The notes under the pieces were generated by a model. That model was given only the letters and a program-made list of their open reading frames with translations. It was not told the DNA's origin and searched no databases. Positions 1-59,400 of a stretch of 59,400 nucleotides of DNA are shown one piece after another. The translations under genes and the position numbers were made by a program. Within the stretch, counting starts at the first letter, position 1. Each line of letters begins with the position of its first letter. The DNA comes from Phycisphaerae bacterium (GTDB lineage Bacteria > Planctomycetota > Phycisphaerae > UBA1845): the NCBI GenBank assembly GCA_013360585.1, contig JABWBH010000023.1, forward strand, positions 1-59,400. The letters run 5' to 3'.

Positions 1-37
1 CCCCCGCCGCCGCCCCCCCCGCCGCCGCCGCCCCCCT
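1..37. repeat. GC-only low-complexity tract encoding poly-Gly
   Basis: The first 37 bases consist only of C and G (runs of GCC and C). On the minus strand they read as about 12 consecutive Gly codons (GGC/GGG) in the frame of the subtilase. Such a tract is both a plausible interdomain linker and a typical assembly break point. Confidence 0.8.
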
Positions 38-2159
38 CGGAATCGAGCGGGACACCGAACGAGTAACGACCGACGATGTTCCGCGCAAACAACGCGAAGT
101 ACTTGACCTGCCCCGTCGGCGGCGCCGTGAACGTAAACGACTTCTCTTTCGTGGCGAACGCGGTCACGCCCTCAGGCAGCTCGCCCAGCGTCACCCCCTG
201 ACAACCGATCTGGACGTCATTCGCCGCGTCGTAAACGTAGCAGACGCCGTCCGTCGGCACGAAGTCAAAGTCCGGATCCGTGCTCTCCACGATCAGGTAA
301 TCCACCGCCTCCAGCCCCGGACGGTTCGGATCCTCCTGCTCGTCATCATCCAGCGTCGGATCAAACTCCGGCGCCTCCCACCGGATCGAACGCACCAGCG
401 TGTTCACCGTCACATTCTTCGGAACCCCCGGCCACGTCTTGTTGCCGTTCGAGACCGACTGCACCGCCGCTTCGACCGCCCGCCGAGCGTTGATCCGCCC
501 GTATCCGTACCAGATGCTGTGCTGGGCGATCCGTCGATAAGGCGCCTCGCTGTTATCCTCGTCAATCCGCTCGGCCGTATGCTCCAGGATCGACCGCACC
601 TGATCCGCCGTCAGCAGCGGATTCGCCGAAACCACCAGCGCCGCCACTCCCGCCGCAACCGGACACGCCCCGGAGGTCCCGCCGAATGAAAGCGTGTAAT
701 TCCCTTCGGCATCCAGCCCGGGAAGTCCCCCATCAAACCCGCCGTCGTTGTAACCGTTATTCGGATACCCGCTCGCGTCCTCGTTGTCCGTAGAGACCAG
801 TCCGGGCAATGCCGCAAAGTCGTTGCTCGGGGCGACAAGGTCGATGTACAGCCCGTAATTACTGTAGAAAGATCGTATATCGCGAGCGTTGGAAGCGCCG
901 ACGCCGATCACGGAATCGAGAGTCGAGAGATCCTCGCCGTCCTCAAGTTCGTTGTTGTCGTTGCCGGTCGCAAAGAGAATCACCATCCCGCGCGCCCGCC
1001 CGTCCACCGGCGAGACCCGTCCCGTCCGGTACGCGTTGTCGATCGCCGCCTCAACGATCGGGTGCGGCTGTCCGTCGATGAATCCCCAACTGTTGTTGTG
1101 AACATCGACTTCGTCCGTCAGCGCCAGGGAGTACACCTGCGCCGTCTTGGATTCCGTCGTCGGCTCGCTCAACCCGCGCGTCGCCGAGAACGACGCCAGC
1201 GGCGCGACGCCGCGCACGCCCAAGGCGTTCGGCGCCGCCACGATCAGCCCCATCACTGGCGTCCCGTGGCTGTCGAAGATGCCCTTCGGACGCGGATCCC
1301 GGGAATCCGGCGTGTTCGGCTCCGCCGAAATGTCGTTCCCCTTGCCCGAGTAGTTGCTGAACAGATCCTCATGCGTCACGTCACACGAGTCGTCGAACAT
1401 GCCCACCAGGACATCCGCCCCCTGCGTCGTGTTCCACGCCGCCAGAACCTCGATGTCCGCTCCCGCCAGACCGCCCCCCTGACCGGTGTTGTTCAGGTGC
1501 CACTGCTCGGCGAAGAACTCATCCGCCGGCGTCTGATGCGGCTTCATCGGGCACACCAGATCCGCCGCAGACCACTCCACGATCGGATCGCGGAACATCT
1601 CCGCCGCCACAATCATGTCCACCGCATTCGCATCCGTCAGCGTCAGAACGTACGTATCCTTCAGCCCCAGCCGGTCCTCGCCCGCAATCCGCACACCGTA
1701 GCGGCTGAAGAATGCCTCCCGCTGCGCCGCCGTCGTCCCGCGCTTGAACTTCACCACCACCCCGCCCGACGACAGCACCGGAACCGTCTTTCCCGAGCGC
1801 CGCCACACCGGCTGCACCGTCGCCACGTTCCCATCCGAAAGCAGCGCCGCCCGCGCCGTCGCGTCGACCGCGCTCACTTCGACGATCCGCCACGGACCGC
1901 CCTTCTGGTGCGGAAGCATCCGCACCTCCACCGCCCCCAGCGACGACATCCGCTGTTTCCCGCCGCCTTCCAGCAGCGCCGTGTCCCGGAACTTCACCGC
2001 GAATTCCGTCGTCGAACGCTCCTGAAGATACGCCCGACCATCCCGCCCGTAACGCACCGCGTCCCCGCCCTGCGCGGTCAACGCCAGCACCAGCAACACC
2101 GCCGCGCCCGCCGACGCACTCCGTCCGACCGTCAACGACATTCGCTTTGTCCCCCGCAT
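1..2159 (-). CDS. Secreted subtilisin-like (S8) serine protease, C-terminus beyond window start
   Basis: The frame is open from an ATG at 2159 to the window edge (about 719 codons seen). AGGAAGG lies about 10 nt upstream of the start. A signal-peptide-like N-terminus (hydrophobic stretch AAVLLVLALTA) is followed by a propeptide-like region of roughly 200 residues. The S8 catalytic domain has an Asp motif (MFDDSCDVTHED, Asp near residue 256), a His motif (DSHGTPVMG, His near 298), an oxyanion-hole Asn (NNSWGF) and a nucleophile Ser (FGGTSGACPVAAG, Ser near 496). After the protease domain comes a fibronectin-type-looking region of about 130 residues (WEAPEFDP, YFALFARN), then a run of glycine codons that reaches base 1. 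The role is inferred as extracellular or cell-surface proteolysis. The linker suggests a further domain or anchor outside the window. Family assignment is firm; substrate is unknown. Confidence 0.9.
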   Translation of the reverse strand, partial: MRGTKRMSLTVGRSASAGAAVLLVLALTAQGGDAVRYGRDGRAYLQERSTTEFAVKFRDTALLEGGGKQRMSSLGAVEVRMLPHQKGGPWRIVEVSAVDATARAALLSDGNVATVQPVWRRSGKTVPVLSSGGVVVKFKRGTTAAQREAFFSRYGVRIAGEDRLGLKDTYVLTLTDANAVDMIVAAEMFRDPIVEWSAADLVCPMKPHQTPADEFFAEQWHLNNTGQGGGLAGADIEVLAAWNTTQGADVLVGMFDDSCDVTHEDLFSNYSGKGNDISAEPNTPDSRDPRPKGIFDSHGTPVMGLIVAAPNALGVRGVAPLASFSATRGLSEPTTESKTAQVYSLALTDEVDVHNNSWGFIDGQPHPIVEAAIDNAYRTGRVSPVDGRARGMVILFATGNDNNELEDGEDLSTLDSVIGVGASNARDIRSFYSNYGLYIDLVAPSNDFAALPGLVSTDNEDASGYPNNGYNDGGFDGGLPGLDAEGNYTLSFGGTSGACPVAAGVAALVVSANPLLTADQVRSILEHTAERIDEDNSEAPYRRIAQHSIWYGYGRINARRAVEAAVQSVSNGNKTWPGVPKNVTVNTLVRSIRWEAPEFDPTLDDDEQEDPNRPGLEAVDYLIVESTDPDFDFVPTDGVCYVYDAANDVQIGCQGVTLGELPEGVTAFATKEKSFTFTAPPTGQVKYFALFARNIVGRYSFGVPLDSEGGGGGGGGGGG

Positions 2160-2401
2160 GTTTGAGTCGCCTTCCTGGAATGCCCCAGCCGCGCAACGCC
2201 CCCGGCGGCCGATCGCCCCGTTCCCGGCGCGGACCCGCCCCCGGCACATTCCTTCTGGATCGCATTCTTGAACCCGCGCAGTGACCTGTCAAGGATTGTC
2301 CGTCACCGCCGGACCCGCCTCGCTTGCCGCGTTTTCCGCGGAAACCGGGGTACAACCTCCAGGCCAAAACCACCCCGTCCGGAGCGAGACCGCACCACCC
2401 C

Positions 2402-3556
2402 TCAAGGTTTGAGGGTCGCCTGGAGGGCGAGAATCGCATATGCGGTGGCGAGAACCGGGTTGTCCTCCATCCAACGCTCCTCCTCGTTCACCCAGCTTCC
2501 ATCCGCGCGCTGAAGCGAAGCGAGCTTCTCGCAGAGATCCTGCCGCCAGCGACGCGGCTGACCCCGTCCATCGACAACCACCTCTTCTCCCCACGCCGCC
2601 AGCGCCCGCGCGAAAACGTGATAGTAGTAGAAAAGCCCTTCGCGGGACTGCGCCCCCGGCATGTTCGGATTCTCGTCCAGCGAATAATGCCGCTTGATCC
2701 ACTCAAACGCCTGCTTCACCCGAGGATCGTCCCGGCTCACGTTCGCATAAAGCAGGCTCTTGAACCCGGCGTACGTCATCGACCCGTAACTGCGAAGCCG
2801 CGGGCGACCTTCGATAATCTCCTCACCCGCCTTGCTCTCCCCGCCGTTGGCCGGCGAGTACACAAACCCGCCGTCCGTCGCCCCGCGGGCAAAAGGCTGA
2901 TCATTCGTCTCCGACAGCATCTGACAGCGCGAAATAAACGCCAACGCTTTCTGATAAGCCGGGTCGTCTTTCGACAGCCCGCTGTCGTGCAGCGCCTCCA
3001 CCATCATCTGCGTATTCGACAGGTCCGGACGCTTGCTGTTCCCGTAGCCCGCGCCCCCGTACCAGGCATCGGAACGGTCCTTGTCCTCATCCTCATCCCA
3101 CTGGATCCGCTTGATGAAGCGCCGCGCTCCCTCGATATCCGCTTTGAACCGCGCCTCCTTCGTGGCCGCCAGCGCCGTGATCGCCACGCAGGTGTGATAG
3201 TTCGGCATCCCCTCGGCCTCGACGTAGATGCCGCCGTCTTCCCGCTTGAACCGCAGAACGTACGCCAGCGCCCGCTCCACCGCCGGATGCTTCGGACCGT
3301 AACGCGCGTCCTGGATCAGGCATTGCGCCGCCATCGCCGTGATCGCAGGGTGCGTCTGTCCGCGGATCTCCCACCCGCCGTCAGGCCGCTGCGACCCGAT
3401 CAGGTATTCCAGCCCTTTTGTCACCGAGTCGCGGGCGCGATGCTCCGCCGCAGGATCAACCGGAACCGGCTGCGCCGCAACCGTCGTCGCAAGCAGCAAG
3501 GCCAACCCGGATGTCGAACACATCCTGAAACCAGACTTGCTCAGCATCGTCTTCAT
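2402..3556 (-). CDS. Secreted prenyltransferase/squalene-oxidase-repeat protein
   Basis: 384 aa with a Sec signal peptide (hydrophobic LALLLATTVAAQP) and repeated alpha/alpha-barrel QW-like motifs: GSQRPDGGWEIRG, FKREDGGIYVEAEG, GATDGGFVYSP, LQRADGSWVNEEER. Each is followed by a helix of the type LATAYAILAL. This is the repeat pattern of the squalene cyclase/prenyltransferase superfamily, but I see no cyclase DxDD acid motif, so catalysis is unproven. Secreted single-domain proteins of this kind are frequent in planctomycetes; their function is unknown. AAAGG lies about 9 nt upstream of the ATG. It lies downstream of the response-regulator gene on the same strand, with a 377-nt gap that holds a hairpin array. 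Confidence 0.85.
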   Translation of the reverse strand: MKTMLSKSGFRMCSTSGLALLLATTVAAQPVPVDPAAEHRARDSVTKGLEYLIGSQRPDGGWEIRGQTHPAITAMAAQCLIQDARYGPKHPAVERALAYVLRFKREDGGIYVEAEGMPNYHTCVAITALAATKEARFKADIEGARRFIKRIQWDEDEDKDRSDAWYGGAGYGNSKRPDLSNTQMMVEALHDSGLSKDDPAYQKALAFISRCQMLSETNDQPFARGATDGGFVYSPANGGESKAGEEIIEGRPRLRSYGSMTYAGFKSLLYANVSRDDPRVKQAFEWIKRHYSLDENPNMPGAQSREGLFYYYHVFARALAAWGEEVVVDGRGQPRRWRQDLCEKLASLQRADGSWVNEEERWMEDNPVLATAYAILALQATLKP

Positions 3557-3734
3557 TGCCGCAGACCTTTCTCAAGTGACGGATTCAAGTGACGGGTTGA
3601 AGTCTCGTGAGAGTAAACCCGAAGCGAGCGAAGAACAATTCCCGTCTGCATCAGGCGGCGGATTCCCGGTGAGCCTCTGAGGCGCGACGCAGATCCGTCG
3701 ACCTGAGGCGCCCTCGGAGAATCATCCGACAATC

Positions 3735-3820
3735 TTAGCCCCGGAAGGGGTGCCGGGAAGCAGCCCAGCACGCAAGTGCTGGGAGGCCGCCGCGGAGAAC
3801 CCGGGAGTCCCGGAGGGACG
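3735..3820. repeat. Intergenic hairpin array with GNRA-type loops
   Basis: This lies in the 377-nt gap between the start of the squalene-cyclase-like gene (3556) and the end of the receiver/GAF gene (3934). Three short perfect palindromes follow each other: CCCC-GGAA-GGGG (3739-3750), CCCAGCAC-GCAA-GTGCTGGG (3764-3783) and GTCCC-GGA-GGGAC (3807-3819). The first two loops fit GNRA tetraloops. The phrase AGTCCCGGAGGGACG resembles multicopy intergenic repeats I associate with planctomycete genomes (from memory, not searched). There is no U tract, so a simple terminator is unlikely. No gene was seen in the rest of the gap. Confidence 0.55.
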
Positions 3821-3933
3821 ACAAAAGTTCGGAAGGAGGGGATGCCGTCGCCCCGCCGATCCCCCCAAGCATCGTCGCCCGCCGCGTCACAACGACAGAA
3901 CATCCGAGGCGCCGAACACCCGAACCCGCGGAT

Positions 3934-5619
3934 TTACGTCGCCCGGGCGGCGGATTGCAGCGCTGAGCGGATTTCCGTCAGGAGCTGGTCCACCTTGAAC
4001 GGTTTGAACAACACCGCGTTCAGCCCCTCGCGGTTCGCGCGAACGATGGCGTGGTTCGGATCATATCCGAAACCGGTCATGAGGATCACGGGCGTCCGCG
4101 CATCCGCGACGCGCGCCGCCGCGAAGATCTCGTATCCGTTCTTGCCCGGCAGGCGGATGTCCGAAAGCACGAGGTCGAACGCCCCCTGGCGAGCGATCTC
4201 GGCCAGCGCCGAGGGTCCGTCCGCCACCGCCGTCACCCGGCACCCGTAGCTGGCCAGCACATCACGCACCGTCTCGCGCAGGATCGCCTCGTCGTCCGCA
4301 ATCAACACGCGTTTGTCCTGAAGCACCGGGTCGAACCGCGGCCCGCGGCTCTCCTTCGACCCCACCACGCACGACGCCGGCGACGTCACCCGTGAGAACG
4401 CCTCGCGGATGCCCACGATCGTCTCCGACAAGCCGTCCAGCCGGCGACGAAGGTCGTCCAGACCGATGAATTCCTCGCGGATCGTCTCCACCTCCGTCAA
4501 GGCGTCATTGAGCGGTCCGAGCACCTCCGCCTTCACGTCCTGCCGGAGCTGACCGGTCATCGTGTGACGCTCCGTCGCCAGCAACTCCAGCGTATGCAGC
4601 GCCATCGCGATCGACCGCCCGAAGATCTCCGCGAACTGCCGATCCTCCTCGGTGAACGCGCACCCACGATCGCTTTCGATGTTGAACACGCCGACAAGCT
4701 GGTCGCCCAGCGTCAGCGGAACCGTCAGCGACGACTGCGCGTTGCCCAGCCCGCGGATGTAATGCGCGTCCTTCGACACGTCCGGACACAGGTACGACCG
4801 CCCCGTCGCCGCCACGTATCCGCAGATCCCGTTGCCCTCCGTGTTCGCGTACAAGTCGATCCCGCGCACCGCCGACGGCATCCCGCTCGCCAGCGCCAGC
4901 TCCAGCTTGTTCGTCTTCCGGTCCACCACGAACACCGCGACGTGGTCGAAGTGCATCAGCTCATGCGCATAATGCATGACCTTCTCTTCAAGAAGCGCCA
5001 GACGCTCCGCGGCGTTGCGCTTCGTCAGTTGCTCCGCGTCCAGACGGACAAGCTGCCGGCCCGCGTCGTCGATCACATTGATTCGGTTCTGAAGCCTGCG
5101 CTCACGCGTCACGTCCGTCACCGACACCGACAGCCCGGCCAGCACGCCGTCGCCGCTCCGCAGCGGCGTCAGCACAGCCTGATAGATGTCCCCGGTGTCG
5201 GTCGTGAAATCGAGGCGGTGGGCGGCGGGAGCGGAAGAGGGAGAGGAGGACTTGAGGGACTTCAGCGTGTCGAGAGCAGCCTGCATCAGGGGTTCTTCGA
5301 CTTGAGGGGGCAGGGCGTCTTCTGACGGAAACCGGCCCAGGAATCTCCCCTGCGGATCCAGAACCCACGTGTAACTCGTAAGCCCTCCCGCCGACTCCTG
5401 AACTTGGGCGGGGCGTTTCAACCCGATCAGAAACCGCAGCAGATTCGCATCCCCGACCACCAGATCGTAAGAATGCTCACGCAGCGCCTGCGGGGCCTCC
5501 GCCAGAGTCAAGGCCCGCGTAAGCTGAACCCGCCCGTCCAGCACACCCAGCCACTCCTCCAGCTCTTCGCTGCGACCCAGGGCCAACACGTTCAGAGTCT
5601 TCACCAGACTGTCGTTCAT
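3934..5619 (-). CDS. PAS-GAF-receiver signalling protein
   Basis: 561 aa, no membrane segment. Residues 1-75 resemble a degenerate receiver-like fold. Residues about 85-180 look PAS-like (TYTWVLDPQGRFLGRF, then SVTDVTRERRLQ). A GAF domain follows at about 195-345 (HFDHVAVFVVDRKTNKLELALA, GNGICGYVAATG, VGVFNIESDRGCAF). Next is a coiled-coil linker, then a canonical receiver at about 435-555 with the acidic pocket (LIADDEA), phospho-acceptor Asp (LVLSDIRLPGKNG) and conserved Lys (LFKPFK). It has neither a histidine-kinase nor an output domain, so it probably passes signals by protein-protein interaction. No partner kinase is adjacent. The ATG at 5619 has no strong SD. Confidence 0.85.
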   Translation of the reverse strand: MNDSLVKTLNVLALGRSEELEEWLGVLDGRVQLTRALTLAEAPQALREHSYDLVVGDANLLRFLIGLKRPAQVQESAGGLTSYTWVLDPQGRFLGRFPSEDALPPQVEEPLMQAALDTLKSLKSSSPSSAPAAHRLDFTTDTGDIYQAVLTPLRSGDGVLAGLSVSVTDVTRERRLQNRINVIDDAGRQLVRLDAEQLTKRNAAERLALLEEKVMHYAHELMHFDHVAVFVVDRKTNKLELALASGMPSAVRGIDLYANTEGNGICGYVAATGRSYLCPDVSKDAHYIRGLGNAQSSLTVPLTLGDQLVGVFNIESDRGCAFTEEDRQFAEIFGRSIAMALHTLELLATERHTMTGQLRQDVKAEVLGPLNDALTEVETIREEFIGLDDLRRRLDGLSETIVGIREAFSRVTSPASCVVGSKESRGPRFDPVLQDKRVLIADDEAILRETVRDVLASYGCRVTAVADGPSALAEIARQGAFDLVLSDIRLPGKNGYEIFAAARVADARTPVILMTGFGYDPNHAIVRANREGLNAVLFKPFKVDQLLTEIRSALQSAARAT

Positions 5620-5729
5620 CGTAGGTCTACACCCGGGGTGCGTCTTCCCTGTCTCGGTTATTCTAGTCCCCGTTCAGCAGAGATTCCGGAGTTCCCCCTG
5701 TTTGTTTTTTGACACTTCGCGGTTGCAAT

Positions 5730-5759
5730 AAGATAGCGTCCGACGACGTGTACCTTCAA
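5730..5759 (-). promoter_or_regulatory. Candidate sigma70-type promoter for the PAS-GAF-receiver gene
   Basis: Read on the minus strand: TTGAAG (5759-5754), an 18-nt spacer, then TATCTT (5735-5730), about 110 nt upstream of the start codon at 5619. The surrounding 280-nt gap is AT-richer than its flanks and holds no gene. Confidence 0.35.
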
Positions 5760-5900
5760 GAGACCGTGTTTTGACTCAATCCTCCCCGCCCGGAAGTCGC
5801 CGCGGAAGGTTGTAACCGCCGGCGCCTCGGGTGTTCGCCGAAGCCCCCCACCACCCCGCTGCCCAGATTCCCGAGCTGCCGCGCAACCCCTTCTCGCCCG

Positions 5901-7067
5901 CTATCGGACGCACCTGGCGGTCATTTCTTCATAAACGCCGATGACCTCCCGTGCGTGTCGTTTCATGTAAAGGCGATCCGCCCCCGCCAACGCTGCTCGC
6001 GCCGCCGCCTCTTGCGCAGAAGGATCCAGCAATCGGCGGACGCACGACGCAATCCCTTCCACGTCCGCCGGGTCGTCAACGATGAACCCGCTTTCGCCTT
6101 GGCGGACGGCCTCCGAAGCGCCGTCCCAACGCGTCGTCACGCAGGGCAACCCGCTCACCAGAGCCTCCAGAACAACCCGGCTGCAGGGGTCATAATACGT
6201 CGGATGAACCAGCGCGTCCGCCGCATGCATGAACGCTTGAACCCGGTTGGACGAACCGACGAAGCGAACGACATCGGACACGCCCAGCCGCTCCGCCTGC
6301 TGCCGCCATCGCACGGAGGGCATCCGCCCGATGATCAGCGACCGCACGCGCCGACCGCCTTCGCGGCGCAGCAGCGCCTGCGCCTCCAACCACCTCGCCA
6401 CGCCCTTCAGGCGGAAATTGTGCGCCACCACGATGACGAGGAAATCCGTGTCCGCGATCGTGTACTCCGACCGGATCGCCTCCCGATCCTGGCGCCGCCG
6501 CGATGCCGATGCCTCATCCGGGTTCACCGCGTTGTACACGACGCGGACGCGCGACGCGTCCACCCGGTAGTGTCGCCGAAGCTGGTCCGCGACGTAGTTC
6601 GACAGCGCCAGGATCACCGGTCCGTCCGGCGACGTAAAAAGCCGCCGCTCCAGCGCAAGCTGATGACGTTGCTTGAAGTTCAGTTGGTTGGCGATCCGCT
6701 TCAGACGGCGCAGACGCCCCGGCGGCAGCAGCGCCAGGTTCCGCTCGACGCTCTCCGCCACCGTCCCACCGCGTGGTTGATACACCGTCGCCGACCGGCA
6801 CGGCGTGATCGCGTGAACCACGTCGTACCCCCCGTCGCGCACGCGCCGGTCGACGCGCTGCGCAAACGTGATGCTTCGCCGGGTCCGCGTCACCGCCGCG
6901 CCGGAAACCGTGTGAACCTGAAGCCCTGGAACCGGGGATATCCGGCTCCGCGTATACAGGTCAACCTCGATCCCCGCTTCGAGAAGATGATGAAGAAACT
7001 GAAACGTGGAGGTCTCCGCACCCCCGCGCCACCCGTCGATCCACTCTGTCACCAGCGCAATGCGCAC
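5901..7067 (-). CDS. Glycosyltransferase family 4 (LPS-core-type)
   Basis: 388 aa GT-B glycosyltransferase. The N-terminal Rossmann half opens with MRIALVTEWIDGWRGGAET and contains DVVHAITPC. The C-terminal half carries the GT4 donor-binding region (GVARWLEAQALLRR, VRFVGSSNRVQAFMHAADALVHPTYYDPCSRVVLEAL) with the family EX7E-type motif, and the tail GASEAVRQGESGFIVDDP. The pattern is close to LPS glucosyltransferase I (WaaG-like) enzymes. It lies 45 nt downstream of a WaaP/Kdo-kinase-type gene on the same strand, supporting a role in building an outer-membrane glycolipid core. The sugar donor cannot be deduced. Confidence 0.85.
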   Translation of the reverse strand: MRIALVTEWIDGWRGGAETSTFQFLHHLLEAGIEVDLYTRSRISPVPGLQVHTVSGAAVTRTRRSITFAQRVDRRVRDGGYDVVHAITPCRSATVYQPRGGTVAESVERNLALLPPGRLRRLKRIANQLNFKQRHQLALERRLFTSPDGPVILALSNYVADQLRRHYRVDASRVRVVYNAVNPDEASASRRRQDREAIRSEYTIADTDFLVIVVAHNFRLKGVARWLEAQALLRREGGRRVRSLIIGRMPSVRWRQQAERLGVSDVVRFVGSSNRVQAFMHAADALVHPTYYDPCSRVVLEALVSGLPCVTTRWDGASEAVRQGESGFIVDDPADVEGIASCVRRLLDPSAQEAAARAALAGADRLYMKRHAREVIGVYEEMTARCVR

Positions 7068-7112
7068 GCCTCGGATTCACACGGGTCCGCCGACGCCTTC
7101 CCTCGCCCGCGG

Positions 7113-7964
7113 TCAGCGCCGCAACCGGCGGGCGTCGTGCCGCGCGATCGACCGGGTTTTGTGAGCGATCGACCGGATCAGCCGCTTGTCCCCGGCGCGC
7201 AGCCTAGACACCTCAAGATAATGTTTCAACCACCGCACACGCGCCACACGCGACACCAGGCCCGCCGGACACGAGTACGACAGCGACGCCAGATCCTTCA
7301 CGATCCAGCGTCGACGCCGCCACCGCGGGCGGAACACGCGCTGAAGGTCGATCAACCGGAACACCGGACCCGCGACCGTCTCCTCCACGAAGGCGTGCGC
7401 CGCATAAAGATCCCGGTGGACGTGTCCGGTTTCGTGAAATCGCCGGATCAGCGAGGCCAGCGGCGCGATCAACCGCCGCCGGATCTCGTCCGCACTTCCC
7501 GCCTTGCGGGCGAACCACGCCTCGAGAGATTCCCCCGGCACTTCGGTGATCAACACCGCGCTGCGAAGCTCGCGCTCTCCGCGCCGCTCCTCCGCCAGCG
7601 CGACAGCCGTCGGCACGCCGATTCCGCTCTCGGCGAGCCTGCGCATCCACGTCCACTCCACCCCCGCCAGCGTACGCGCCGCCGCGCAGGTCCGACGCGC
7701 CGCGCGCACCGCACTCCGGGGAGGATCAACGTAACGTTTCAGGAAAAAGGAGGCCCGGCGACCGCCCTCGCCCTGAAGCTCGACGCGCAACCGCTCGCGC
7801 CACGACGCCAGACCTCGCTTCCCCAGGCTTGCAGCCCCCCGAAGGTTCAGCAAGGCCTCGGGATCGGAAAGCCCGTTGCGCCGCAGCAGCGCCTCGAACG
7901 CCGGGGCGATCTCCAGCCGCCGCTCGACGCCTTCCGCAGCGGAAACCTCCGCCGGTGCATTCAC
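7113..7964 (-). CDS. LPS core kinase (WaaP/Kdo kinase family)
   Basis: 283 aa protein-kinase-like fold. Diagnostic pieces are the catalytic-loop motif HVHRDLYAAH, the metal-binding LIDLQRVFRPRW and the downstream IVKDLASLSYS. All match the family that phosphorylates heptose or Kdo in lipopolysaccharide. An N-terminal lobe with FFLKRYV and LAGVEWTWMRRL precedes them. The start ATG overlaps the stop of the upstream membrane-protein gene by 4 nt (ATGA), indicating translational coupling. With the glycosyltransferase downstream it forms an envelope-glycolipid module. Confidence 0.8.
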   Translation of the reverse strand: MNAPAEVSAAEGVERRLEIAPAFEALLRRNGLSDPEALLNLRGAASLGKRGLASWRERLRVELQGEGGRRASFFLKRYVDPPRSAVRAARRTCAAARTLAGVEWTWMRRLAESGIGVPTAVALAEERRGERELRSAVLITEVPGESLEAWFARKAGSADEIRRRLIAPLASLIRRFHETGHVHRDLYAAHAFVEETVAGPVFRLIDLQRVFRPRWRRRRWIVKDLASLSYSCPAGLVSRVARVRWLKHYLEVSRLRAGDKRLIRSIAHKTRSIARHDARRLRR

Positions 7965-8995
7965 GACGCGCCGGCTCCGACCGTCTCCGCCTCTCTCGAA
8001 CGAGTGTCCTGGTGCTTTGCACGCTCCCGCAGCACATCAAGACGCTCCCGCACCTCCTGCGCCATCCGCGTGTTCGGAAACTCTCGCACCAGCTCCGCAC
8101 CGACCTCCAGCGCGTCGTGCCAACGCCGCTCCGTCACCGCAAAGCGGAACTTCACACCCATCTGGAGCAGCTTCTCCTTGAACACCGTCCGCGCCGAGTC
8201 CTGAAGCTCCTTCGCCTCTTCCGGCGTCAGGTACAAATCCAGATCCTTTAGCACCTCGATCGCATGATCCACGTCGTGACGGTTCACCGCCGAACGCCAC
8301 TCCGCCAGCAAGGCGTTCTTCCGCTCCTCCCACATCGCCCGCAGACGCCCCGGCAGCGGTGCAACCCGCGGGTCGTCCGGCAGCAGTTTCAGCAACCGGT
8401 CAATTTCCGATTTCGCCAGCGCCCACTCTCCGCGCCGGCAGTGCTCGTCCACCAGTTGCAGCGCCGCGGTCAGCTTCCGCGAGATCGCGTCGCTTTTCGC
8501 GTCCTTCGCTTCCTCCCGGATCTGGGCGGCTTCCTCGCGATATCCGAAACGCCGCTCCATCTCGTCCACCAGATGCATCGCCCCTTCCCAGTCCTCCCGG
8601 CGGATCGCCGCGCGGATCGTCTGACGCAGTGAGTCCAGCTCCCGATCCCGATGCACCAGCGACTTCGCCGAATCCGAGATGTCCGTGTTGGCGACAATCT
8701 GGTCGAGTCGCGCGAGCTGACGTCCCAGCAATTCCGTCATGTCGCGATATTCCCCGAGCTGGCGCGCCGTCGTCCCCTCCATCTTGATCAGAATGCTGAT
8801 GAGCGCCACCCAGTACACCCCGAAGAAGATCGCCGCGACCCCCGCGATCACATGCCACAACACCCGCGGCGCAGTCGTACCCGAAATCCCCGCCAACACG
8901 ACGCCGATCCCCCCCAGAATCAGCACCAGACCCGCGACATACGCCACCGCCTTGAAATGTCCGAACCGGCCTGGAAGCGCGCTCATTTTCGTCAT
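7961..8995 (-). CDS. Two-TM membrane protein with long helical/TPR-like domain
   Basis: 344 aa, not recognised as a named family. Two hydrophobic segments (VAYVAGLVLILGGIGVVLAG at about 18-37, VIAGVAAIFFGVYWVALISI at about 49-68) anchor it. A charged, mainly alpha-helical region follows with repeated degenerate TPR-like units (EDWEGAMHLVDEMERRFGY, GEWALAKSEIDRLLKLLPDD, HDVDHAIEVLKDLDLYL, RRWHDALEVGAELVREFPN). It is the first gene of the three-gene cluster with the LPS-type kinase and glycosyltransferase and overlaps the kinase start by 4 nt. A scaffold role in the envelope is possible but unsupported by direct evidence. Confidence 0.75.
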   Translation of the reverse strand: MTKMSALPGRFGHFKAVAYVAGLVLILGGIGVVLAGISGTTAPRVLWHVIAGVAAIFFGVYWVALISILIKMEGTTARQLGEYRDMTELLGRQLARLDQIVANTDISDSAKSLVHRDRELDSLRQTIRAAIRREDWEGAMHLVDEMERRFGYREEAAQIREEAKDAKSDAISRKLTAALQLVDEHCRRGEWALAKSEIDRLLKLLPDDPRVAPLPGRLRAMWEERKNALLAEWRSAVNRHDVDHAIEVLKDLDLYLTPEEAKELQDSARTVFKEKLLQMGVKFRFAVTERRWHDALEVGAELVREFPNTRMAQEVRERLDVLRERAKHQDTRSREAETVGAGAS

Positions 8996-9107
8996 CCTCC
9001 TTTGTCGTCGGGGATCGATCGTACGACCTTGTCGTTGTCATCCGTCGTCGCGGGTTCACCGGCGCTGGAACCCGCTTGCGAGATTCAGCCCGCATCCGCC
9101 TTGTTCT

Positions 9108-9563
9108 TCAGATATCGACGATCACTCTCGCTTCGTATCCCTGATCCATCCGAACGAGCGATAACTCATGATACGTGATCGCCTTCACCTCGCGCAAAAA
9201 TTCCGACCGCCCCTCGTCAACCTCTCGCCACGTCCCCTCGACCGAAAGCTCCCCCCCGCCAAACCGGACAACCCGGTCAATCTTCAGCACCTGCAACTGA
9301 CGCTCCAACCGCAACAACAGAACCGCCAGATAATCCCGCAGCAGCACCGCCTCATCATCACCTGCGACCGTCACTCGGCAGGTCTCTCCGCCTTCACGAA
9401 GCGCCAAGCCCCCCACCGCCGCGTAGAACCCAGCCGTCATCGCCTCCACGATTTCCGCAGATGTCCTGCCGAACCCGCGGATGCCCAGGTCCGCCGTGTG
9501 ATCGAACAACTCATAACCCGAAGTCACCCTGAAAGTTATACGACCAGGGCAAAGCCCAGACAA
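9108..9563 (-). CDS. Archease (RtcB RNA-ligase cofactor family)
   Basis: About 150 aa. Archease signatures run from end to end: YELFDHTADLGIRGFG, a central RDYLAVLLLRLE segment, REVKAITYHELSL and the C-terminal VIVDI with the metal-binding acidic residue. Archease promotes guanylylation and turnover of the RtcB tRNA/RNA ligase. No rtcB is in this window. The longest frame begins at a TTG (9563); a GTG nine codons before YELFDH is an alternative that better matches usual archease length. A 226-nt spacer separates it divergently from gltA. Confidence 0.85.
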   Translation of the reverse strand: MSGLCPGRITFRVTSGYELFDHTADLGIRGFGRTSAEIVEAMTAGFYAAVGGLALREGGETCRVTVAGDDEAVLLRDYLAVLLLRLERQLQVLKIDRVVRFGGGELSVEGTWREVDEGRSEFLREVKAITYHELSLVRMDQGYEARVIVDI

Positions 9564-9722
9564 GGAATTCTCCGACCGAATTAACGAGACAAATTAATTT
9601 TTTAACCTTGAGTGATGTCAAGACTTCCCTGCTCAACTGGGTAAAGGCGCATGCGTAATGACCTGGATCGACAGCCGATGACTAGATAGCTTAGGTTTGA
9701 TGCAAACGCGCCTCGAAACTGT

Positions 9723-9751
9723 TGCAGGTGCAAAACCGGAAACGTCCTGCA
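9723..9751 (+). other. Stem-loop in the leader of citrate synthase
   Basis: TGCAGG (9723-9728) pairs perfectly with CCTGCA (9746-9751) around a 17-nt purine-rich loop containing GCAAAACCGGAAACG, 38 nt upstream of the gltA start. The 226-nt archease-gltA spacer also has an AT-rich patch at about 9588-9604. I cannot match it to a known riboswitch class. Confidence 0.3.
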
Positions 9752-9789
9752 TAGGGAAGATGGGCGGTCGCATTTGACGGGAGTTACGC

Positions 9790-10926
9790 ATGTCGGTCAC
9801 GGAGATTGTGCCAGGTCTTGAAGGGGTTCCGATTGCGGCCTCGGCGATCAGTCGCGTTGACGGTCAGAATTCGCTTCTCGAATACCGCGGACTGAACATC
9901 GAAACCCTCGCCGAGCACAGCACGTTCGAGGAGACGAACTTCCTGCTCCTTTACGGGAAGCTGCCGACGCGCCGCGAACTTGACGACTTCATCCGCGACG
10001 GCGCGCGACACCGGCGACTGAAGTACCGCGTGATCGACCTTCTCAAGTGCCTGCCCGAACACGGGCATCCGATGGAGGCGCTGCAGGCGGCCGTCCCGGC
10101 GATCGGCATGTTCTATCCCGAGCGCTATCATCCCGGCACGGAGCAGAAGCGCCTGTCCTGTCTGCGGTTGATTGAGAAGCTCCCCGTCGTTGTCGCCAGC
10201 TTTCACCGCCTGCGGACCGGCGACGACAACCTCATCCCGCGCCCTGATCTGAATATCGCAGGGAATTTTCTGTATATGCTGCGCGGCGAGGAGCCTGACC
10301 CCGTGCGAACGCGCATCCTCGACGTATGCCTCATCCTTCACGCCGAGCACACGATGAACGCCTCCACTTTCGCCGGACGCGTCGTCGCCTCGACGCTGGC
10401 TCACCCCTACTGCGTCGTCAGCTCGGCGCTCGGCGCCCTGTCCGGTCCGCTGCACGGCGGCGCTAACGAGCAGGTGCTGACGATGCTCGAGCGGATCGGG
10501 TCGCCAGCCAACGCCCGCGCGGAAATCCGCAGGATGGTCGAGGCGAAAGAGAAAATCATGGGCTTCGGCCACCGGGTGTACAAAACAATCGACCCGCGGG
10601 CCAAGATTCTCAAGAAATACGCCGAGCAGCTCTGCCGACGCAGCGGAAGCCGCTTTTATGACATCGCCGTCGCCGTCGAGGAGGCCGCCTCCGAAGTCCT
10701 CTCCGACCGCGGCATCTGTCCCAACGTCGATTTCTACTCCGGACTGGTTTACGCGGAACTCGGCATCCCCCGCGACTGCTTCACATCCGTCTTCGCGATG
10801 GCCCGCGTGACCGGGTGGCTGGCGCACTGGATCGAGCAACTCGAGGACAACCGGATCTTCCGCCCGACCCAGAAATACGTCGGGCGCAGCGGAGAGTCCT
10901 ACGTTCCGATCGAACGCCGCGGTTGA
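9790..10926 (+). CDS. gltA: Citrate synthase
   Basis: 378 aa, the length of the short type I/II bacterial and archaeal-like citrate synthases. It condenses oxaloacetate with acetyl-CoA at the entry of the TCA cycle. Seen: the N-terminal ISRVDGQNSLLEYRGLNIE segment, the catalytic His in SGPLHGGANEQ, the second His in MGFGHRVYKTIDPR and the Asp region NVDFYSGLVY. Methylcitrate synthase is the main alternative; no prp genes are nearby. GGGAG lies 7 nt before the ATG. It is followed on the same strand by pyrH after 157 nt. Confidence 0.93.
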   Translation: MSVTEIVPGLEGVPIAASAISRVDGQNSLLEYRGLNIETLAEHSTFEETNFLLLYGKLPTRRELDDFIRDGARHRRLKYRVIDLLKCLPEHGHPMEALQAAVPAIGMFYPERYHPGTEQKRLSCLRLIEKLPVVVASFHRLRTGDDNLIPRPDLNIAGNFLYMLRGEEPDPVRTRILDVCLILHAEHTMNASTFAGRVVASTLAHPYCVVSSALGALSGPLHGGANEQVLTMLERIGSPANARAEIRRMVEAKEKIMGFGHRVYKTIDPRAKILKKYAEQLCRRSGSRFYDIAVAVEEAASEVLSDRGICPNVDFYSGLVYAELGIPRDCFTSVFAMARVTGWLAHWIEQLEDNRIFRPTQKYVGRSGESYVPIERRG

Positions 10927-11083
10927 CCCCGAAGGCGTTGACTTCGACGCTGCGGACCCCGACGTTCGACCCATCCTTGTCTCCCTGTAGCGCCGCGTCG
11001 TAAGATGCCACGCACCGGCGTGCCGGTCCTACGGCGCGGTGAGCCGCGCCTCAACGGCGCGCGACCCGAAGAGTTGCGGCGAA

Positions 11084-11806
11084 ATGCAGCAGGTCAAATA
11101 CAGGCGCGTCCTTCTGAAGATCAGCGGCGAAGGCCTTTGCCGCTCCGGCGGGTTCGGCATCGACGGCGAAGTCCTCGGCAGGATGGCGGGCGAAATCAAG
11201 CTCGTCGCCGACCTGGGCGTTCAGCTCTGCATCGTCGTCGGAGGCGGCAACATCATCCGCGGAAGCAGCCTCGCGAAGGACTCCCCGATCGAGGAGGTCA
11301 CCGGGCATTACATGGGCATGCTCGCCACCGTCATCAACGCCCTCGCGATTCAGGACACCCTCGAATCCCTCGGACTCGTCACCCGCGTGCAAAGCGCCGT
11401 CGCTGTGGATCGCGTCTGCGAACCTTTCACCCGGCGACGCGCCCTGCGCCATCTCGAGAAGGGACGCATCGTCATCTTCGCCGGCGGCACCGGAAACCCC
11501 TTCGTCACCACCGACAGCGGCGGCGCCCTGCGCGCCAGCGAGATGCAGGCCGACGTCCTCCTCAAAGCCACCAAGGTCGACGGTGTTTACACCGCCGACC
11601 CGATGAAAGACCCGAACGCGCGGAAGATCGACCGCCTCACCTACCGCGAGGTCATCGACAAACGCCTCGCCGTGATGGACGTCGCCGCCGTCGAACTGTG
11701 CCGACAGAACCGCGTCCCCATCATCGTCTTCAATCTGTATACCCCCGGAAACATGCGCGCCGTCTGCGAGGGCCGCGACATCGGAACGAGGATTGACGGA
11801 GATTGA
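11084..11806 (+). CDS. pyrH: UMP kinase
   Basis: 240 aa from the ATG at 11084, the usual PyrH length. It converts UMP to UDP using ATP. Amino-acid-kinase-fold motifs are clear: YRRVLLKISGEGL (phosphate-binding Lys), VVGGGNIIRG, VFAGG-type GRIVIFAGGTGNPF, TTDSGGALRASEM and LLKATKVDGVYTADP. The frame stays open to a GTG at 11039, but those 15 codons cross a GC-rich palindromic stretch and do not fit the family, so the later start is preferred. In most bacteria pyrH sits between tsf and frr; here it follows citrate synthase, so the usual cluster is broken up. Confidence 0.93.
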   Translation: MQQVKYRRVLLKISGEGLCRSGGFGIDGEVLGRMAGEIKLVADLGVQLCIVVGGGNIIRGSSLAKDSPIEEVTGHYMGMLATVINALAIQDTLESLGLVTRVQSAVAVDRVCEPFTRRRALRHLEKGRIVIFAGGTGNPFVTTDSGGALRASEMQADVLLKATKVDGVYTADPMKDPNARKIDRLTYREVIDKRLAVMDVAAVELCRQNRVPIIVFNLYTPGNMRAVCEGRDIGTRIDGD

Positions 11807-11858
11807 CGAGCATCGGAGCGCATGACCTTGAACCGAACCGCGACGATGACCCAACGCC

Positions 11859-11886
11859 TTGCAGATGCCGATGCCCGCGAAATAAT
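11859..11886 (+). promoter_or_regulatory. Candidate promoter of the OmpR-type regulator gene
   Basis: TTGCAG (11859-11864), 16-nt spacer, AATAAT (11881-11886), leaving a leader of about 57 nt before the ATG at 11950. It lies in the 143-nt gap after pyrH. Confidence 0.4.
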
Positions 11887-11949
11887 AAGGTTGGCGGACC
11901 AAGCTGACGCGATCGAAGGTCGGTCACGGGTCCGAGGGAGGCAGACACG

Positions 11950-12630
<681 letters not shown>

Positions 12631-12754
12631 CGCACCCCGAACCGCGCCCGTCAGGGAGCGGATCGGGGGACGGAGTCCGGCGAGCGCGCGACCACGATGC
12701 CCACGACGACGGGGCTTGTTCGTCCGACGGCGTCGGCGCTCCACGCTGACGCGA

Positions 12755-13120
12755 TCAGTCGTCGAAGATGAACTCCAGCCCGATGTAGTAGTCGCTGCGC
12801 AACCGCGTGCAATGTCGCACGACGGCCCGACCGTGAAGGCTCAACTCCGGCTGATGCACGGCGACCTGAAGCTCCGTCCCGCGCTCATAAGCGTCGTCGC
12901 AGCGCACGCCCGCCCCGCCCATGCTGATGTTCTCGCACGTCCCGAAGCGGTGCTCCTCACCGCCGTCCGCAGCAGGAACCCAGATCTCCACCGCGCCCGG
13001 AAAAGGCCAGCGCGGCGCTCGGCGGCGACCGAGGTCTGACGGGTCCGCCGCCAGCCCGCGCATCCGAAAAAGGCGCTGCAGCGCCTGCTGACTGATCGGA
13101 ACGATTTCGCTGACTTTCAC
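12755..13120 (-). CDS. PilZ-domain protein
   Basis: 121 aa. The PilZ c-di-GMP-binding signature is present in order: basic RRRAPRWPF (RxxxR-type) near residue 33, then the beta-strand motif CENISMGGAGVRC ((D/N)xSxxG) near 64, closing with YYIGLEFIFDD. A short N-terminal helical stretch (ISQQALQRLFRMRGL) precedes it. It probably acts as a c-di-GMP receptor controlling motility, export or polysaccharide. It stands alone, about 125 nt from the regulator gene, with which it converges, and 125 nt downstream of folP. Confidence 0.85.
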   Translation of the reverse strand: MKVSEIVPISQQALQRLFRMRGLAADPSDLGRRRAPRWPFPGAVEIWVPAADGGEEHRFGTCENISMGGAGVRCDDAYERGTELQVAVHQPELSLHGRAVVRHCTRLRSDYYIGLEFIFDD

Positions 13121-13245
13121 CGGGCGTCTCCTTCGGCGGCGCTTCTCGCGCCCGGTTCAGCCTACGATTCGGATCCTGTCGCGGCGCCCGATCCGAGGCC
13201 TGACGGCGTGAAAAACCCCGCCTCGCGCAGCTTCGACCGCGACCG

Positions 13246-14100
13246 CTATCGGACCGCCTCGCCGATCGCGCGGATCATGCGCACCACCTGCACCGTCGGA
13301 CCCACGTCATGCGCGCGGATCAGCGCCGCCCCCGACCACGCCGCCAGCGCCGCACACGACAGCGATCCGAAAAGCCGCGCCGCAGGTTCCGCCTCCCGGG
13401 TGACGGTCCCGATAAAACGCTTACGCGAGGCACCCACCACCACCGGCAGACCCGTCGCCGCGAAACGCGGCAACGCCGCCATCAATTGCAGGTTGTGTTC
13501 GTGTCGCTTGCCGAAACCCAGCCCAGGATCGACGAAAATCCGCTCCCGAGCGACGCCCTTCGCCTCCGCCCACGCCGCACGCTCAACCAGAAACGACAGC
13601 ACCTCCCCCACCACGTCCGCGTAGAAAGGCCCGCCGTCGCGCTGCATATCCGCCGGCGTCCCGCGCCGGTGCATCAGGATGACGTACGCCCCCGATTCCG
13701 CCGCAACCTGCGCCATCTCCGGGTCGTCCCCCAGCGCGGACACGTCGTTGATGACGTCCGCCCCGGCATCGAGCGCTTCCCGTGCGACTCGGGCCGACCG
13801 TGTGTCGATCGAAATCGCCACGCCCACCTCCCCCGCCCGCAACCCCCGGATCACCGGAAGCACTCGCCGGAGCTGCTCGTCCTCATCAACCGGCTGCGAT
13901 CCAGGCCGCGTGGACTCTCCGCCCACGTCAATGACGGCGGCCCCCTCCGCGATCATCCGCAGCGCGTGCCCCACCGCCTCTCCCGCGTCGACGAAACGCC
14001 CGCCGTCGGAGAACGAATCCGGCGTGACGTTCAAAATGCCCATCACCCCCGGCCCACGCGCCACCCCTGACATCAAGGTTCGGACCACCGGACCCCTCAC
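13246..14100 (-). CDS. folP: Dihydropteroate synthase
   Basis: 284 aa TIM barrel of folate synthesis, joining p-aminobenzoate to dihydropterin pyrophosphate. All classic blocks are seen: MGILNVTPDSFSDGG, VIDVGGESTRPGS, SIDTRSARVAREAL, VINDVSAL, ILMHRRGTP, FVDPGLGFGK, VVVGASRKRFIG and the final IRAHDVGPT. The frame starts at a GTG (14100); an internal ATG nine codons later is an alternative. It lies 51 nt downstream of valS on the same strand and may be cotranscribed with it. Confidence 0.95.
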   Translation of the reverse strand: MRGPVVRTLMSGVARGPGVMGILNVTPDSFSDGGRFVDAGEAVGHALRMIAEGAAVIDVGGESTRPGSQPVDEDEQLRRVLPVIRGLRAGEVGVAISIDTRSARVAREALDAGADVINDVSALGDDPEMAQVAAESGAYVILMHRRGTPADMQRDGGPFYADVVGEVLSFLVERAAWAEAKGVARERIFVDPGLGFGKRHEHNLQLMAALPRFAATGLPVVVGASRKRFIGTVTREAEPAARLFGSLSCAALAAWSGAALIRAHDVGPTVQVVRMIRAIGEAVR

Positions 14101-14151
14101 GACCGACCGCAGGATGCTCGCCGGCGCCGCGCCTCCTGGCGCCGCGCCGCG

Positions 14152-17100
14152 TCACCCCAGCTCCGACAGATGCTCCTTCAGCGCCTCCCGTTGCGCCACC
14201 AACTCCGCCAGGCGCCGCCGCTCAGACTCCACCAGCTCAGGGTCCGCGTTCGCCACGAACTTCTCGTTGCGCAACCGGCTCTCCTTCCCCGCGATCTGCT
14301 TCTCGACGTCGACCAGCTCCTTCGTCGCCCGCGCCCGTTCCGCCGCGTCGTCGGTGATGCCCGGAACGTACACCCGCAACGCCCCCGCGCGGAGGCTGCC
14401 CGCGTTCTTCGGACGCGACGCCTGCGCCGAACCTTCCGGAACGACGGTCACTTCCCCCACTCCCGCCATCCGTTGCACAACATGCGCCTGCGCCCGGAAG
14501 CTCTCCACCTGGTCCGGCGAAAGCACCACAATGGCGCTCACCCGGTCCTTCGGTGAAACCTTGCACGCGGCGCGCAGGTCGCGCACCGCCCGCACCACGT
14601 TCTGAAGCTGCGCGAACACGTCGAGGATCTGCGCCCCGCCCACGGCCTGCTCCAGCGCGGGATACCCTTCCGCCGGCGGAAACGCCGCCGTCGCCAGCAG
14701 CCCCTCCCCCGCGTGCTCCGCCAACCCCGGGTCCGGAAGCTCCGCCAGCCCCGGCAATCCCCGCCGCGGCACGATCTCATTGAGCTGCCGCCAGAGACGC
14801 TCCGTGATGAAGGGGATGATCGGATGAAACAACCGCAACGTCTGATCCAGGCAGAACGCCAGCACTTGTTGAGCCACCGCCCCCGAGCCGCGGGCTTCAG
14901 CCCGCGCGAACGTGCCACGATCATGGTGCTCCGGACTCAGCGAAGGATCCGTGGTATCCGAAGGGTAAGCATCGAGCCGACCTTCGCGCGGGCTGAAGCC
15001 ACGCGGCTCGGACATCCTTCCCTTCGTCAACTCGATGTACCAGTCGCACAGGCTGTCCCAGAAGAAGTCTCGCAGCTCCTTCACCGTCGCGGAGAACTGG
15101 TATTGCGACAGCAGTTCATGCACGCGCCGGCACGTCTGCGACAGGCGCGCCAGAATCCAGCGGTCCTCGGGAAGCAATTCCGAAGGTTCGATCCGACGGT
15201 ACCGCGTTCCTTCCAGATTCATGAACGCGAAGCGCGCCGCGTTCCACAGCTTGTTGCAGAAGTTCCGCCCGATGTCGAACTTCTCCGACGTCTCCCGGCC
15301 CAGACCCAGTTGTTCCTTCGTCTCCGCGTCCGCCCACGGCGTGGCGAACGCCTTGCCGCATTCCTTGTGACTGCACTTCACACGCTGCACGTCGGAGGGT
15401 TGCAGTCCGCGTTCGAGCTTGATCCCGCGCGATTTGCGATTCTGCTCCTCATTCCTGATCGCAATCGCCTGGTCCGTCAGCCTGCCGCAATGCGGGCAGA
15501 CGTAGTTCACCGGCATGCGGATATCCTGCGTCTCGGTGGTCATGTCCGCCATCGTGTAGCGCAGCGCGTCCGCCCCGTGCGTGTGAATGATGTCCACCGG
15601 GTCCACGCCGTTGCCCTTGGACTTGCTCATCGTCTCCCCGCGCCCGTCGAGGATCTTCGGATGAATGTACACGTGGTCGAACGGCTTGCGCCCCATCGCA
15701 TACAACCCGAACATCACCATCCGCGCCACCCAGTTGGTGATGATGTCGCGCGAAGTGCAGAGCACACTCGTCGGATAGTATTGCGAAAGAAAGTTCGGCT
15801 CCTGCTCCTCCACCCCATCCGGCCAGCCCAGTGTGCTGAACGGCCAAAGAGCGGAGGAGAACCAGGTGTCGAGCACGTCGGAGTCGGCTTCGGAAAGTTG
15901 GAGATCAGGATGAAGTTCTTCAAGGAGCTTCACCGAGTCCTCGCCAAACTCTTTCTCATATGCCTGCCTCGCCGCTTTCAATTGCGCAATGAAATCGCTC
16001 GATTGTTGTTCAGGGATCGGGCGGGATCGAAGCCTGAGCACTTGAGCAGCAAGCTCGAACCAACGATGCAGGCGCCAGTCCTCCGTGCATAACTCCCACG
16101 CATACTGCCCCTGCCTGTTGACGCGATCCGTCTTTCGCACGCAGATCCCGCTCTCCGGCATTGCGGACTGAAGGCAATGAATGAGTCTTTCGCGCACCTT
16201 TTGCTCTTTTGTCTCAAGCCGCTGGTCTCCCGACAGAACAGGAGGGATAGAGAACTCACAGACATTGATTCGATGCCCCCACCATAACTGCCGACTGATG
16301 CACCAGTCGCGCTTCTCGCCCAACCAGTCGAGGTAGGATTTCGCGTAACGCGACGGGAAAACCTGGATGCGGCCTTCGATCACCTCATCCATCGCCGCCT
16401 GGGCGAGACCCGAGCCGCGGGCTTCAGCCCGCGCGATCGCGCAAGTGTGAGTGTGCGGTTGATTGTGAGTGTGCGGCTGATTGTGAGTGTGCGGTTGATT
16501 GTGAGTGTGCGGCTGATTGTGAGTGTGCCCTGTTCCCTGCGAGGAATCCAGTGTCTCCGAGCAGGTTGCGCCGGGCGCGGATTCGCGCGGGCTCAAACCG
16601 CGCGGTTTGGGTTCCCCCGTCCGCACAAACCACTGATCCGACAGGAACGGCTCGATCGGCGTCTTGCTGCGGTCGCTGTGGGCGAGGTCGATCTCGCGGT
16701 CTTCTATCTTTTCCACAAGCCCACGTGCTTCGAGATCGGCCACCACTTTCTTCCGGCCCGTCGTCGAGAACTCCAGCCCTTCGTAATCGCCGCTGTGCTC
16801 ATTGACGGAACCGTCCGTTTCAACGATCCGCGCGATCTTCCCGTCCGGCGTCATCACATTGATCATCGGCAGGGGGTGCCGCAGGCCCACTTCGTAGTCG
16901 TTCGGATCATGCGCGGGCGTGATCTTCACGCACCCCGTCCCCAACATCGGGTCGGCCCACTCGTCGCAGATCAGCGGAATTTCCCGCCCGACCAGCGGCA
17001 GGAGCAGCTTGCGCCCCGCCTTCGCCAGGTCGCGCAGAACGAGGAGTAAAGGCAGATGAGACCTGCGGCGCTCGGCGATCGCGTCGAGACGGGCCTGCAA

Positions 17101-18000
17101 TTCCGCGCGGACGGAAGCCCGCGTCTCGCCGGTCATCTCGGCGCGCAGCCTGTCCTCAGCGCGAGCCATCGCGCCTTCCGGGTCCGGATGCACCGCCACG
17201 GCGACGTCTCCCAGCATCGTCTCCGGCCGGGTCGTAGCGATGACCACGTACTCCGGCCCCGTGCCCGCATTCCGAATTGCCTCTGCCCCTCCGTCCCTCT
17301 GTCCCTCTGTCCCTTTGTCTCTTTGTCCCTTTGTCCCTTCCCCCAGCACCGGATACCGGATGTGATAAAAATGCCCCTTGACCGTCTCGTGATACACCTC
17401 GTCGTCCGAGACCGCCGTCTGCAACTGCGTGTCCCAGTTGACCAGGCGCTTGCCGCGGAAGATCAGCCCGTCGTTGAAGAGCATGAAGAAAATGTGCCGC
17501 ACGGCGCGCGACAAACCTTCGTCGAAGGTGAACCGGTTGCGGCTCCAGTCGCACGAGCAGCCCATCAGCTTCAGTTGCGACAGAATTCGCTTCTCATATT
17601 CGTCCTTCCACTTCCAGATGCGGCGGACGAGTTCCTCACGCGCCTCCTGCGGCGTCGCCCCGAGCTGATGCCGCGTCAGCCCCTCCTGCTCGCGGATGCG
17701 CTTCTCGACGACGGCCTGCGTGGCGATGCCGGCGTGGTCCGTCCCCGGTTGCCACAGCGTGTTGAACCCGCGCATGCGATGCCAGCGGACGAGCACGTCC
17801 TGAAGCGTGTTATTGAGCGCGTGCCCCAGGTGCAGCGCCCCGGTGACGTTCGGCGGCGGGATCACGATGCAGAAGGTCTTCTCGCGCGGGCGACCGTCCG
17901 GGCGGGCGACGAACGCCCCGGCCGCCTCCCACGCGGCGTATACGTCGGGCTCCACCTGTCGCGGATCGTAGGTTTTCTCGAGCGTCATGTGCGTCATCAT
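14152..18000 (-). CDS. valS: Valyl-tRNA synthetase with in-frame repeat insertions
   Basis: 1282 aa, about 330 longer than a typical ValS. Class I signatures are intact: PPNVTGALHLGHALNN (HIGH-type), GHRINV, DTWFSSALWPFSTLGWP and the signature ETMSKSKGNGVDP. The editing domain (TTRPETMLGDVAVAVHP, GTGCVKITPAHDPNDYEVG), anticodon-binding domain and a C-terminal coiled coil are present. Extra material includes a zinc-ribbon-like stretch (VCPHCGR ... CSHKECGK) and three repeat-derived segments near residues 221-237, 464-531 and 997-1040. The latter two encode related ends (PRGLSPRE/PRGFSPRE and ARAEARGSG). All keep frame and fall between conserved blocks, so the enzyme is probably functional. No T-box leader was seen upstream. 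Confidence 0.93.
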   Translation of the reverse strand: MMTHMTLEKTYDPRQVEPDVYAAWEAAGAFVARPDGRPREKTFCIVIPPPNVTGALHLGHALNNTLQDVLVRWHRMRGFNTLWQPGTDHAGIATQAVVEKRIREQEGLTRHQLGATPQEAREELVRRIWKWKDEYEKRILSQLKLMGCSCDWSRNRFTFDEGLSRAVRHIFFMLFNDGLIFRGKRLVNWDTQLQTAVSDDEVYHETVKGHFYHIRYPVLGEGTKGQRDKGTEGQRDGGAEAIRNAGTGPEYVVIATTRPETMLGDVAVAVHPDPEGAMARAEDRLRAEMTGETRASVRAELQARLDAIAERRRSHLPLLLVLRDLAKAGRKLLLPLVGREIPLICDEWADPMLGTGCVKITPAHDPNDYEVGLRHPLPMINVMTPDGKIARIVETDGSVNEHSGDYEGLEFSTTGRKKVVADLEARGLVEKIEDREIDLAHSDRSKTPIEPFLSDQWFVRTGEPKPRGLSPRESAPGATCSETLDSSQGTGHTHNQPHTHNQPHTHNQPHTHNQPHTHTCAIARAEARGSGLAQAAMDEVIEGRIQVFPSRYAKSYLDWLGEKRDWCISRQLWWGHRINVCEFSIPPVLSGDQRLETKEQKVRERLIHCLQSAMPESGICVRKTDRVNRQGQYAWELCTEDWRLHRWFELAAQVLRLRSRPIPEQQSSDFIAQLKAARQAYEKEFGEDSVKLLEELHPDLQLSEADSDVLDTWFSSALWPFSTLGWPDGVEEQEPNFLSQYYPTSVLCTSRDIITNWVARMVMFGLYAMGRKPFDHVYIHPKILDGRGETMSKSKGNGVDPVDIIHTHGADALRYTMADMTTETQDIRMPVNYVCPHCGRLTDQAIAIRNEEQNRKSRGIKLERGLQPSDVQRVKCSHKECGKAFATPWADAETKEQLGLGRETSEKFDIGRNFCNKLWNAARFAFMNLEGTRYRRIEPSELLPEDRWILARLSQTCRRVHELLSQYQFSATVKELRDFFWDSLCDWYIELTKGRMSEPRGFSPREGRLDAYPSDTTDPSLSPEHHDRGTFARAEARGSGAVAQQVLAFCLDQTLRLFHPIIPFITERLWRQLNEIVPRRGLPGLAELPDPGLAEHAGEGLLATAAFPPAEGYPALEQAVGGAQILDVFAQLQNVVRAVRDLRAACKVSPKDRVSAIVVLSPDQVESFRAQAHVVQRMAGVGEVTVVPEGSAQASRPKNAGSLRAGALRVYVPGITDDAAERARATKELVDVEKQIAGKESRLRNEKFVANADPELVESERRRLAELVAQREALKEHLSELG
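14883..15011. repeat. REPIN-like inverted-repeat element inside valS (copy A, 129 bp)
   Basis: A left arm (14883-14910) begins CCGAGCCGCGGGCTTCAGCC. A right arm (14983-15011) is its near-perfect reverse complement, with one extra base. A 72-nt spacer separates them. Total length is 129 bp, exactly 43 codons, and it lies in frame. It encodes valS residues from EPRGFSPRE to ARAEARGSG, between the DWYIELTKG block and the QQVLAFCLDQTLRLFHP block of the anticodon-binding region. Confidence 0.85.
16410..16610. repeat. REPIN-like inverted-repeat element inside valS (copy B, 201 bp)
   Basis: The left arm (16410-16436) is identical to that of copy A over CCGAGCCGCGGGCTTCAGCC and beyond. The right arm (16582-16610) is a diverged inverted copy (TTCGCGCGGGCTCAAACCGC). 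The total of 201 bp is exactly 67 codons. It encodes PRGLSPRES through ARAEARGSG between the editing-domain exit (SDQWFVRTG) and AQAAMDEVIEGRIQVFP. Its spacer carries an 18-bp tandem array. Confidence 0.82.
16447..16529. repeat. 18-bp tandem repeat (about 4.6 copies) within copy B
   Basis: Units alternate between GTGAGTGTGCGGTTGATT and GTGAGTGTGCGGCTGATT at 16447, 16465, 16483 and 16501, plus a partial fifth. On the coding strand each unit gives a six-residue His-rich repeat of the type HTHNQP, so the valS product carries a surface segment rich in His and Asn. As 18 is a multiple of three, copy-number change preserves frame. Confidence 0.9.
17291..17338. repeat. 8-bp tandem repeat (six units) inside valS
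   Basis: Six consecutive 8-mers of consensus YTGTCCCT (CCGTCCCT, CTGTCCCT twice, TTGTCTCT, TTGTCCCT twice). Although 8 is not a multiple of three, six units make 48 nt and keep the frame. They encode a Lys/Gly/Gln/Arg/Asp-rich segment (GTKGQRDKGTEGQRD) between YHIRYPVLGE and the editing-domain block YVVIATTRPET. Confidence 0.9.
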
Positions 18001-18126
18001 CGGGTTCGGACTCGGGTTCGGATACGGATCGCGGGCGGCGGCGTCAGCGCGAAGGTAGGCGCCGTCGCCGCGATGTCAAACTCCGCGGACCAGGGATCGC
18101 TCCGGCAAAACCTCCGGAAACAAGAA

Positions 18127-18157
18127 GGCGGCGCGCCGGTCGCACCGGCGCGCCGCC
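18127..18157 (-). terminator. Strong intrinsic terminator after the first tandem subtilase
   Basis: A perfect 14-bp stem, GGCGGCGCGCCGGT / ACCGGCGCGCCGCC, with a 3-nt loop. On the minus strand it is followed by a T-rich tail (TTCTTGTTT). It lies 33-63 nt beyond the stop at 18190. A smaller hairpin (18171-18185, ACCTTT/AAAGGT) precedes it. Confidence 0.7.
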
Positions 18158-18189
18158 CGATCTGTCCTGACCTTTCCGAAAGGTCTCGC

Positions 18190-20127
18190 TTACTCGCAGG
18201 CGGCCGTCACCGGGTCAAAGCAGCCCGGATCGACCATCTGTGCCGTGACCGAGGTGTAGCAGCAGGCGAAAAGAACCGCCTTCCGCTCGAACACCACGAC
18301 GTTGAAGTTCGCGCCGTTGACGTTCACGGTCACGAACTGCCCGTTGTAGGCGTCCGTCCGGTACACGACCTTGATCTTCGCCTCGCCCCGCGCGGAGCAC
18401 TTGACGTTGAACTTCTTGATCGCGTCGCACGGGCAGGCGCTGCGGCAGGAGGCGCCTTCGCCCAGGAACGTGCCGCCGCGACCGTTGCACGTCCGCTCGG
18501 TGAGCTGCTCGCAATCCTCGTCGTTCACGCAGCACGCGCCCGGCTGCTGGCAGGAGACCTGACCACAGTTGCGCCCGAAGCTGGGCAGACCGCCCTGCGC
18601 CCGGCAATCCTGCGGAAGCGCCTCGCTGCACGATCCGTCCTCGAAGCAGCAGGCATACGGATCGTTCGCGTTGAGCACGCGGTTGACCGCCTCGTAGGCG
18701 TCCACCATGCCCCAGCCGTAGGAGTTGTCCTCGCCGGTGTTGCCGAGGTCCACAGCCGTTTCGTAGATCACCTGCTTGATGTCGTCCACGCTGATGTTCG
18801 GGTTCGCCTGGCGCATCAGGGCGACGACGCCGTTGATGTGCGGCGACGCCATCGACGTACCGCTCAGACGCCCGTAACGGTTGCCCGGCAGCGCCGAGTT
18901 CACGTCCACACCCGGCGCGGCGATGTCCGGCTTGATCGCTTCACGACCGTCCGGCGTGCAGCGCGTCGGACCGCGCGACGAGAAGCTGGCGATCGGCCAG
19001 TTCGGATTGTTCGCGTCCACCGCCGCCACCGCATGGCAGTTGTAGGGCGTCGTGGCGCGGTCGGCCGGACGACGCAGCCCGCTTCCGCCTTCGTTGCCCG
19101 CCGAGTAGATCATCACGATCCCCGCCGCCTCGCAGGCGTCGATCGCGCTCCAGAACGTCTGATCGCAGTTCGGATACCCGTGGCCCGTCGTGACGCCCCA
19201 CGAGTTCGAGTTCACCGCCGGAACGTCCCAGTTCGTGCTCGGGTTGCCGTCCGGATCCAGGAACCACTCATACGACACCAGCACGTCCTGAACCGTGCGC
19301 TGAATGCTGATCCGGTCGATCGGCGCCGCCGCGATCCAGTACGCCCCCGGCGCCACGCCGATCACCTCGCCCGGAGGACCGCCGCACACCGTCCCGATCG
19401 TGTGCGTACCGTGACCGTTCGAATCACGCGGGAAGTCGTTCTGCCCGAACGCCGGGTCCAGCCACGCCCACTCCGGGTGTCCCTGGTACCGGGAGTCCGC
19501 CACGCCCGCCCAACGGTCGCGCAGCGCCGGGTGATTGCCGTCCACGCCCGTGTCCGTGTTGGACACCAGGACGCCCGTGCCGTCGATGCCGATCGCCCAG
19601 ACCTCCGGAGCGCGGATCGCCACCAGGCCGATCTCCGCCCCCGCCGGCTCCTGATCCTCGTCGATCGGGTTCTCCTGCACCGGCATCGGCTCGATCAACT
19701 CGATTTCGTAGTCGTAATAAACCTTGTACACGTCTTCGCGCTGCGCGATCTGCTCGATCATCGCCTTCGTCGTCACGACGTGGAAGAAATTCCGGATCCA
19801 GAACGCGCGGAACTCACGCACGGTTCCGGCGTCCACGCCCTGCTGGAGGAACTCCCGCATCGGTCCCTGCGATGCGTCGGCCACGCCCTGCAACGCCAGA
19901 ACGACGTGCTCATGACGGCGCTGAAGCGTCGCCCGCTCCACGTCCATCTGGCGCGTCGCCGCCTCGAGATCCACCTGGTCGTTCAGGTAGACCAGCACCG
20001 AGAACTCCTGATCCGCCGGCGCGCCGGCGATGATCTCCTGCAAACCTTCGTCAATCTGTCCGGCGCTCGCCGCCGACGCCAGGAGCGCTCCCAGCCCCAG
20101 CGCATACGCCCACATGCTCCGTCTCAT
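18190..20127 (-). CDS. Secreted subtilisin-like protease with Cys-rich tail (paralogue 1)
   Basis: 645 aa from the ATG at 20127, preceded by AGGAGGA at 5-nt spacing; the frame is open upstream but lacks a better start. Signal peptide (LGLGALLASAASA), then an inhibitor-I9-like propeptide (FSVLVYLNDQVDLEAATRQ). The S8 domain has Asp192 (SNTDTGVDGNHP), His239 (NGHGTHTIG) and Ser425 (SGTSMASPHINGVVALM). A dockerin-unlike tail follows, with two cysteine-rich modules of the form ACCxxDGxC...C...GG (YACCFEDGSCSEALPQDC, PGACCVNDEDCEQLTERTC), a CPCD motif and a final beta-rich domain. It is exported, with an unknown substrate. It is a tandem paralogue of the next gene, 188 nt away. Confidence 0.92.
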   Translation of the reverse strand: MRRSMWAYALGLGALLASAASAGQIDEGLQEIIAGAPADQEFSVLVYLNDQVDLEAATRQMDVERATLQRRHEHVVLALQGVADASQGPMREFLQQGVDAGTVREFRAFWIRNFFHVVTTKAMIEQIAQREDVYKVYYDYEIELIEPMPVQENPIDEDQEPAGAEIGLVAIRAPEVWAIGIDGTGVLVSNTDTGVDGNHPALRDRWAGVADSRYQGHPEWAWLDPAFGQNDFPRDSNGHGTHTIGTVCGGPPGEVIGVAPGAYWIAAAPIDRISIQRTVQDVLVSYEWFLDPDGNPSTNWDVPAVNSNSWGVTTGHGYPNCDQTFWSAIDACEAAGIVMIYSAGNEGGSGLRRPADRATTPYNCHAVAAVDANNPNWPIASFSSRGPTRCTPDGREAIKPDIAAPGVDVNSALPGNRYGRLSGTSMASPHINGVVALMRQANPNISVDDIKQVIYETAVDLGNTGEDNSYGWGMVDAYEAVNRVLNANDPYACCFEDGSCSEALPQDCRAQGGLPSFGRNCGQVSCQQPGACCVNDEDCEQLTERTCNGRGGTFLGEGASCRSACPCDAIKKFNVKCSARGEAKIKVVYRTDAYNGQFVTVNVNGANFNVVVFERKAVLFACCYTSVTAQMVDPGCFDPVTAACE

Positions 20128-20314
20128 CACGTTCCTCCTGTTGAATGCCCCGAATCTCCCCCTCCGCCGGACCGGCGCCCGGCGGCTGCCGCTTAACGAC
20201 CGCAACGCCGCACGACTCTTCCCGTCGCAACGCTCCGACCGAGCCTGTCTTAGGATCGTCGCGTCCGCGGACGGATCTGCGCCCGCGGACACGACCTCGT
20301 TGACTCCTCTTGCG

Positions 20315-22501
20315 TCACGGACACTGCGCCGTCACGGTGTTCGTGCAATCCGGATCCACCACGCGCACCGGAACCGGACCGCTGAACGGACCGGCGATCA
20401 GCTTCGCCTTGTTGCCCAGCACGCCGGTCACCACCCGCGTCCCGCGCACGTCCACCGTGATCCGCTCACCGTTCATGCTGTCATCCACGATCTTGACCAC
20501 CACCTTGACGTTGCCCGAGTCGTTGCACTTCGCCTTCAGCTTCGCGATCTTGTCGCACGGGCAGGCGTTCGTGCAGGTCGTGTCGTGGCCCTTGAACGAA
20601 CCGCCCGCCGCCCGGCACGCGTCCGGACCCAGGATCCGACATTCGTCATCCGTCACGCAGCAAGCGCCCGGCTGCGGGCATCCCGCGTCGTCGCAACTGA
20701 TCCCGTGACCGCTGAACTCGCCGCCCGCGTTCTCGCACGCCACCGGACCGAGCATCTGGCACGTCCCGTCGTCGAAGCAGCAGGCGCCCGGTTGCGGACA
20801 ATCCACCGAACCGCAGTCGCCCTCGCTCCAGTCCGATCCCGGCGCCGTGCAGTTCGCCTCGAGAATGTCGTCGCACGTCCCGTCGTCAAAGCAGCACGCG
20901 CCCGGTTGCGGACACGAAATCTGACCGCATTCGTACCCGAACCGCGACTTCCCGCCCGCCGCCCGGCAGTCCTGCGGAAGCACATCGCTGCACGACCCGT
21001 CGCCGAAGCAGCACGCATACGGATCGTTCGCGTTCAGCACGCGGCTGACCGCCTCGAAGGCGTCGACCATCCCCCACCCGTAGGAGTTATCCTCACCCGG
21101 GTTCCCGAGATCGACGGCGGTTTCGTACATCACCTGCTTCATGTCATCGACGCTGATGTTCGGGTTCGCCTGACGCATGAGCGCCGCCACGCCGTTGATG
21201 TGCGGCGATGCCATCGACGTACCGCTGAGCCGACCGTAGCCGCCCCCCGGAAGCGACGACCGGACGTCCACCCCCGGCGCCCCGATGTCCGGCTTGATCG
21301 CCTGGCGCCCGTCCGGCGTGCAGTTCGTCGGACCGCGCGACGAGAAGCTGGCGATCGGCCAGTTCGGATTGTTGGCGTCGATCGCGGCCACCGCGTTGCA
21401 GTTGTAATCCGTGGTCGCCCGGTCCGCCGGACGTCGCAACCCGGAGCTTCCCTCGTTACCCGCGGAGAACGTCACGAAAATACCGGCGGCCTCGCACGCG
21501 TCGATGTAGCTCCAGAAGGTCTGATCGCACGGCGGATAACCGTGTCCCGTCGTCACCCCCCACGAGTTGGAGTTCGTCGCCGGAACGTCCCAGTTCGTGT
21601 TCGGATTGCCGTCCGGATCCGCCAGCCACTGGAAGGACAGAATCGCGTCCGCCACCGTCCGCGGAATCCCGCCGCCGCGGTCGATCGGCGCCGCCGCAAT
21701 CCAAAACGCTCCCGGCGCAACGCCGATCTGATCCCCCGGAGGTCCGCCCGTCACCGTCCCCATTGTGTGCGTACCGTGACCGTTTTGATCCCGCGGAAAG
21801 TCATGCCGGCCGCCAAAGGGATCGAAATACGCCCACTCCGGGTGACCCTGATACCGTGAATCCGCCACGCCCGCCCAGCGATCGCGCAGGGCCGGGTGGT
21901 TCCCGTCCACGCCGGTGTCCATGTTGGACACCAGCACGCCCGATCCGTCGATCCCCATCGCCCAGACCTCCGGCGCGCGGATCGCCACCAGCCCGATCTC
22001 CGGCGCCTGCGGCACTTCCTCGTCGCCGTGGTTCGGCGCGTCCACCACCGGCATCGGCTTGATCAGTTCAATCTCGTAATCGAAGTAAACCCGGTCCACG
22101 TCGGGATGCGCCGCCAACTCGATGATCGTGGCCTTGGTCGCCTCGACGATGAAGAGGTTGCGAATCCAGACCGCCTCGAAAGAGCGGACGCCGCCGTCCG
22201 CAACGCCCTGCTGAAGGAACGCCCGGACCGCACCCTGCGTCGTATCCGCCACGCCCTGCAGCGAGACGATGACATGCTCATGCCGTCGTTGCAGCGTCGC
22301 CCGCTCGACGTCCATCTGGCGCGTCGCCGCCGTCAGATCGACCTGCTCGTTCAGGAACGCTATGACCGAGAACACCTGATCCGCAGGCGCTCCGTCCAGA
22401 ATCTCCTGCAACCCCGGATCAATCTGCCCGGCTCGCGCGTACGTCGAGACAAAGCACAGCGCAGCCGCAACCGGCATGCTCCAACGGCAAGACCTTCGCA
22501 T
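20315..22501 (-). CDS. Secreted subtilisin-like protease with four Cys-rich modules (paralogue 2)
   Basis: 728 aa from the ATG at 22501 with CAGGAGG about 6 nt upstream. It has the same architecture as paralogue 1 and high identity through the protease domain: Asp195 (SNMDTGVDGNHP), His242 (NGHGTHTMG), Ser429 (SGTSMASPHINGVAALM). The tail differs, with four cysteine-rich modules in a row (YACCFGDGSC, PGACCFDDGTC twice, PGACCVTDDEC), each about 35 residues with a Cys-Cys pair and a GG turn. It ends in the same CPCD-IAKLKAKC-type domain. It has its own candidate promoter at 22617-22644. The pair looks like a local duplication followed by module gain or loss. Confidence 0.92.
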   Translation of the reverse strand: MRRSCRWSMPVAAALCFVSTYARAGQIDPGLQEILDGAPADQVFSVIAFLNEQVDLTAATRQMDVERATLQRRHEHVIVSLQGVADTTQGAVRAFLQQGVADGGVRSFEAVWIRNLFIVEATKATIIELAAHPDVDRVYFDYEIELIKPMPVVDAPNHGDEEVPQAPEIGLVAIRAPEVWAMGIDGSGVLVSNMDTGVDGNHPALRDRWAGVADSRYQGHPEWAYFDPFGGRHDFPRDQNGHGTHTMGTVTGGPPGDQIGVAPGAFWIAAAPIDRGGGIPRTVADAILSFQWLADPDGNPNTNWDVPATNSNSWGVTTGHGYPPCDQTFWSYIDACEAAGIFVTFSAGNEGSSGLRRPADRATTDYNCNAVAAIDANNPNWPIASFSSRGPTNCTPDGRQAIKPDIGAPGVDVRSSLPGGGYGRLSGTSMASPHINGVAALMRQANPNISVDDMKQVMYETAVDLGNPGEDNSYGWGMVDAFEAVSRVLNANDPYACCFGDGSCSDVLPQDCRAAGGKSRFGYECGQISCPQPGACCFDDGTCDDILEANCTAPGSDWSEGDCGSVDCPQPGACCFDDGTCQMLGPVACENAGGEFSGHGISCDDAGCPQPGACCVTDDECRILGPDACRAAGGSFKGHDTTCTNACPCDKIAKLKAKCNDSGNVKVVVKIVDDSMNGERITVDVRGTRVVTGVLGNKAKLIAGPFSGPVPVRVVDPDCTNTVTAQCP

Positions 22502-22616
22502 GCTCCCCTCCTGAAAGACTAAGAACCCCCACCACTCCGGATTCGCGCCCGCGAATCCGTCCCCAGAATACTCGTCGCGCCGGCCGCTATTGCGACGGTG
22601 GGCGACGGTTCCCTGT

Positions 22617-22644
22617 ATTCTAACGCCGCAAGCGGCTCGATCAA
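22617..22644 (-). promoter_or_regulatory. Candidate promoter for the tandem subtilases
   Basis: On the minus strand: TTGATC (22644-22639), 16-nt spacer, TAGAAT (22622-22617), five of six matches in the -10. This leaves a leader of about 110 nt to the ATG at 22501. The remaining gap up to 22896 holds no gene that I can support. Confidence 0.5.
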
Positions 22645-22896
22645 AGGTCAAAATGCGCCGTTTACTTAAGTTATTCGGACCCGATCCTCTTCCACGGTCT
22701 GGCTGGCGATCCCCGGCGCGAATAAAACCACTTCTTTCACCCCTCGACACAAACTCGCGTGATTCGCCGATAATTCGATGATGACGCTGGACTGTCGCGT
22801 CGTTCGAGTCGCAACGTATCTGGTGGATTCCGACGGGAGTAACGTGATAGCGCCCGGCTTGTCGCAGCGTTCGGCGTCGCCACTGCGAATTCCAGA

Positions 22897-23214
22897 ATGT
22901 CCCAGATTCCTCCCAGCGTGACGATCTCCAGCCTTCAGGCTGGGTATCAGGCACAGTTTGCCGCCGCAGCACAGGAGAAAGACGAGGCGGCGCAAGCCGG
23001 CGCGGCGACACGACAGGCCAAGGCGGCCAGCCTGGCGGGAGAGACTGTCGGCGTTGAGGATGAGGACACAGCGGTCTTCGCCGATTCCGAGGGGACGGGC
23101 TCGCAGGGACGCAGCTTCGACCCTGATGATCCCGAGGCGGGATCGCTGCCGGAGTCGACAGACATCGCCTCCGATCCCGACAACGGAAACACACACCTCG
23201 ACATCCAGGCCTGA
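22897..23214 (+). CDS. Small hydrophilic protein of unknown function
   Basis: 105 aa, unrecognised family. An N-terminal amphipathic, Ala/Gln-rich helical part (SLQAGYQAQFAAAAQEKDEAAQ) is followed by an acidic low-complexity region (GVEDEDTAVFADSEGTGSQGR, DPDDPEAG) and a compact C-terminal HLDIQA. There is no signal peptide or TM helix. Codon and composition bias (acidic, few Arg) differ from the Arg-rich antisense frames around it, which argues that it is real. It is divergent from the subtilase pair and converges on the NagB/PIG-L gene. Confidence 0.6.
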   Translation: MSQIPPSVTISSLQAGYQAQFAAAAQEKDEAAQAGAATRQAKAASLAGETVGVEDEDTAVFADSEGTGSQGRSFDPDDPEAGSLPESTDIASDPDNGNTHLDIQA

Positions 23215-23284
23215 CGTGCAGAGCGTCGCCGCCCGGCCGCCGGCCTGGCGCTGAAACGAGGAGCGACGCCCCGAAGTGTCAACC

Positions 23285-25336
23285 TCACGGCACTTCACTT
23301 CCCGTCGCCGCGGGATCGCGTCGGCGACGGACAAAGCCTTCGATCGCCTGATACTCGGGGAGTCCCAGTTGGTCATAAAGCCCGGCCGTGGCGCGATTCC
23401 GGTCTTCCGCCCGCTGCCAGAACTCACGCGCGTCCGACGGTCCCGGGAACAGCGCCCGGTCCTTCTGCGACTCGTGCTTGAAGATCGCGAAACGCTTCCG
23501 CTCCACCTCGTCCGGGGACAGGGGGACCGCCATCTCGATCTCGTGCGGCGCCCACTCCTGCCAGGCGCCGCGGTACAACCAGACTTCGCACGCCTGCATC
23601 CACGGTTCCGCGTCGAGCGCCTCGACCGCCCGAAGGATCGCCCGCAGGCAGACCCGGTGCGTCCCGTGCGGATCGGACAGGTCGCCCGCGGCGTAGATCT
23701 GATGAGGTTGAATCCGCCCCAGCAGGTCGCGGATCAGCCGCACGTCCTCGTCGCTGATCGGTTTCTTACGCACGCGTCCGGTTTCGTAGAAGGGCATGTC
23801 AAGGAAATGAATGTTCTCCGGCCGGACGCCGGAGTAGAACGCGGCGGCGCGGGCCTCCGTCCGGCGGATCAGCGCCTTGATCCGCTGAAGCTCCGGGCTG
23901 TCCACTTCGCCGGGCTTCTTCTCCGAGAGAAACACCTGCACGCGTTCGGCGATCTGTCGCGCTTCGCGCGCCCCCTCGTCGAAACGGAACGCACGCCCGA
24001 ACTCCACGGCGAAGTCCAGGTGGCGCCGGGCGGCCTCGTCCCAGACCGCGATGTTCCCCGACGTCTGATACGCCACATGAACCTCGTGCCCCTGGCGGCA
24101 GAGCCGGATCAGCGTTCCCCCCATCGATATCACGTCGTCATCCGGGTGCGGAGAGAAGACGACGACGCGCTTCGGAAAAACCGAAGACGCATGTCGGAAC
24201 AGATCAGGTCCGCCGCTTCGCGCCGCGGCCGGGAGCGACTCGACAACGCGAACATCCAGGGGAGCGACCGCGGGTCCCGGCGGCTTACCGCCCGGCCAGC
24301 CCGTGATCGTCTGCTGGAGAGACCGGAACACCTGAATGTTGACGTCGTACGCCGAGCCCCTCGCGGCGAGCAGCTCCTGCAACCCGTTTTCGCTGTAATC
24401 CGCGTCCGTCAGTTTGAGGATCGCCTTGCCGAGCTTCAGCGACAGCCAGATCACCGCCCGCCGCGTCATCAAGAAGTCCCAAGTCAGGCCCGCCTCCCCC
24501 AGCCGCCCCGCCAGCCACGGCGTCTTGAACCGCGTCAGTTCCGCAGCCGCCGCCGAATCCGTCATGAACACCGCGTTGGGATGTTCGCGCAGGAAGCCGG
24601 CCGTCACCGCCGGACTGATCGGCTCCTCGACGGCGCGGCGGATGATCTCGGCCTTGTGCTCCCCGAACGCCAGAAGAATGATCCGCCTCGCTTCGAGGAT
24701 CGTTCCGACGCCCATCGTGATCGCGCGGCGCGGCACGTTCGCCTCGCCGAAAAAATCGCTCGCCGCATCCATCCGGGTCACGCGATCCAGCGTGACGAGC
24801 CTCGTGCGACCGTCTCGCGCGGAACCCGGCTCGTTGAAGCCGATGTGTCCGGTCCGCCCGATGCCCAGCAGTTGCAGATCAATCCCGCCCGCCTCGGCGA
24901 TCCGACGCTCATACTCCCGGCAATGCTCGGGCACGCGCTCGATCGGCAACCGCCCGTCGGGAACGTGTGTGTTGGCCGGGTCGATGTCGACAAGGTCAAA
25001 AAGGTTCTCATTCATGAAGCGACGGTAGGACTGGAGCGAGTCGGGCGGCATCGGCCAGTACTCGTCGAGATTGAACGTCACGACGTTGCAGAAGCTCAGC
25101 CTCTCCTGCTGATGCAGGCGCACCAGTTCGTCGTACACGCCCTGCGGCGTGGAACCGGTGGCTAGACCCAGAACGGCGCGCTGCCCCTGCGACGCTTTCG
25201 ACCGGATCAGGTCCGCAATCTGCGCCGCGACAGCGCGTCCCGCGGCTTCACTGGAATCATGCACGACGACCTTCGCAGCGGCGACTTCTGCGCTGACGTC
25301 AGGTTCCTTCGAGACTGAGCGGGCGGATATCCTCAT
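23285..25336 (-). CDS. Glucosamine-6-phosphate deaminase (NagB) fused to PIG-L-type deacetylase
   Basis: 683 aa, two catalytic-looking domains. Residues about 20-290 are NagB-like: VLGLATGSTPQGVY (phosphate loop), TFNLDEYW (catalytic Asp), GIGRTGHIGFNEPG and ITMGVGTIL. After a linker, residues about 410-650 are PIG-L/LmbE-like: VVFSPHPDDDVISMGGT (zinc site, third acidic residue Asp instead of the usual Glu) and AAGDLSDPHGTHRVC (zinc His). NagB domains convert glucosamine-6-P to fructose-6-P and ammonia; PIG-L domains deacetylate GlcNAc-type substrates. The fusion suggests consecutive deacetylation and deamination of an amino sugar. Similar two-domain proteins are known as 'NagB-like' in other phyla. 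Confidence 0.85.
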   Translation of the reverse strand: MRISARSVSKEPDVSAEVAAAKVVVHDSSEAAGRAVAAQIADLIRSKASQGQRAVLGLATGSTPQGVYDELVRLHQQERLSFCNVVTFNLDEYWPMPPDSLQSYRRFMNENLFDLVDIDPANTHVPDGRLPIERVPEHCREYERRIAEAGGIDLQLLGIGRTGHIGFNEPGSARDGRTRLVTLDRVTRMDAASDFFGEANVPRRAITMGVGTILEARRIILLAFGEHKAEIIRRAVEEPISPAVTAGFLREHPNAVFMTDSAAAAELTRFKTPWLAGRLGEAGLTWDFLMTRRAVIWLSLKLGKAILKLTDADYSENGLQELLAARGSAYDVNIQVFRSLQQTITGWPGGKPPGPAVAPLDVRVVESLPAAARSGGPDLFRHASSVFPKRVVVFSPHPDDDVISMGGTLIRLCRQGHEVHVAYQTSGNIAVWDEAARRHLDFAVEFGRAFRFDEGAREARQIAERVQVFLSEKKPGEVDSPELQRIKALIRRTEARAAAFYSGVRPENIHFLDMPFYETGRVRKKPISDEDVRLIRDLLGRIQPHQIYAAGDLSDPHGTHRVCLRAILRAVEALDAEPWMQACEVWLYRGAWQEWAPHEIEMAVPLSPDEVERKRFAIFKHESQKDRALFPGPSDAREFWQRAEDRNRATAGLYDQLGLPEYQAIEGFVRRRRDPAATGSEVP

Positions 25337-25492
25337 TGTCGTGTTCCGGCGGTTCGGTCCGCCTCGTTTCGGGAGGCGGCGGACGTTCTACGATGATGTT
25401 AACGCCCAAGACACGCCCTGTCGTGCGCGTCTTGCCTACCCGCACGAGCAAGGTTAGAACCTTCCCACCCTGAAGGGACGGGACACGTCGCA

Positions 25493-27409
25493 TTGCGTCA
25501 GGAATCCCTCGACAAGCTCAACTTTGATCACGTGCGCCAGAAAGTCGCCGACGAGTGCGCCTGCGCGCTGGGGAAGCGCCTGGCGCGATCGATCCTTCCG
25601 ACCGCGGACCCGCACACCGTCCGCGCCTGGCTGGACCAGGGTCGTCAGTTCGCCGAGGTGGCGGAGGAGATCGGACCGCCCCCGATGGCGGGCGTGCATG
25701 ACATCCGGCCGGAAATTCAGGCGACCAGCCTGCCCGCGCCGCTCGAGGGCGACGCGCTGGCCCGCGTGGCGGAGACCCTCGCCGCCACCGCGACGATCCG
25801 GACGTGGTTCTCCCGCGTCGATGAACGTGCGGTCGCGGTTCGCCGCCTGGGCGACCGGATTGACGACTTCAGCGCGCTCGCCCGGCTCATCAACGACGCG
25901 GTGGATTCGCGCGGGCGAGTGCTCGATCACGCCAGCCCGAAACTGCGCACGATCCGGCGGACGATCGACGAGGCCCACGACCGGATCAACATCGCGTTCG
26001 ACCGCATCCTGCGGCAAACCTCGATGCAGCGGATGCTCCAGTACTCCGGCACGACGTTTCATCACGACCGCGTCGTCCTGCCGCTGCGCGCCGAACATCG
26101 CGGGCGCATTCCCGGCATCATTCACCGGACGTCGGACTCCGGCGCGACCCTCTTCGTCGAGCCGTCCGAAGTCGTCGAGATCAACAACACGATCATCCGC
26201 CTCAAGGAAGAGGAGCAGAAGGAGATCACGCGCATTCTGCGCGAGTTGACGTCTGAGTTGCATCGCCACGCCAGGGAAATCCTCGCCACGCTCGGCGCGC
26301 TGGCCCTGCTGGACCTGAACCGCGGGAAGTGGCTTTACGGACGCAGCCGCGCCTGCGTCTTCCCGATCGTCAGCGACGACGGTGCGTTGGACCTCGTGCA
26401 GGCGCGGCACCCGGTGCTGATCGACTTGTTCGCCGCGGAGAACGCCGCGCCTGCGACGCGCCGCCGCGTCGTTCCGGTGGACGTCCGTCTCGGTATCGAC
26501 TTCGACGCTCTTGTCATCACCGGTCCGAACACGGGTGGAAAGACCGTCGTGCTTAAAACCGTCGGGCTTTGCGCGTTGATGGCGCAGGCCGGGCTGCCGA
26601 TCCCGGCTGACGAGGGATCGCGCATCCCGGTGTACAAAGACATCTTCGTGGACATCGGAGATGAGCAGAGCCTGCATCAATCGTTGTCCACCTTCAGTTC
26701 ACACCTGTCCAACCAGCTCGACATTCTGCGCCGCAGCGGTCCGCGCACGCTCGTCCTGATCGACGAACTCGGCGCAGGCACGGACCCGGACGAGGGCGCG
26801 GCGATCGGCCGCACCGTGATCGAGGAGCTGCTGCGGCAGGGCGCGCGCCTCCTTGTGACGACGCATCTTTCCTCGCTGAAGGCGATCGCATACGCGCTGC
26901 CCCGGGTGGACAACGCCTCCGTCGAGTTCGACGTGGCGACGCTGCGACCGGCATACCGGCTTCTGATGGGCGAGCCCGGCAACAGCAACGCCCTGATCAT
27001 CGCCGAGCGCCTCGGGATGAACACCCGCCTCGTTCAGCAGGCGCGCAACCACCTCGACGAGCGCCACCGCGCGCTGGATCAGGCGATCCGCGGAACGCTC
27101 CGCTCGAGGCGCGAAGCCGAAGAGGCGCTCAAGACGGCGCGGCGGGCGGCGCTGGAGGCCGACCGCGCCCGCAAGGATTTCGAGGACAAGCAGATTGAGC
27201 TGGAGCTGCAGCGCGAGGCGCATGAGGCCTGGTCGCGCTGGGTGTCGACGCTGAAGGGCGGCGAGACCGTGTACGTCCGCAGCTTCGAGCAGACCGGTCG
27301 CCTCGTCCGCGTGCAGCTTCACAAGCAATCCGCGCTGGTCGCCGTCGGCGCGTTCGAAGTGGACGTACCGCTGTCCGAGTTATCCGTCGCGCCTGCAAAA
27401 CCCGGTTGA
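25493..27409 (+). CDS. mutS2: MutS2-family ATPase lacking the Smr nuclease domain
   Basis: 638 aa, TTG start at 25493. The MutS2 core and lever region (MRQESLDKLNFDHVRQKVADE; TLFVEPSEVVEINN) is followed by the ABC-type ATPase with Walker A (ITGPNTGGKTVVLKTVG), DEGS-type loop, signature (QSLSTFSSHLSNQLDIL), Walker B (LVLIDELGAGTDPDEG) and switch His (LVTTHLSSLKAIAY). A basic coiled coil and a KOW-like ending (GETVYVRSFEQTGRLVRV) complete it. Typical MutS2 has about 780 aa and ends in an Smr endonuclease domain. Here the stop follows directly and no Smr-like frame exists downstream. It probably acts in suppression of recombination or in ribosome-collision rescue. The trp promoter overlaps its stop codon. 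Confidence 0.88.
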   Translation: MRQESLDKLNFDHVRQKVADECACALGKRLARSILPTADPHTVRAWLDQGRQFAEVAEEIGPPPMAGVHDIRPEIQATSLPAPLEGDALARVAETLAATATIRTWFSRVDERAVAVRRLGDRIDDFSALARLINDAVDSRGRVLDHASPKLRTIRRTIDEAHDRINIAFDRILRQTSMQRMLQYSGTTFHHDRVVLPLRAEHRGRIPGIIHRTSDSGATLFVEPSEVVEINNTIIRLKEEEQKEITRILRELTSELHRHAREILATLGALALLDLNRGKWLYGRSRACVFPIVSDDGALDLVQARHPVLIDLFAAENAAPATRRRVVPVDVRLGIDFDALVITGPNTGGKTVVLKTVGLCALMAQAGLPIPADEGSRIPVYKDIFVDIGDEQSLHQSLSTFSSHLSNQLDILRRSGPRTLVLIDELGAGTDPDEGAAIGRTVIEELLRQGARLLVTTHLSSLKAIAYALPRVDNASVEFDVATLRPAYRLLMGEPGNSNALIIAERLGMNTRLVQQARNHLDERHRALDQAIRGTLRSRREAEEALKTARRAALEADRARKDFEDKQIELELQREAHEAWSRWVSTLKGGETVYVRSFEQTGRLVRVQLHKQSALVAVGAFEVDVPLSELSVAPAKPG

Positions 27410-27435
27410 CATCGAGGGCGAGAACTGGGTAGTAT
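27406..27435 (+). promoter_or_regulatory. Promoter of the trp operon
   Basis: Perfect -35 TTGACA (27406-27411), 18-nt spacer, -10 TAGTAT (27430-27435). The -35 overlaps the mutS2 stop codon. The predicted transcription start is about 27441-27443, which coincides with the ATG of the leader ORF. Confidence 0.65.
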
Positions 27436-27442
27436 GCACGGG

Positions 27443-27517
27443 ATGTTCGGGTACAACCTTGCGACCGATCACGGCTGGCGGCTGACCTTCGCGGTGGGAC
27501 GGGGTCGTCGCGCCTGA
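27443..27517 (+). CDS. Putative trp leader peptide
   Basis: 24 codons from ATG at 27443 to TGA at 27515-27517. It begins MFGYNLATDHGW and carries a single Trp codon (residue 12) in the context GGC-TGG-CGG. The ORF starts at the predicted transcription start, so the message would be leaderless. A small stem (GCGCC/GGCGC, overlapping the stop codon) and the strong terminator at 27550-27577 follow. The arrangement fits ribosome-mediated attenuation, although one Trp codon is fewer than in known examples. Confidence 0.5.
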   Translation: MFGYNLATDHGWRLTFAVGRGRRA

Positions 27518-27549
27518 CCGGCGCCGGGAAAATAAGCAGACGATCCTGA

Positions 27550-27577
27550 CCCGCCGATGTCATACGGCGGGTTTTTT
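27550..27577 (+). terminator. Intrinsic terminator / attenuator upstream of trpE
   Basis: CCCGCCG (27550-27556) pairs with CGGCGGG (27565-27571) around an 8-nt loop, followed by six T (27572-27577). It lies 33 nt after the leader ORF stop and 63 nt before the trpE ATG. Upstream GGCGG next to the leader Trp codon (27473-27481 area) could compete for CCGCC and act in an antiterminator. Confidence 0.75.
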
Positions 27578-27640
27578 GTTGCCTCAGATACCAGGCAAGA
27601 ACAAACGTCGCCGCGTTGTTCAACCCGATCAGATGCCGAC

Positions 27641-29263
27641 ATGAACGCGTCAGACACCAAACTGAAGTTCTTCTGCATTCGCCGCACACTCCCGATCGCC
27701 GCGGACGCGCAGGCGCTCTTTACCTCCCTGACCGACGGCGGAACAGCAACCGGCGCAGTTCTGCTTCAATCCTCCGACAACATCCCGCGCTACGGCGAGC
27801 GAAGTCTCGCCGCCGTCGGCACCAGCCTCCGCATCAGCGGACGGGACGATGTTTACCGCATTGAGGCGATCGACGACCGCGGGCGGATTCTCATCCCGAT
27901 CCTTACCGCAAGACTTAAGTCGTCCTCCCGCGAGTTATCGCCGATCCTCACCGCAACCGGAGAGGCGGCCGGAATCGCCGGGCGGATCGATATCGACCGA
28001 CGGTCCGTCAGCGGACGGGAGCGACCCCTGCGGCGCAACGCGATGGACGTCCTACGCCAGGTCGCCTTCCTGGCTCCGGACGAGGACAGCCCCGACATCC
28101 CCAGCCACGGATGCTTTGGCGCGTTCGCGTACACCTTCGTTCACCAGTACGAGCAGTTTGAGCGGAACCCGCGCGACGTCCTTGACGAGCCGGACTACGT
28201 TTTTTTCCTCGCCACCCGTCTGTTTGTCATTGACCACGCAGGCGGCGCGACGCACCTGGCGTCCAGCGTCCCGGTGATTCCGGGAGCCGATCTGGCCCCG
28301 CTGCTCAACGAAGCGGAAGCGGATGTGCGAAGGATGATCGCGGCGGCGACCGCGCCGGCCTCTGCCGGCGGACGAACCTGGCGCCTCGGCAATGTCGAGT
28401 CCGACGTCGACCGTGAAACGTATTGCGCGAACGTCGTCCGCATCCAGCGCGACATCGAAGCCGGGCGGGCGTACCAGGTCGTATACGGCCGGCGCCTGTC
28501 CGCGCCGTTTGAGGGGTCGCCGCTGGACGTTTACGCTCGCCTGTCGCGCACGAACCCGTCGCCTTACATGTTCTACATCAATGACGGCGACGGCGTCCTG
28601 CTGGCGGCGTCGCCCGAGATGGCGGTGCGCGCCGAACCCAGTCCGACCGGCACGGTCGTCGAGCTTCGCCCGATCGCGGGCACGAAGCCGCGCGGATTCA
28701 TCGACGGGCGCCTCGACGCGCTCACCGATGTCAAGTACGAAACCGCACTGAAGATCGACCCGAAAGAGCTTGCCGAGCACACGATGCTCGTTGATCTGGC
28801 GCGCAACGATCTGGCGAGCGTCTGCCGTCCGGGCACGACGCAGGTCACGGATCCTTTCGTTGTTGAGAAGTACTCGCATGTGCAACACCTCGTCAGCAGC
28901 GTCAGCGGCGTCCTCCGCGAGCCTCTCGACGGTCTTCACGCCTACCTGGCGACGATGAACATGGGGACCGTCACGGGTGCTCCGAAACTGGAGGCGATGA
29001 AGATCATCAACACGCTTGAGGCGTCCGGGCGGGGGTTCTTCGGCGGGGCCGCCGGATACATCTTCCCGGACGGACGGCTGGACACGGCGCTGATCATCCG
29101 CGCCATCCGGTTCAAGCGGGGACGGGCCCACATCCGCGCCGCCGCGGGCATTGTCGCGGACAGCGTTCCCGAAAGTGAGTGGACCGAGACGGAGAACAAG
29201 GCCGCCGCCGCGATCCGCGCGCTGCGCGGGCCGGTCGACGCCTCATCGGAGGACGCCGCATGA
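27641..29263 (+). CDS. trpE: Anthranilate synthase component I
   Basis: 540 aa from the ATG at 27641; an earlier in-frame ATG at 27557 lies inside the terminator loop and is rejected. With TrpG it makes anthranilate from chorismate. Seen: the feedback-site-like VLLQSSDNIPRYGERS near the N-terminus (LLES-type), the chorismate-binding core RAYQVVYGRRLSAPF, SPYMFYI, LAASPEM, PIAGTKPRG, EHTMLVDLARNDLASV, MNMGTVTGAPKLEAM and GFFGGAAGYI. It is the first gene of trpEGDCB and overlaps trpG by 4 nt (ATGA). Confidence 0.95.
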   Translation: MNASDTKLKFFCIRRTLPIAADAQALFTSLTDGGTATGAVLLQSSDNIPRYGERSLAAVGTSLRISGRDDVYRIEAIDDRGRILIPILTARLKSSSRELSPILTATGEAAGIAGRIDIDRRSVSGRERPLRRNAMDVLRQVAFLAPDEDSPDIPSHGCFGAFAYTFVHQYEQFERNPRDVLDEPDYVFFLATRLFVIDHAGGATHLASSVPVIPGADLAPLLNEAEADVRRMIAAATAPASAGGRTWRLGNVESDVDRETYCANVVRIQRDIEAGRAYQVVYGRRLSAPFEGSPLDVYARLSRTNPSPYMFYINDGDGVLLAASPEMAVRAEPSPTGTVVELRPIAGTKPRGFIDGRLDALTDVKYETALKIDPKELAEHTMLVDLARNDLASVCRPGTTQVTDPFVVEKYSHVQHLVSSVSGVLREPLDGLHAYLATMNMGTVTGAPKLEAMKIINTLEASGRGFFGGAAGYIFPDGRLDTALIIRAIRFKRGRAHIRAAAGIVADSVPESEWTETENKAAAAIRALRGPVDASSEDAA

Positions 29264-29856
29264 CCCGCTCGTCGCGTCCCGTGCTCTTCATCGATAATGA
29301 GGACTCGTTCGTCTACAACTTGGTGGACGCCTGCGAGACGGCCGGGTGCGTCGTAGACGTCTTTCGCGGGGACTGGCCGATCGACGAAGCGCTGCGGTAT
29401 CTCGAACGCGAGCGCCCGCGCCTGCTGGTGTTGTCTCCCGGTCCTTGCGGACCTCGCGACGCCCGCCTGGCGATGCAGATTCTTTCCGCCGCGCCGGAAG
29501 AGCTTCCGATCTTCGGAGTCTGCCTCGGGCATCAGTGCATCGTCGAGCACTTCGGAGGGCGGGTGGAACCAACCGGCGCCCCCTGCCACGGCAAAGCCGC
29601 GCAAATCCGGCATGACGGTGGACCGCTCTGGGAGGGGATCGAAAACCCCTTCCCGGCCGGTCGATATCACTCCCTGGCGGCGTCGCGGGTTCCGGACGCC
29701 CTCGAGGTGACGGCGACGTTAGGAAGTCTGGTGATGGCGGTGCGGCATCGAACGCGCCCGATCTTCGGCGTGCAGTTTCACCCGGAGAGCGTGCTGACGC
29801 CGTCGGGACACCGGTTGCTGCACAATGTGCTGACGCGCCTGGGAGACGTTCGGTGA
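29260..29856 (+). CDS. trpG: Anthranilate synthase glutamine amidotransferase
   Basis: 198 aa class I glutaminase supplying ammonia to TrpE. Catalytic triad: Cys88 in FGVCLGHQC, His174 and Glu176 in VQFHPES. N-terminal FIDNEDSFVYNLV is typical. Its ATG overlaps the trpE stop, and its own stop overlaps the GTG of trpD, so translation of the three is coupled. Dual use as PabA for folate synthesis is possible, since folP but no pabA is in the window. Confidence 0.95.
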   Translation: MTRSSRPVLFIDNEDSFVYNLVDACETAGCVVDVFRGDWPIDEALRYLERERPRLLVLSPGPCGPRDARLAMQILSAAPEELPIFGVCLGHQCIVEHFGGRVEPTGAPCHGKAAQIRHDGGPLWEGIENPFPAGRYHSLAASRVPDALEVTATLGSLVMAVRHRTRPIFGVQFHPESVLTPSGHRLLHNVLTRLGDVR

Positions 29857-30890
29857 ACACCGATCTGGAAGACCTGCTGCAAAGCCTGGAGCGAGGCCGG
29901 ATTCTGCCGGTGGCGGACGCCGCGCGGGCGATGATCGACATCGCCGAGGGCCGCGCGCCGGCCCCTGAGTTCGTCCGGTTTCTTCAAGCGTACAACCGGC
30001 GTCCGCCCGCGGCGCACGAGATCGCCGCGTTCGTCGAAGTCCTCCGGGCGCGCATGATCCGTGTGAACGCGCCGGCGGAGAACACCTTGTGCAACTGCGG
30101 CACGGGCGGCGACGGCCGAGGCTCGATCAACGTTTCGACGACCGCGGCCTTCATCATCGCCGCCGCCGGCGTCCCCGTCGCAAAGCACGGAAACCGCTCC
30201 GTCTCCAGCCGCTGCGGGAGCACCGACTGCCTGGCGGCGCTGGGCGTGCGGGCCAGCAAGGCGCCCGAAGAAGCGGAGGCGCTGCTGACGGAACACGGTC
30301 TGTGTTTCCTCAATGCGCCGGATTTTCACCCGGCCCTGCGACACGCGGTCGAAGCCCGCCGGACGCTGGCCTCGCGCGGAGAGCGTTCGCTCTTCAACCT
30401 GCTCGGTCCACTGCTGAATCCCGCCTCCGTGAAGCGGCAATGCCTCGGCGTGTACGATCCGGCGCTGCTGGAGACGCTCGCACGGGTGCTGGTGCAGTTC
30501 GGCGTCACAAAAGGCTTCGTCGTCCACGGCGACGGGTATGACGAAGTGAGCCTGACCGGCGCGACCCGACTCGCGTGGATCAACAACGGCGAGAGCGCCA
30601 CCCGGACCTTCGTCCCCGAGGAACTCCGCCTGCGACGCGCCGAACCGGAATCCCTGCGCGGCGGCGACGCCGCGATGAACGCCCGGATCGCTGATGAAGT
30701 GCTTTCCGGTACGAGAACCGGACCCGTCGCGGATGTCGTCCTCCTCAATGCCGCCGCCGGCATCGTCGCGGGGTGGCCCGACGGGCTTGAACTGGCGGAT
30801 GCGTTCGACCTGGCGCGCGAGATCGTCGCTTCCGGAAAGGCGAAGGCGAAGCTCGACGCCTTGAGAAAGGCGGCGCCGGCGGATGCTTGA
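29853..30890 (+). CDS. trpD: Anthranilate phosphoribosyltransferase
   Basis: 345 aa, GTG start overlapping the trpG stop by 4 nt. It transfers phosphoribose from PRPP to anthranilate. Diagnostic: CNCGTGGDGRGSINVSTTAA (PRPP loop), VAKHGNRSVSSRCGSTD, LFNLLGPLLNPAS, VVHGDGYDEVSLTGAT and the C-terminal LNAAAGIV. The tail overlaps trpC by 8 nt. Confidence 0.95.
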   Translation: MNTDLEDLLQSLERGRILPVADAARAMIDIAEGRAPAPEFVRFLQAYNRRPPAAHEIAAFVEVLRARMIRVNAPAENTLCNCGTGGDGRGSINVSTTAAFIIAAAGVPVAKHGNRSVSSRCGSTDCLAALGVRASKAPEEAEALLTEHGLCFLNAPDFHPALRHAVEARRTLASRGERSLFNLLGPLLNPASVKRQCLGVYDPALLETLARVLVQFGVTKGFVVHGDGYDEVSLTGATRLAWINNGESATRTFVPEELRLRRAEPESLRGGDAAMNARIADEVLSGTRTGPVADVVLLNAAAGIVAGWPDGLELADAFDLAREIVASGKAKAKLDALRKAAPADA

Positions 30891-31662
30891 CGCGATCCTG
30901 CGACACAAACGGGCGGAGATCCAGCGGCTTCCCGAGGTTTCCGAGGATGAAGTTCGACCCTGCGACTGCGACTTCCGGACCGCCCTGACGGTGCCGGGGC
31001 TGTCCTTCATCACTGAGGTCAAGCGGCGCTCCCCCTCCGGCGGCGACCTGGCGCCGAACGCCGACCCGGTGGCGCAGGCGATGACGTACGTCGCCGGCGG
31101 TTGCGCGGCGATCTCCGTGCTGACCGATGCGCGATTTTTCGGCGGGTCGTTCGACGACCTGGCGCGCGTCGCGGCGGTCGTTCCGGTGCCCGTCTTGTGT
31201 AAGGATTTCATCCTGGATGAGCGACAGGTGCGGCTTGCACGGAAGTGCGGCGCCGCCGCCTGTCTACTGATCGCCGCTGCTTTGCCCGATTCCGACCTTC
31301 GATCGCTGATCGAAGCGGTCCGCCTTCTGCGCATGACGCCGCTGGTCGAGGTTCACGACGAGACGGAGCTTGCGCGGGCGATCGAAGCCGGCGCCGACGT
31401 CATCGGCGTCAACAACCGCAACCTGAAGACGATGCAGGTCGACCTGACGACGGTTTCGCGCCTGGCGCCGCGCGTGCCTTCGGGAAGGGTGCTCGTGGCT
31501 GAATCCGGGTATGACTCGGAGGAGGCGCTGCGCCGTCTTTCGAACCGCGCGGACGCCGTGCTGATCGGCAGTGCGCTGATGCGGTCCGCCGACCCGACGG
31601 AAACGTTACGCGGCTGGCGCGCGGCGCTGGAGACGGAGCACACCCGTCCGGAGCGGATATGA
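30883..31662 (+). CDS. trpC: Indole-3-glycerol-phosphate synthase
   Basis: 259 aa TIM barrel. It closes the indole ring of carboxyphenylamino-deoxyribulose-5-P. Active-site pieces are all present: [14 protein letters not shown] (Lys), [14 protein letters not shown] (Glu position replaced by Asp in this stretch), [10 protein letters not shown] (Lys), [17 protein letters not shown] (Asn) and VAESGY (Glu, Ser). Not fused to trpF, unlike E. coli. It overlaps trpD by 8 nt and trpB by 4 nt. Confidence 0.95.
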
Positions 31663-32819
31663 GCAGCCTGATGACTCGTGCGGAATTCGGCGGACAGTTC
31701 GTCCCGGAACCTCTCGTGGCGCCTTTGAGGCAGATCGGCGAGGCGTTCGACCGTTATTGCGCGGACCCGGACTTCGTGGCGGAACTGGACGACCTGCTCC
31801 GCCGTTACGCCGGCCGCCCGACGCCGCTGTATCTCTCACGAAGCCTCACCCGGCGCACCGGTCGGCGCATCTACCTGAAACGCGAGGATCTGCTACATCT
31901 CGGCGCACACAAGACCAACAACACCCTCGGACAGGGATTGCTGGCGAAAACGATGGGAAAAACGCGGTTGATCGCCGAAACCGGAGCAGGACAGCACGGC
32001 GTCGCCACGGCGATGGCGGGCGCGCTTTTCGGTATCCCCACGGAGGTTTTCATGGGCGCCGTCGACGTCGAGCGCCAGGCGATGAACGTTTTCCGGATGA
32101 AGCTGATGGGGGCTCGCGTGCATGAGGTGCGCGGCGGCAGCGCGACGCTGAAGGACGCGATCAACGACGCTCTCCGGGACTGGATCGCGAACGCCTCCGA
32201 TACCTACTACGTCTTCGGAACCGCCGCCGGTCCGGAACCTTTCGCGCGGATCGTGACGCATTTTCAGGCCGTCATCAGTGAGGAAATCCGACGACAGACC
32301 CAGGAGGCGGAGGGACGTCTCCCCGACGCCGTCGTCGCCTGCGTCGGCGGCGGCAGCAACGCGATCGGCGCGTTCCACGTGTTTCTGAATGAACCGTCGG
32401 TCCGGCTGCTCGGCGCGGAAGCGGGAGGAGACGGCCAGCGCCACGGCGCGTCGCTGTCGCGCGGGGCGCCCGGAGTCTTTCACGGCATGTATTCGTACTT
32501 CCTTCAGGATGTTGACGGGCAGATCGCCGAGGCGCACAGCATCGCGGCCGGACTGGACTACCCCGGCGTCGGACCGGTCCACGCCCGGCTGCACGAATCC
32601 GGCCGCGCGAGGTACACCCCGGTGCGTGATGATGAGGCGCTGTCCGCGTTTCACCTGCTGGCGCGCGAAGAGGGCATCCTGCCGGCGCTGGAATCGGCGC
32701 ACGCGGTCGCGCTGGCGTTGAAGGTCGCCGACGAGTTTCCGCGGGAAGCGGTCATCGTGATCAACCTCTCCGGACGGGGTGACAAGGATCTGCACACGGT
32801 GCTCGCCGCGAGCGGCTGA
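31659..32819 (+). CDS. trpB: Tryptophan synthase beta chain
   Basis: 386 aa PLP enzyme joining indole and serine. PLP Lys85 lies in GAHKTNN. Further motifs: [21 protein letters not shown], the phosphate-cradle [12 protein letters not shown] and the ending [10 protein letters not shown]. Conserved alpha-subunit contact sequences identify the canonical TrpB1 type. No trpA follows: the next gene, panD, is on the opposite strand 21 nt away. The alpha subunit must be encoded elsewhere, or TrpB uses free indole. Confidence 0.95.
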
Positions 32820-32840
32820 CCGAGTCTTTGAAACTGCGTT

Positions 32841-33245
32841 TCAGGACGGATGCGGCGTCGCGGTCGTCTCCGCGTCTTCAAATCCGTATGCGGCGACAAT
32901 CTGGTTGTTCTCGTCCAGCCGCAGCACGCGCGGTTCATGCGGTGCGCGGTGAAGCTCCTTCTCATCAAGCCACCCGAACGACATGATGATCAGACGATCG
33001 CCGCGAGCTCCGAGCCGAGCCGCCGCGCCGTTCAGGACGATGCGCCGGGAGCCTGCCGGTTCCCGGATCGCGTACGTCTCGAACCGGTCGCCCGTGTTCA
33101 TGTTGGCCACGAGGATCTTCTCGTGGTCAACCAGCCCGACTAGGTTCATCAGTTCCGCGTCGATGCCCAGGCTGCCTTCGTAAGTCAGGTCGCCGTCGGT
33201 TACACACGCCTGATGTAATTTGCACTTGAGCAACTGAATGAACAA
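32841..33245 (-). CDS. panD: Aspartate 1-decarboxylase proenzyme
   Basis: 134 aa. It makes beta-alanine for pantothenate/CoA. Self-cleavage site Gly24-Ser25 is in TYEGSLGID, with Lys9 (CKLHQACVT), Tyr/Arg region FETYAIREPAGSR, VLNGAAARL and GDRLIIMSFG as in the family. The start codon is TTG, chosen because a strong GGAGGA lies 7 nt upstream and the spacing to the cleavage site is exact. It converges on the trp operon with only 21 nt between the two stops. Confidence 0.93.
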   Translation of the reverse strand: MFIQLLKCKLHQACVTDGDLTYEGSLGIDAELMNLVGLVDHEKILVANMNTGDRFETYAIREPAGSRRIVLNGAAARLGARGDRLIIMSFGWLDEKELHRAPHEPRVLRLDENNQIVAAYGFEDAETTATPHPS

Positions 33246-33550
33246 CGCAATTCCTCCGCACCTAAGGCGATCGATCCTCGAAGGTTAGCTCGAATCGGCA
33301 GGAAGTCAAAGACGCGAAAACGCTGCTGCATCTGGTTCAATTCAACCTCGGAAGCCGCTCTGGTGTGGCCGGAACCGACTGGTGCCTGATGATGGGTTAC
33401 CGTCGTTTGCCTGGCATCCCCCGGTCGGGATTGACGTCTATGCAACCATGTTAATATAGGAATACTAGCGAAAATAAAGCGCTTTTCGGGGTGGGTTTTG
33501 ATTAAGCGGATTTCACACGGAATTCGTTGAAGATAATTAGGTTAGACCTG

Positions 33551-33578
33551 TTGCAGGGAACCTTTTATCGGTTACAAT
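33551..33578 (+). promoter_or_regulatory. Candidate promoter of the PEP-CTERM-like gene
   Basis: TTGCAG (33551-33556), 16-nt spacer, TACAAT (33573-33578, five of six matches). It is embedded in a 552-nt AT-rich gap. It leaves a 5' leader of about 210 nt (33586-33797) with GC-rich inverted segments around 33597-33660 but no recognised riboswitch. Confidence 0.5.
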
Positions 33579-33797
33579 ACGCGCTGCGTAGAACTGCCCG
33601 ACCAGCCGGAGGTCCGCCACGGATGATGCCTCCTGCCTCGGAAAGTCTGATAGGCGGGTAAGGGAAGATCAGTTTCGCGGAGCATGGGTGCGCCGAGCAA
33701 GGGAGGCTCGGGTGCGGCGTAGTCTCCGCGTAGTGGCCGGTGAGGGGCGGCTTGGCCCCCGAATATCGCTTCGAGAGAGAGGCGTAAGGAGAGAGGG

Positions 33798-34595
33798 ATG
33801 ATTCGGAAGAGCTCTGCGGTCGTATTGGGAGGGCTGGCGGCGGCGTTTTGCCTCGTCGGATCGGCACAGGCGGGCATCGGTTTCTTCGTGGACGCCAGCA
33901 CGCTTCAGTTCACGTACACGAAGGGTGCGGGCGGTCCGGGCAGCGTGGGCCAGATCACGATCACCAACATCGTGAGTTCCAACCTGGTGCTGCAGAAGCT
34001 GGGCGTGGGCGCGGATGGCAAGATCGGCGGCGGGGATGATACGCTGGTTGATCTCGCGGAGATTGGTGACTCGTCACAGTTCAGCGTGTCGTTTGTTGCG
34101 GACGTGTTCAAGAACGGCGCGAACGATTACTCGATCGTCGGATCGCTGGGCATCGGCGACGTGAACTCGCCGCCGGATGTCATCGTCGGCAATTTCTCGA
34201 GCAACAGTCTTTCGCTGGGTGGCGGGTTTTTCTCTTTTGAGGGCGGCCTGTCCAACCCGAACGGCATCCTTCAGCCCGACGGCAGCGACTCGTGGGTCTT
34301 TACGGGACTTGCCGGAGACACCCCGGACATCATCAACGGCCAGTTCGGCGGCGATGACAGCGTGGACGGAACGGTCAGTTTGGCCAGCGCTCGTGGGTCG
34401 TATCGCTCGGGCAGCCTGCTGGACTTCCAGTTTGTCGGGAAGTCTCCGAACCTGGATGCGTTCTTCAACGCCAACAAGCAGGGTAGCAGCGGCGCGGACA
34501 TGAAGATCACGATCGTCCCGGTTCCGGCGGGCGTCGCGCTCGGCATGATCGGTCTGTCAGCCGCCTGGGCGCTTCGTCGCCGTTTCGGACTGTAA
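33798..34595 (+). CDS. Secreted protein with PEP-CTERM-like sorting tail
   Basis: 265 aa. Signal peptide SAVVLGGLAAAFCLVGSAQA, then a beta-rich, Gly/Asn/Ser-rich body without Cys after the signal peptide. The last 25 residues form a sorting signal: VPVPAG, a hydrophobic helix (VALGMIGLSAAWAL) and a basic end RRRFGL. This tripartite tail is the planctomycete variant of PEP-CTERM, processed by exosortase/EpsH-type enzymes. GAGAGAGGGATG puts a G-rich SD close to the ATG. It is a monocistronic unit with its own promoter and terminator. Function unknown; probably a surface or matrix protein. Confidence 0.8.
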   Translation: MIRKSSAVVLGGLAAAFCLVGSAQAGIGFFVDASTLQFTYTKGAGGPGSVGQITITNIVSSNLVLQKLGVGADGKIGGGDDTLVDLAEIGDSSQFSVSFVADVFKNGANDYSIVGSLGIGDVNSPPDVIVGNFSSNSLSLGGGFFSFEGGLSNPNGILQPDGSDSWVFTGLAGDTPDIINGQFGGDDSVDGTVSLASARGSYRSGSLLDFQFVGKSPNLDAFFNANKQGSSGADMKITIVPVPAGVALGMIGLSAAWALRRRFGL

Positions 34596-34636
34596 TGCTA
34601 CCGTCGCACGCCCCGCGAGGTTACTGAAAGAATCCG

Positions 34637-34676
34637 GGGTCCGCGCTGGTTTGCAGCGCGGACCCTTCTTTTTTTG
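34637..34676 (+). terminator. Intrinsic terminator after the PEP-CTERM-like gene
   Basis: A perfect 12-bp stem GGGTCCGCGCTG / CAGCGCGGACCC (34637-34648 and 34654-34665) with loop GTTTG, followed by TTCTTTTTTTG. It lies about 40 nt after the stop. Confidence 0.9.
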
Positions 34677-34951
34677 TTCATCCCGGCGAGCACTGTCGAA
34701 ACGTGGGCGACGCTGTCCTCTCCGCCTCGCGGGCGCCGATCGCGCCGTCACCCGGAATCCCGCCGCATGATTGCGCAGACTTTCCCCTTGTCGTTGACGA
34801 TGCCGCACCGCGCCGTTAAAGTCTGCCTCCCGTCGCTCGCGGGACTGCAAGGCGCTGCTTAGCGGCGGGGAATCGACTTGACCACGGGAAGACATCGCGG
34901 CCGTAGTTTCGACGCCATCGAAGCCGGAGATGATTGAAGGAGCACAGGATC

Positions 34952-35461
34952 ATGCCGAGAACATGCACATTGAAGGGCAAACCGCTGGACCTCGCCGGTC
35001 CGCAACTTAAGGTCGGCGACAAGGCTCCGGACGCCGCGCTGAAGAAATCCCTCGTGGACTCGGTTCGGATCAGCGAGACCCACGGAAGACCGCGCATTTT
35101 CAGCGTCGTCCCCTCGCTGGACACCCCGGTCTGTGCGATGCAGACGAAGCGGTTCAACGAGGAGGCCGCGAAACTGTCCGGCGTCGGGGTTTACACGATC
35201 AGCGTGGATCTCCCGACGGCACAGGCCCGCTTCTGCGGCGCGGAAGGGATTGACCGGGAGCGCCTCATCGTGCTCAGCGATCACTACGACTGCTCTTTCG
35301 GCAGCGCATACGGAACGCTGATCCCGAGCCTGCGGATCAACTCGCGGGCGGCATTTGTGCTCGACGCCCAAGGCATTCTGCGTTACGTCGAGTACGTACC
35401 GGAAGTTGCGGAACACCCGAATTACGACGCGGTGCTCGCCTGTGCGCGGGGATTGAGCTGA
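34952..35461 (+). CDS. tpx: Thiol peroxidase (Tpx, atypical 2-Cys peroxiredoxin)
   Basis: 169 aa from the ATG at 34952, with AAGGAG about 10 nt upstream; a TTG six codons earlier is less likely. It reduces peroxides at the expense of thioredoxin. Peroxidatic Cys61 is in SLDTPVCAMQTKRF, resolving Cys95 in AQARFCGAEGI (the same positions as in E. coli Tpx), with the usual SVDLPTAQ and VLSDHYDCSFGSAYG. Monocistronic. Confidence 0.95.
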   Translation: MPRTCTLKGKPLDLAGPQLKVGDKAPDAALKKSLVDSVRISETHGRPRIFSVVPSLDTPVCAMQTKRFNEEAAKLSGVGVYTISVDLPTAQARFCGAEGIDRERLIVLSDHYDCSFGSAYGTLIPSLRINSRAAFVLDAQGILRYVEYVPEVAEHPNYDAVLACARGLS

Positions 35462-35525
35462 ACGACCGGCGTCTCGACACCCGGAACGTCGGTCATTCCC
35501 GGACCGCGAAGGCCTCCTTTGCGCG

Positions 35526-35544
35526 TGCGGACCGGAGGTCCGCG
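35526..35544. repeat. Palindrome TGCGGACCGGAGGTCCGCG, copy 1
   Basis: A 7-bp stem (GCGGACC/GGTCCGC) with GGA loop in the 127-nt convergent gap between tpx and the LysM gene. The same 19 bases recur at 56392-56410. Confidence 0.7.
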
Positions 35545-35588
35545 ATCGGTGTCTCCGTGTCTCCGCTACGAACCTGCGGTTTACGACG

Positions 35589-36545
35589 CTAGCTTCCGGG
35601 CAGCGTGATCACCTGGCCCGGGCGAAGGTTCTTCGGTTCGCCGTCCACAAGGGCGGTATTCAGGGCGAGAAGCTCCTTCCACCTGGCCGCGCTACCCAGC
35701 TCTTTCTTGGCGATTCCGTAGAAGGTCTCGCCGGGTTTCACGGTGTACGTCCGTCCCGGCTTACCCGTCGAAGGTTTGCCGGACGTTGCCTCCGTCTTGC
35801 CGACGGAACCGGCAGGCGTAGGCGTGGCGGCACGGCTTCGGTCGGCAACCGAGCGGCTGTCGACCCGCGGCGCCAGTGTCGAGACTACGACGGCGTCTGA
35901 GGGGAGCGCCGGGATGCGGATGCGAACGCCGCTGCGCAGCGGGCCCGCCGGATCGAGGATATCGGCGTTCGCGTTGCGCAGGAAGTCCGCGTGCTTCTCG
36001 TCGCCGTAATGAATCCGCGCGATGCGGGCGTAACTGTCGCCGGGCTGGGTCTGATAGTAATCCGTGGCGGTCGGCGCCGCCGATCCCGCGTCCGAAGCGG
36101 TCCCTGATCCCGGCGTCCCGGACTTCGGCTCACCGGGCGGACCCGTGTCGTCTCCTGCCGGCGCACCGGCTCCGGCTGAGTTCGAGGCATCCGTTAAGCG
36201 AAGGTCGCGCAAGCTGGGTTCGTCCGCCGTGCGGGTCGAACCTTCGGTCGGCGCCGCGTCGGACCGACCGGGCAGAAGCACTTCCTCTTTCGCTCCGGCA
36301 TCGCGATCGGCGATCTGCGGAGCAGCCGGCGCCTCGGAGGGCGCTTCGGCTTCCCTTTTTGGCGCAGGCGGCTGGGGACGTTGTTCAGGTTTGTCGATCC
36401 CCGCGGCGAGCTTCGCGGTCGCATCGCCGGTGCGGTCAATCATCACTTTGCCGTCGTCCGATGTCCGTCCGAACTTCATGTACGCCGCAGCCGCCAGAAC
36501 AACGACGAACGCCAGAATTCCTCCGAACCTCAGTTCCTTGCTCAT
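35589..36545 (-). CDS. Membrane-anchored protein with two LysM domains
   Basis: 318 aa. One N-terminal TM helix (FGGILAFVVVLAAAAYMKF), a Pro/Ala-rich acidic linker (about 25-165), a first LysM (YYQTQPGDSYARIARIHYGDEK ... IRIPALP) and a second at the C-terminus (YTVKPGETFYGIAKKELGS ... GQVITLPGS). LysM modules bind peptidoglycan or other GlcNAc polymers, so the protein probably bridges membrane and wall material. It lies 256 nt downstream of the DUF4340 gene on the same strand. Confidence 0.85.
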   Translation of the reverse strand: MSKELRFGGILAFVVVLAAAAYMKFGRTSDDGKVMIDRTGDATAKLAAGIDKPEQRPQPPAPKREAEAPSEAPAAPQIADRDAGAKEEVLLPGRSDAAPTEGSTRTADEPSLRDLRLTDASNSAGAGAPAGDDTGPPGEPKSGTPGSGTASDAGSAAPTATDYYQTQPGDSYARIARIHYGDEKHADFLRNANADILDPAGPLRSGVRIRIPALPSDAVVVSTLAPRVDSRSVADRSRAATPTPAGSVGKTEATSGKPSTGKPGRTYTVKPGETFYGIAKKELGSAARWKELLALNTALVDGEPKNLRPGQVITLPGS

Positions 36546-36801
36546 CGGTCATCCTTTCCGTGAGAACGATTGTGCCTCCCACCCGCAGCGGGCGGGCGAA
36601 AATCCTGCGGAATCGACGTTCGCAAAGCCTTGCTGCGGACGTGAGAGGAACGCGCCTTTCCCCGGACGTTCATCGTAGCTTCGCCGCGGCGTGCGTCAAG
36701 AAAAATCCGGCGAACAAACCCCGTCGCGCACACGTCGCGCCACCGGGAGCGCCAACCCGCGGCGGTTGCGGGCGCGACGAAGCCTGAGCGGAATCGGTCG
36801 G

Positions 36802-39345
36802 CTACTTCGCTTCGATCGCGTCCAGCCGCACCTCGAACCGCGCGATCTCCTCGCTGGTGAGCAGAAAGACGCCGCCGTCGCCGCGCGTCGCGTAACGCCG
36901 CTTTGACGCATCCTTCGGACAGGTTTCCGCCGAAACGGACAAGGTGAGCTTCCTCCCGTCGTCCAGGGTCACCTCCGCCGCGACGGCGGGATCGGCAAGT
37001 CCGAAGTCGCCGGCTTGCGAACCCGTGTATCTGACGTAGCGAGTCGTCCGCAGGTCTGAGAGATTGACCAACAGCGTCGTGACGGCCTTTTGATCCAGCG
37101 ACAGGTCCGGTTCGGCAGCGAGCACCCACTGTCCTTCGCGTTTCGTGAAGGCGTGCGTCTGTCCGCCACCGCGGATCGAAAACGCGGCAACTTCGCTGTC
37201 CGTGAACGACAGCACGCGATCGTCGCGGTACTCCTCGGTAAAACGGTCGAATAACTCCTTGCTGATCTCGTACACGCCGGGCGCGTCCGCACGCTTCAGG
37301 TAATACGATCCGCCCGCGGTTCCCGCCTGAAACTCGACGGTGCTCCGCGCCCCTGCCGGAGCCTTCGCGGCCTCGGCCCCTCCCCCGGCTTCCTGTCCAA
37401 CACCCGTATCTCCGCCCTCTTGCATCAAGGCGTCGCGCGGACCGCCCTGCGATGGAGCGGGATCAGCCGTTTCCGCTTCCGGGTCCGCGACCTCTGCCCG
37501 ATCCTTCTTCTTGCGGTCCTCCGGAGCGGCGGAACCGTCTTGCGCCGCCTCTTCCAGGCAGGTCAGACGCAAGATCGCCGTCGGGTCGGTCAGACCGTAT
37601 TTCGCCGGATCGCCACCCTCCCCGGCAAAGCGCAGCCCGCGCACATTCCGCAAGGACGCGACAAGTTTGTCCGCCCGCTCCTTCGACGCCGCCGCCTCCA
37701 CCGGTTCGACCAGCGTCCACAGCCCGTTGCGCGGCTCCAGCGCAATCTGAACGCGCCCGTCGTCCACCGGGTTGTCATAAGCGAGGTCGATCCGCTCGAT
37801 CGACCCTCCACCGAGCGAGAATATCTGCCGGCTGCGGTAATCCGTCTCAGGCCGACGAAGCAGCTTGAGATCCTCGGCGCGGACCTTGGCGATCGAAGTG
37901 GATTCGCCCCGGCGGACGTAGAAAAGACGCTTCAGCTCCCCGTCGGACGGGCCGCCGATCCGGAAGCGCTCCGGCTCATCCTGCCCCGGGACGGTCAGCG
38001 TCAGATCGACGCTCGGCGCATCCAGACCGAACGACGCCTCGTCTCCGGGCGACATCGGCACAAACGTCCGGGCATTCAGTCCCCCGACGGCTTTGAGCAA
38101 CTCCTTCACGGCATCCGCATCCGCCGCCTGACCGCTTTCGGCGAAGACCCACCCCCCGTCCTTTTCGATCAGGTCACAGGTTCGCCCGCCGGTCGTGATC
38201 CGGACACGGTTGGCGCGCGCCACCGGCGCCGTCGTCAGGCGCAGATCGCGCCACTTCGACTCGATCGGTTTGAGCTTGTCCGTCGTTGTCTTCGGCAGCG
38301 TGCCGACCGCCGGTTCGTCGCCGACGCGGGCATAAAGGCTCGTGTCCTCCCCCAGCGGAGACATCTTCGACAGGTGCAGCGTGTGTACGAACGTTTCGAC
38401 GACCGTCTCCTCCTCCGGCGCGGCGTCGTCGGCATTGTCGTTTGCGTCATCCTCCCCCGCATCCTCGGGGGAAGGCGTCTTCGGCCGCGTCGTCTTCTTC
38501 TCGACCGTAACCGTCAGCGACAGCGCCGGGTGGTCCAGCCCGTAAACGGGCAGCGTCGCCGGGTCCGAGTCCTTCCACTTTGACATCCGCGCGTTGGCGA
38601 ACGTCGTCACCGCCGTCTCGACCTCCGCCGTGGCTTTTCCGGAGAACGGCGCCTCAAACACCCACCCGTCACCCTCCCGCACCAGGAGATAGGTCACAGG
38701 CGCGCCGCCCTCGCCGGTCTGATCGACGATCTCAAGACGCACCACGTCCGCCGCCGCAAAATCAAAGAGCTTCGGATCCCGGTATTCGAGGATCGAATCC
38801 TTGAAGACGTTCATCAGGTCGGCCTTGGCGACGACGATGTCCTTCTCTCCCACGAGGCGGGCGTAGGTCTGCCCTCGCGCCGGGCTTTTGCCGATCTCGA
38901 CGGTCAGCGTTTTTCCCTTGTCGTCGGTGAGCGTGACGCGCGCCTCGGGGTCGGCAAGCCCCGTCTCCGCGTCGGTGACGCCGGCGCCACCCGCGTAAAC
39001 GATCTCGTACTTCATCTCGAGCATGCGCCGGTGGATCGAGTCCACCTGCCAGCCCGACGCCCGCCCCTTCATCGGCGCCGTAATGTCCCAGAGGTCTTTG
39101 TCACCCTCCCGGCGCTTCTCGAAAACCCACTCCTCTGACTGCCGGCGCAACTTGCACGCCACCTTGACGGGCGTGCCGAACGATCCCTCCTCGACGAGGT
39201 TCTGCTCGACCGGGTTGTCCGGCTCGGACTTCGATTCCGCCAGCCTCGCCTCCCGGATCGCCTTCGGATCCGGCTTGTAAATCAGGTACGTGACGCCGCA
39301 CGCCAGCAGCGCGATCAGCAGTATCAGGGTCGTCTTGAAGTTCAT
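36802..39345 (-). CDS. DUF4340 domain protein of the Gld-type exporter cluster
   Basis: 847 aa. One N-terminal TM helix (TLILLIALLACGVTYLIY) leads into a periplasmic region of three to four repeated DUF4340 units. Their shared pattern is a beta-hairpin with W, then YGLxDPxxxL (PVYGLDHPALSLTV, SFGLDAPSVDLTL, KYGLTDPTAILRL, DFGLADPAVAAEV), each preceded by a helix with 'LxxLxxLxxxRF'-like text. Acidic low-complexity linkers separate units. In many bacteria such a protein follows GldG-like and ABC-2 permease genes, as here. Function of the complex is unknown outside gliding bacteria. Confidence 0.85.
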   Translation of the reverse strand: MNFKTTLILLIALLACGVTYLIYKPDPKAIREARLAESKSEPDNPVEQNLVEEGSFGTPVKVACKLRRQSEEWVFEKRREGDKDLWDITAPMKGRASGWQVDSIHRRMLEMKYEIVYAGGAGVTDAETGLADPEARVTLTDDKGKTLTVEIGKSPARGQTYARLVGEKDIVVAKADLMNVFKDSILEYRDPKLFDFAAADVVRLEIVDQTGEGGAPVTYLLVREGDGWVFEAPFSGKATAEVETAVTTFANARMSKWKDSDPATLPVYGLDHPALSLTVTVEKKTTRPKTPSPEDAGEDDANDNADDAAPEEETVVETFVHTLHLSKMSPLGEDTSLYARVGDEPAVGTLPKTTTDKLKPIESKWRDLRLTTAPVARANRVRITTGGRTCDLIEKDGGWVFAESGQAADADAVKELLKAVGGLNARTFVPMSPGDEASFGLDAPSVDLTLTVPGQDEPERFRIGGPSDGELKRLFYVRRGESTSIAKVRAEDLKLLRRPETDYRSRQIFSLGGGSIERIDLAYDNPVDDGRVQIALEPRNGLWTLVEPVEAAASKERADKLVASLRNVRGLRFAGEGGDPAKYGLTDPTAILRLTCLEEAAQDGSAAPEDRKKKDRAEVADPEAETADPAPSQGGPRDALMQEGGDTGVGQEAGGGAEAAKAPAGARSTVEFQAGTAGGSYYLKRADAPGVYEISKELFDRFTEEYRDDRVLSFTDSEVAAFSIRGGGQTHAFTKREGQWVLAAEPDLSLDQKAVTTLLVNLSDLRTTRYVRYTGSQAGDFGLADPAVAAEVTLDDGRKLTLSVSAETCPKDASKRRYATRGDGGVFLLTSEEIARFEVRLDAIEAK

Positions 39346-39388
39346 TGCACGGTTCCCGATCTCAACAACACCTACAATGCGATTACAA

Positions 39389-39436
39389 AACCGAACCGCG
39401 CCCGCCTGCCCTTGACGTCACACCACGATGTCAAGG
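39389..39436. repeat. Dispersed palindromic repeat, family 2, copy 1
   Basis: About 48 bp: a lead-in AACCGAACCGCGCCCGCCTG, then a stem CCTTGACGTC (39410-39419) pairing with GATGTCAAGG (39427-39436, one G-T pair) around a 7-nt loop. A second copy in inverted orientation at 44344-44392 differs at about five positions. It lies in the 230-nt gap between the DUF4340 and GldG-like genes, which otherwise holds nothing evident. Confidence 0.75.
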
Positions 39437-39575
39437 CTCAGGAAGCCGTCATCCTCACGGACGAACAAAGAAGTTCCGAAGAACCCTCAAAAACCGCAAG
39501 GCCCCCGCTTCGCCTCCGACAGACCGACGGGACGTTCGTCGAAGCCGCCCTTCCCGCCGCAGGGGTCTCGACGGG

Positions 39576-41720
39576 CTACCTCCGGCGGGCGAACATGACC
39601 GCAAGACCCGCAATGACGGCGACCCCCGGCCAGCCGAACGCCGCCAGCACGCGCACCGCCTTCAGCGCAGACTCGCTCGGAACGTCCAGTTTCTGCATCT
39701 GGATCGGGGTGCCGAGGTTCATGTATTCCGTGTTGTCATTTAACCAGTGCAGCGCGTTGAGGAACAACGACACGTTCCCCGGATTCGGGTACCCGATCGT
39801 CAGCCCCTGCGCCGTCATCATCACCTGCGGCTGAAGCGCGACGCGGTCCTCCGCGAAATACGGCGAACTGACCGCCACGACCTTCGCCTCGCCTTTCTCC
39901 GCCGCCAGCGCGACCGTGAAAGGCCCCTCGGCGTCGCCGTCCACCTTCGTAAAATACCCCTGCCCGGACTGCGCCTGCTCGACGTATTTCTCCATGTTGC
40001 GCACGCCCCACAACCCGTCGCGCTTCGGCGCCAGCACCAGCGGATGCTGCGTCACGCCCTCCGGCACCGTTCCCGGCTTGAGCGGCGCGCATTGCGGAAG
40101 CATCAGCGGCTCCGAGTGAAGCTGCGCGACGATGTCGTGATCCCCGAGCGTCACTTCCTGCACCGCCATCACGTCCTGCCCGGCCATGTATTGCCCGGGC
40201 TTGAAGCTGTGAAACTGAAGCAGCAGCACGCCCGTGTCGACCGTGAAACCCCACGTCTTTTCGAGGTACTCATTGAACTCGTAAGTCGCCGGGATCGGCC
40301 CCATCGGACCGCGGTACCACCCGCCGACGAACAACGCCCGCGGGTGTTTCTCGATCGCCGCCAGGAAGGCCTCATCCTCGGCTTCGCCCCAGCCGGGCTC
40401 CTGCGGCGGCTGGTTGAACTGACCCTGCTGCGGAGGCGTCGGCTTCAACACCACGAAGATCAACCGCGTCGGCGCCGGATCGAGGGCGGGCATCTCTTTG
40501 TTCACCTTCAGATCCCAGTCCGACACCATGAAATTCGCCCCTTCGAGCTGCTCCTTCAGCAGCGCGTAGGGCGCCTCGGGCATCCCCTGAAACCCGCCGA
40601 AGAACAGCGGGGGTCCGCCGAAATGCACGAACACCACCGCGGTCTGCTCCTTGTGCGTGACGCGCAGGATCGCCGAGGTGAGCTTCTCCTCCCCCTTGAA
40701 CGCCCGCTGGTGAAAACCCGCCCGCGTCGCCCCCATCCCCTGCGGAATCGGCGGCCAGATATCGTCGAAGGAGATCGCCCGCGCGTCCGTGTCGGTCTCG
40801 ACCAGCAGTGCGTTGTTCGTCGGACCGACCTCCGTCAACACATCCTCAAGCTCGATCCGCTCCAGCGCGTCCACCGCCTCGCGGGCCTTGGACACGGCGT
40901 CCATCGCCGCCTGATATCGCTCGCGTGTCCCGGTCAGGAAGTCGGCCTCCTCCTGACTGAGCGTATTCCGCGTCCGGGCGTACTCCGGACCCTTCTGGGC
41001 GATGACTTCGAGTTGCTTGTGAACGCCGTCGTAAAGCTGGCGCAGTTCGGTCTTCAAGCCGGAATACGACGGCATCTCGGCTGAGAAATACGTCTCAAGG
41101 GCGCTGGCGAGGTCGTCCACGTTGCGCTGCTGCGTTGTGATCGCCTGGCGCACCTGCCCCAGCAGCGGATCACCGCCGCCCAGTCCGCCGCCGAACTGGT
41201 CGAGCAGGCTGAACTCCTGCGTGAACAACTCGGTCAACTGCGGACGGATCTCGTCGCGGAACGCCTCCGCGGCGGCGGTGTAGCCTTGAATCTGCTCCTT
41301 GAACCGGGCCTTCTCCTTAAGCCGGTCAAGCATCGCCCGCCGCTTGTCATGATCCTGAAGCGGGTTGATCCAGTCCTTCGTGATCTTCGACCGGTTCGTC
41401 GCCTCGTAAAGCGAGAGCAGGTCATCCACCGACTGCCGGAACTTTTTCTGGTCCTCGGATTCCGCGTCATTGCGGAAGTACAACGACGTGAGTCGAACGT
41501 TGGTATCCAGGGCCTTCAGCAGGTTCTGCGTCGGCGGGCTGAGGCTGTTGATCGAGGACGAGGTCATGTCCACGAAGCCGCCCATCGTGCCCATCCACTG
41601 CGCGAACGCCGTCAGCGCGCCGGCGATCAGCAGCGCCACGATCACGTTCGCCCCGATCAGCACCCGGCGCCCCTGCGGGTCCACGCCCGCCGCCGTCTCT
41701 TTCTCCGCATTTACCGCCAT
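39576..41720 (-). CDS. GldG-like ABC-exporter auxiliary protein
   Basis: 714 aa from the ATG at 41720. A TM helix near the N-terminus (LIGANVIVALLIAGALTAFA) and one at the very C-terminus (VAVIAGLAVMFARRR) bracket a large extracytoplasmic region. It contains the substrate-binding-like GldG segment (VRLTSLYFRNDAESEDQKKF) and a long helical insertion (about 130-260), then an alpha/beta GATase-like half (RLIFVVLKPTPPQ, ALFVGGWYRGPMG). Its start overlaps the ABC permease stop by 10 nt. Frame extension upstream of 41720 runs antiparallel through the permease and is not credible. Confidence 0.87.
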   Translation of the reverse strand: MAVNAEKETAAGVDPQGRRVLIGANVIVALLIAGALTAFAQWMGTMGGFVDMTSSSINSLSPPTQNLLKALDTNVRLTSLYFRNDAESEDQKKFRQSVDDLLSLYEATNRSKITKDWINPLQDHDKRRAMLDRLKEKARFKEQIQGYTAAAEAFRDEIRPQLTELFTQEFSLLDQFGGGLGGGDPLLGQVRQAITTQQRNVDDLASALETYFSAEMPSYSGLKTELRQLYDGVHKQLEVIAQKGPEYARTRNTLSQEEADFLTGTRERYQAAMDAVSKAREAVDALERIELEDVLTEVGPTNNALLVETDTDARAISFDDIWPPIPQGMGATRAGFHQRAFKGEEKLTSAILRVTHKEQTAVVFVHFGGPPLFFGGFQGMPEAPYALLKEQLEGANFMVSDWDLKVNKEMPALDPAPTRLIFVVLKPTPPQQGQFNQPPQEPGWGEAEDEAFLAAIEKHPRALFVGGWYRGPMGPIPATYEFNEYLEKTWGFTVDTGVLLLQFHSFKPGQYMAGQDVMAVQEVTLGDHDIVAQLHSEPLMLPQCAPLKPGTVPEGVTQHPLVLAPKRDGLWGVRNMEKYVEQAQSGQGYFTKVDGDAEGPFTVALAAEKGEAKVVAVSSPYFAEDRVALQPQVMMTAQGLTIGYPNPGNVSLFLNALHWLNDNTEYMNLGTPIQMQKLDVPSESALKAVRVLAAFGWPGVAVIAGLAVMFARRR

Positions 41721-42433
41721 CGCCTGGACTCCAGCACTTTCGTCGCCGCAAACAGGAAGAACGCCGTCGTCGTCACGAAGTAAAGCACGTGGTCCAGCGC
41801 CAGCCGCCCGCGGATCATTTCCGAGTAATGCGTCACGATCGACAGATGTTGAAACACCGCCCGGACCCACCCCTCGAACTGGTTCGCCACGAGCTGCGAA
41901 AGCACTGAAAACACCAGCAGAAACACGATCGCCAGCAACCCGGCCACCAGTTGATTCCGCGTCCACGCGCTGAAGAACAACCCCACCGAAAGATACAGCC
42001 CGCCCAGCAGGATGAGCGCGAGGTAGTGACACGCCAGCAGCATCACATCCAGATCGCCGAACACCGCCACCAGCACCGCGTACGCCAGCGTCCCGGCCAG
42101 CATCGCCAGGTAGAACGCCCCGACACCCAGGAATTTGCCGAGAACGATCTCCACTTCGGTCACCGGCGCCGTCAGCAGCGTCTCCATCGTGCCGTTGCGG
42201 AACTCCTCACTCAGCAGACGCATCCCGAGCAGGCTGAGGAAAAACAGCAGCATGATCGGCATCGTCCACCCGTCGAGCAGTCCGCGCAGCGACGCCTCGC
42301 CGCCGGGTTTGAACACGAATTCGGTGAACAAGTACCCGCACAGCCCCAGGAAGAGCACGAGCACGACGTAGGCGATCGGCGAGAAAAAGTACGCGATCAG
42401 CTCCCGCTGCATGATGGCGACGGCGTTGCGCAT
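41711..42433 (-). CDS. ABC-2 type permease (GldF-like)
   Basis: 240 aa with six TM helices (IAYVVLVLFLGLCGYLFTEF, PIMLLFFLSLLGM, FYLAMLAGTLAYAVLVAVFG, YLALILLGGLYLSVGLFF, LLAIVFLLVFSVLSQL, VLYFVTTTAFFLFAATKV) and the ABC-2 loop LLSEEFRNGTMETLLTAPVTEVEIVLGKF. It forms the membrane channel for the ATPase encoded 60 nt upstream and overlaps the GldG-like gene. Confidence 0.92.
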   Translation of the reverse strand: MRNAVAIMQRELIAYFFSPIAYVVLVLFLGLCGYLFTEFVFKPGGEASLRGLLDGWTMPIMLLFFLSLLGMRLLSEEFRNGTMETLLTAPVTEVEIVLGKFLGVGAFYLAMLAGTLAYAVLVAVFGDLDVMLLACHYLALILLGGLYLSVGLFFSAWTRNQLVAGLLAIVFLLVFSVLSQLVANQFEGWVRAVFQHLSIVTHYSEMIRGRLALDHVLYFVTTTAFFLFAATKVLESRRWR

Positions 42434-42493
42434 CGTTCGTTTCCGCTCCCGTCCGAAAGAAACCCCGGTCCCGCCGGCCTGCCTGCCCCGGCG

Positions 42494-43444
42494 TTACCTC
42501 TTTCCGCTTTGCGCCCGCTGCTCCGCGGTGATCTTGACGAAGAAATCCTCGAGGCTCGCCACCTCGCGGCGCATTTCGCGCATCGTCCAGCCGCGCGCCG
42601 CAGACAGGGCGAAGATCGGCTCGCGGACGTCCTGTCCGTCGCCCGCCTCAATGCTGAGGCGCTGCCACCCGTCGCGGCCGTCGAGGTCCACCTTCTTCAC
42701 GCCCGCGATCGCCGACACGCCACGGCGGATCTCCTCCGCCGGCCCCTTCATCTCCGCGATCAGCCGAGACCCCGCGCTGACGCTCTGGCGCAGCTTCTCC
42801 GGCGTCCCGCTCGCCAGGATCCGCCCGGACGCGATCACGATCACGTGCGAACACAGACGCTCCACTTCGCTGAGGGTGTGCGAGCTGAAGAGGATCGTGT
42901 GCGACTTGCCCAGTTCGGTGATGAGCTTGCGCTGCTCCTGAATCTGCGTCGGATCCAGCCCGATCGTCGGCTCGTCAAGGATCAGCACCTTCGGATTGTG
43001 CAGCATCGCGTCCGCCAGGCCCACGCGCTGCCTCATGCCCTTCGAGAGCTGGCCGATCGGGCGGTTGATGAACTCCCCCAGCCAGCAGCGGTCCGTCACG
43101 CGGGCGATCGCCGCATCCCGCGCCGCCCGGTCCAGTCCGTGCAGCTTCCCGCGGAAGTGCAGGTACTCCCGGACGCGCATCTCGGGATACAGCGGCGCCG
43201 ACTCCGGCAGGTAGCCGATCTGCCGCCGGACCTGCACCGATTGCGTGAAGACGTCGTACCCGGCGATCGTCGCCTGACCGCTGGTCGCCGGCTGGTAGCA
43301 GGTCAGAATCCGAATTGTCGTGCTCTTGCCCGCGCCGTTAGGCCCGAGGAAGCCGACGATCTGACCGGCCTGCACCTCGAAGGAAATGTCGCTGACGGCC
43401 AGGACCGGACCGTAACGCTTCGTCAGATTTTTTACCGAAATCAT
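42494..43444 (-). CDS. ABC transporter ATP-binding protein (GldA-like)
   Basis: 316 aa from the ATG at 43444 (GGGAAG about 6 nt upstream); the longer frame reaches into GC-rich DNA with no start of merit. Walker A GPNGAGKSTTIRIL, Q-loop GYLPESAPLYPEM, signature LSKGMRQRVGLADAM, Walker B VLILDEPTIGLDP and H-loop ILFSSHTLSEVE. A C-terminal regulatory-type extension (about 225-316) is typical of ABC-2 exporters. First gene of the ATPase-permease-GldG-DUF4340 operon. Confidence 0.93.
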   Translation of the reverse strand: MISVKNLTKRYGPVLAVSDISFEVQAGQIVGFLGPNGAGKSTTIRILTCYQPATSGQATIAGYDVFTQSVQVRRQIGYLPESAPLYPEMRVREYLHFRGKLHGLDRAARDAAIARVTDRCWLGEFINRPIGQLSKGMRQRVGLADAMLHNPKVLILDEPTIGLDPTQIQEQRKLITELGKSHTILFSSHTLSEVERLCSHVIVIASGRILASGTPEKLRQSVSAGSRLIAEMKGPAEEIRRGVSAIAGVKKVDLDGRDGWQRLSIEAGDGQDVREPIFALSAARGWTMREMRREVASLEDFFVKITAEQRAQSGKR

Positions 43445-43729
43445 TCCGCGCTTCCCTTTTTCAGGGTCAACGGACAAAGCACATTGAGATTGAACCGTCC
43501 CGCGCCGCTTCCGCGCCAACGGAAAACCGCCCAGGCTCCGGGGCCGCGTGACCCGCTGATATAGCGCCGGGAGCGAAGTCCTGTCAAGACGACACCCGCC
43601 CGCCACGCACGAAACTCGACGACACAAGGCGTCGCTTCCTGTCAGAACCGACGCCAAGCGGCGGCGGACACCCGCCCGCTGATCGAGACCTCGCTCGGTA
43701 GAACCAGGAACCGGCTGCTGACGCCGACG

Positions 43730-43885
43730 CTACGACTGCGAGCCGTCACGGCGGGCAACTTCAATCCCTGGAACCGGTAGCTGCCCGCGCAGACCTTGGA
43801 TGAGGAAAACCAGTCCCAGCGCGCTCGTCAAAACAAGCAGCATCAGGGCGACAGTCGCGGGCAGGCCGAAGATGAACGTGCTCAT
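43730..43885 (-). CDS. Small single-pass membrane protein
   Basis: 51 aa from ATG at 43885 with GGAG 8 nt upstream. One TM helix (PATVALMLLVLTSALGLVFL) followed by a short basic tail (QGLRGQLP ... RRDGSQS). The family is unrecognised. The good ribosome-binding site and strong hydrophobic segment support a real gene despite the size. It lies 285 nt upstream of the ABC-ATPase start on the same strand; the gap holds nothing evident. Confidence 0.5.
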   Translation of the reverse strand: MSTFIFGLPATVALMLLVLTSALGLVFLIQGLRGQLPVPGIEVARRDGSQS

Positions 43886-44343
43886 GCCGGTCTCCGTGAT
43901 TCGCGGGGCGCCCCGTATTCGTTGCGCCGGGCGGATTATCCTGTCTTGCGGCGATGACGCTATCTTTGCACTTTGCACCGGCCGGGGAATCCTGCCTCGC
44001 TTCAGCCTGGCGCTGCTCTTGTCGCGCTGGTCCGGCGGTTTTCGCGGTGTCGGACAGCTTTGCACAGGTTCCACCGCAATATTACTGGGAGACCGCCGAA
44101 ATCCCTGGTTGAATGCTTCTCCCGGCGCGGGGCGGACCGGGTTCGGTCGCCCGCGGGTACGCGCCGGTCGTCGATCACTTCGAGGAGTCTGCCGCATGTC
44201 AGTCACACGCGACCGCATCGAGCCTTCACACTTCTGTTCCGGTCCTTCCGTCGGTCATTGCTCGCGGGCGCTAGCCGCGGGTCCGGTCTTTTTTGCAACC
44301 GCCGCAACACCAGCGATCGACAGGGAGAAAAACCGCTTCCTTC

Positions 44344-44392
44344 CCTTTGACATCGCGGTGCGACGTCAAGGGCAGGTGGGCGCGGCTCGGTT
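44344..44392. repeat. Dispersed palindromic repeat, family 2, copy 2
   Basis: Inverted copy of the 39389-39436 element. Stem TTTGACATC ... GACGTCAAGG with a 7-nt loop, then the lead-in in reverse (GGCAGGTGGGCGCGGCTCGG). It sits 40 nt before the start of the large secreted protein and reads through in that gene's frame. The other ~490 nt of this gap hold no supported gene. Confidence 0.72.
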
Positions 44393-44432
44393 AAGCCCCG
44401 CTGTCGCTCGGTCAAACCCCGGCGCAGCTCAG

Positions 44433-46247
44433 TTGAGAATCCGCGTTCTTCGCTTTTGCGCCTGCGTCTGTCTGATGACAGCGCTGTTGTGGCCGGCGGC
44501 ACGCGCCGCGGCGCAGGAGGTTGCGCCCTCCGCTTCCCCCGCGTCAGCGGCACGGGCGTCGGATTTCATCCCGGCGTCGGCAATCGCGGCAGTGACGGTG
44601 GAGAAGGGCGCGGCCCGGCTGGACGAGTTCCGCAAGGGTCCGCTGATGCAAAAGATCGAGGACAGTGATTTTTACCGCGCGCTTCAGGCCAACCCGGGCT
44701 TCAATCAGGCGAAGATCGGCATGATGGGCGTATCCGGCGCAACCGGGGTGGATGCGTGGGAGCTTTTCGGCACCCTCCTCGGCGAGAACGTCACGCTGGC
44801 GATCGAGCCTTTTGACGGAGGCAAGCCAACGCTCTGGATCGTCTGCGTCACCGACCGTCCCGAGACGGCGCGGAAGCTCTCCGAGACCGTCAATCAGTTC
44901 CTCGGACTGGTGAAGGAGGGGCAGGCGGACCCGACGCGCTCGCGTGAGGTGGCGGGCGTCCGGGGCTACCAGATCAACCACGAGGCGTACTACGCCGTGT
45001 TCGACAATGTGATCGCCCTGACGAACCGCCCGGATGCGCTGGAGAAGTCGATCCGCCTCAAGGGCGCGACGACGGGAAGGCTTTCCGACCTCGAGCCTTT
45101 CCGACAGGCGCGATCTCGGACGGCGTACGACGCGCTGGCGTGGGCCTACGTGGACGTTGAGAGTCTGAAAGCGCAGCTCAAGGAAAAGTGGATCCCCGAG
45201 AAGCTGCCCAACGGATTGGCGTCGATGATCTTCGGGGGCATCGTCGAGTCCGCACGGCAGTCGGACACGGCGTCAGCGGACCTCGTCGTCGCCGGCGACG
45301 GGATCAGCGTGAACGTTTTCCTGCATACGAAGGGACCGCTGCCGGAAAGCGAGCGGGCGTATTTCGCGCCGCCGCCCTCGGCGTCGGCGTGGTCGACGCT
45401 GACCTTGCCGCGATCGCTGGGCGAGATCAGCGTGCGCCGGGACTGGTATGAACTCTGGACGCAGCGTGAAAAGCGGGTGAGCGCGAAGGGGCTTGCCGAG
45501 CTGTCGGAGTTCGCCAACAACATGACCAACCTGCTCGGGTCGCTGGATTTCGGCGACGACTTCCTGTCGCAGGCCGGGGACGAGTTGCGCGTGTTGTCGA
45601 ATCTTCAGGTCTTTCCGGACGGCAAAGCGCCGATGCCGCAATTGCCTGCGTTCGGGATGATCCTTCCGCTGGAGAATGCGGCCACGTTCGGTCAGCGGCT
45701 CGAGAGTGCGATGACGATGGCGTTCTCGCTGATTTCGATGCAGGCGTCGCAGAACAACAAGCCGGGGCTTCTGCTGGACATTGAGACGTACAAGGGGTGC
45801 AAGCTGATCTGCGCGAAGTACCCGGACCCGCCGGCGGACGCCGCACCGCTTCCGCAGCATTACAACTTCTCTCCCGCGGCGGCGGTGGTGAAGGACCGGT
45901 TCATCGTCGGCAGCACGAAGCAGTTTCTCAAGGACGTGATCGACGCGGCGGAGACCCTGCCGTCGCAGACGCAATCTGCGGCGAACCGCGCCAGTTCGTA
46001 CCTGAACGTCCGGATGAAGGAACTCGGGGACATCCTGCGGACGAACCTCGAGCCGCTGCTGGCGAAGAAGATGCTGGAGGAGGGCAAGACCCGCGCTGAA
46101 GCGCAATTTGAGTGGGACATCCTCCTGCGCGCGGTGGACGCCGCGGAGCAGGTCGTCGTCAGCGTGGATCGCGTCAGTGACGGGCTGAAGGCGACCGCGA
46201 AGCTCGAGCTGAGGGCGGCGCCGCGTCTCGCCGAACCGCGTCCGTAA
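44433..46247 (+). CDS. Large secreted protein of unknown function
   Basis: 604 aa from a TTG at 44433. This start gives a clean signal peptide (FCACVCLMTALLWPAARAAA, cleavage before QEV). The frame is open for 211 more codons upstream, through repeat DNA. The mature part has recurring alpha/beta segments reminiscent of DUF3352-type proteins (LTLAIEPFDGGKPTLWIVCV, YAVFDNVIALTNRPDALEKSI, WAYVDVESLKAQL, LPAFGMILPLENAATFGQRL, DRFIVGSTKQFLKDVI). These pieces describe a protein that repeats one domain twice. It precedes the DUF1800/DUF1501 pair by 89 nt and may be cotranscribed. Confidence 0.78.
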   Translation: MRIRVLRFCACVCLMTALLWPAARAAAQEVAPSASPASAARASDFIPASAIAAVTVEKGAARLDEFRKGPLMQKIEDSDFYRALQANPGFNQAKIGMMGVSGATGVDAWELFGTLLGENVTLAIEPFDGGKPTLWIVCVTDRPETARKLSETVNQFLGLVKEGQADPTRSREVAGVRGYQINHEAYYAVFDNVIALTNRPDALEKSIRLKGATTGRLSDLEPFRQARSRTAYDALAWAYVDVESLKAQLKEKWIPEKLPNGLASMIFGGIVESARQSDTASADLVVAGDGISVNVFLHTKGPLPESERAYFAPPPSASAWSTLTLPRSLGEISVRRDWYELWTQREKRVSAKGLAELSEFANNMTNLLGSLDFGDDFLSQAGDELRVLSNLQVFPDGKAPMPQLPAFGMILPLENAATFGQRLESAMTMAFSLISMQASQNNKPGLLLDIETYKGCKLICAKYPDPPADAAPLPQHYNFSPAAAVVKDRFIVGSTKQFLKDVIDAAETLPSQTQSAANRASSYLNVRMKELGDILRTNLEPLLAKKMLEEGKTRAEAQFEWDILLRAVDAAEQVVVSVDRVSDGLKATAKLELRAAPRLAEPRP

Positions 46248-46336
46248 GAACGCGGGTTTGACGGCGGAGGGGGTTGTGTCGCTTCCTCTTATCAGGCGAT
46301 GAGGGGTCGCGGGTTTTCAGACGAAGACGGTGTTGA

Positions 46337-47659
46337 ATGTCATCCTTGAGACCTTATGTGCCGTCGTCCGCCGCGCCGTGGGATCGGCGTCGCACAGGCC
46401 ACCTGCTGCGGCGCGCTGCGTTCGGAGCGACCGAGGCGGAGGTTCGCCGCGCTCTGGCGGACGGCCCTGAAGCCACGGTCGGCCGGCTGATCAGCGGCGA
46501 GCCTCAACCCGCCGCATATCTCGAACTGGACGCCTTGTTCGACAGCCTCCGCGCCACGGGCAGCGTCGAGAACGCCCGCGGCTGGTGGGTGCTCCGCCTC
46601 GTACGCTCGGCGCATCCGCTTGCCACGAAGATGACGGTGTTCTGGCACGATCATTTCGCAACCAGCGTGCAGAAGGTGGACAACGCCGGACTGATGCTCA
46701 AGCAGCTCCGGTTGTTCGAGTCGCACGCACTCGGCGGGTTCGGACCTCTCCTGGAGGCGATCTCGAAGGATCCGGCGATGATCCTCTGGCTGGACACCCA
46801 CCTCAGCCGGAAAGGCGCGCCGAACGAGAATTACGCCCGTGAGTTGTTCGAGCTTTTTGCGCTGGGGGTCGGTCATTACACGGAGCGCGACATTCAGGAG
46901 GCGGCCCGGGCGTTCACCGGCTGGCGCGTCCGCGATGGCGCGGCGGTTTTCAATCCCGGCATTTTCGACGACGGCGAGAAGTCGGTGCTCGGCCGGACGG
47001 GGCGTTTCGGCGCAGAGGATCTTGTGCGGCTGGTGCTTGAACACGAGGCCTGCGCGCCGTTCCTCGCGAGGAAGCTGCTGGAGGAGTTCGTTCACCCGGA
47101 TCCGTCGGCGGAGTTGGTGGCGGCGTTGGCGAAGGTTCTGCGGGAAGCGGATTATTCGATCGCAGAAGCGCTGCGCGTGCTGCTGTGCAGCGAGGCGTTT
47201 TTCAGCGATGAGGCGTACCGGTCGCGGATCAAGTCGCCGGTGGAATACGCGGTGGGAGCGGCACGGGCGCTCGGCGCGAAGCTCCACGGCCCGCAGACCG
47301 GGGCCGCCCTGGCGAAGATGGGACAGAAGCTTTTTGAGCCGCCGTCAGTGAAGGGCTGGGACGGCGGCCGCAACTGGATCAACTCCGCGACGATGCTCGC
47401 GCGGATGAACGCCGCGGCGGTGCTGACGCGCGGCGACAGCGCGGGCGGCGCCATCGACGTGGCGGGACTTCTCGCGGGAGGCGCGATCATCGACGCGACG
47501 GGCGCCTGCGATTTCGCGTTCAACCTGCTGCTGGACGGTGATCCGGGTGAGGCCCTGGCGCGGGCCGTGCGGGAGCAGACCGCGGGGCAGGATGCGGCGT
47601 CGGCCCTGCGCACGAGCCTTTATGCGGCGTTGGTCAGCCCGGTGTACCAGTTGGCTTAA
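46337..47659 (+). CDS. DUF1800 family protein
   Basis: 440 aa. Family text is plain: HLLRRAAFGATEAEVRRAL, PLATKMTVFWHDHFATS, NENYARELFELFALGVGHYTE, DIQEAARAFTGWRV, LARKLLEEFVHPDPS and PPSVKGWDGGRNWINSATML. In planctomycetes DUF1800 and DUF1501 genes are almost always adjacent, as here; their biochemical role is unknown. No obvious signal peptide. It is followed by DUF1501 after 29 nt. Confidence 0.93.
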   Translation: MSSLRPYVPSSAAPWDRRRTGHLLRRAAFGATEAEVRRALADGPEATVGRLISGEPQPAAYLELDALFDSLRATGSVENARGWWVLRLVRSAHPLATKMTVFWHDHFATSVQKVDNAGLMLKQLRLFESHALGGFGPLLEAISKDPAMILWLDTHLSRKGAPNENYARELFELFALGVGHYTERDIQEAARAFTGWRVRDGAAVFNPGIFDDGEKSVLGRTGRFGAEDLVRLVLEHEACAPFLARKLLEEFVHPDPSAELVAALAKVLREADYSIAEALRVLLCSEAFFSDEAYRSRIKSPVEYAVGAARALGAKLHGPQTGAALAKMGQKLFEPPSVKGWDGGRNWINSATMLARMNAAAVLTRGDSAGGAIDVAGLLAGGAIIDATGACDFAFNLLLDGDPGEALARAVREQTAGQDAASALRTSLYAALVSPVYQLA

Positions 47660-47688
47660 CGCAGACGACCACGATCAGGAGAGCGATC

Positions 47689-48918
47689 ATGCGCATGACG
47701 CGACGGGAGTTGATGTCCGGCGGTTTGAAGGGTTGCACGCTGCTCGCGTCGGGATTGAGCGTTCCGCGGTTTCTGTCGCGTTCGGCGTTGGCGCTGGACG
47801 GTCCGCAGACGGACGCCCGGATTCTCGTCGTCCTTCAGCTTACCGGCGGGAACGACGGCCTGAATACCTTTATCCCGTATCAGGACGACGCATATTACAG
47901 GGCGCGTCCGGTGCTCGCCGTGCCGCGCGGACAGGTCCTTCGCCTGACGGACGACTGCGGCGTTCATCCGCAGATGCAGGGGATCAAGGATCTTTTCGAC
48001 GCCGGGTGGGTAAGCGTGGTGCAGGGAGTCGGATATCCGAATCCGAACCGGTCGCACTTCGAGTCGATGGACCTCTGGCACACATGCTGCACCGAACCGA
48101 AGGCGCGGGACGGGACGGGCTGGCTGGGGCGCGCTGCGCAGCGGCTTGGGGACGCGGGCGCGGCGCTGCCCGCGGTTCACGTGGATTCGGCGGAAGTTCC
48201 GCTGGCGCTGGGGACGTCGGGCGTGGCGGTCCCGTCGCTGCATCACCCGGACGAGTTTCGCCTCGATGCCGGCGGCGAGGGGGGAAAGCTGGACGCGTTG
48301 CGGGCGATCGTCAGCGCATCGCCGTCCCGCGCGACGGACGACCTGCTTTTTGTGCAGCGTACGACGCTGACCGCGTGCGATCAGGCGGAGCGCATTGCGC
48401 AGGCGGCGCGACAAGGGGCGTCGGGAGCGTCCTACCCCGGTTACGGGCTTGGCGAGCATCTTCGGCTGATCGCCAACCTCATCAGTGCGAACCTGGGGGC
48501 GCGAATTTATTACACGTCGTTGTCCGGGTTCGACACTCACGCGAAGCAAAGGAATCATCACCCGCAGTTGCTCGCGCAGATCGGGCAGTCGCTCAAGGCC
48601 TTTTTCGACGACCTCGCGGCGCGCAAGCTCGCGGACCGCGTGCTGGTGCTGACGTTCAGCGAGTTCGGACGGCGCGTGCATGAGAATTACAGCGAGGGGA
48701 CGGATCACGGCGCGGCCGCCCCGATGATGCTGGTCGGTCCCGGCGTCGCGCCCGGCGTACACGGCGCGGCGCCGAATCTGACCGACCTTGACGACGGCGA
48801 CGTGCGCATGCAACTTGACTTCCGCGCCGTGTATGCGTCGGTGCTTCAGAACTGGCTGCAGGTGGACCCGTCCGCGGTGCTGGGACGGAGCTACCCTCTC
48901 GCGCGAATCCTGCGTTGA
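47689..48918 (+). CDS. DUF1501 family protein, Tat-exported
   Basis: 409 aa. Twin-arginine leader (MTRRELMSGGLKGCTLLASG) and the sulfatase-like alkaline-phosphatase fold markers of DUF1501: VVLQLTGGNDGLNTFIPY, SHFESMDLWHT, GFDTHAKQRNHH, LVLTFSEFGRRVHEN and GTDHGAAAPMMLVG. AGGAGAG lies 5 nt before the ATG at 47689. Partner of the DUF1800 gene; both are probably surface or periplasmic. Confidence 0.93.
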   Translation: MRMTRRELMSGGLKGCTLLASGLSVPRFLSRSALALDGPQTDARILVVLQLTGGNDGLNTFIPYQDDAYYRARPVLAVPRGQVLRLTDDCGVHPQMQGIKDLFDAGWVSVVQGVGYPNPNRSHFESMDLWHTCCTEPKARDGTGWLGRAAQRLGDAGAALPAVHVDSAEVPLALGTSGVAVPSLHHPDEFRLDAGGEGGKLDALRAIVSASPSRATDDLLFVQRTTLTACDQAERIAQAARQGASGASYPGYGLGEHLRLIANLISANLGARIYYTSLSGFDTHAKQRNHHPQLLAQIGQSLKAFFDDLAARKLADRVLVLTFSEFGRRVHENYSEGTDHGAAAPMMLVGPGVAPGVHGAAPNLTDLDDGDVRMQLDFRAVYASVLQNWLQVDPSAVLGRSYPLARILR

Positions 48919-49055
48919 TCGCCCGTGAAAGGCGTTTCCCGACGACCGTGTTGCCCCTTTGCACCGTCGTCGGCACAATCACCCGCGCGGCTGCGTCGTC
49001 GGCGTTGCGGATGCCGGACTTCGCGGCAGAATTCCCTCATTGAAAGCGGGCGGCC

Positions 49056-49985
49056 TTGAACGAAATCAAACCTGCGCTGGTGGTGCTTGCGGCCGGGATG
49101 GGCAGCCGGTTCGGCGGGCTGAAACAACTGGAAGGCGTCGGGCCGGGCGGCGAGACGTTGATGGATTACTCGATCCACGACGCGGTCCGCGCGGGCTTCG
49201 GTCGCGTCGTCTTCATCATCCGACGCGACATCGAGGCGGCGTTCCGCGAGCGGGTCGGGGCGCGGTACGCCTCGCGAGTTCCGGTGGTCTACGCCTTTCA
49301 GGCGTTAGAAGACCTTCCGGAGGGGTTCCGGCCGCCGGCGGGAAGGACAAAACCGTGGGGGACGGGACATGCAGTGCTCGCCGCGGCACGTGAGGTTCGC
49401 GAGCCTTTTGCGGTCATCAATGCGGACGACTTTTACGGCGCGGCGGCCTACCGGTCGCTGGTGACGTTTCTGACGGAGGGTGCGGCACCGGGCCGGGACC
49501 GTGAACCTGACGAATGCGCGCTGGTGGCGTATCCTCTGCGGGCGACGCTGTCGGAATTCGGGACGGTGTCGCGCGGCGTGTGCGAAGTGGACGTTTCCGG
49601 GTATCTGACGAGCATCACCGAGCGGACCGGGATTGAGCGGACACAGACGGGGGGTCGATGTCCGGACGGCGCAGGGGGGTGGATCCCGCTTCCCGGAGAT
49701 GCTCCGGTATCAATGAATTTCTGGGGGTTCCGCCCCACCACGTTCAACCTGCTGCGCGAGGCGTTCGAGCGCTTTCTGCGGATCAACGCGGCGTCGTTGA
49801 CGGCGGAGTTCTACCTTCCCTCCGCGGTCAACGCGATGATGCAGTCGGGCCGGATGCGGACGCGCGTGCTGTCCGGCGGCGACAGTTGGTGCGGCGTGAC
49901 CTACCGGGAGGATAAACCGCACGTCGAGGCGCGCCTTCGCGCCCTGATCGACGCGGGCGCGTATCCGCGGGTGCTGTCGTGGTGA
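49056..49985 (+). CDS. Sugar-phosphate nucleotidyltransferase
   Basis: 309 aa, TTG start. N-terminal nucleotide-binding motif VVLAAGMGSRFGGLKQLEGVG, central FAVINADDFYG (metal-binding Asp) and C-terminal VTYREDKPHVEARL match NDP-sugar pyrophosphorylase-type proteins. The activated sugar is not identifiable. Its stop overlaps the start of the next gene, a sugar-1-kinase-type protein. The pair probably converts a free (N-acetyl)hexosamine to a nucleotide sugar. Confidence 0.87.
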   Translation: MNEIKPALVVLAAGMGSRFGGLKQLEGVGPGGETLMDYSIHDAVRAGFGRVVFIIRRDIEAAFRERVGARYASRVPVVYAFQALEDLPEGFRPPAGRTKPWGTGHAVLAAAREVREPFAVINADDFYGAAAYRSLVTFLTEGAAPGRDREPDECALVAYPLRATLSEFGTVSRGVCEVDVSGYLTSITERTGIERTQTGGRCPDGAGGWIPLPGDAPVSMNFWGFRPTTFNLLREAFERFLRINAASLTAEFYLPSAVNAMMQSGRMRTRVLSGGDSWCGVTYREDKPHVEARLRALIDAGAYPRVLSW

Positions 49986-51124
49986 CCGAGGCGGACGCGC
50001 TGGCAGCGGCGGAGGCGTTTCTGACGGCTGGAGCGCCGATCCGCGCCAGGCGTCACGGAGGCGGGCGGATTCATGATTCCTTTGTCGTGGATTGCGCGAC
50101 GGCGGACGGCATGCGGCGCTGCCTGCTTCAACGCATCAACAACCGTGTCTTCCCCGATGTCGCCGGCTTGATGCGCAACGTCGAGGTCGTGCTCGCACAA
50201 CTGGCTGCGGCGGACCGGAACGATCAGCCCGACGCGACGGCGAGCGCACGACTGAAACTGGTTGCGTCCCGAGAGGGTGGAAGCTGGACCTGCGATCTTC
50301 TGGGTCGGGCGTGGCGTGCGTACGAGTTTGTCGAGGAGACGCGCGTGGTTGAGCGCGTCGATCAGACCTGGCAGGCGTTCGAGGCCGGGCGTGCATTCGG
50401 CCGGTTTCAGCGAGCGATGTCCGCACTCTCTCCGGAACGCCTCGTGACGACGATCCCCGACTTTCATCACACGCCGAAACGGCTGGAGGCGCTTCGGCGG
50501 GTATGCGCGGATGACGTTGCGCGTCGCGTCAGCGGTGCGGCGGACGTGCTCGACCGGGTCGAACGTCATGTCTGGCTGGCGCCGGTGATTCAATCGGGTC
50601 TCGATGACGGCAGGTTTCCGGTGCGAGTCGTTCACAACGACGCAAAGATCACGAACGTCCTTTTTGACGCCGCCCTGCCGAAGGCGGTATGCGTCACGGA
50701 CTTCGACACGGTGATGCCCGGCTCACCACTGCATGATGTCGGGGACATGCTGCGCACGATGACGTCGAGACACACGGAGGACGATCCGGATGCGTCGCAG
50801 GTTCACGTCGCCCCGGACCTGCTTGAGGCACTGCTGCGCGGATACATCCTCGAAGCGGGAGCCTTACTCACCGCCGCCGAGATTGAGGCGCTGCCGCTGT
50901 GCGGAGCGGTCATCGCGTTCGAGCAGGCGGTCCGGTTTCTCAGCGATCATCTTGCCGGGGACGTGTACTACCCGGTGGATGCTCCGGGACGCAATCTGCT
51001 CCGCGCCCGGATTCAGATCGCCCAGACCGAGGCGCTTCTCGCCCACCGCGTGCGGATGAGAATCCTGATCGATCGCTTCCTCGCCGAGGGTCAGGGCGAT
51101 GGCGCCGGTGCGGTCTCGACGTAG
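49979..51124 (+). CDS. N-acetylhexosamine 1-kinase-like phosphotransferase
   Basis: 381 aa APH-fold kinase. Key motifs: GGGRIHDSFVV (nucleotide loop), RCLLQRINNRVFPD, catalytic loop RVVHNDAKITNVLFD and metal site VTDFDTVMPGSP. The combination HND(A/T)KxxNVLFD plus D(F/L)DTVMPG is typical of anomeric hexosamine kinases (NahK group) rather than homoserine or aminoglycoside kinases. Start GTG at 49979 or 49982; the latter would overlap the preceding stop by 4 nt. The 3' end overlaps the convergent lipoprotein gene by 34 nt. Confidence 0.8.
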   Translation: MVTEADALAAAEAFLTAGAPIRARRHGGGRIHDSFVVDCATADGMRRCLLQRINNRVFPDVAGLMRNVEVVLAQLAAADRNDQPDATASARLKLVASREGGSWTCDLLGRAWRAYEFVEETRVVERVDQTWQAFEAGRAFGRFQRAMSALSPERLVTTIPDFHHTPKRLEALRRVCADDVARRVSGAADVLDRVERHVWLAPVIQSGLDDGRFPVRVVHNDAKITNVLFDAALPKAVCVTDFDTVMPGSPLHDVGDMLRTMTSRHTEDDPDASQVHVAPDLLEALLRGYILEAGALLTAAEIEALPLCGAVIAFEQAVRFLSDHLAGDVYYPVDAPGRNLLRARIQIAQTEALLAHRVRMRILIDRFLAEGQGDGAGAVST

Positions 51125-51474
51125 ATCCGCAGCACGACGGGCTGGCGCTGCGCGCCTTTGCCCTCCACCAGAACGTCGCCGCGAACGTGACAACCGACCT
51201 TGACGTCCGACAACTTGCCGAGCACACCGTTGATGTGGATTTCGGTCGCGTCGGTGACTCGGGCGGTATCCGTCACCTTCATCTTGCGCTTTTCGTTCTC
51301 GTACTCGACGCTGATCAACCCCTTCCGAACGTCAAGGTCGATCACCTTTCCGCTCAGGCTCAGGATGTCGGGTTCGGACGGCTTCTCGGAACATCCCGGC
51401 AGCCCCGCGACGATCATCAGACCTGCAACCACCCGGATGAACATGTGCGCAGACGACGTCATTTCCAGATTCAT
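51091..51474 (-). CDS. Small lipoprotein of unknown function
   Basis: 127 aa. Type II signal with lipobox (VAGLMIVAGLPGC), then a compact beta-rich domain (LSLSGKVIDLDVRKGLISVEYENE, VTDATEIHINGVLGKLSDVKVG) that looks like the DUF5666/OB-type repeat. AGAGGA is 7 nt before the ATG. Convergent with, and overlapping by 34 nt, the hexosamine-kinase-like gene. Confidence 0.72.
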   Translation of the reverse strand: MNLEMTSSAHMFIRVVAGLMIVAGLPGCSEKPSEPDILSLSGKVIDLDVRKGLISVEYENEKRKMKVTDTARVTDATEIHINGVLGKLSDVKVGCHVRGDVLVEGKGAQRQPVVLRIYVETAPAPSP

Positions 51475-51674
51475 CGGCTGTCCTCTTCATCGCCCGACGC
51501 CGCGGTTTTCCAGGGGAGCCCGCAGCATCGGGCTGGGCGTATTCTAGGCGATCCGGCAAGGACGCCAAGACGGCTCGCACCGCATCGGGAAAGTGCGTCG
51601 AACCTGATATAATCGAAAAGGCGAGCCGGAGCCTGTCTCCGGTACGAAGGCGGCGGATCGGCAGGGTGGAGCAT

Positions 51675-52808
51675 ATGCAGGATAGATCGAGAATACGGCG
51701 CGCGGCTCACGTCGGGTGGGCGATGGGAGTGCTTGTTTCGACGCCGGCGGCGGCGCAGGAGCCGCCTGCGACCGCGCCTTCGCTGGAACGCCTTGCGAAA
51801 ACGGCCGAGGGTCTGGCGCAGTGGGGACCGTGGGAGGAGCAGGCGGCGTGGATCGACCGCTCGATGACGCGGGTCTGGGAGCGCAACGGCTGGAACGACG
51901 AACCCGACCGCTTCGCACTGGAGACAATGCGCGACGTTGCGGCGATCCCGCCGTGGCGGATTTTCGAGCGACTCGATTTTCTGACCTCCCGCGCCCGGGA
52001 GCGCTACGACCTGACCGACGCGCAGGCGGCGAACCTGAAGCAGTCCATCATGACGGAGACGGCGACGCTGTTTGCGCGGCATGCGCCGACGATCGTCCGT
52101 CAGATCAATGAGCAAACGCGTCTTCGCCTCGAGGCGGAGGATGACGAAGGCCTGATGAAAGAGATTCAAGGCAACGTCGCGCGCTGGATGCAGGACACGG
52201 AGCCTCTGCATCGCGACGCGATGGAGGCGTTCGCCCGCGTGACGTCGGCGTTCGAGTCCGGGCTCACCCCGGAGCAGAAGCAGAAGTTCGCCGCCGACCG
52301 TCGCATGATCGACAAGCTCACGCGTCACGGGGAGCAGCTACGGGCTGAGGGGTTAGCCGGGCGCTTCGATCCCGAGGCGTGGGGCATGTCGCGCGAGGAG
52401 TTCACCGGCTGGCTGCGCGAGATTTCCCTGCACGGTCCCGGCAACGCACGGCGCGGTGAAGGCGCGGTCGCGGCGGCGCCTCCCCGGTGGCTGGCGCACG
52501 TCCCGTCCACCTGGCGCTACTACGTCGAGGACGCGACTCAACGTTTCAGTTTTGACGCGGCGCAGATCAAGGCCGCCGACTCGATCCTCGCGGAACTGGC
52601 GGAGCGCGCCGATCGTCATCTGCTGGCGCAGCGGAAAGTCCTCGACACGGTGGATCCCGCAGCGCGGGCGTCGCACGAGGCGATGAAACCGGTGCTCGAC
52701 CTTTTTGAGTCACTCAAGACCCGGCTGGACGCCCTGAAGCGCCGTGAGCAGAAAGACGACCCCTCCTCCGGGACGCCCCGACCGCGTCCGGGCGGCGGGA
52801 CGCCCTGA
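51675..52808 (+). CDS. Secreted alpha-helical protein of unknown function
   Basis: 377 aa from the ATG at 51675 (a GTG three codons earlier is also possible; GGAG sits between them). Signal peptide HVGWAMGVLVSTPAAAQ. The rest is predominantly helical and Glu/Arg/Ala-rich (FLTSRARERYDLTDAQAANLKQ, LTPEQKQKFAADRRMIDKL, AQIKAADSILAELAERADRHL). The 'T(P/D)EQ' helix pairs resemble the LTxxQ repeats of Spy/CpxP-like periplasmic chaperones, a similarity only. It ends in a Pro/Gly tail. Next gene 57 nt on. Confidence 0.68.
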   Translation: MQDRSRIRRAAHVGWAMGVLVSTPAAAQEPPATAPSLERLAKTAEGLAQWGPWEEQAAWIDRSMTRVWERNGWNDEPDRFALETMRDVAAIPPWRIFERLDFLTSRARERYDLTDAQAANLKQSIMTETATLFARHAPTIVRQINEQTRLRLEAEDDEGLMKEIQGNVARWMQDTEPLHRDAMEAFARVTSAFESGLTPEQKQKFAADRRMIDKLTRHGEQLRAEGLAGRFDPEAWGMSREEFTGWLREISLHGPGNARRGEGAVAAAPPRWLAHVPSTWRYYVEDATQRFSFDAAQIKAADSILAELAERADRHLLAQRKVLDTVDPAARASHEAMKPVLDLFESLKTRLDALKRREQKDDPSSGTPRPRPGGGTP

Positions 52809-52865
52809 CCCCGTGCGGAACGCTGGACGGCGGACGCGGAAGGTGACGATGAAAGGAGACGAGCG

Positions 52866-53789
52866 ATGAAACGACGCCGGTATCATCTGGTGCTTATCTC
52901 ATGCTGGGCCGGCATCGTGGCGGCCGGAACGATGACGGGACCGACAACGCTTGCACAAGAGTCGGCGCCAGGCGGTGCTCGTCAGGCGGCGCTGCAGTCG
53001 CTGGTCCGGCGCGACGGGCGTCCGACCGGCCGCGCGGCGACGCCTGCCACGCGGGTGAGCCAACCCACGACCCGACGTGGGACGAGCTTCAACCGAGTTT
53101 CGCCGCTTTTCCGGGCGCAAGCGATGACCCTGGCGAACGCCGGAACTGCCCCGATCTACGCCTCGCTCGGCGGAAAGCTCCCTGCGTCGTCTTCTTCCGG
53201 TCGTCCTGAACAAGCGGATCCCCTTGATGGCTCCACGGTATTACCGGGTTCTTCAGACGCCTTGACGATCTCCGCCTACGCCCGCGGCACGGTGGTTCAG
53301 CATTTCTCTGCGTGGCGGGACTCGGCGGTCCAGCATTATCGGCTCGGCCGCTACCGCGAGGCGTCGGTCTGCTTCGACACCGCGCTGGCGATGAGACCCG
53401 AAGACGACTTCGCCCGCATCGGACAAGTCATGTGCAGCCTGCTGCTGGGACGATCCGACGCCGCCGCCGCGCGATTGCACTGGATCCTCGCCCGCGGCGC
53501 CGGAGGCGTCCTTCATCCACGATGGCGGGACGCCCTGCGCCCCGGCGACCCCGAAGCCGTCCAGCAGGCACGGCGGGTTTTGACGCTGACGGCGGAATCC
53601 GGAGGTTCGGGCGCCGCCGCCGCACGAGCCTTGTTGACGGTACTGCTGTGGTACGACAGTCGAGAATCCGACGCCCGAGCGCAGGCCGAGGCGCTTCAGC
53701 GCCTTCCGGGGGGCGCTCGCTACGTGGCGCTGACGACTGAGGCAATGAGCACGACGGCGGCAGAACCGGGCGGACGCACAAACCCTTGA
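52866..53789 (+). CDS. Secreted TPR-containing protein
   Basis: 307 aa with a strong AAAGGAG 8 nt upstream. Signal peptide YHLVLISCWAGIVAAGTMTG, a disordered Thr/Arg/Ser-rich segment (about 30-125), then TPR-like helices: DSAVQHYRLGRYREASVCFD-type (residues about 155-175), FARIGQVMCSLLLGRSDAAA and ARRVLTLTAESG. Its stop overlaps the TTG start of the downstream dehydratase by 4 nt, so the two are coupled. Role unknown. Confidence 0.72.
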   Translation: MKRRRYHLVLISCWAGIVAAGTMTGPTTLAQESAPGGARQAALQSLVRRDGRPTGRAATPATRVSQPTTRRGTSFNRVSPLFRAQAMTLANAGTAPIYASLGGKLPASSSSGRPEQADPLDGSTVLPGSSDALTISAYARGTVVQHFSAWRDSAVQHYRLGRYREASVCFDTALAMRPEDDFARIGQVMCSLLLGRSDAAAARLHWILARGAGGVLHPRWRDALRPGDPEAVQQARRVLTLTAESGGSGAAAARALLTVLLWYDSRESDARAQAEALQRLPGGARYVALTTEAMSTTAAEPGGRTNP

Positions 53790-55753
53790 CACCCGAAACG
53801 ATCAGTTCGGTTCAGCCGCGGTTTCTCTCGCGACACCGCGCGACGGTATGCACGGCGGTTTACGCGGTCCTCTTTTCCGTCAGCCTGCTCGCCTCGTTCG
53901 CGCTCGCCTACAATTTCACCGGCGCCCTGGCCGACGGTCCGCGCGACGCACACGGGACGCATTACGGCTGGCTCACGGACTTGTACCTCCCGCTGCTTGC
54001 GCTGGTTCTGCCGATCAAGCTGCTCGTCTTCGCCCTCATGCGGCAGTTCCGGACGTCCTGGCGCTACGTCGGTCTGCACGACCTTTTCAGCGTCTCCTTC
54101 GCCGCCCTCCTCTCCTCCAACGCGCTGATCCTCGTGTACTTCGCCGTTGAGAACCTCTCGTATCAGGCGCGCGGCGTTCCGCTGATCGACTTCGTCACGC
54201 CGCGGTTGCATCAGTCCGTCTTCATGCTGGACTTCGGCTTGACGATCGGACTGGTCTGCGCAGCCCGCGTGCTCGTTCGGTTTTACTACGAAGACGTCGC
54301 CGGACGCCGGGCGTCCGCCGGTGAGTCCCGGCGAGTGCTTCTCGTCGGTACCGGAGATCAAGCTGAAGCGCTGCTTCGCGAAGCGCGCCGCCTCGGGCGG
54401 ACCTCCGGGCGCGTCGTCGGCCTGGTCAGCGAGGGCAGCGCGGGTCACCCCGCAAGCATCCACGGCATCGACGTCGTGGGGCTCGCGGACGAGCTGGCCG
54501 ATCTGGTCCGGCGACACGAAGCCGACGAGGTCTGGATCGCGCTTCCGAACGTCTCCCCCCGCCGCGCCCGCGCGTGGGTCGAGCAGTGCGACGGGACGGG
54601 CGTCCGCTTCCGCAGCATCCCGGCGCTGTCCGACCTGCTTTCCGGTCGCCTTCAGGTCAGTCAGTTGCGCGACATCCAGATCGAAGATCTCCTCGGGCGC
54701 GAGCCGGTGAGGCTCAACTCGGAGCAGGTGGCCTCGAAAGTCCGCGGTCGGCGCGTCGCCGTCACCGGCGCGGGCGGCAGCATCGGCTCCGAGCTTTGCC
54801 GCCAGATCGCCCGGTTCCAGCCGGAACGCCTGATCCTCATCGAGCAGGCCGAGAACGCCCTCTTTCGCATTGACCGCGAGCTGCGCGAGCAGGCCCGCGA
54901 GACCCCGGTCAGCGCCTGCATCGCCGACGTGACCGACCGCGGGAGGATGGACGTCCTGCTGCGCCTCGAACGCCCCGCGATCGTCTTTCACGCCGCCGCG
55001 CATAAGCACGTGCCGATGATGGAGATCAACCCCGGCGAGGCCGTGAAGAACAACGTCGGCGGAACCTGCGTCACGGCCGACGCCTGCCTCGCCGCCGGCG
55101 TGGAAAGGATGGTGCTCGTCTCCACCGACAAGGCCGTCAATCCGACCAGCGTGATGGGTTGCACGAAGCGCGTCGCCGAGTTGTACGTGCAAGCGCTCAA
55201 TCAACGCGGACGCACGCACTTCATCACCGTCCGCTTCGGCAACGTGCTCGGCAGCGACGGCAGCGTCGTCCCCGTCTTCCGCGAGCAGATCGCCCGCGGC
55301 GGACCCGTCACCGTGACGCATCCGGACATGCGCCGGTATTTCATGACGATCCCGGAGGCCGCGCAGCTCGTCCTTCAGGCCGGCGCGATGGGCGAAGGCG
55401 GCGAGATCTTCATGCTCGAGATGGGAGAACCTGTCCGGATCGTCGACCTGGCGCGGAACATGATCCGCCTCAGCGGTCTGAGGCCGGACCTCGACATTGA
55501 GATCCAGTTCACCGGATTAAGACCGGGCGAGAAGCTCTTTGAGGAGTTGTCGATCGACGGTGAGTCCGTCCGCCCCACGTCGCATCCCCAGATCGGCATC
55601 CTTCGCCACCGCGAGGAGGACTGGTCCACCGTCGAGGCCAGCATCCTGTCACTGCTGGAAATCCCGGACGAAGCCGACCCCGACCGCCTCCGCGCCGCGC
55701 TGGAGGCGACCGTCCCGGAATACGCCCCCGCGCCGCAAACCGCCCACCTCTGA
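53786..55753 (+). CDS. UDP-sugar 4,6-dehydratase, FlaA1/PglF/WbpM type
   Basis: 655 aa, TTG start overlapping the upstream stop. Four N-terminal TM helices (about 20-41, 67-85, 100-122, 146-165), a CoA-binding-like Rossmann domain (RVLLVGTGDQAEALLREA) and a C-terminal SDR domain (VAVTGAGGSIGSELCRQI). The catalytic block is LVSTDKAVNPTSVMGCTKR, with Met in place of the SDR Tyr as in this family, then VRFGNVLGSDGSV and FTGLRPGEKLFEEL. It makes UDP-4-keto-6-deoxy-GlcNAc-type precursors for surface polysaccharide or glycan. Fits with the nucleotidyltransferase and kinase 4 kb upstream. Confidence 0.92.
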   Translation: MTPETISSVQPRFLSRHRATVCTAVYAVLFSVSLLASFALAYNFTGALADGPRDAHGTHYGWLTDLYLPLLALVLPIKLLVFALMRQFRTSWRYVGLHDLFSVSFAALLSSNALILVYFAVENLSYQARGVPLIDFVTPRLHQSVFMLDFGLTIGLVCAARVLVRFYYEDVAGRRASAGESRRVLLVGTGDQAEALLREARRLGRTSGRVVGLVSEGSAGHPASIHGIDVVGLADELADLVRRHEADEVWIALPNVSPRRARAWVEQCDGTGVRFRSIPALSDLLSGRLQVSQLRDIQIEDLLGREPVRLNSEQVASKVRGRRVAVTGAGGSIGSELCRQIARFQPERLILIEQAENALFRIDRELREQARETPVSACIADVTDRGRMDVLLRLERPAIVFHAAAHKHVPMMEINPGEAVKNNVGGTCVTADACLAAGVERMVLVSTDKAVNPTSVMGCTKRVAELYVQALNQRGRTHFITVRFGNVLGSDGSVVPVFREQIARGGPVTVTHPDMRRYFMTIPEAAQLVLQAGAMGEGGEIFMLEMGEPVRIVDLARNMIRLSGLRPDLDIEIQFTGLRPGEKLFEELSIDGESVRPTSHPQIGILRHREEDWSTVEASILSLLEIPDEADPDRLRAALEATVPEYAPAPQTAHL

Positions 55754-55920
55754 CCTGCCGCCGCCACCCGACGCTCGCTCTTTTTATACGGACGCCGGGC
55801 GGACCGACGTCACATGCGGGGCTGCGGGGGATGCGTCAAATCTGCCGATGATGACCTGGAAGCCGCGCCCTTTCGCGGATGCGCCACGGAGCGCGACGAT
55901 GTCCACCGGAGATTCGTCCA

Positions 55921-56232
55921 GTGAACCCTGAACCCCTTGTCTCAGAACTCGTCGAGTCGGACCCGGATCTCGCGGACATTGTCGAGGAGTTCGTCGCAGG
56001 CCTCGGCCAGCGGGTGCGGCGGATGTGCACCGCGGTCGAAAAGGCCGACTACGACGACCTGCGCACCGCGGCGCATCAGCTTAAGGGCAGCGCCGGCGGC
56101 TACGGTTACCCGGCGCTGACCACGGTCGCCGCAAAGCTCGAAACCGAAGCCGCCCGGAAATCCCTCGAGCAATGTCGCGCAACGCTCGCCGAGATTGAGT
56201 CGCTGGTCCGCCGCGTCGTCGTCCGTCGCTGA
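55921..56232 (+). CDS. Histidine phosphotransfer (Hpt) protein
   Basis: 103 aa from the GTG at 55921 (GGAGA about 10 nt upstream). The Hpt four-helix signature is AAHQLKGSAGGYGYPAL with phospho-acceptor His52. It relays phosphate between a hybrid kinase and a response regulator. No hybrid kinase is in the window; the receiver proteins at 3934 and 11950 are possible but unproven partners. The last codons (RRVVVRR) and stop fall within a 26-bp tandem repeat. Confidence 0.85.
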   Translation: MNPEPLVSELVESDPDLADIVEEFVAGLGQRVRRMCTAVEKADYDDLRTAAHQLKGSAGGYGYPALTTVAAKLETEAARKSLEQCRATLAEIESLVRRVVVRR

Positions 56233-56271
56233 CCGACCGCGTCGTCGTCCGTCGCTGACCGATCGCGTCGG
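56212..56271. repeat. 26-bp tandem repeat spanning the hpt stop codon
   Basis: Copy 1 at 56212-56237 and copy 2 at 56238-56263 (unit starts CGCGTCGTCGTCCGTCGCTG), then the first bases of a third. Only the first copy is within the gene. Confidence 0.85.
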
Positions 56272-56391
56272 CAAACGCCCGCACCGCGGACCTCCGCTGA
56301 GCGCGCTCGGATCGCGAAGCTCCGCCTCGCACCCTCGGGAATTGCGGAACTCGGCTCCGCTCGAATTAACGACGGCGCACGGTTCCGCACT

Positions 56392-56479
56392 TGCGGACCG
56401 GAGGTCCGCGCTCCAGGGCGATGCGGCGCTCCGGGTTGACGCCGCACTCCGGGTTGATGCCGCGCTCCGGGTTGACGCA
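56392..56479. repeat. Palindrome (copy 2) followed by 18-bp tandem repeats
   Basis: TGCGGACCGGAGGTCCGCG at 56392-56410 is identical to 35526-35544. Directly after it come three 18-bp units, GCGCTCCGGGTTGACGCC and variants (56426, 56444, 56462), with a diverged unit at 56408. This fills most of the 298-nt convergent gap between hpt and dnaB. No gene was seen there. Confidence 0.8.
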
Positions 56480-56530
56480 GCGACCTTGCCGGTCCGCCCC
56501 CTGGCGCGCATACGTCCCGAACGACGCGGA

Positions 56531-57937
56531 TCAGAACGGCGCCGGCTCTCGCGTGTCGCGCGGATCGCCGCCCGGGCCGGTGTGCGACCGGTTGTCGAAG
56601 CGGGTGTACCGCGCGTTGTACTGAAGCTCCACCGTGTCCGTCGGTCCGTTGCGCTGCTTCGCGATGATCAACTCCGCAGACCCGCGCAGCGACTCGTCAT
56701 CCGGCTTGTAATACTCCTCGCGGTGGATCAGCAGCACGACATCGGCGTCCTGCTCGATCGCCCCGGACTCGCGCAGGTCGCTCATCCGCGGACGATGCCC
56801 CGTCCGCTCTTCCGACATGCGGTTAAGCTGCGCCATCACGATGATCGGGATGTTCAGCTCCCGACCCAGCGCCTTCAGCCCCCGGCTGATCGCCGCCACC
56901 TCCGTCTGACGGGATTCCTCGCCCGGCGCGTGCATGAGCTGGAGATAATCCACGAACACCGCCCGGATCTGATGCTGCATCGACATGCGCCGCGCCTTCG
57001 ACCGCAGCTCGAGGATCGTCATCCCCGGAGTGTCATCGACAAAGAGTGGCGCACGCGACAATTCGTCACACGCCTCCAGAAGACGGTGAAGCTCCGTCTC
57101 AGAGATCAGCCGCCGGCGCAGCTTGTGCGAGTCGAAGCGCGTGTAACTGCACAACACGCGCTGCGCCACCTGCTCGCTGCTCATCTCCATCGAAAAAAAG
57201 GCCACCGGCAGATTGCGGTGCGCCGACATGTGCTCGGCGATCGTCAGCCCCAGCGCCGTCTTCCCCATCGACGGCCGACCTGCGACGATGATCAGGTCGC
57301 CGTTCTGGAACCCGCTGGTCAGCTCGTCCAGCTTGTAAAAACCGGTCGGAAGCCCCGTCAGCGCCCCGTCCTCACGCAGCTCGATCCGCTCCGCAAGCCG
57401 ACGCAGCGCCTCCCCGATCGGTGAGGCGTGCGCGCTCACCCGCCGCTCCGTCACCGAGAAAAGCTTCCGCTCCGCCTCGTCGAGGATCTCGCGGGCGTCC
57501 TCCGTCGCCGAGTACGCCTGATCCGCAATGTCGCCGGCGCAGCGGATCAGATCCCGCAGCATCCCCTTGTCGCGCACCAGCCGCGCGTAATGCCGCGCGT
57601 TCGCCCAGTCCGCGAAGCTCTCCGCGAGCTGGATCATGTACTCCTGCCCGCCGACCGCCTCGAACAACCCCCGCTTCCGCAACTCCTCCGAAACGATCAT
57701 CAGGTCGATCGGCTCGTTGCGGTCATAAAGGTCGATCAGCACCTCGAAGAGCTTCTGATGCTGCGGATGATAGAACCAGCCGCTCTCGCTCTTGAGGATA
57801 ACCCCCAACACGTCGCCGACGGCCTCCCGGCTCATCAGCATCGAGCCGAGGCACGCCATCTCAGCGTCCAGATCCTGCGGCGGGAGACGGTCCGCCGCAG
57901 CGCCGAGCGCCGGTCTTTCAGCCGTTGCCGGACTCAT
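56531..57937 (-). CDS. dnaB: Replicative DNA helicase
   Basis: 468 aa, full length. N-terminal primase-binding domain (PPQDLDAEMACLGSMLM), linker, then the RecA-like motor: Walker A VAGRPSMGKTALGL, FFSMEMSSEQ, Walker B VFVDYLQLM, QLNRMSEERTGHRPRMSDLR, SGAIEQDADVV and IIAKQRNGPT. Intact hexameric helicase loading and unwinding at the fork is expected. It overlaps the 3' end of rplI by 20 nt, the usual rpsF-ssb-rplI-dnaB neighbourhood. Confidence 0.95.
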   Translation of the reverse strand: MSPATAERPALGAAADRLPPQDLDAEMACLGSMLMSREAVGDVLGVILKSESGWFYHPQHQKLFEVLIDLYDRNEPIDLMIVSEELRKRGLFEAVGGQEYMIQLAESFADWANARHYARLVRDKGMLRDLIRCAGDIADQAYSATEDAREILDEAERKLFSVTERRVSAHASPIGEALRRLAERIELREDGALTGLPTGFYKLDELTSGFQNGDLIIVAGRPSMGKTALGLTIAEHMSAHRNLPVAFFSMEMSSEQVAQRVLCSYTRFDSHKLRRRLISETELHRLLEACDELSRAPLFVDDTPGMTILELRSKARRMSMQHQIRAVFVDYLQLMHAPGEESRQTEVAAISRGLKALGRELNIPIIVMAQLNRMSEERTGHRPRMSDLRESGAIEQDADVVLLIHREEYYKPDDESLRGSAELIIAKQRNGPTDTVELQYNARYTRFDNRSHTGPGGDPRDTREPAPF

Positions 57938-58442
57938 TCGCCGCGCCTTCCGTGGTCTGTGCGGTTTCCGTCGCTCCCTCCTGCGGTTCTCCCTCCTGAC
58001 GCTCGCGGACCACCCAGACCTTCACCTCGGTCTTGATGTCCGGCGCGAAACGCACCTCCACCGTGATGCGGTCCAGATGCCGCAGCGGCGAGCTCATCCG
58101 CACGTACTCCGTCTTGACCGGATGTCCCTCTTCCACCAACGCGTGCGCAATCTCCCGCGGACCCACCGAGCCGTAAAGCACGCCTTCCTCGTTGGCCGCC
58201 GCCACGATCGTCACCTCGACGCCTTCCAGCGCCTGCGCGGCCCGGCGCATCTGCTCCAGCGCAAGCCGACGACGCTCCGCCGCGGCGGCGCGCTCCTTCG
58301 TCAGCGCCCGCATGTTGCCCTTCGTCGGCTGCAGCGCCAGTCCTTGCGGAAACAGGTAGTTGCGGGCGTAACCCTCGGAGACGTCCACGACGTCCCCGAC
58401 GATGCCCAGCGGATCCACGTCCTTACGTAGCAGAACTTTCAT
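57918..58442 (-). CDS. rplI: Large-subunit ribosomal protein bL9
   Basis: 174 aa. N-terminal rRNA-binding domain MKVLLRKDVDPLGIVGDVVD and GYARNYLFPQGLAL, long connecting helix (KERAAAAERRRLALEQM), and C-terminal domain (EGVLYGSVGPREIAHAL). An acidic Gln/Glu/Gly tail of about 25 residues extends beyond the family norm. AGGAG is 6 nt before the ATG. Cotranscribed with dnaB. Confidence 0.95.
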   Translation of the reverse strand: MKVLLRKDVDPLGIVGDVVDVSEGYARNYLFPQGLALQPTKGNMRALTKERAAAAERRRLALEQMRRAAQALEGVEVTIVAAANEEGVLYGSVGPREIAHALVEEGHPVKTEYVRMSSPLRHLDRITVEVRFAPDIKTEVKVWVVRERQEGEPQEGATETAQTTEGAANESGNG

Positions 58443-58659
58443 GCCAGACTCCTGCGTATTGCGTAAAACGTTCTTGTGTTGTTCCTGATCGCCGTCTCAA
58501 ACCACGCCGCACCCGCCCGCCGCTGTCATCCTGAAGGCGGCCTCAACCCGCCGACGCCATCCCGCCGCACCCGGCGTTCAACGACCCGAAAACGCCTCCC
58601 CGAGGTTCAACCCCCGGTCAACAACCGACGCAGCGCTCACACGCCTCTCGCTCCCCTTC

Positions 58660-58830
58660 TCAAAACGGAGGCTCCTCGCGCGGTCCGGTGTTGAACGACT
58701 CCTCCTCGTACGACGGCTCGGCTTCCGCCGGAGGCGCATACGTGTTCCTCGCGGGCGCCGACGACGCTCCCCCAACGCTGCCGCGCCCCGCAGGCGAAGC
58801 CCCGCGCCCCGCAGGCGCTCCGCCCCGCCA
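58660..58830 (-). pseudogene. ssb: C-terminal tail of single-stranded DNA-binding protein (ssb), OB fold missing
   Basis: The minus-strand frame ending in TGA at 58660-58662 reads GGAPAGRGASPAGRGS-type Gly-rich linker, then APPAEAEPSYEEESFNTG and the tip EEPPF. A Gly/Pro linker with an acidic tip ending in PPF is the hallmark of bacterial SSB C-termini, and ssb upstream of rplI is the expected gene order. Toward higher coordinates the sequence changes at about 58800-58830 into an unrelated glycosidase-like frame, so the OB-fold part is absent here. Assembly chimera or real rearrangement; boundary approximate. Confidence 0.7.
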
Positions 58831-59400
58831 AAGAGGTTCCGGTGGAGCCAGTATCCCGACAGGTTGAGGCCCTCGCTGTTGCCCTCCAGGACATGCTCGA
58901 ACCCGAGCGAGCGCAGCTCGTAGGTGTGCAGTGGCGCCAGGCTCGATGACCAGTTGACCATCCAGGTGTCCCGCGGGATGGCTGGCAGCGCCCGGGCGAT
59001 CTGGTAGGGCGGCCCGCCGTTATGGCCAGCCGTCAGCATGTCGGTCCACATCATCATCCCCACGCCGCGCTCGGCGAGGTAGCCGTGGAGGTGCCCGACC
59101 CAGGCCGCGAACTGCTCAGCCCGGCCGTCGATCGTGTCGTTCGCGCCGCGCAGCTCGGGTGGGATCAGGTGGGTCTGCCAGCGGACCTCGTCGTGCCCGA
59201 TGTGGAACAGCCTGGGCTTGAACCAGGCCAGAACCTCCTCGTAGGCGCCGCGCAGCCGTTCCCAGGCCACCGGCTCCCGGGTGTTGAGCGTATGGGGATC
59301 GGGCGCCAGCGACCACTGCTGGCTGGCCGGGTCCTGCTTGGCCCCGCGTTCGGCCACCTCGGGGTAGAACAGCCCCAGCCAGTTGGCGTGCCCCAGGCTG
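58825..59400 (-). CDS. Fragment of a glycoside hydrolase family 20-like protein (both ends missing)
   Basis: About 190 residues open through the right edge of the window. LGHANWLGLFYPEVAERG leads to LFHIGHDEVRWQTH, which carries the catalytic Asp-Glu pair motif of GH20 beta-N-acetylhexosaminidases (H-x-G-x-D-E), followed by MMMWTDMLTAGHN and WMVNWSS. The frame runs into the Gly/Arg-rich ssb-tail DNA in another phase, so the 3' end is not native. Nothing else in the operon neighbourhood relates to it. Confidence 0.65.

Follow-up and report, generated by a model that had tools for sequence, protein, structure and literature searches.

Two palindrome-bounded inserts lie in frame within the valyl-tRNA synthetase gene (valS) of a Phycisphaerae bacterium (UBA1845), and we consider it probable (roughly 0.7) that they are non-autonomous members of a Phycisphaerae REP-transposase family that resides in frame in tolerant loops of essential enzymes. 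They were found in a window of 59,400 nt, the whole stretch of DNA analysed (contig JABWBH010000023.1 of assembly GCA_013360585.1; the source genome is called G000 below). The valS reading frame is uninterrupted across both inserts, and by eye its product contains HIGH and KMSKS blocks. A sequence-only reading had given the positions of inserts A and B, their lengths as multiples of three and their edge peptides; all of these were reproduced, and the features are as follows.

14152 to 18000, minus strand: valS, valyl-tRNA synthetase, 1282 aa (NCBIfam NF004349, E 7e-285; TIGR00422, E 8.5e-240), host of inserts A and B
14883 to 15011, minus strand: insert A, REP1 doublet of 129 bp, 43 in-frame codons flanked by ELTKGRMS and AVAQQV in the anticodon-binding domain
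14883 to 14910, plus strand: REP1 arm of insert A, CCGA foot and hairpin; FARAEARGSG is encoded on the valS strand
14983 to 15011, minus strand: second REP1 arm of insert A, one base longer at 29 nt, encoding EPRGFSPRE
16410 to 16610, minus strand: insert B, REP1 doublet of 201 bp, 67 in-frame codons flanked by DQWFVRTG and GLAQAAMDE
16410 to 16437, plus strand: REP1 arm of insert B; IARAEARGSG is encoded on the valS strand
16446 to 16528, minus strand: spacer of insert B, an 18-bp tandem repeat in 4.6 copies encoding HTHNQP repeats
16582 to 16610, minus strand: degenerate REP1 arm of insert B, encoding KPRGLSPRE
17097 to 17128, minus strand: possible decayed REP1 inside valS, encoding ETRASVRAEL; complementarity to the A and B arms 81-88%

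The palindrome shared by the two inserts, REP1, consists of a CCGA foot followed by GCCGCGGGCTTCAGCCCGCG. The earlier description of the arms as nearly identical and inverted was borne out (left pair, 94% identity between A and B over 34 nt; right pair, 83% over 29 nt), with the correction that within each insert one arm is a base longer than the other. Inverted complementarity is 95% over 21 nt inside A and 88% over 17 nt inside B. The candidate at 17097-17128 has 2 mismatches in the 18-nt core; its peptide also occurs in the relatives G001 and G003 and is absent from G002. Folded as single-stranded DNA, insert A forms one long hairpin (z -8.8; 0 of 200 shuffles as good), insert B two separate end hairpins only (z -1.5; 11 of 200 shuffles as good), and single REP1 arms barely beat their shuffles (z -0.7 to -3.3). 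REP1 is open in five of its six frames, a property that we do not claim as special because GC-rich DNA has few stops anyway.

REP1 is a dispersed repeat. Within the window its 18-nt core has five matches (at most 3 mismatches) against 0.56 expected, four of the five being two palindromic sites counted on both strands, and 0 of 100 shuffles reached this count. Throughout G000 (4.24 Mb) the 14-mer CGGGCTTCAGCCCG occurs 44 times exactly and 82 times with at most one mismatch, against 2 occurrences for the reversed control, and a 15-mer of REP1 is present in 35 of the 60 genomes searched, G000 counted. Chance as the source of the repeats is rejected by the window shuffles, the reversed control and this spread among genomes. 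The arm is dispersed in both the rest of the genome and its relatives, and the earlier suggestion of a palindrome tolerated as a coding insert is supported. The comparison with REPIN doublets was apt in part: A and B each have two inverted arms around a spacer, but the foot is CCGA rather than the GTAG type typical of REPINs, and the doublet is a minority form, since an inverted second copy lies within 330 bp for 6 of the 44 exact matches, at 5 loci that include the two valS inserts. A unit of about 104 bp with shared flanks holds 17 of the 44; at L001, L003, L004 and other loci this repeat has one REP1 arm inside and often CTAAATC...GATTTAG ends. Eleven genomes possess a transposase of the REP1 type or a related one, and in these the REP1 15-mer was more frequent than in the remaining 49 (one-sided Mann-Whitney p 0.0026), in a comparison that ignores kinship, includes 3 of the 11 with 0 or 1 copy, and draws on 49 genomes not all known to be in the transposase profile sample.

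We compared the G000 protein with 20 of the 59 relatives searched for ValS. Relatives had been expected to show clean absence at both sites; REP1 doublets are indeed missing from both in most of the 20, but the sites vary in length and are not cleanly empty. The closest relative, G001 (ValS identity 90-92%), has a different palindrome at both sites, a 14-mer of which has 6 copies in G001, 4 of them within valS, as well as 4 in G000, 7 in G003 and none in G002 (reversed control 0). G003, of the same genus as G000, carries REP1 doublets at both sites, and these may share common inheritance with those of G000 because the edge sequences are much alike at both. At site B, three relatives that share with G000 the genus (G003), family (G022) and order (G036) carry a Y1/REP-associated transposase, in frame in a full-length ValS and bounded by REP1; G038 has a Y1 transposase at a different ValS site. 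The sequence-only reading was right in kind but too narrow, having missed these whole transposases at site B. The ValS of G036 has REP-like peptides at two further sites besides its transposase (L091, 2066-2155 and 1427-1453). Site B of ValS in G014, G033 and G034 contains the peptides GTEGQRD, GTKGRRD and GTEGRRG, which resemble the product of an 8-bp tandem repeat at 17280-17338 of the window, within valS, encoding GTKGQRDKGTEGQRD.

The proposal that the inserts occupy loops agrees with the structure of Thermus thermophilus ValRS (1gax), in which site B falls in a loop of 2 residues between residues 363 and 366, and site A in a loop of about 9 residues delimited by residues 657 and 667, the alignment segment at the second of these anchors being weak. 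The predicted ValS model was poor (18 sequences, mean pLDDT 54.5; block means 22-27 for insert B and 29-44 for insert A) and decides nothing, because some conserved parts score about as low as the inserts.

A profile built from three site-B transposases, applied to 397 genomes of the class (E at most 1e-20, at most 8 candidates scored per genome), gave at least 73 matches in 63 genomes. Among these matches, 27 lie in frames of at least 500 aa: 24 inside a host protein, two as N-terminal fusions (to MutS and to a hypothetical protein) and one spurious (G223). Four further embedded copies are two in PurH, recovered by a genome-contig scan that kept 80 of 194 relatives, one in the AlaS of G000, and a second AlaS copy of G048. 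There are accordingly at least 28 embedded transposases: 11 in ValS, 7 in AlaS (6 genomes, one of the copies in G000), 7 in PurH, and one each in LeuS, an MmeI-like protein and a DUF1156 protein; N-terminal fusions to MutS, an EpmA-like protein and a hypothetical protein are left out of this number. With no more than 8 candidates scored per genome and 80 of 194 relatives kept, these counts are lower bounds, and since the searches were seeded with embedded copies the embedded share is inflated. Contig ends truncate the host genes of L238, L241 and L245, and the test of the DUF1156 protein covered its upstream side. The REP1-partner transposase of relatives, in frame in ValS, PurH and LeuS, answers the earlier call for a RAYT-type enzyme; G000 itself had none at the thresholds used and has another type in alaS.

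Where they are complete, the host frames span about 840 to 1690 codons. In G048, AlaS (L243, 3280-8337) holds two transposases at two sites within a single frame of 1686 aa, and three genomes with embedded elements (G042, G046 and G205) are single contigs. The peptide ARAEARGSGLAQ is an example that spans a REP edge and host or transposase. A model of the PurH-transposase fusion was poor overall (mean pLDDT 54.7) and good over the transposase, and matched both PurH structures and IS200/IS605 transposase structures. The ValS transposases of G003, G022, G036 and G038 scored 22.7 to 30.8 bits against a Pfam Y1_Tnp cut-off of 23, G036 falling slightly below, although their HUH and tyrosine motifs are plain. 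Among the plain Pfam Y1_Tnp matches listed, one frame of at least 500 aa was seen (G019); the embedded types therefore belong to the weakly scoring part of the family. Two extra transposases, marked by a Y..NP motif, belong to a different type and lie in frame in LeuS of G003 (L260) and IleS of G038 (L261), both below the Pfam Y1_Tnp cut-off; that of G038 is bounded by the peptides GGTGVSPVQA and GRDARPT. At L133 (53-1324) a transposase is interrupted in frame by a tandem TTPGPNAGVPKDA-type repeat.

Relaxed selection on a duplicate valS was rejected: one locus lies above the valS cut-off in G000 and in 9 of the 11 ValS-host genomes (G118 and G368 lie outside this count). For alaS there is one locus above cut-off in each of 6 genomes, the copy of G018 being split across two contigs, and each of 9 genomes has a single main purH locus, none of these loci reaching the TIGR00355 cut-off as scored.

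The ends of the embedded transposases were compared with those of free relatives. From 149 domain hits, removal of duplicates and of stretches shorter than about 115 residues left 114, and exclusion of L216, whose frame is broken, left 113 rows for the two trees described below. We use "free" to mean not shown to be embedded, a class that includes the long spurious or interrupted frames L133, L165 and L237; 77 of the 82 free rows enter the counts below, the other 5 having insufficient flank. The embedded transposases of the clade that we call clade 1 (the REP1 type) have an inverted REP1 on the right in 11 of 11 cases and REP1 on the left in 10 of 11 (at most 5 mismatches in 24); the exception, G003, shows 7 mismatches in ungapped comparison, its left arm being one base longer. 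A second palindrome, REP2, occurs on both flanks of 15 of the 16 embedded class-3-type transposases (at most 5 mismatches in 23), the exception being L219, and neither palindrome flanks the MmeI-like copy (L204). As a control, the best of 60 shuffles per flank gave 5 to 9 mismatches. Arms on both sides of free relatives were REP1-like in 3 of 77 and REP2-like in 5 of 77.

An ATG lies within 30 codons upstream of 2 of the 28 embedded transposases compared with 63 of the 77 free ones, and a GTG or TTG in the same interval in 11 of 28 and 46 of 77, respectively. No embedded copy (0/28) has a stop within 60 codons downstream, compared with 75/77 free copies, a difference that is partly a consequence of being embedded. 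Some embedded transposases may, to judge from these codons, have GTG or TTG starts of their own. Catalytic residues were scored in 31 sequences, the 28 embedded plus three N-terminal fusions: the first HUH histidine is present in 30, the second histidine and the tyrosine in all 31. The AlaS/ValS type, including the AlaS copy of G000, reads NHVH at the HUH motif and EYVALHQ (Y----Q) at the tyrosine; the REP1-bounded (PurH/ValS) type has Y---Q, not the class-3 Y----Q.

A careful tree of 66 hand-chosen rows of the 113 contained one clade (support 99/91) of 7 PurH, 3 ValS and 1 LeuS transposases, three hosts with zero free members. The class-3 group in this tree held 16 embedded and 10 free transposases, with the free ones nested among the embedded. 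A quick tree had suggested an AlaS-type clade (support 82) that was exclusively embedded; that idea was dropped, and because the class-3 group mixes embedded and free members, exclusive residence is limited to the one clade. A PurH copy common to G046 and G042, two species of one genus, gave a transposase dN/dS of 0.14, alongside 0.30 for PurH before the transposase, 0.11 after it, 0.31 for the left linker and 1.29 for the right; the values come from this one species pair, and the linkers are short. The PurH transposase of this pair is under purifying selection, which may be merely avoidance of misfolding harm to the host enzyme.

Further loci of G000 contain related elements. In alaS (L226, contig C77) a class-3-like transposase lies in frame, bounded by REP2 and accompanied by further REP2 doublets; REP2 copies of this gene have CCGA and CAGA feet, and REP2 has 65 copies in G000 at up to 2 mismatches (control 0). 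At about 4841-5299 of L226 REP2 copies form a tandem array, and beyond it the DHHA1 domain resumes in another frame, so either the gene or the assembly is interrupted at this point. REP2 and REP1 peptides lie in frame in metH between the pterin-binding and B12-binding domains, and REP-like peptides, identified by eye from peptide resemblance, occur near the C-terminus of PurH. No clade-1 transposase was found in G000 at E 1e-20 with 8 of 22 candidates scored; one 34% relative is bounded by REP2, and the 7 kb retrieved around a free Y1 transposase on contig C57 contain no REP1; no link between this copy and REP1 was found. IleS and LeuS of G000 (L258, L259) have other repeat-like in-frame inserts, in which a transposase was not seen by eye.

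We propose that the full element would consist of a REP, a Y1 (HUH, single-tyrosine) transposase and an inverted REP, with the host frame open across its whole length and the transposase having no stop and in most cases no ATG of its own, so that host and transposase would be translated as one protein. IS200/IS605 transposases act on single-stranded hairpin ends, and by analogy the Y1 transposase presumably recognises REP hairpins in single-stranded form. Derivatives shortened to REP-spacer-REP, for example A and B, would fill the same loops as the full element. Elements in frame would survive in loops of essential enzymes, where they would be expressed along with the host gene and any decay out of frame would kill the cell. 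In G000 the REP1-type transposase would either have been lost or never have been present; the REP1 copies there may be relics, because no clade-1 transposase appeared at the thresholds used. That the elements still move, that the fusion is translated and that protection from loss is what selects for residence are inferences. The possible GTG/TTG starts and the weak folds lower our confidence in this explanation. Beyond it, we see an even chance that this is a transposon class normally housed in the frames of essential enzymes (Val/Ala/Leu/IleRS and PurH), its transposase persisting there as a translated domain, moving between hosts and shedding REP doublets, intein-like by tolerance and without splicing.

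The most serious alternative, though an unlikely one, is that the same family inserts everywhere and selection merely spares in-frame insertions in loops, with no adaptation to genes. REPs lie in frame in many ORFs of other phyla, tRNA synthetases included (PMC3733652, in the part of the text available), unrelated palindromes occupy the same ValS sites, free and embedded members mix in the class-3 group, and a GTG or TTG stands near the start of 11 of the 28 embedded copies. Such passive tolerance sits poorly with a clade that occupies three hosts and has no free member, with the near absence of ATG and absence of stops in embedded copies, with the conserved catalytic residues and with the dN/dS of 0.14. 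That figure, and the presence of PurH transposases in genomes of three families, could instead point to a nucleic-acid-binding domain made useful to the synthetases or PurH and retained by host selection; we think this very improbable, as the host enzymes are unrelated, their insertion points differ, most of the aligned ValS relatives have no transposase, and the catalytic residues and REP ends are kept.

Removal of the insert before the enzyme works, by intein-like splicing, by an IStron-type intron or by precise DNA excision, would account for tolerated inserts of at least 200 aa in essential enzymes. Inteins end in His-Asn followed by Cys, Ser or Thr and have a splicing domain. No intein family was among the Pfam/NCBIfam matches listed, HN[CST] occurred within 130 residues downstream of 0 of the 28 embedded transposases, and an Rfam search of 11 loci (E at most 1) gave no intron family and no match at its gathering score. 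Although IStrons offer a precedent (PMC4227781, as far as the accessible text goes), we give removal hardly any credence. Repeats do disturb short-read assemblies, and the AlaS frame of G000 breaks in a REP2 array, but an artefact of assembly or binning is the least credible account of all, given the same architecture in many independent assemblies, three of them single-contig, and the long host frames. Residence of a REP-transposase family in essential enzymes remains our preferred reading.

Inteins and IStrons are mobile, lie within genes and do not abolish the function of the gene. The elements described here resemble them in that respect and differ in that a splicing signature was not found and the insert appears to stay in the product. 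REPINs with their RAYTs (TnpA_REP), for example in Pseudomonas (PMC3116915, in the part accessible), share with the present family inverted doublets of a dispersed palindrome and an HUH/Y1 transposase bounded by the same palindromes; here, however, the transposase has no stop of its own and lies in frame inside essential enzymes, and in G000 the foot is CCGA rather than GTAG and the doublet is the minority form. The accessible text of a survey of TnpA_Y1 proteins (PMC6006769) describes a class 3, a Planctomycetes group with a CnGA foot, HUH and Y----Q motifs and high-copy associated palindromes, and reports that a few unexpectedly long proteins, the products of gene fusions or annotation errors, were set aside. 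Our elements agree with the described class in phylum, NHVH, the Y----Q of the AlaS type, a foot (CCGA) that fits CnGA, and high-copy palindromes; they differ in that fusions are a recurrent architecture and that the PurH/ValS type has Y---Q. Intragenic REPs have been described in frame in ORFs, tRNA synthetases included, and in one instance two species have them at nearly the same position (PMC3733652). They and the Rickettsia palindromic elements resemble the in-frame palindromes in ValS and MetH of G000 (and, by peptide resemblance, PurH), but the accessible text of that paper describes no in-frame transposase gene inside a host protein. We found no report, in open-licence full texts, of a whole transposase inside synthetases or PurH, or of planctomycete RAYTs. 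In-frame REPs and the class-3 planctomycete group were thus already known, and the larger pattern is a new variation on REP-transposase biology.

Mobile DNA could, on our preferred reading, live in indispensable genes by preserving the reading frame and adding one more folded domain, and unusually long synthetases in planctomycete genomes are not necessarily annotation errors. The pattern raises the questions of whether a synthetase-fused transposase still cuts REP hairpins, whether such an enzyme still charges tRNA, and whether expression through an essential gene keeps the element alive. Elsewhere in the window, a REP2 copy with 2 mismatches lies at 12639-12660 on the plus strand, directly after a response-regulator gene that ends at 12630.
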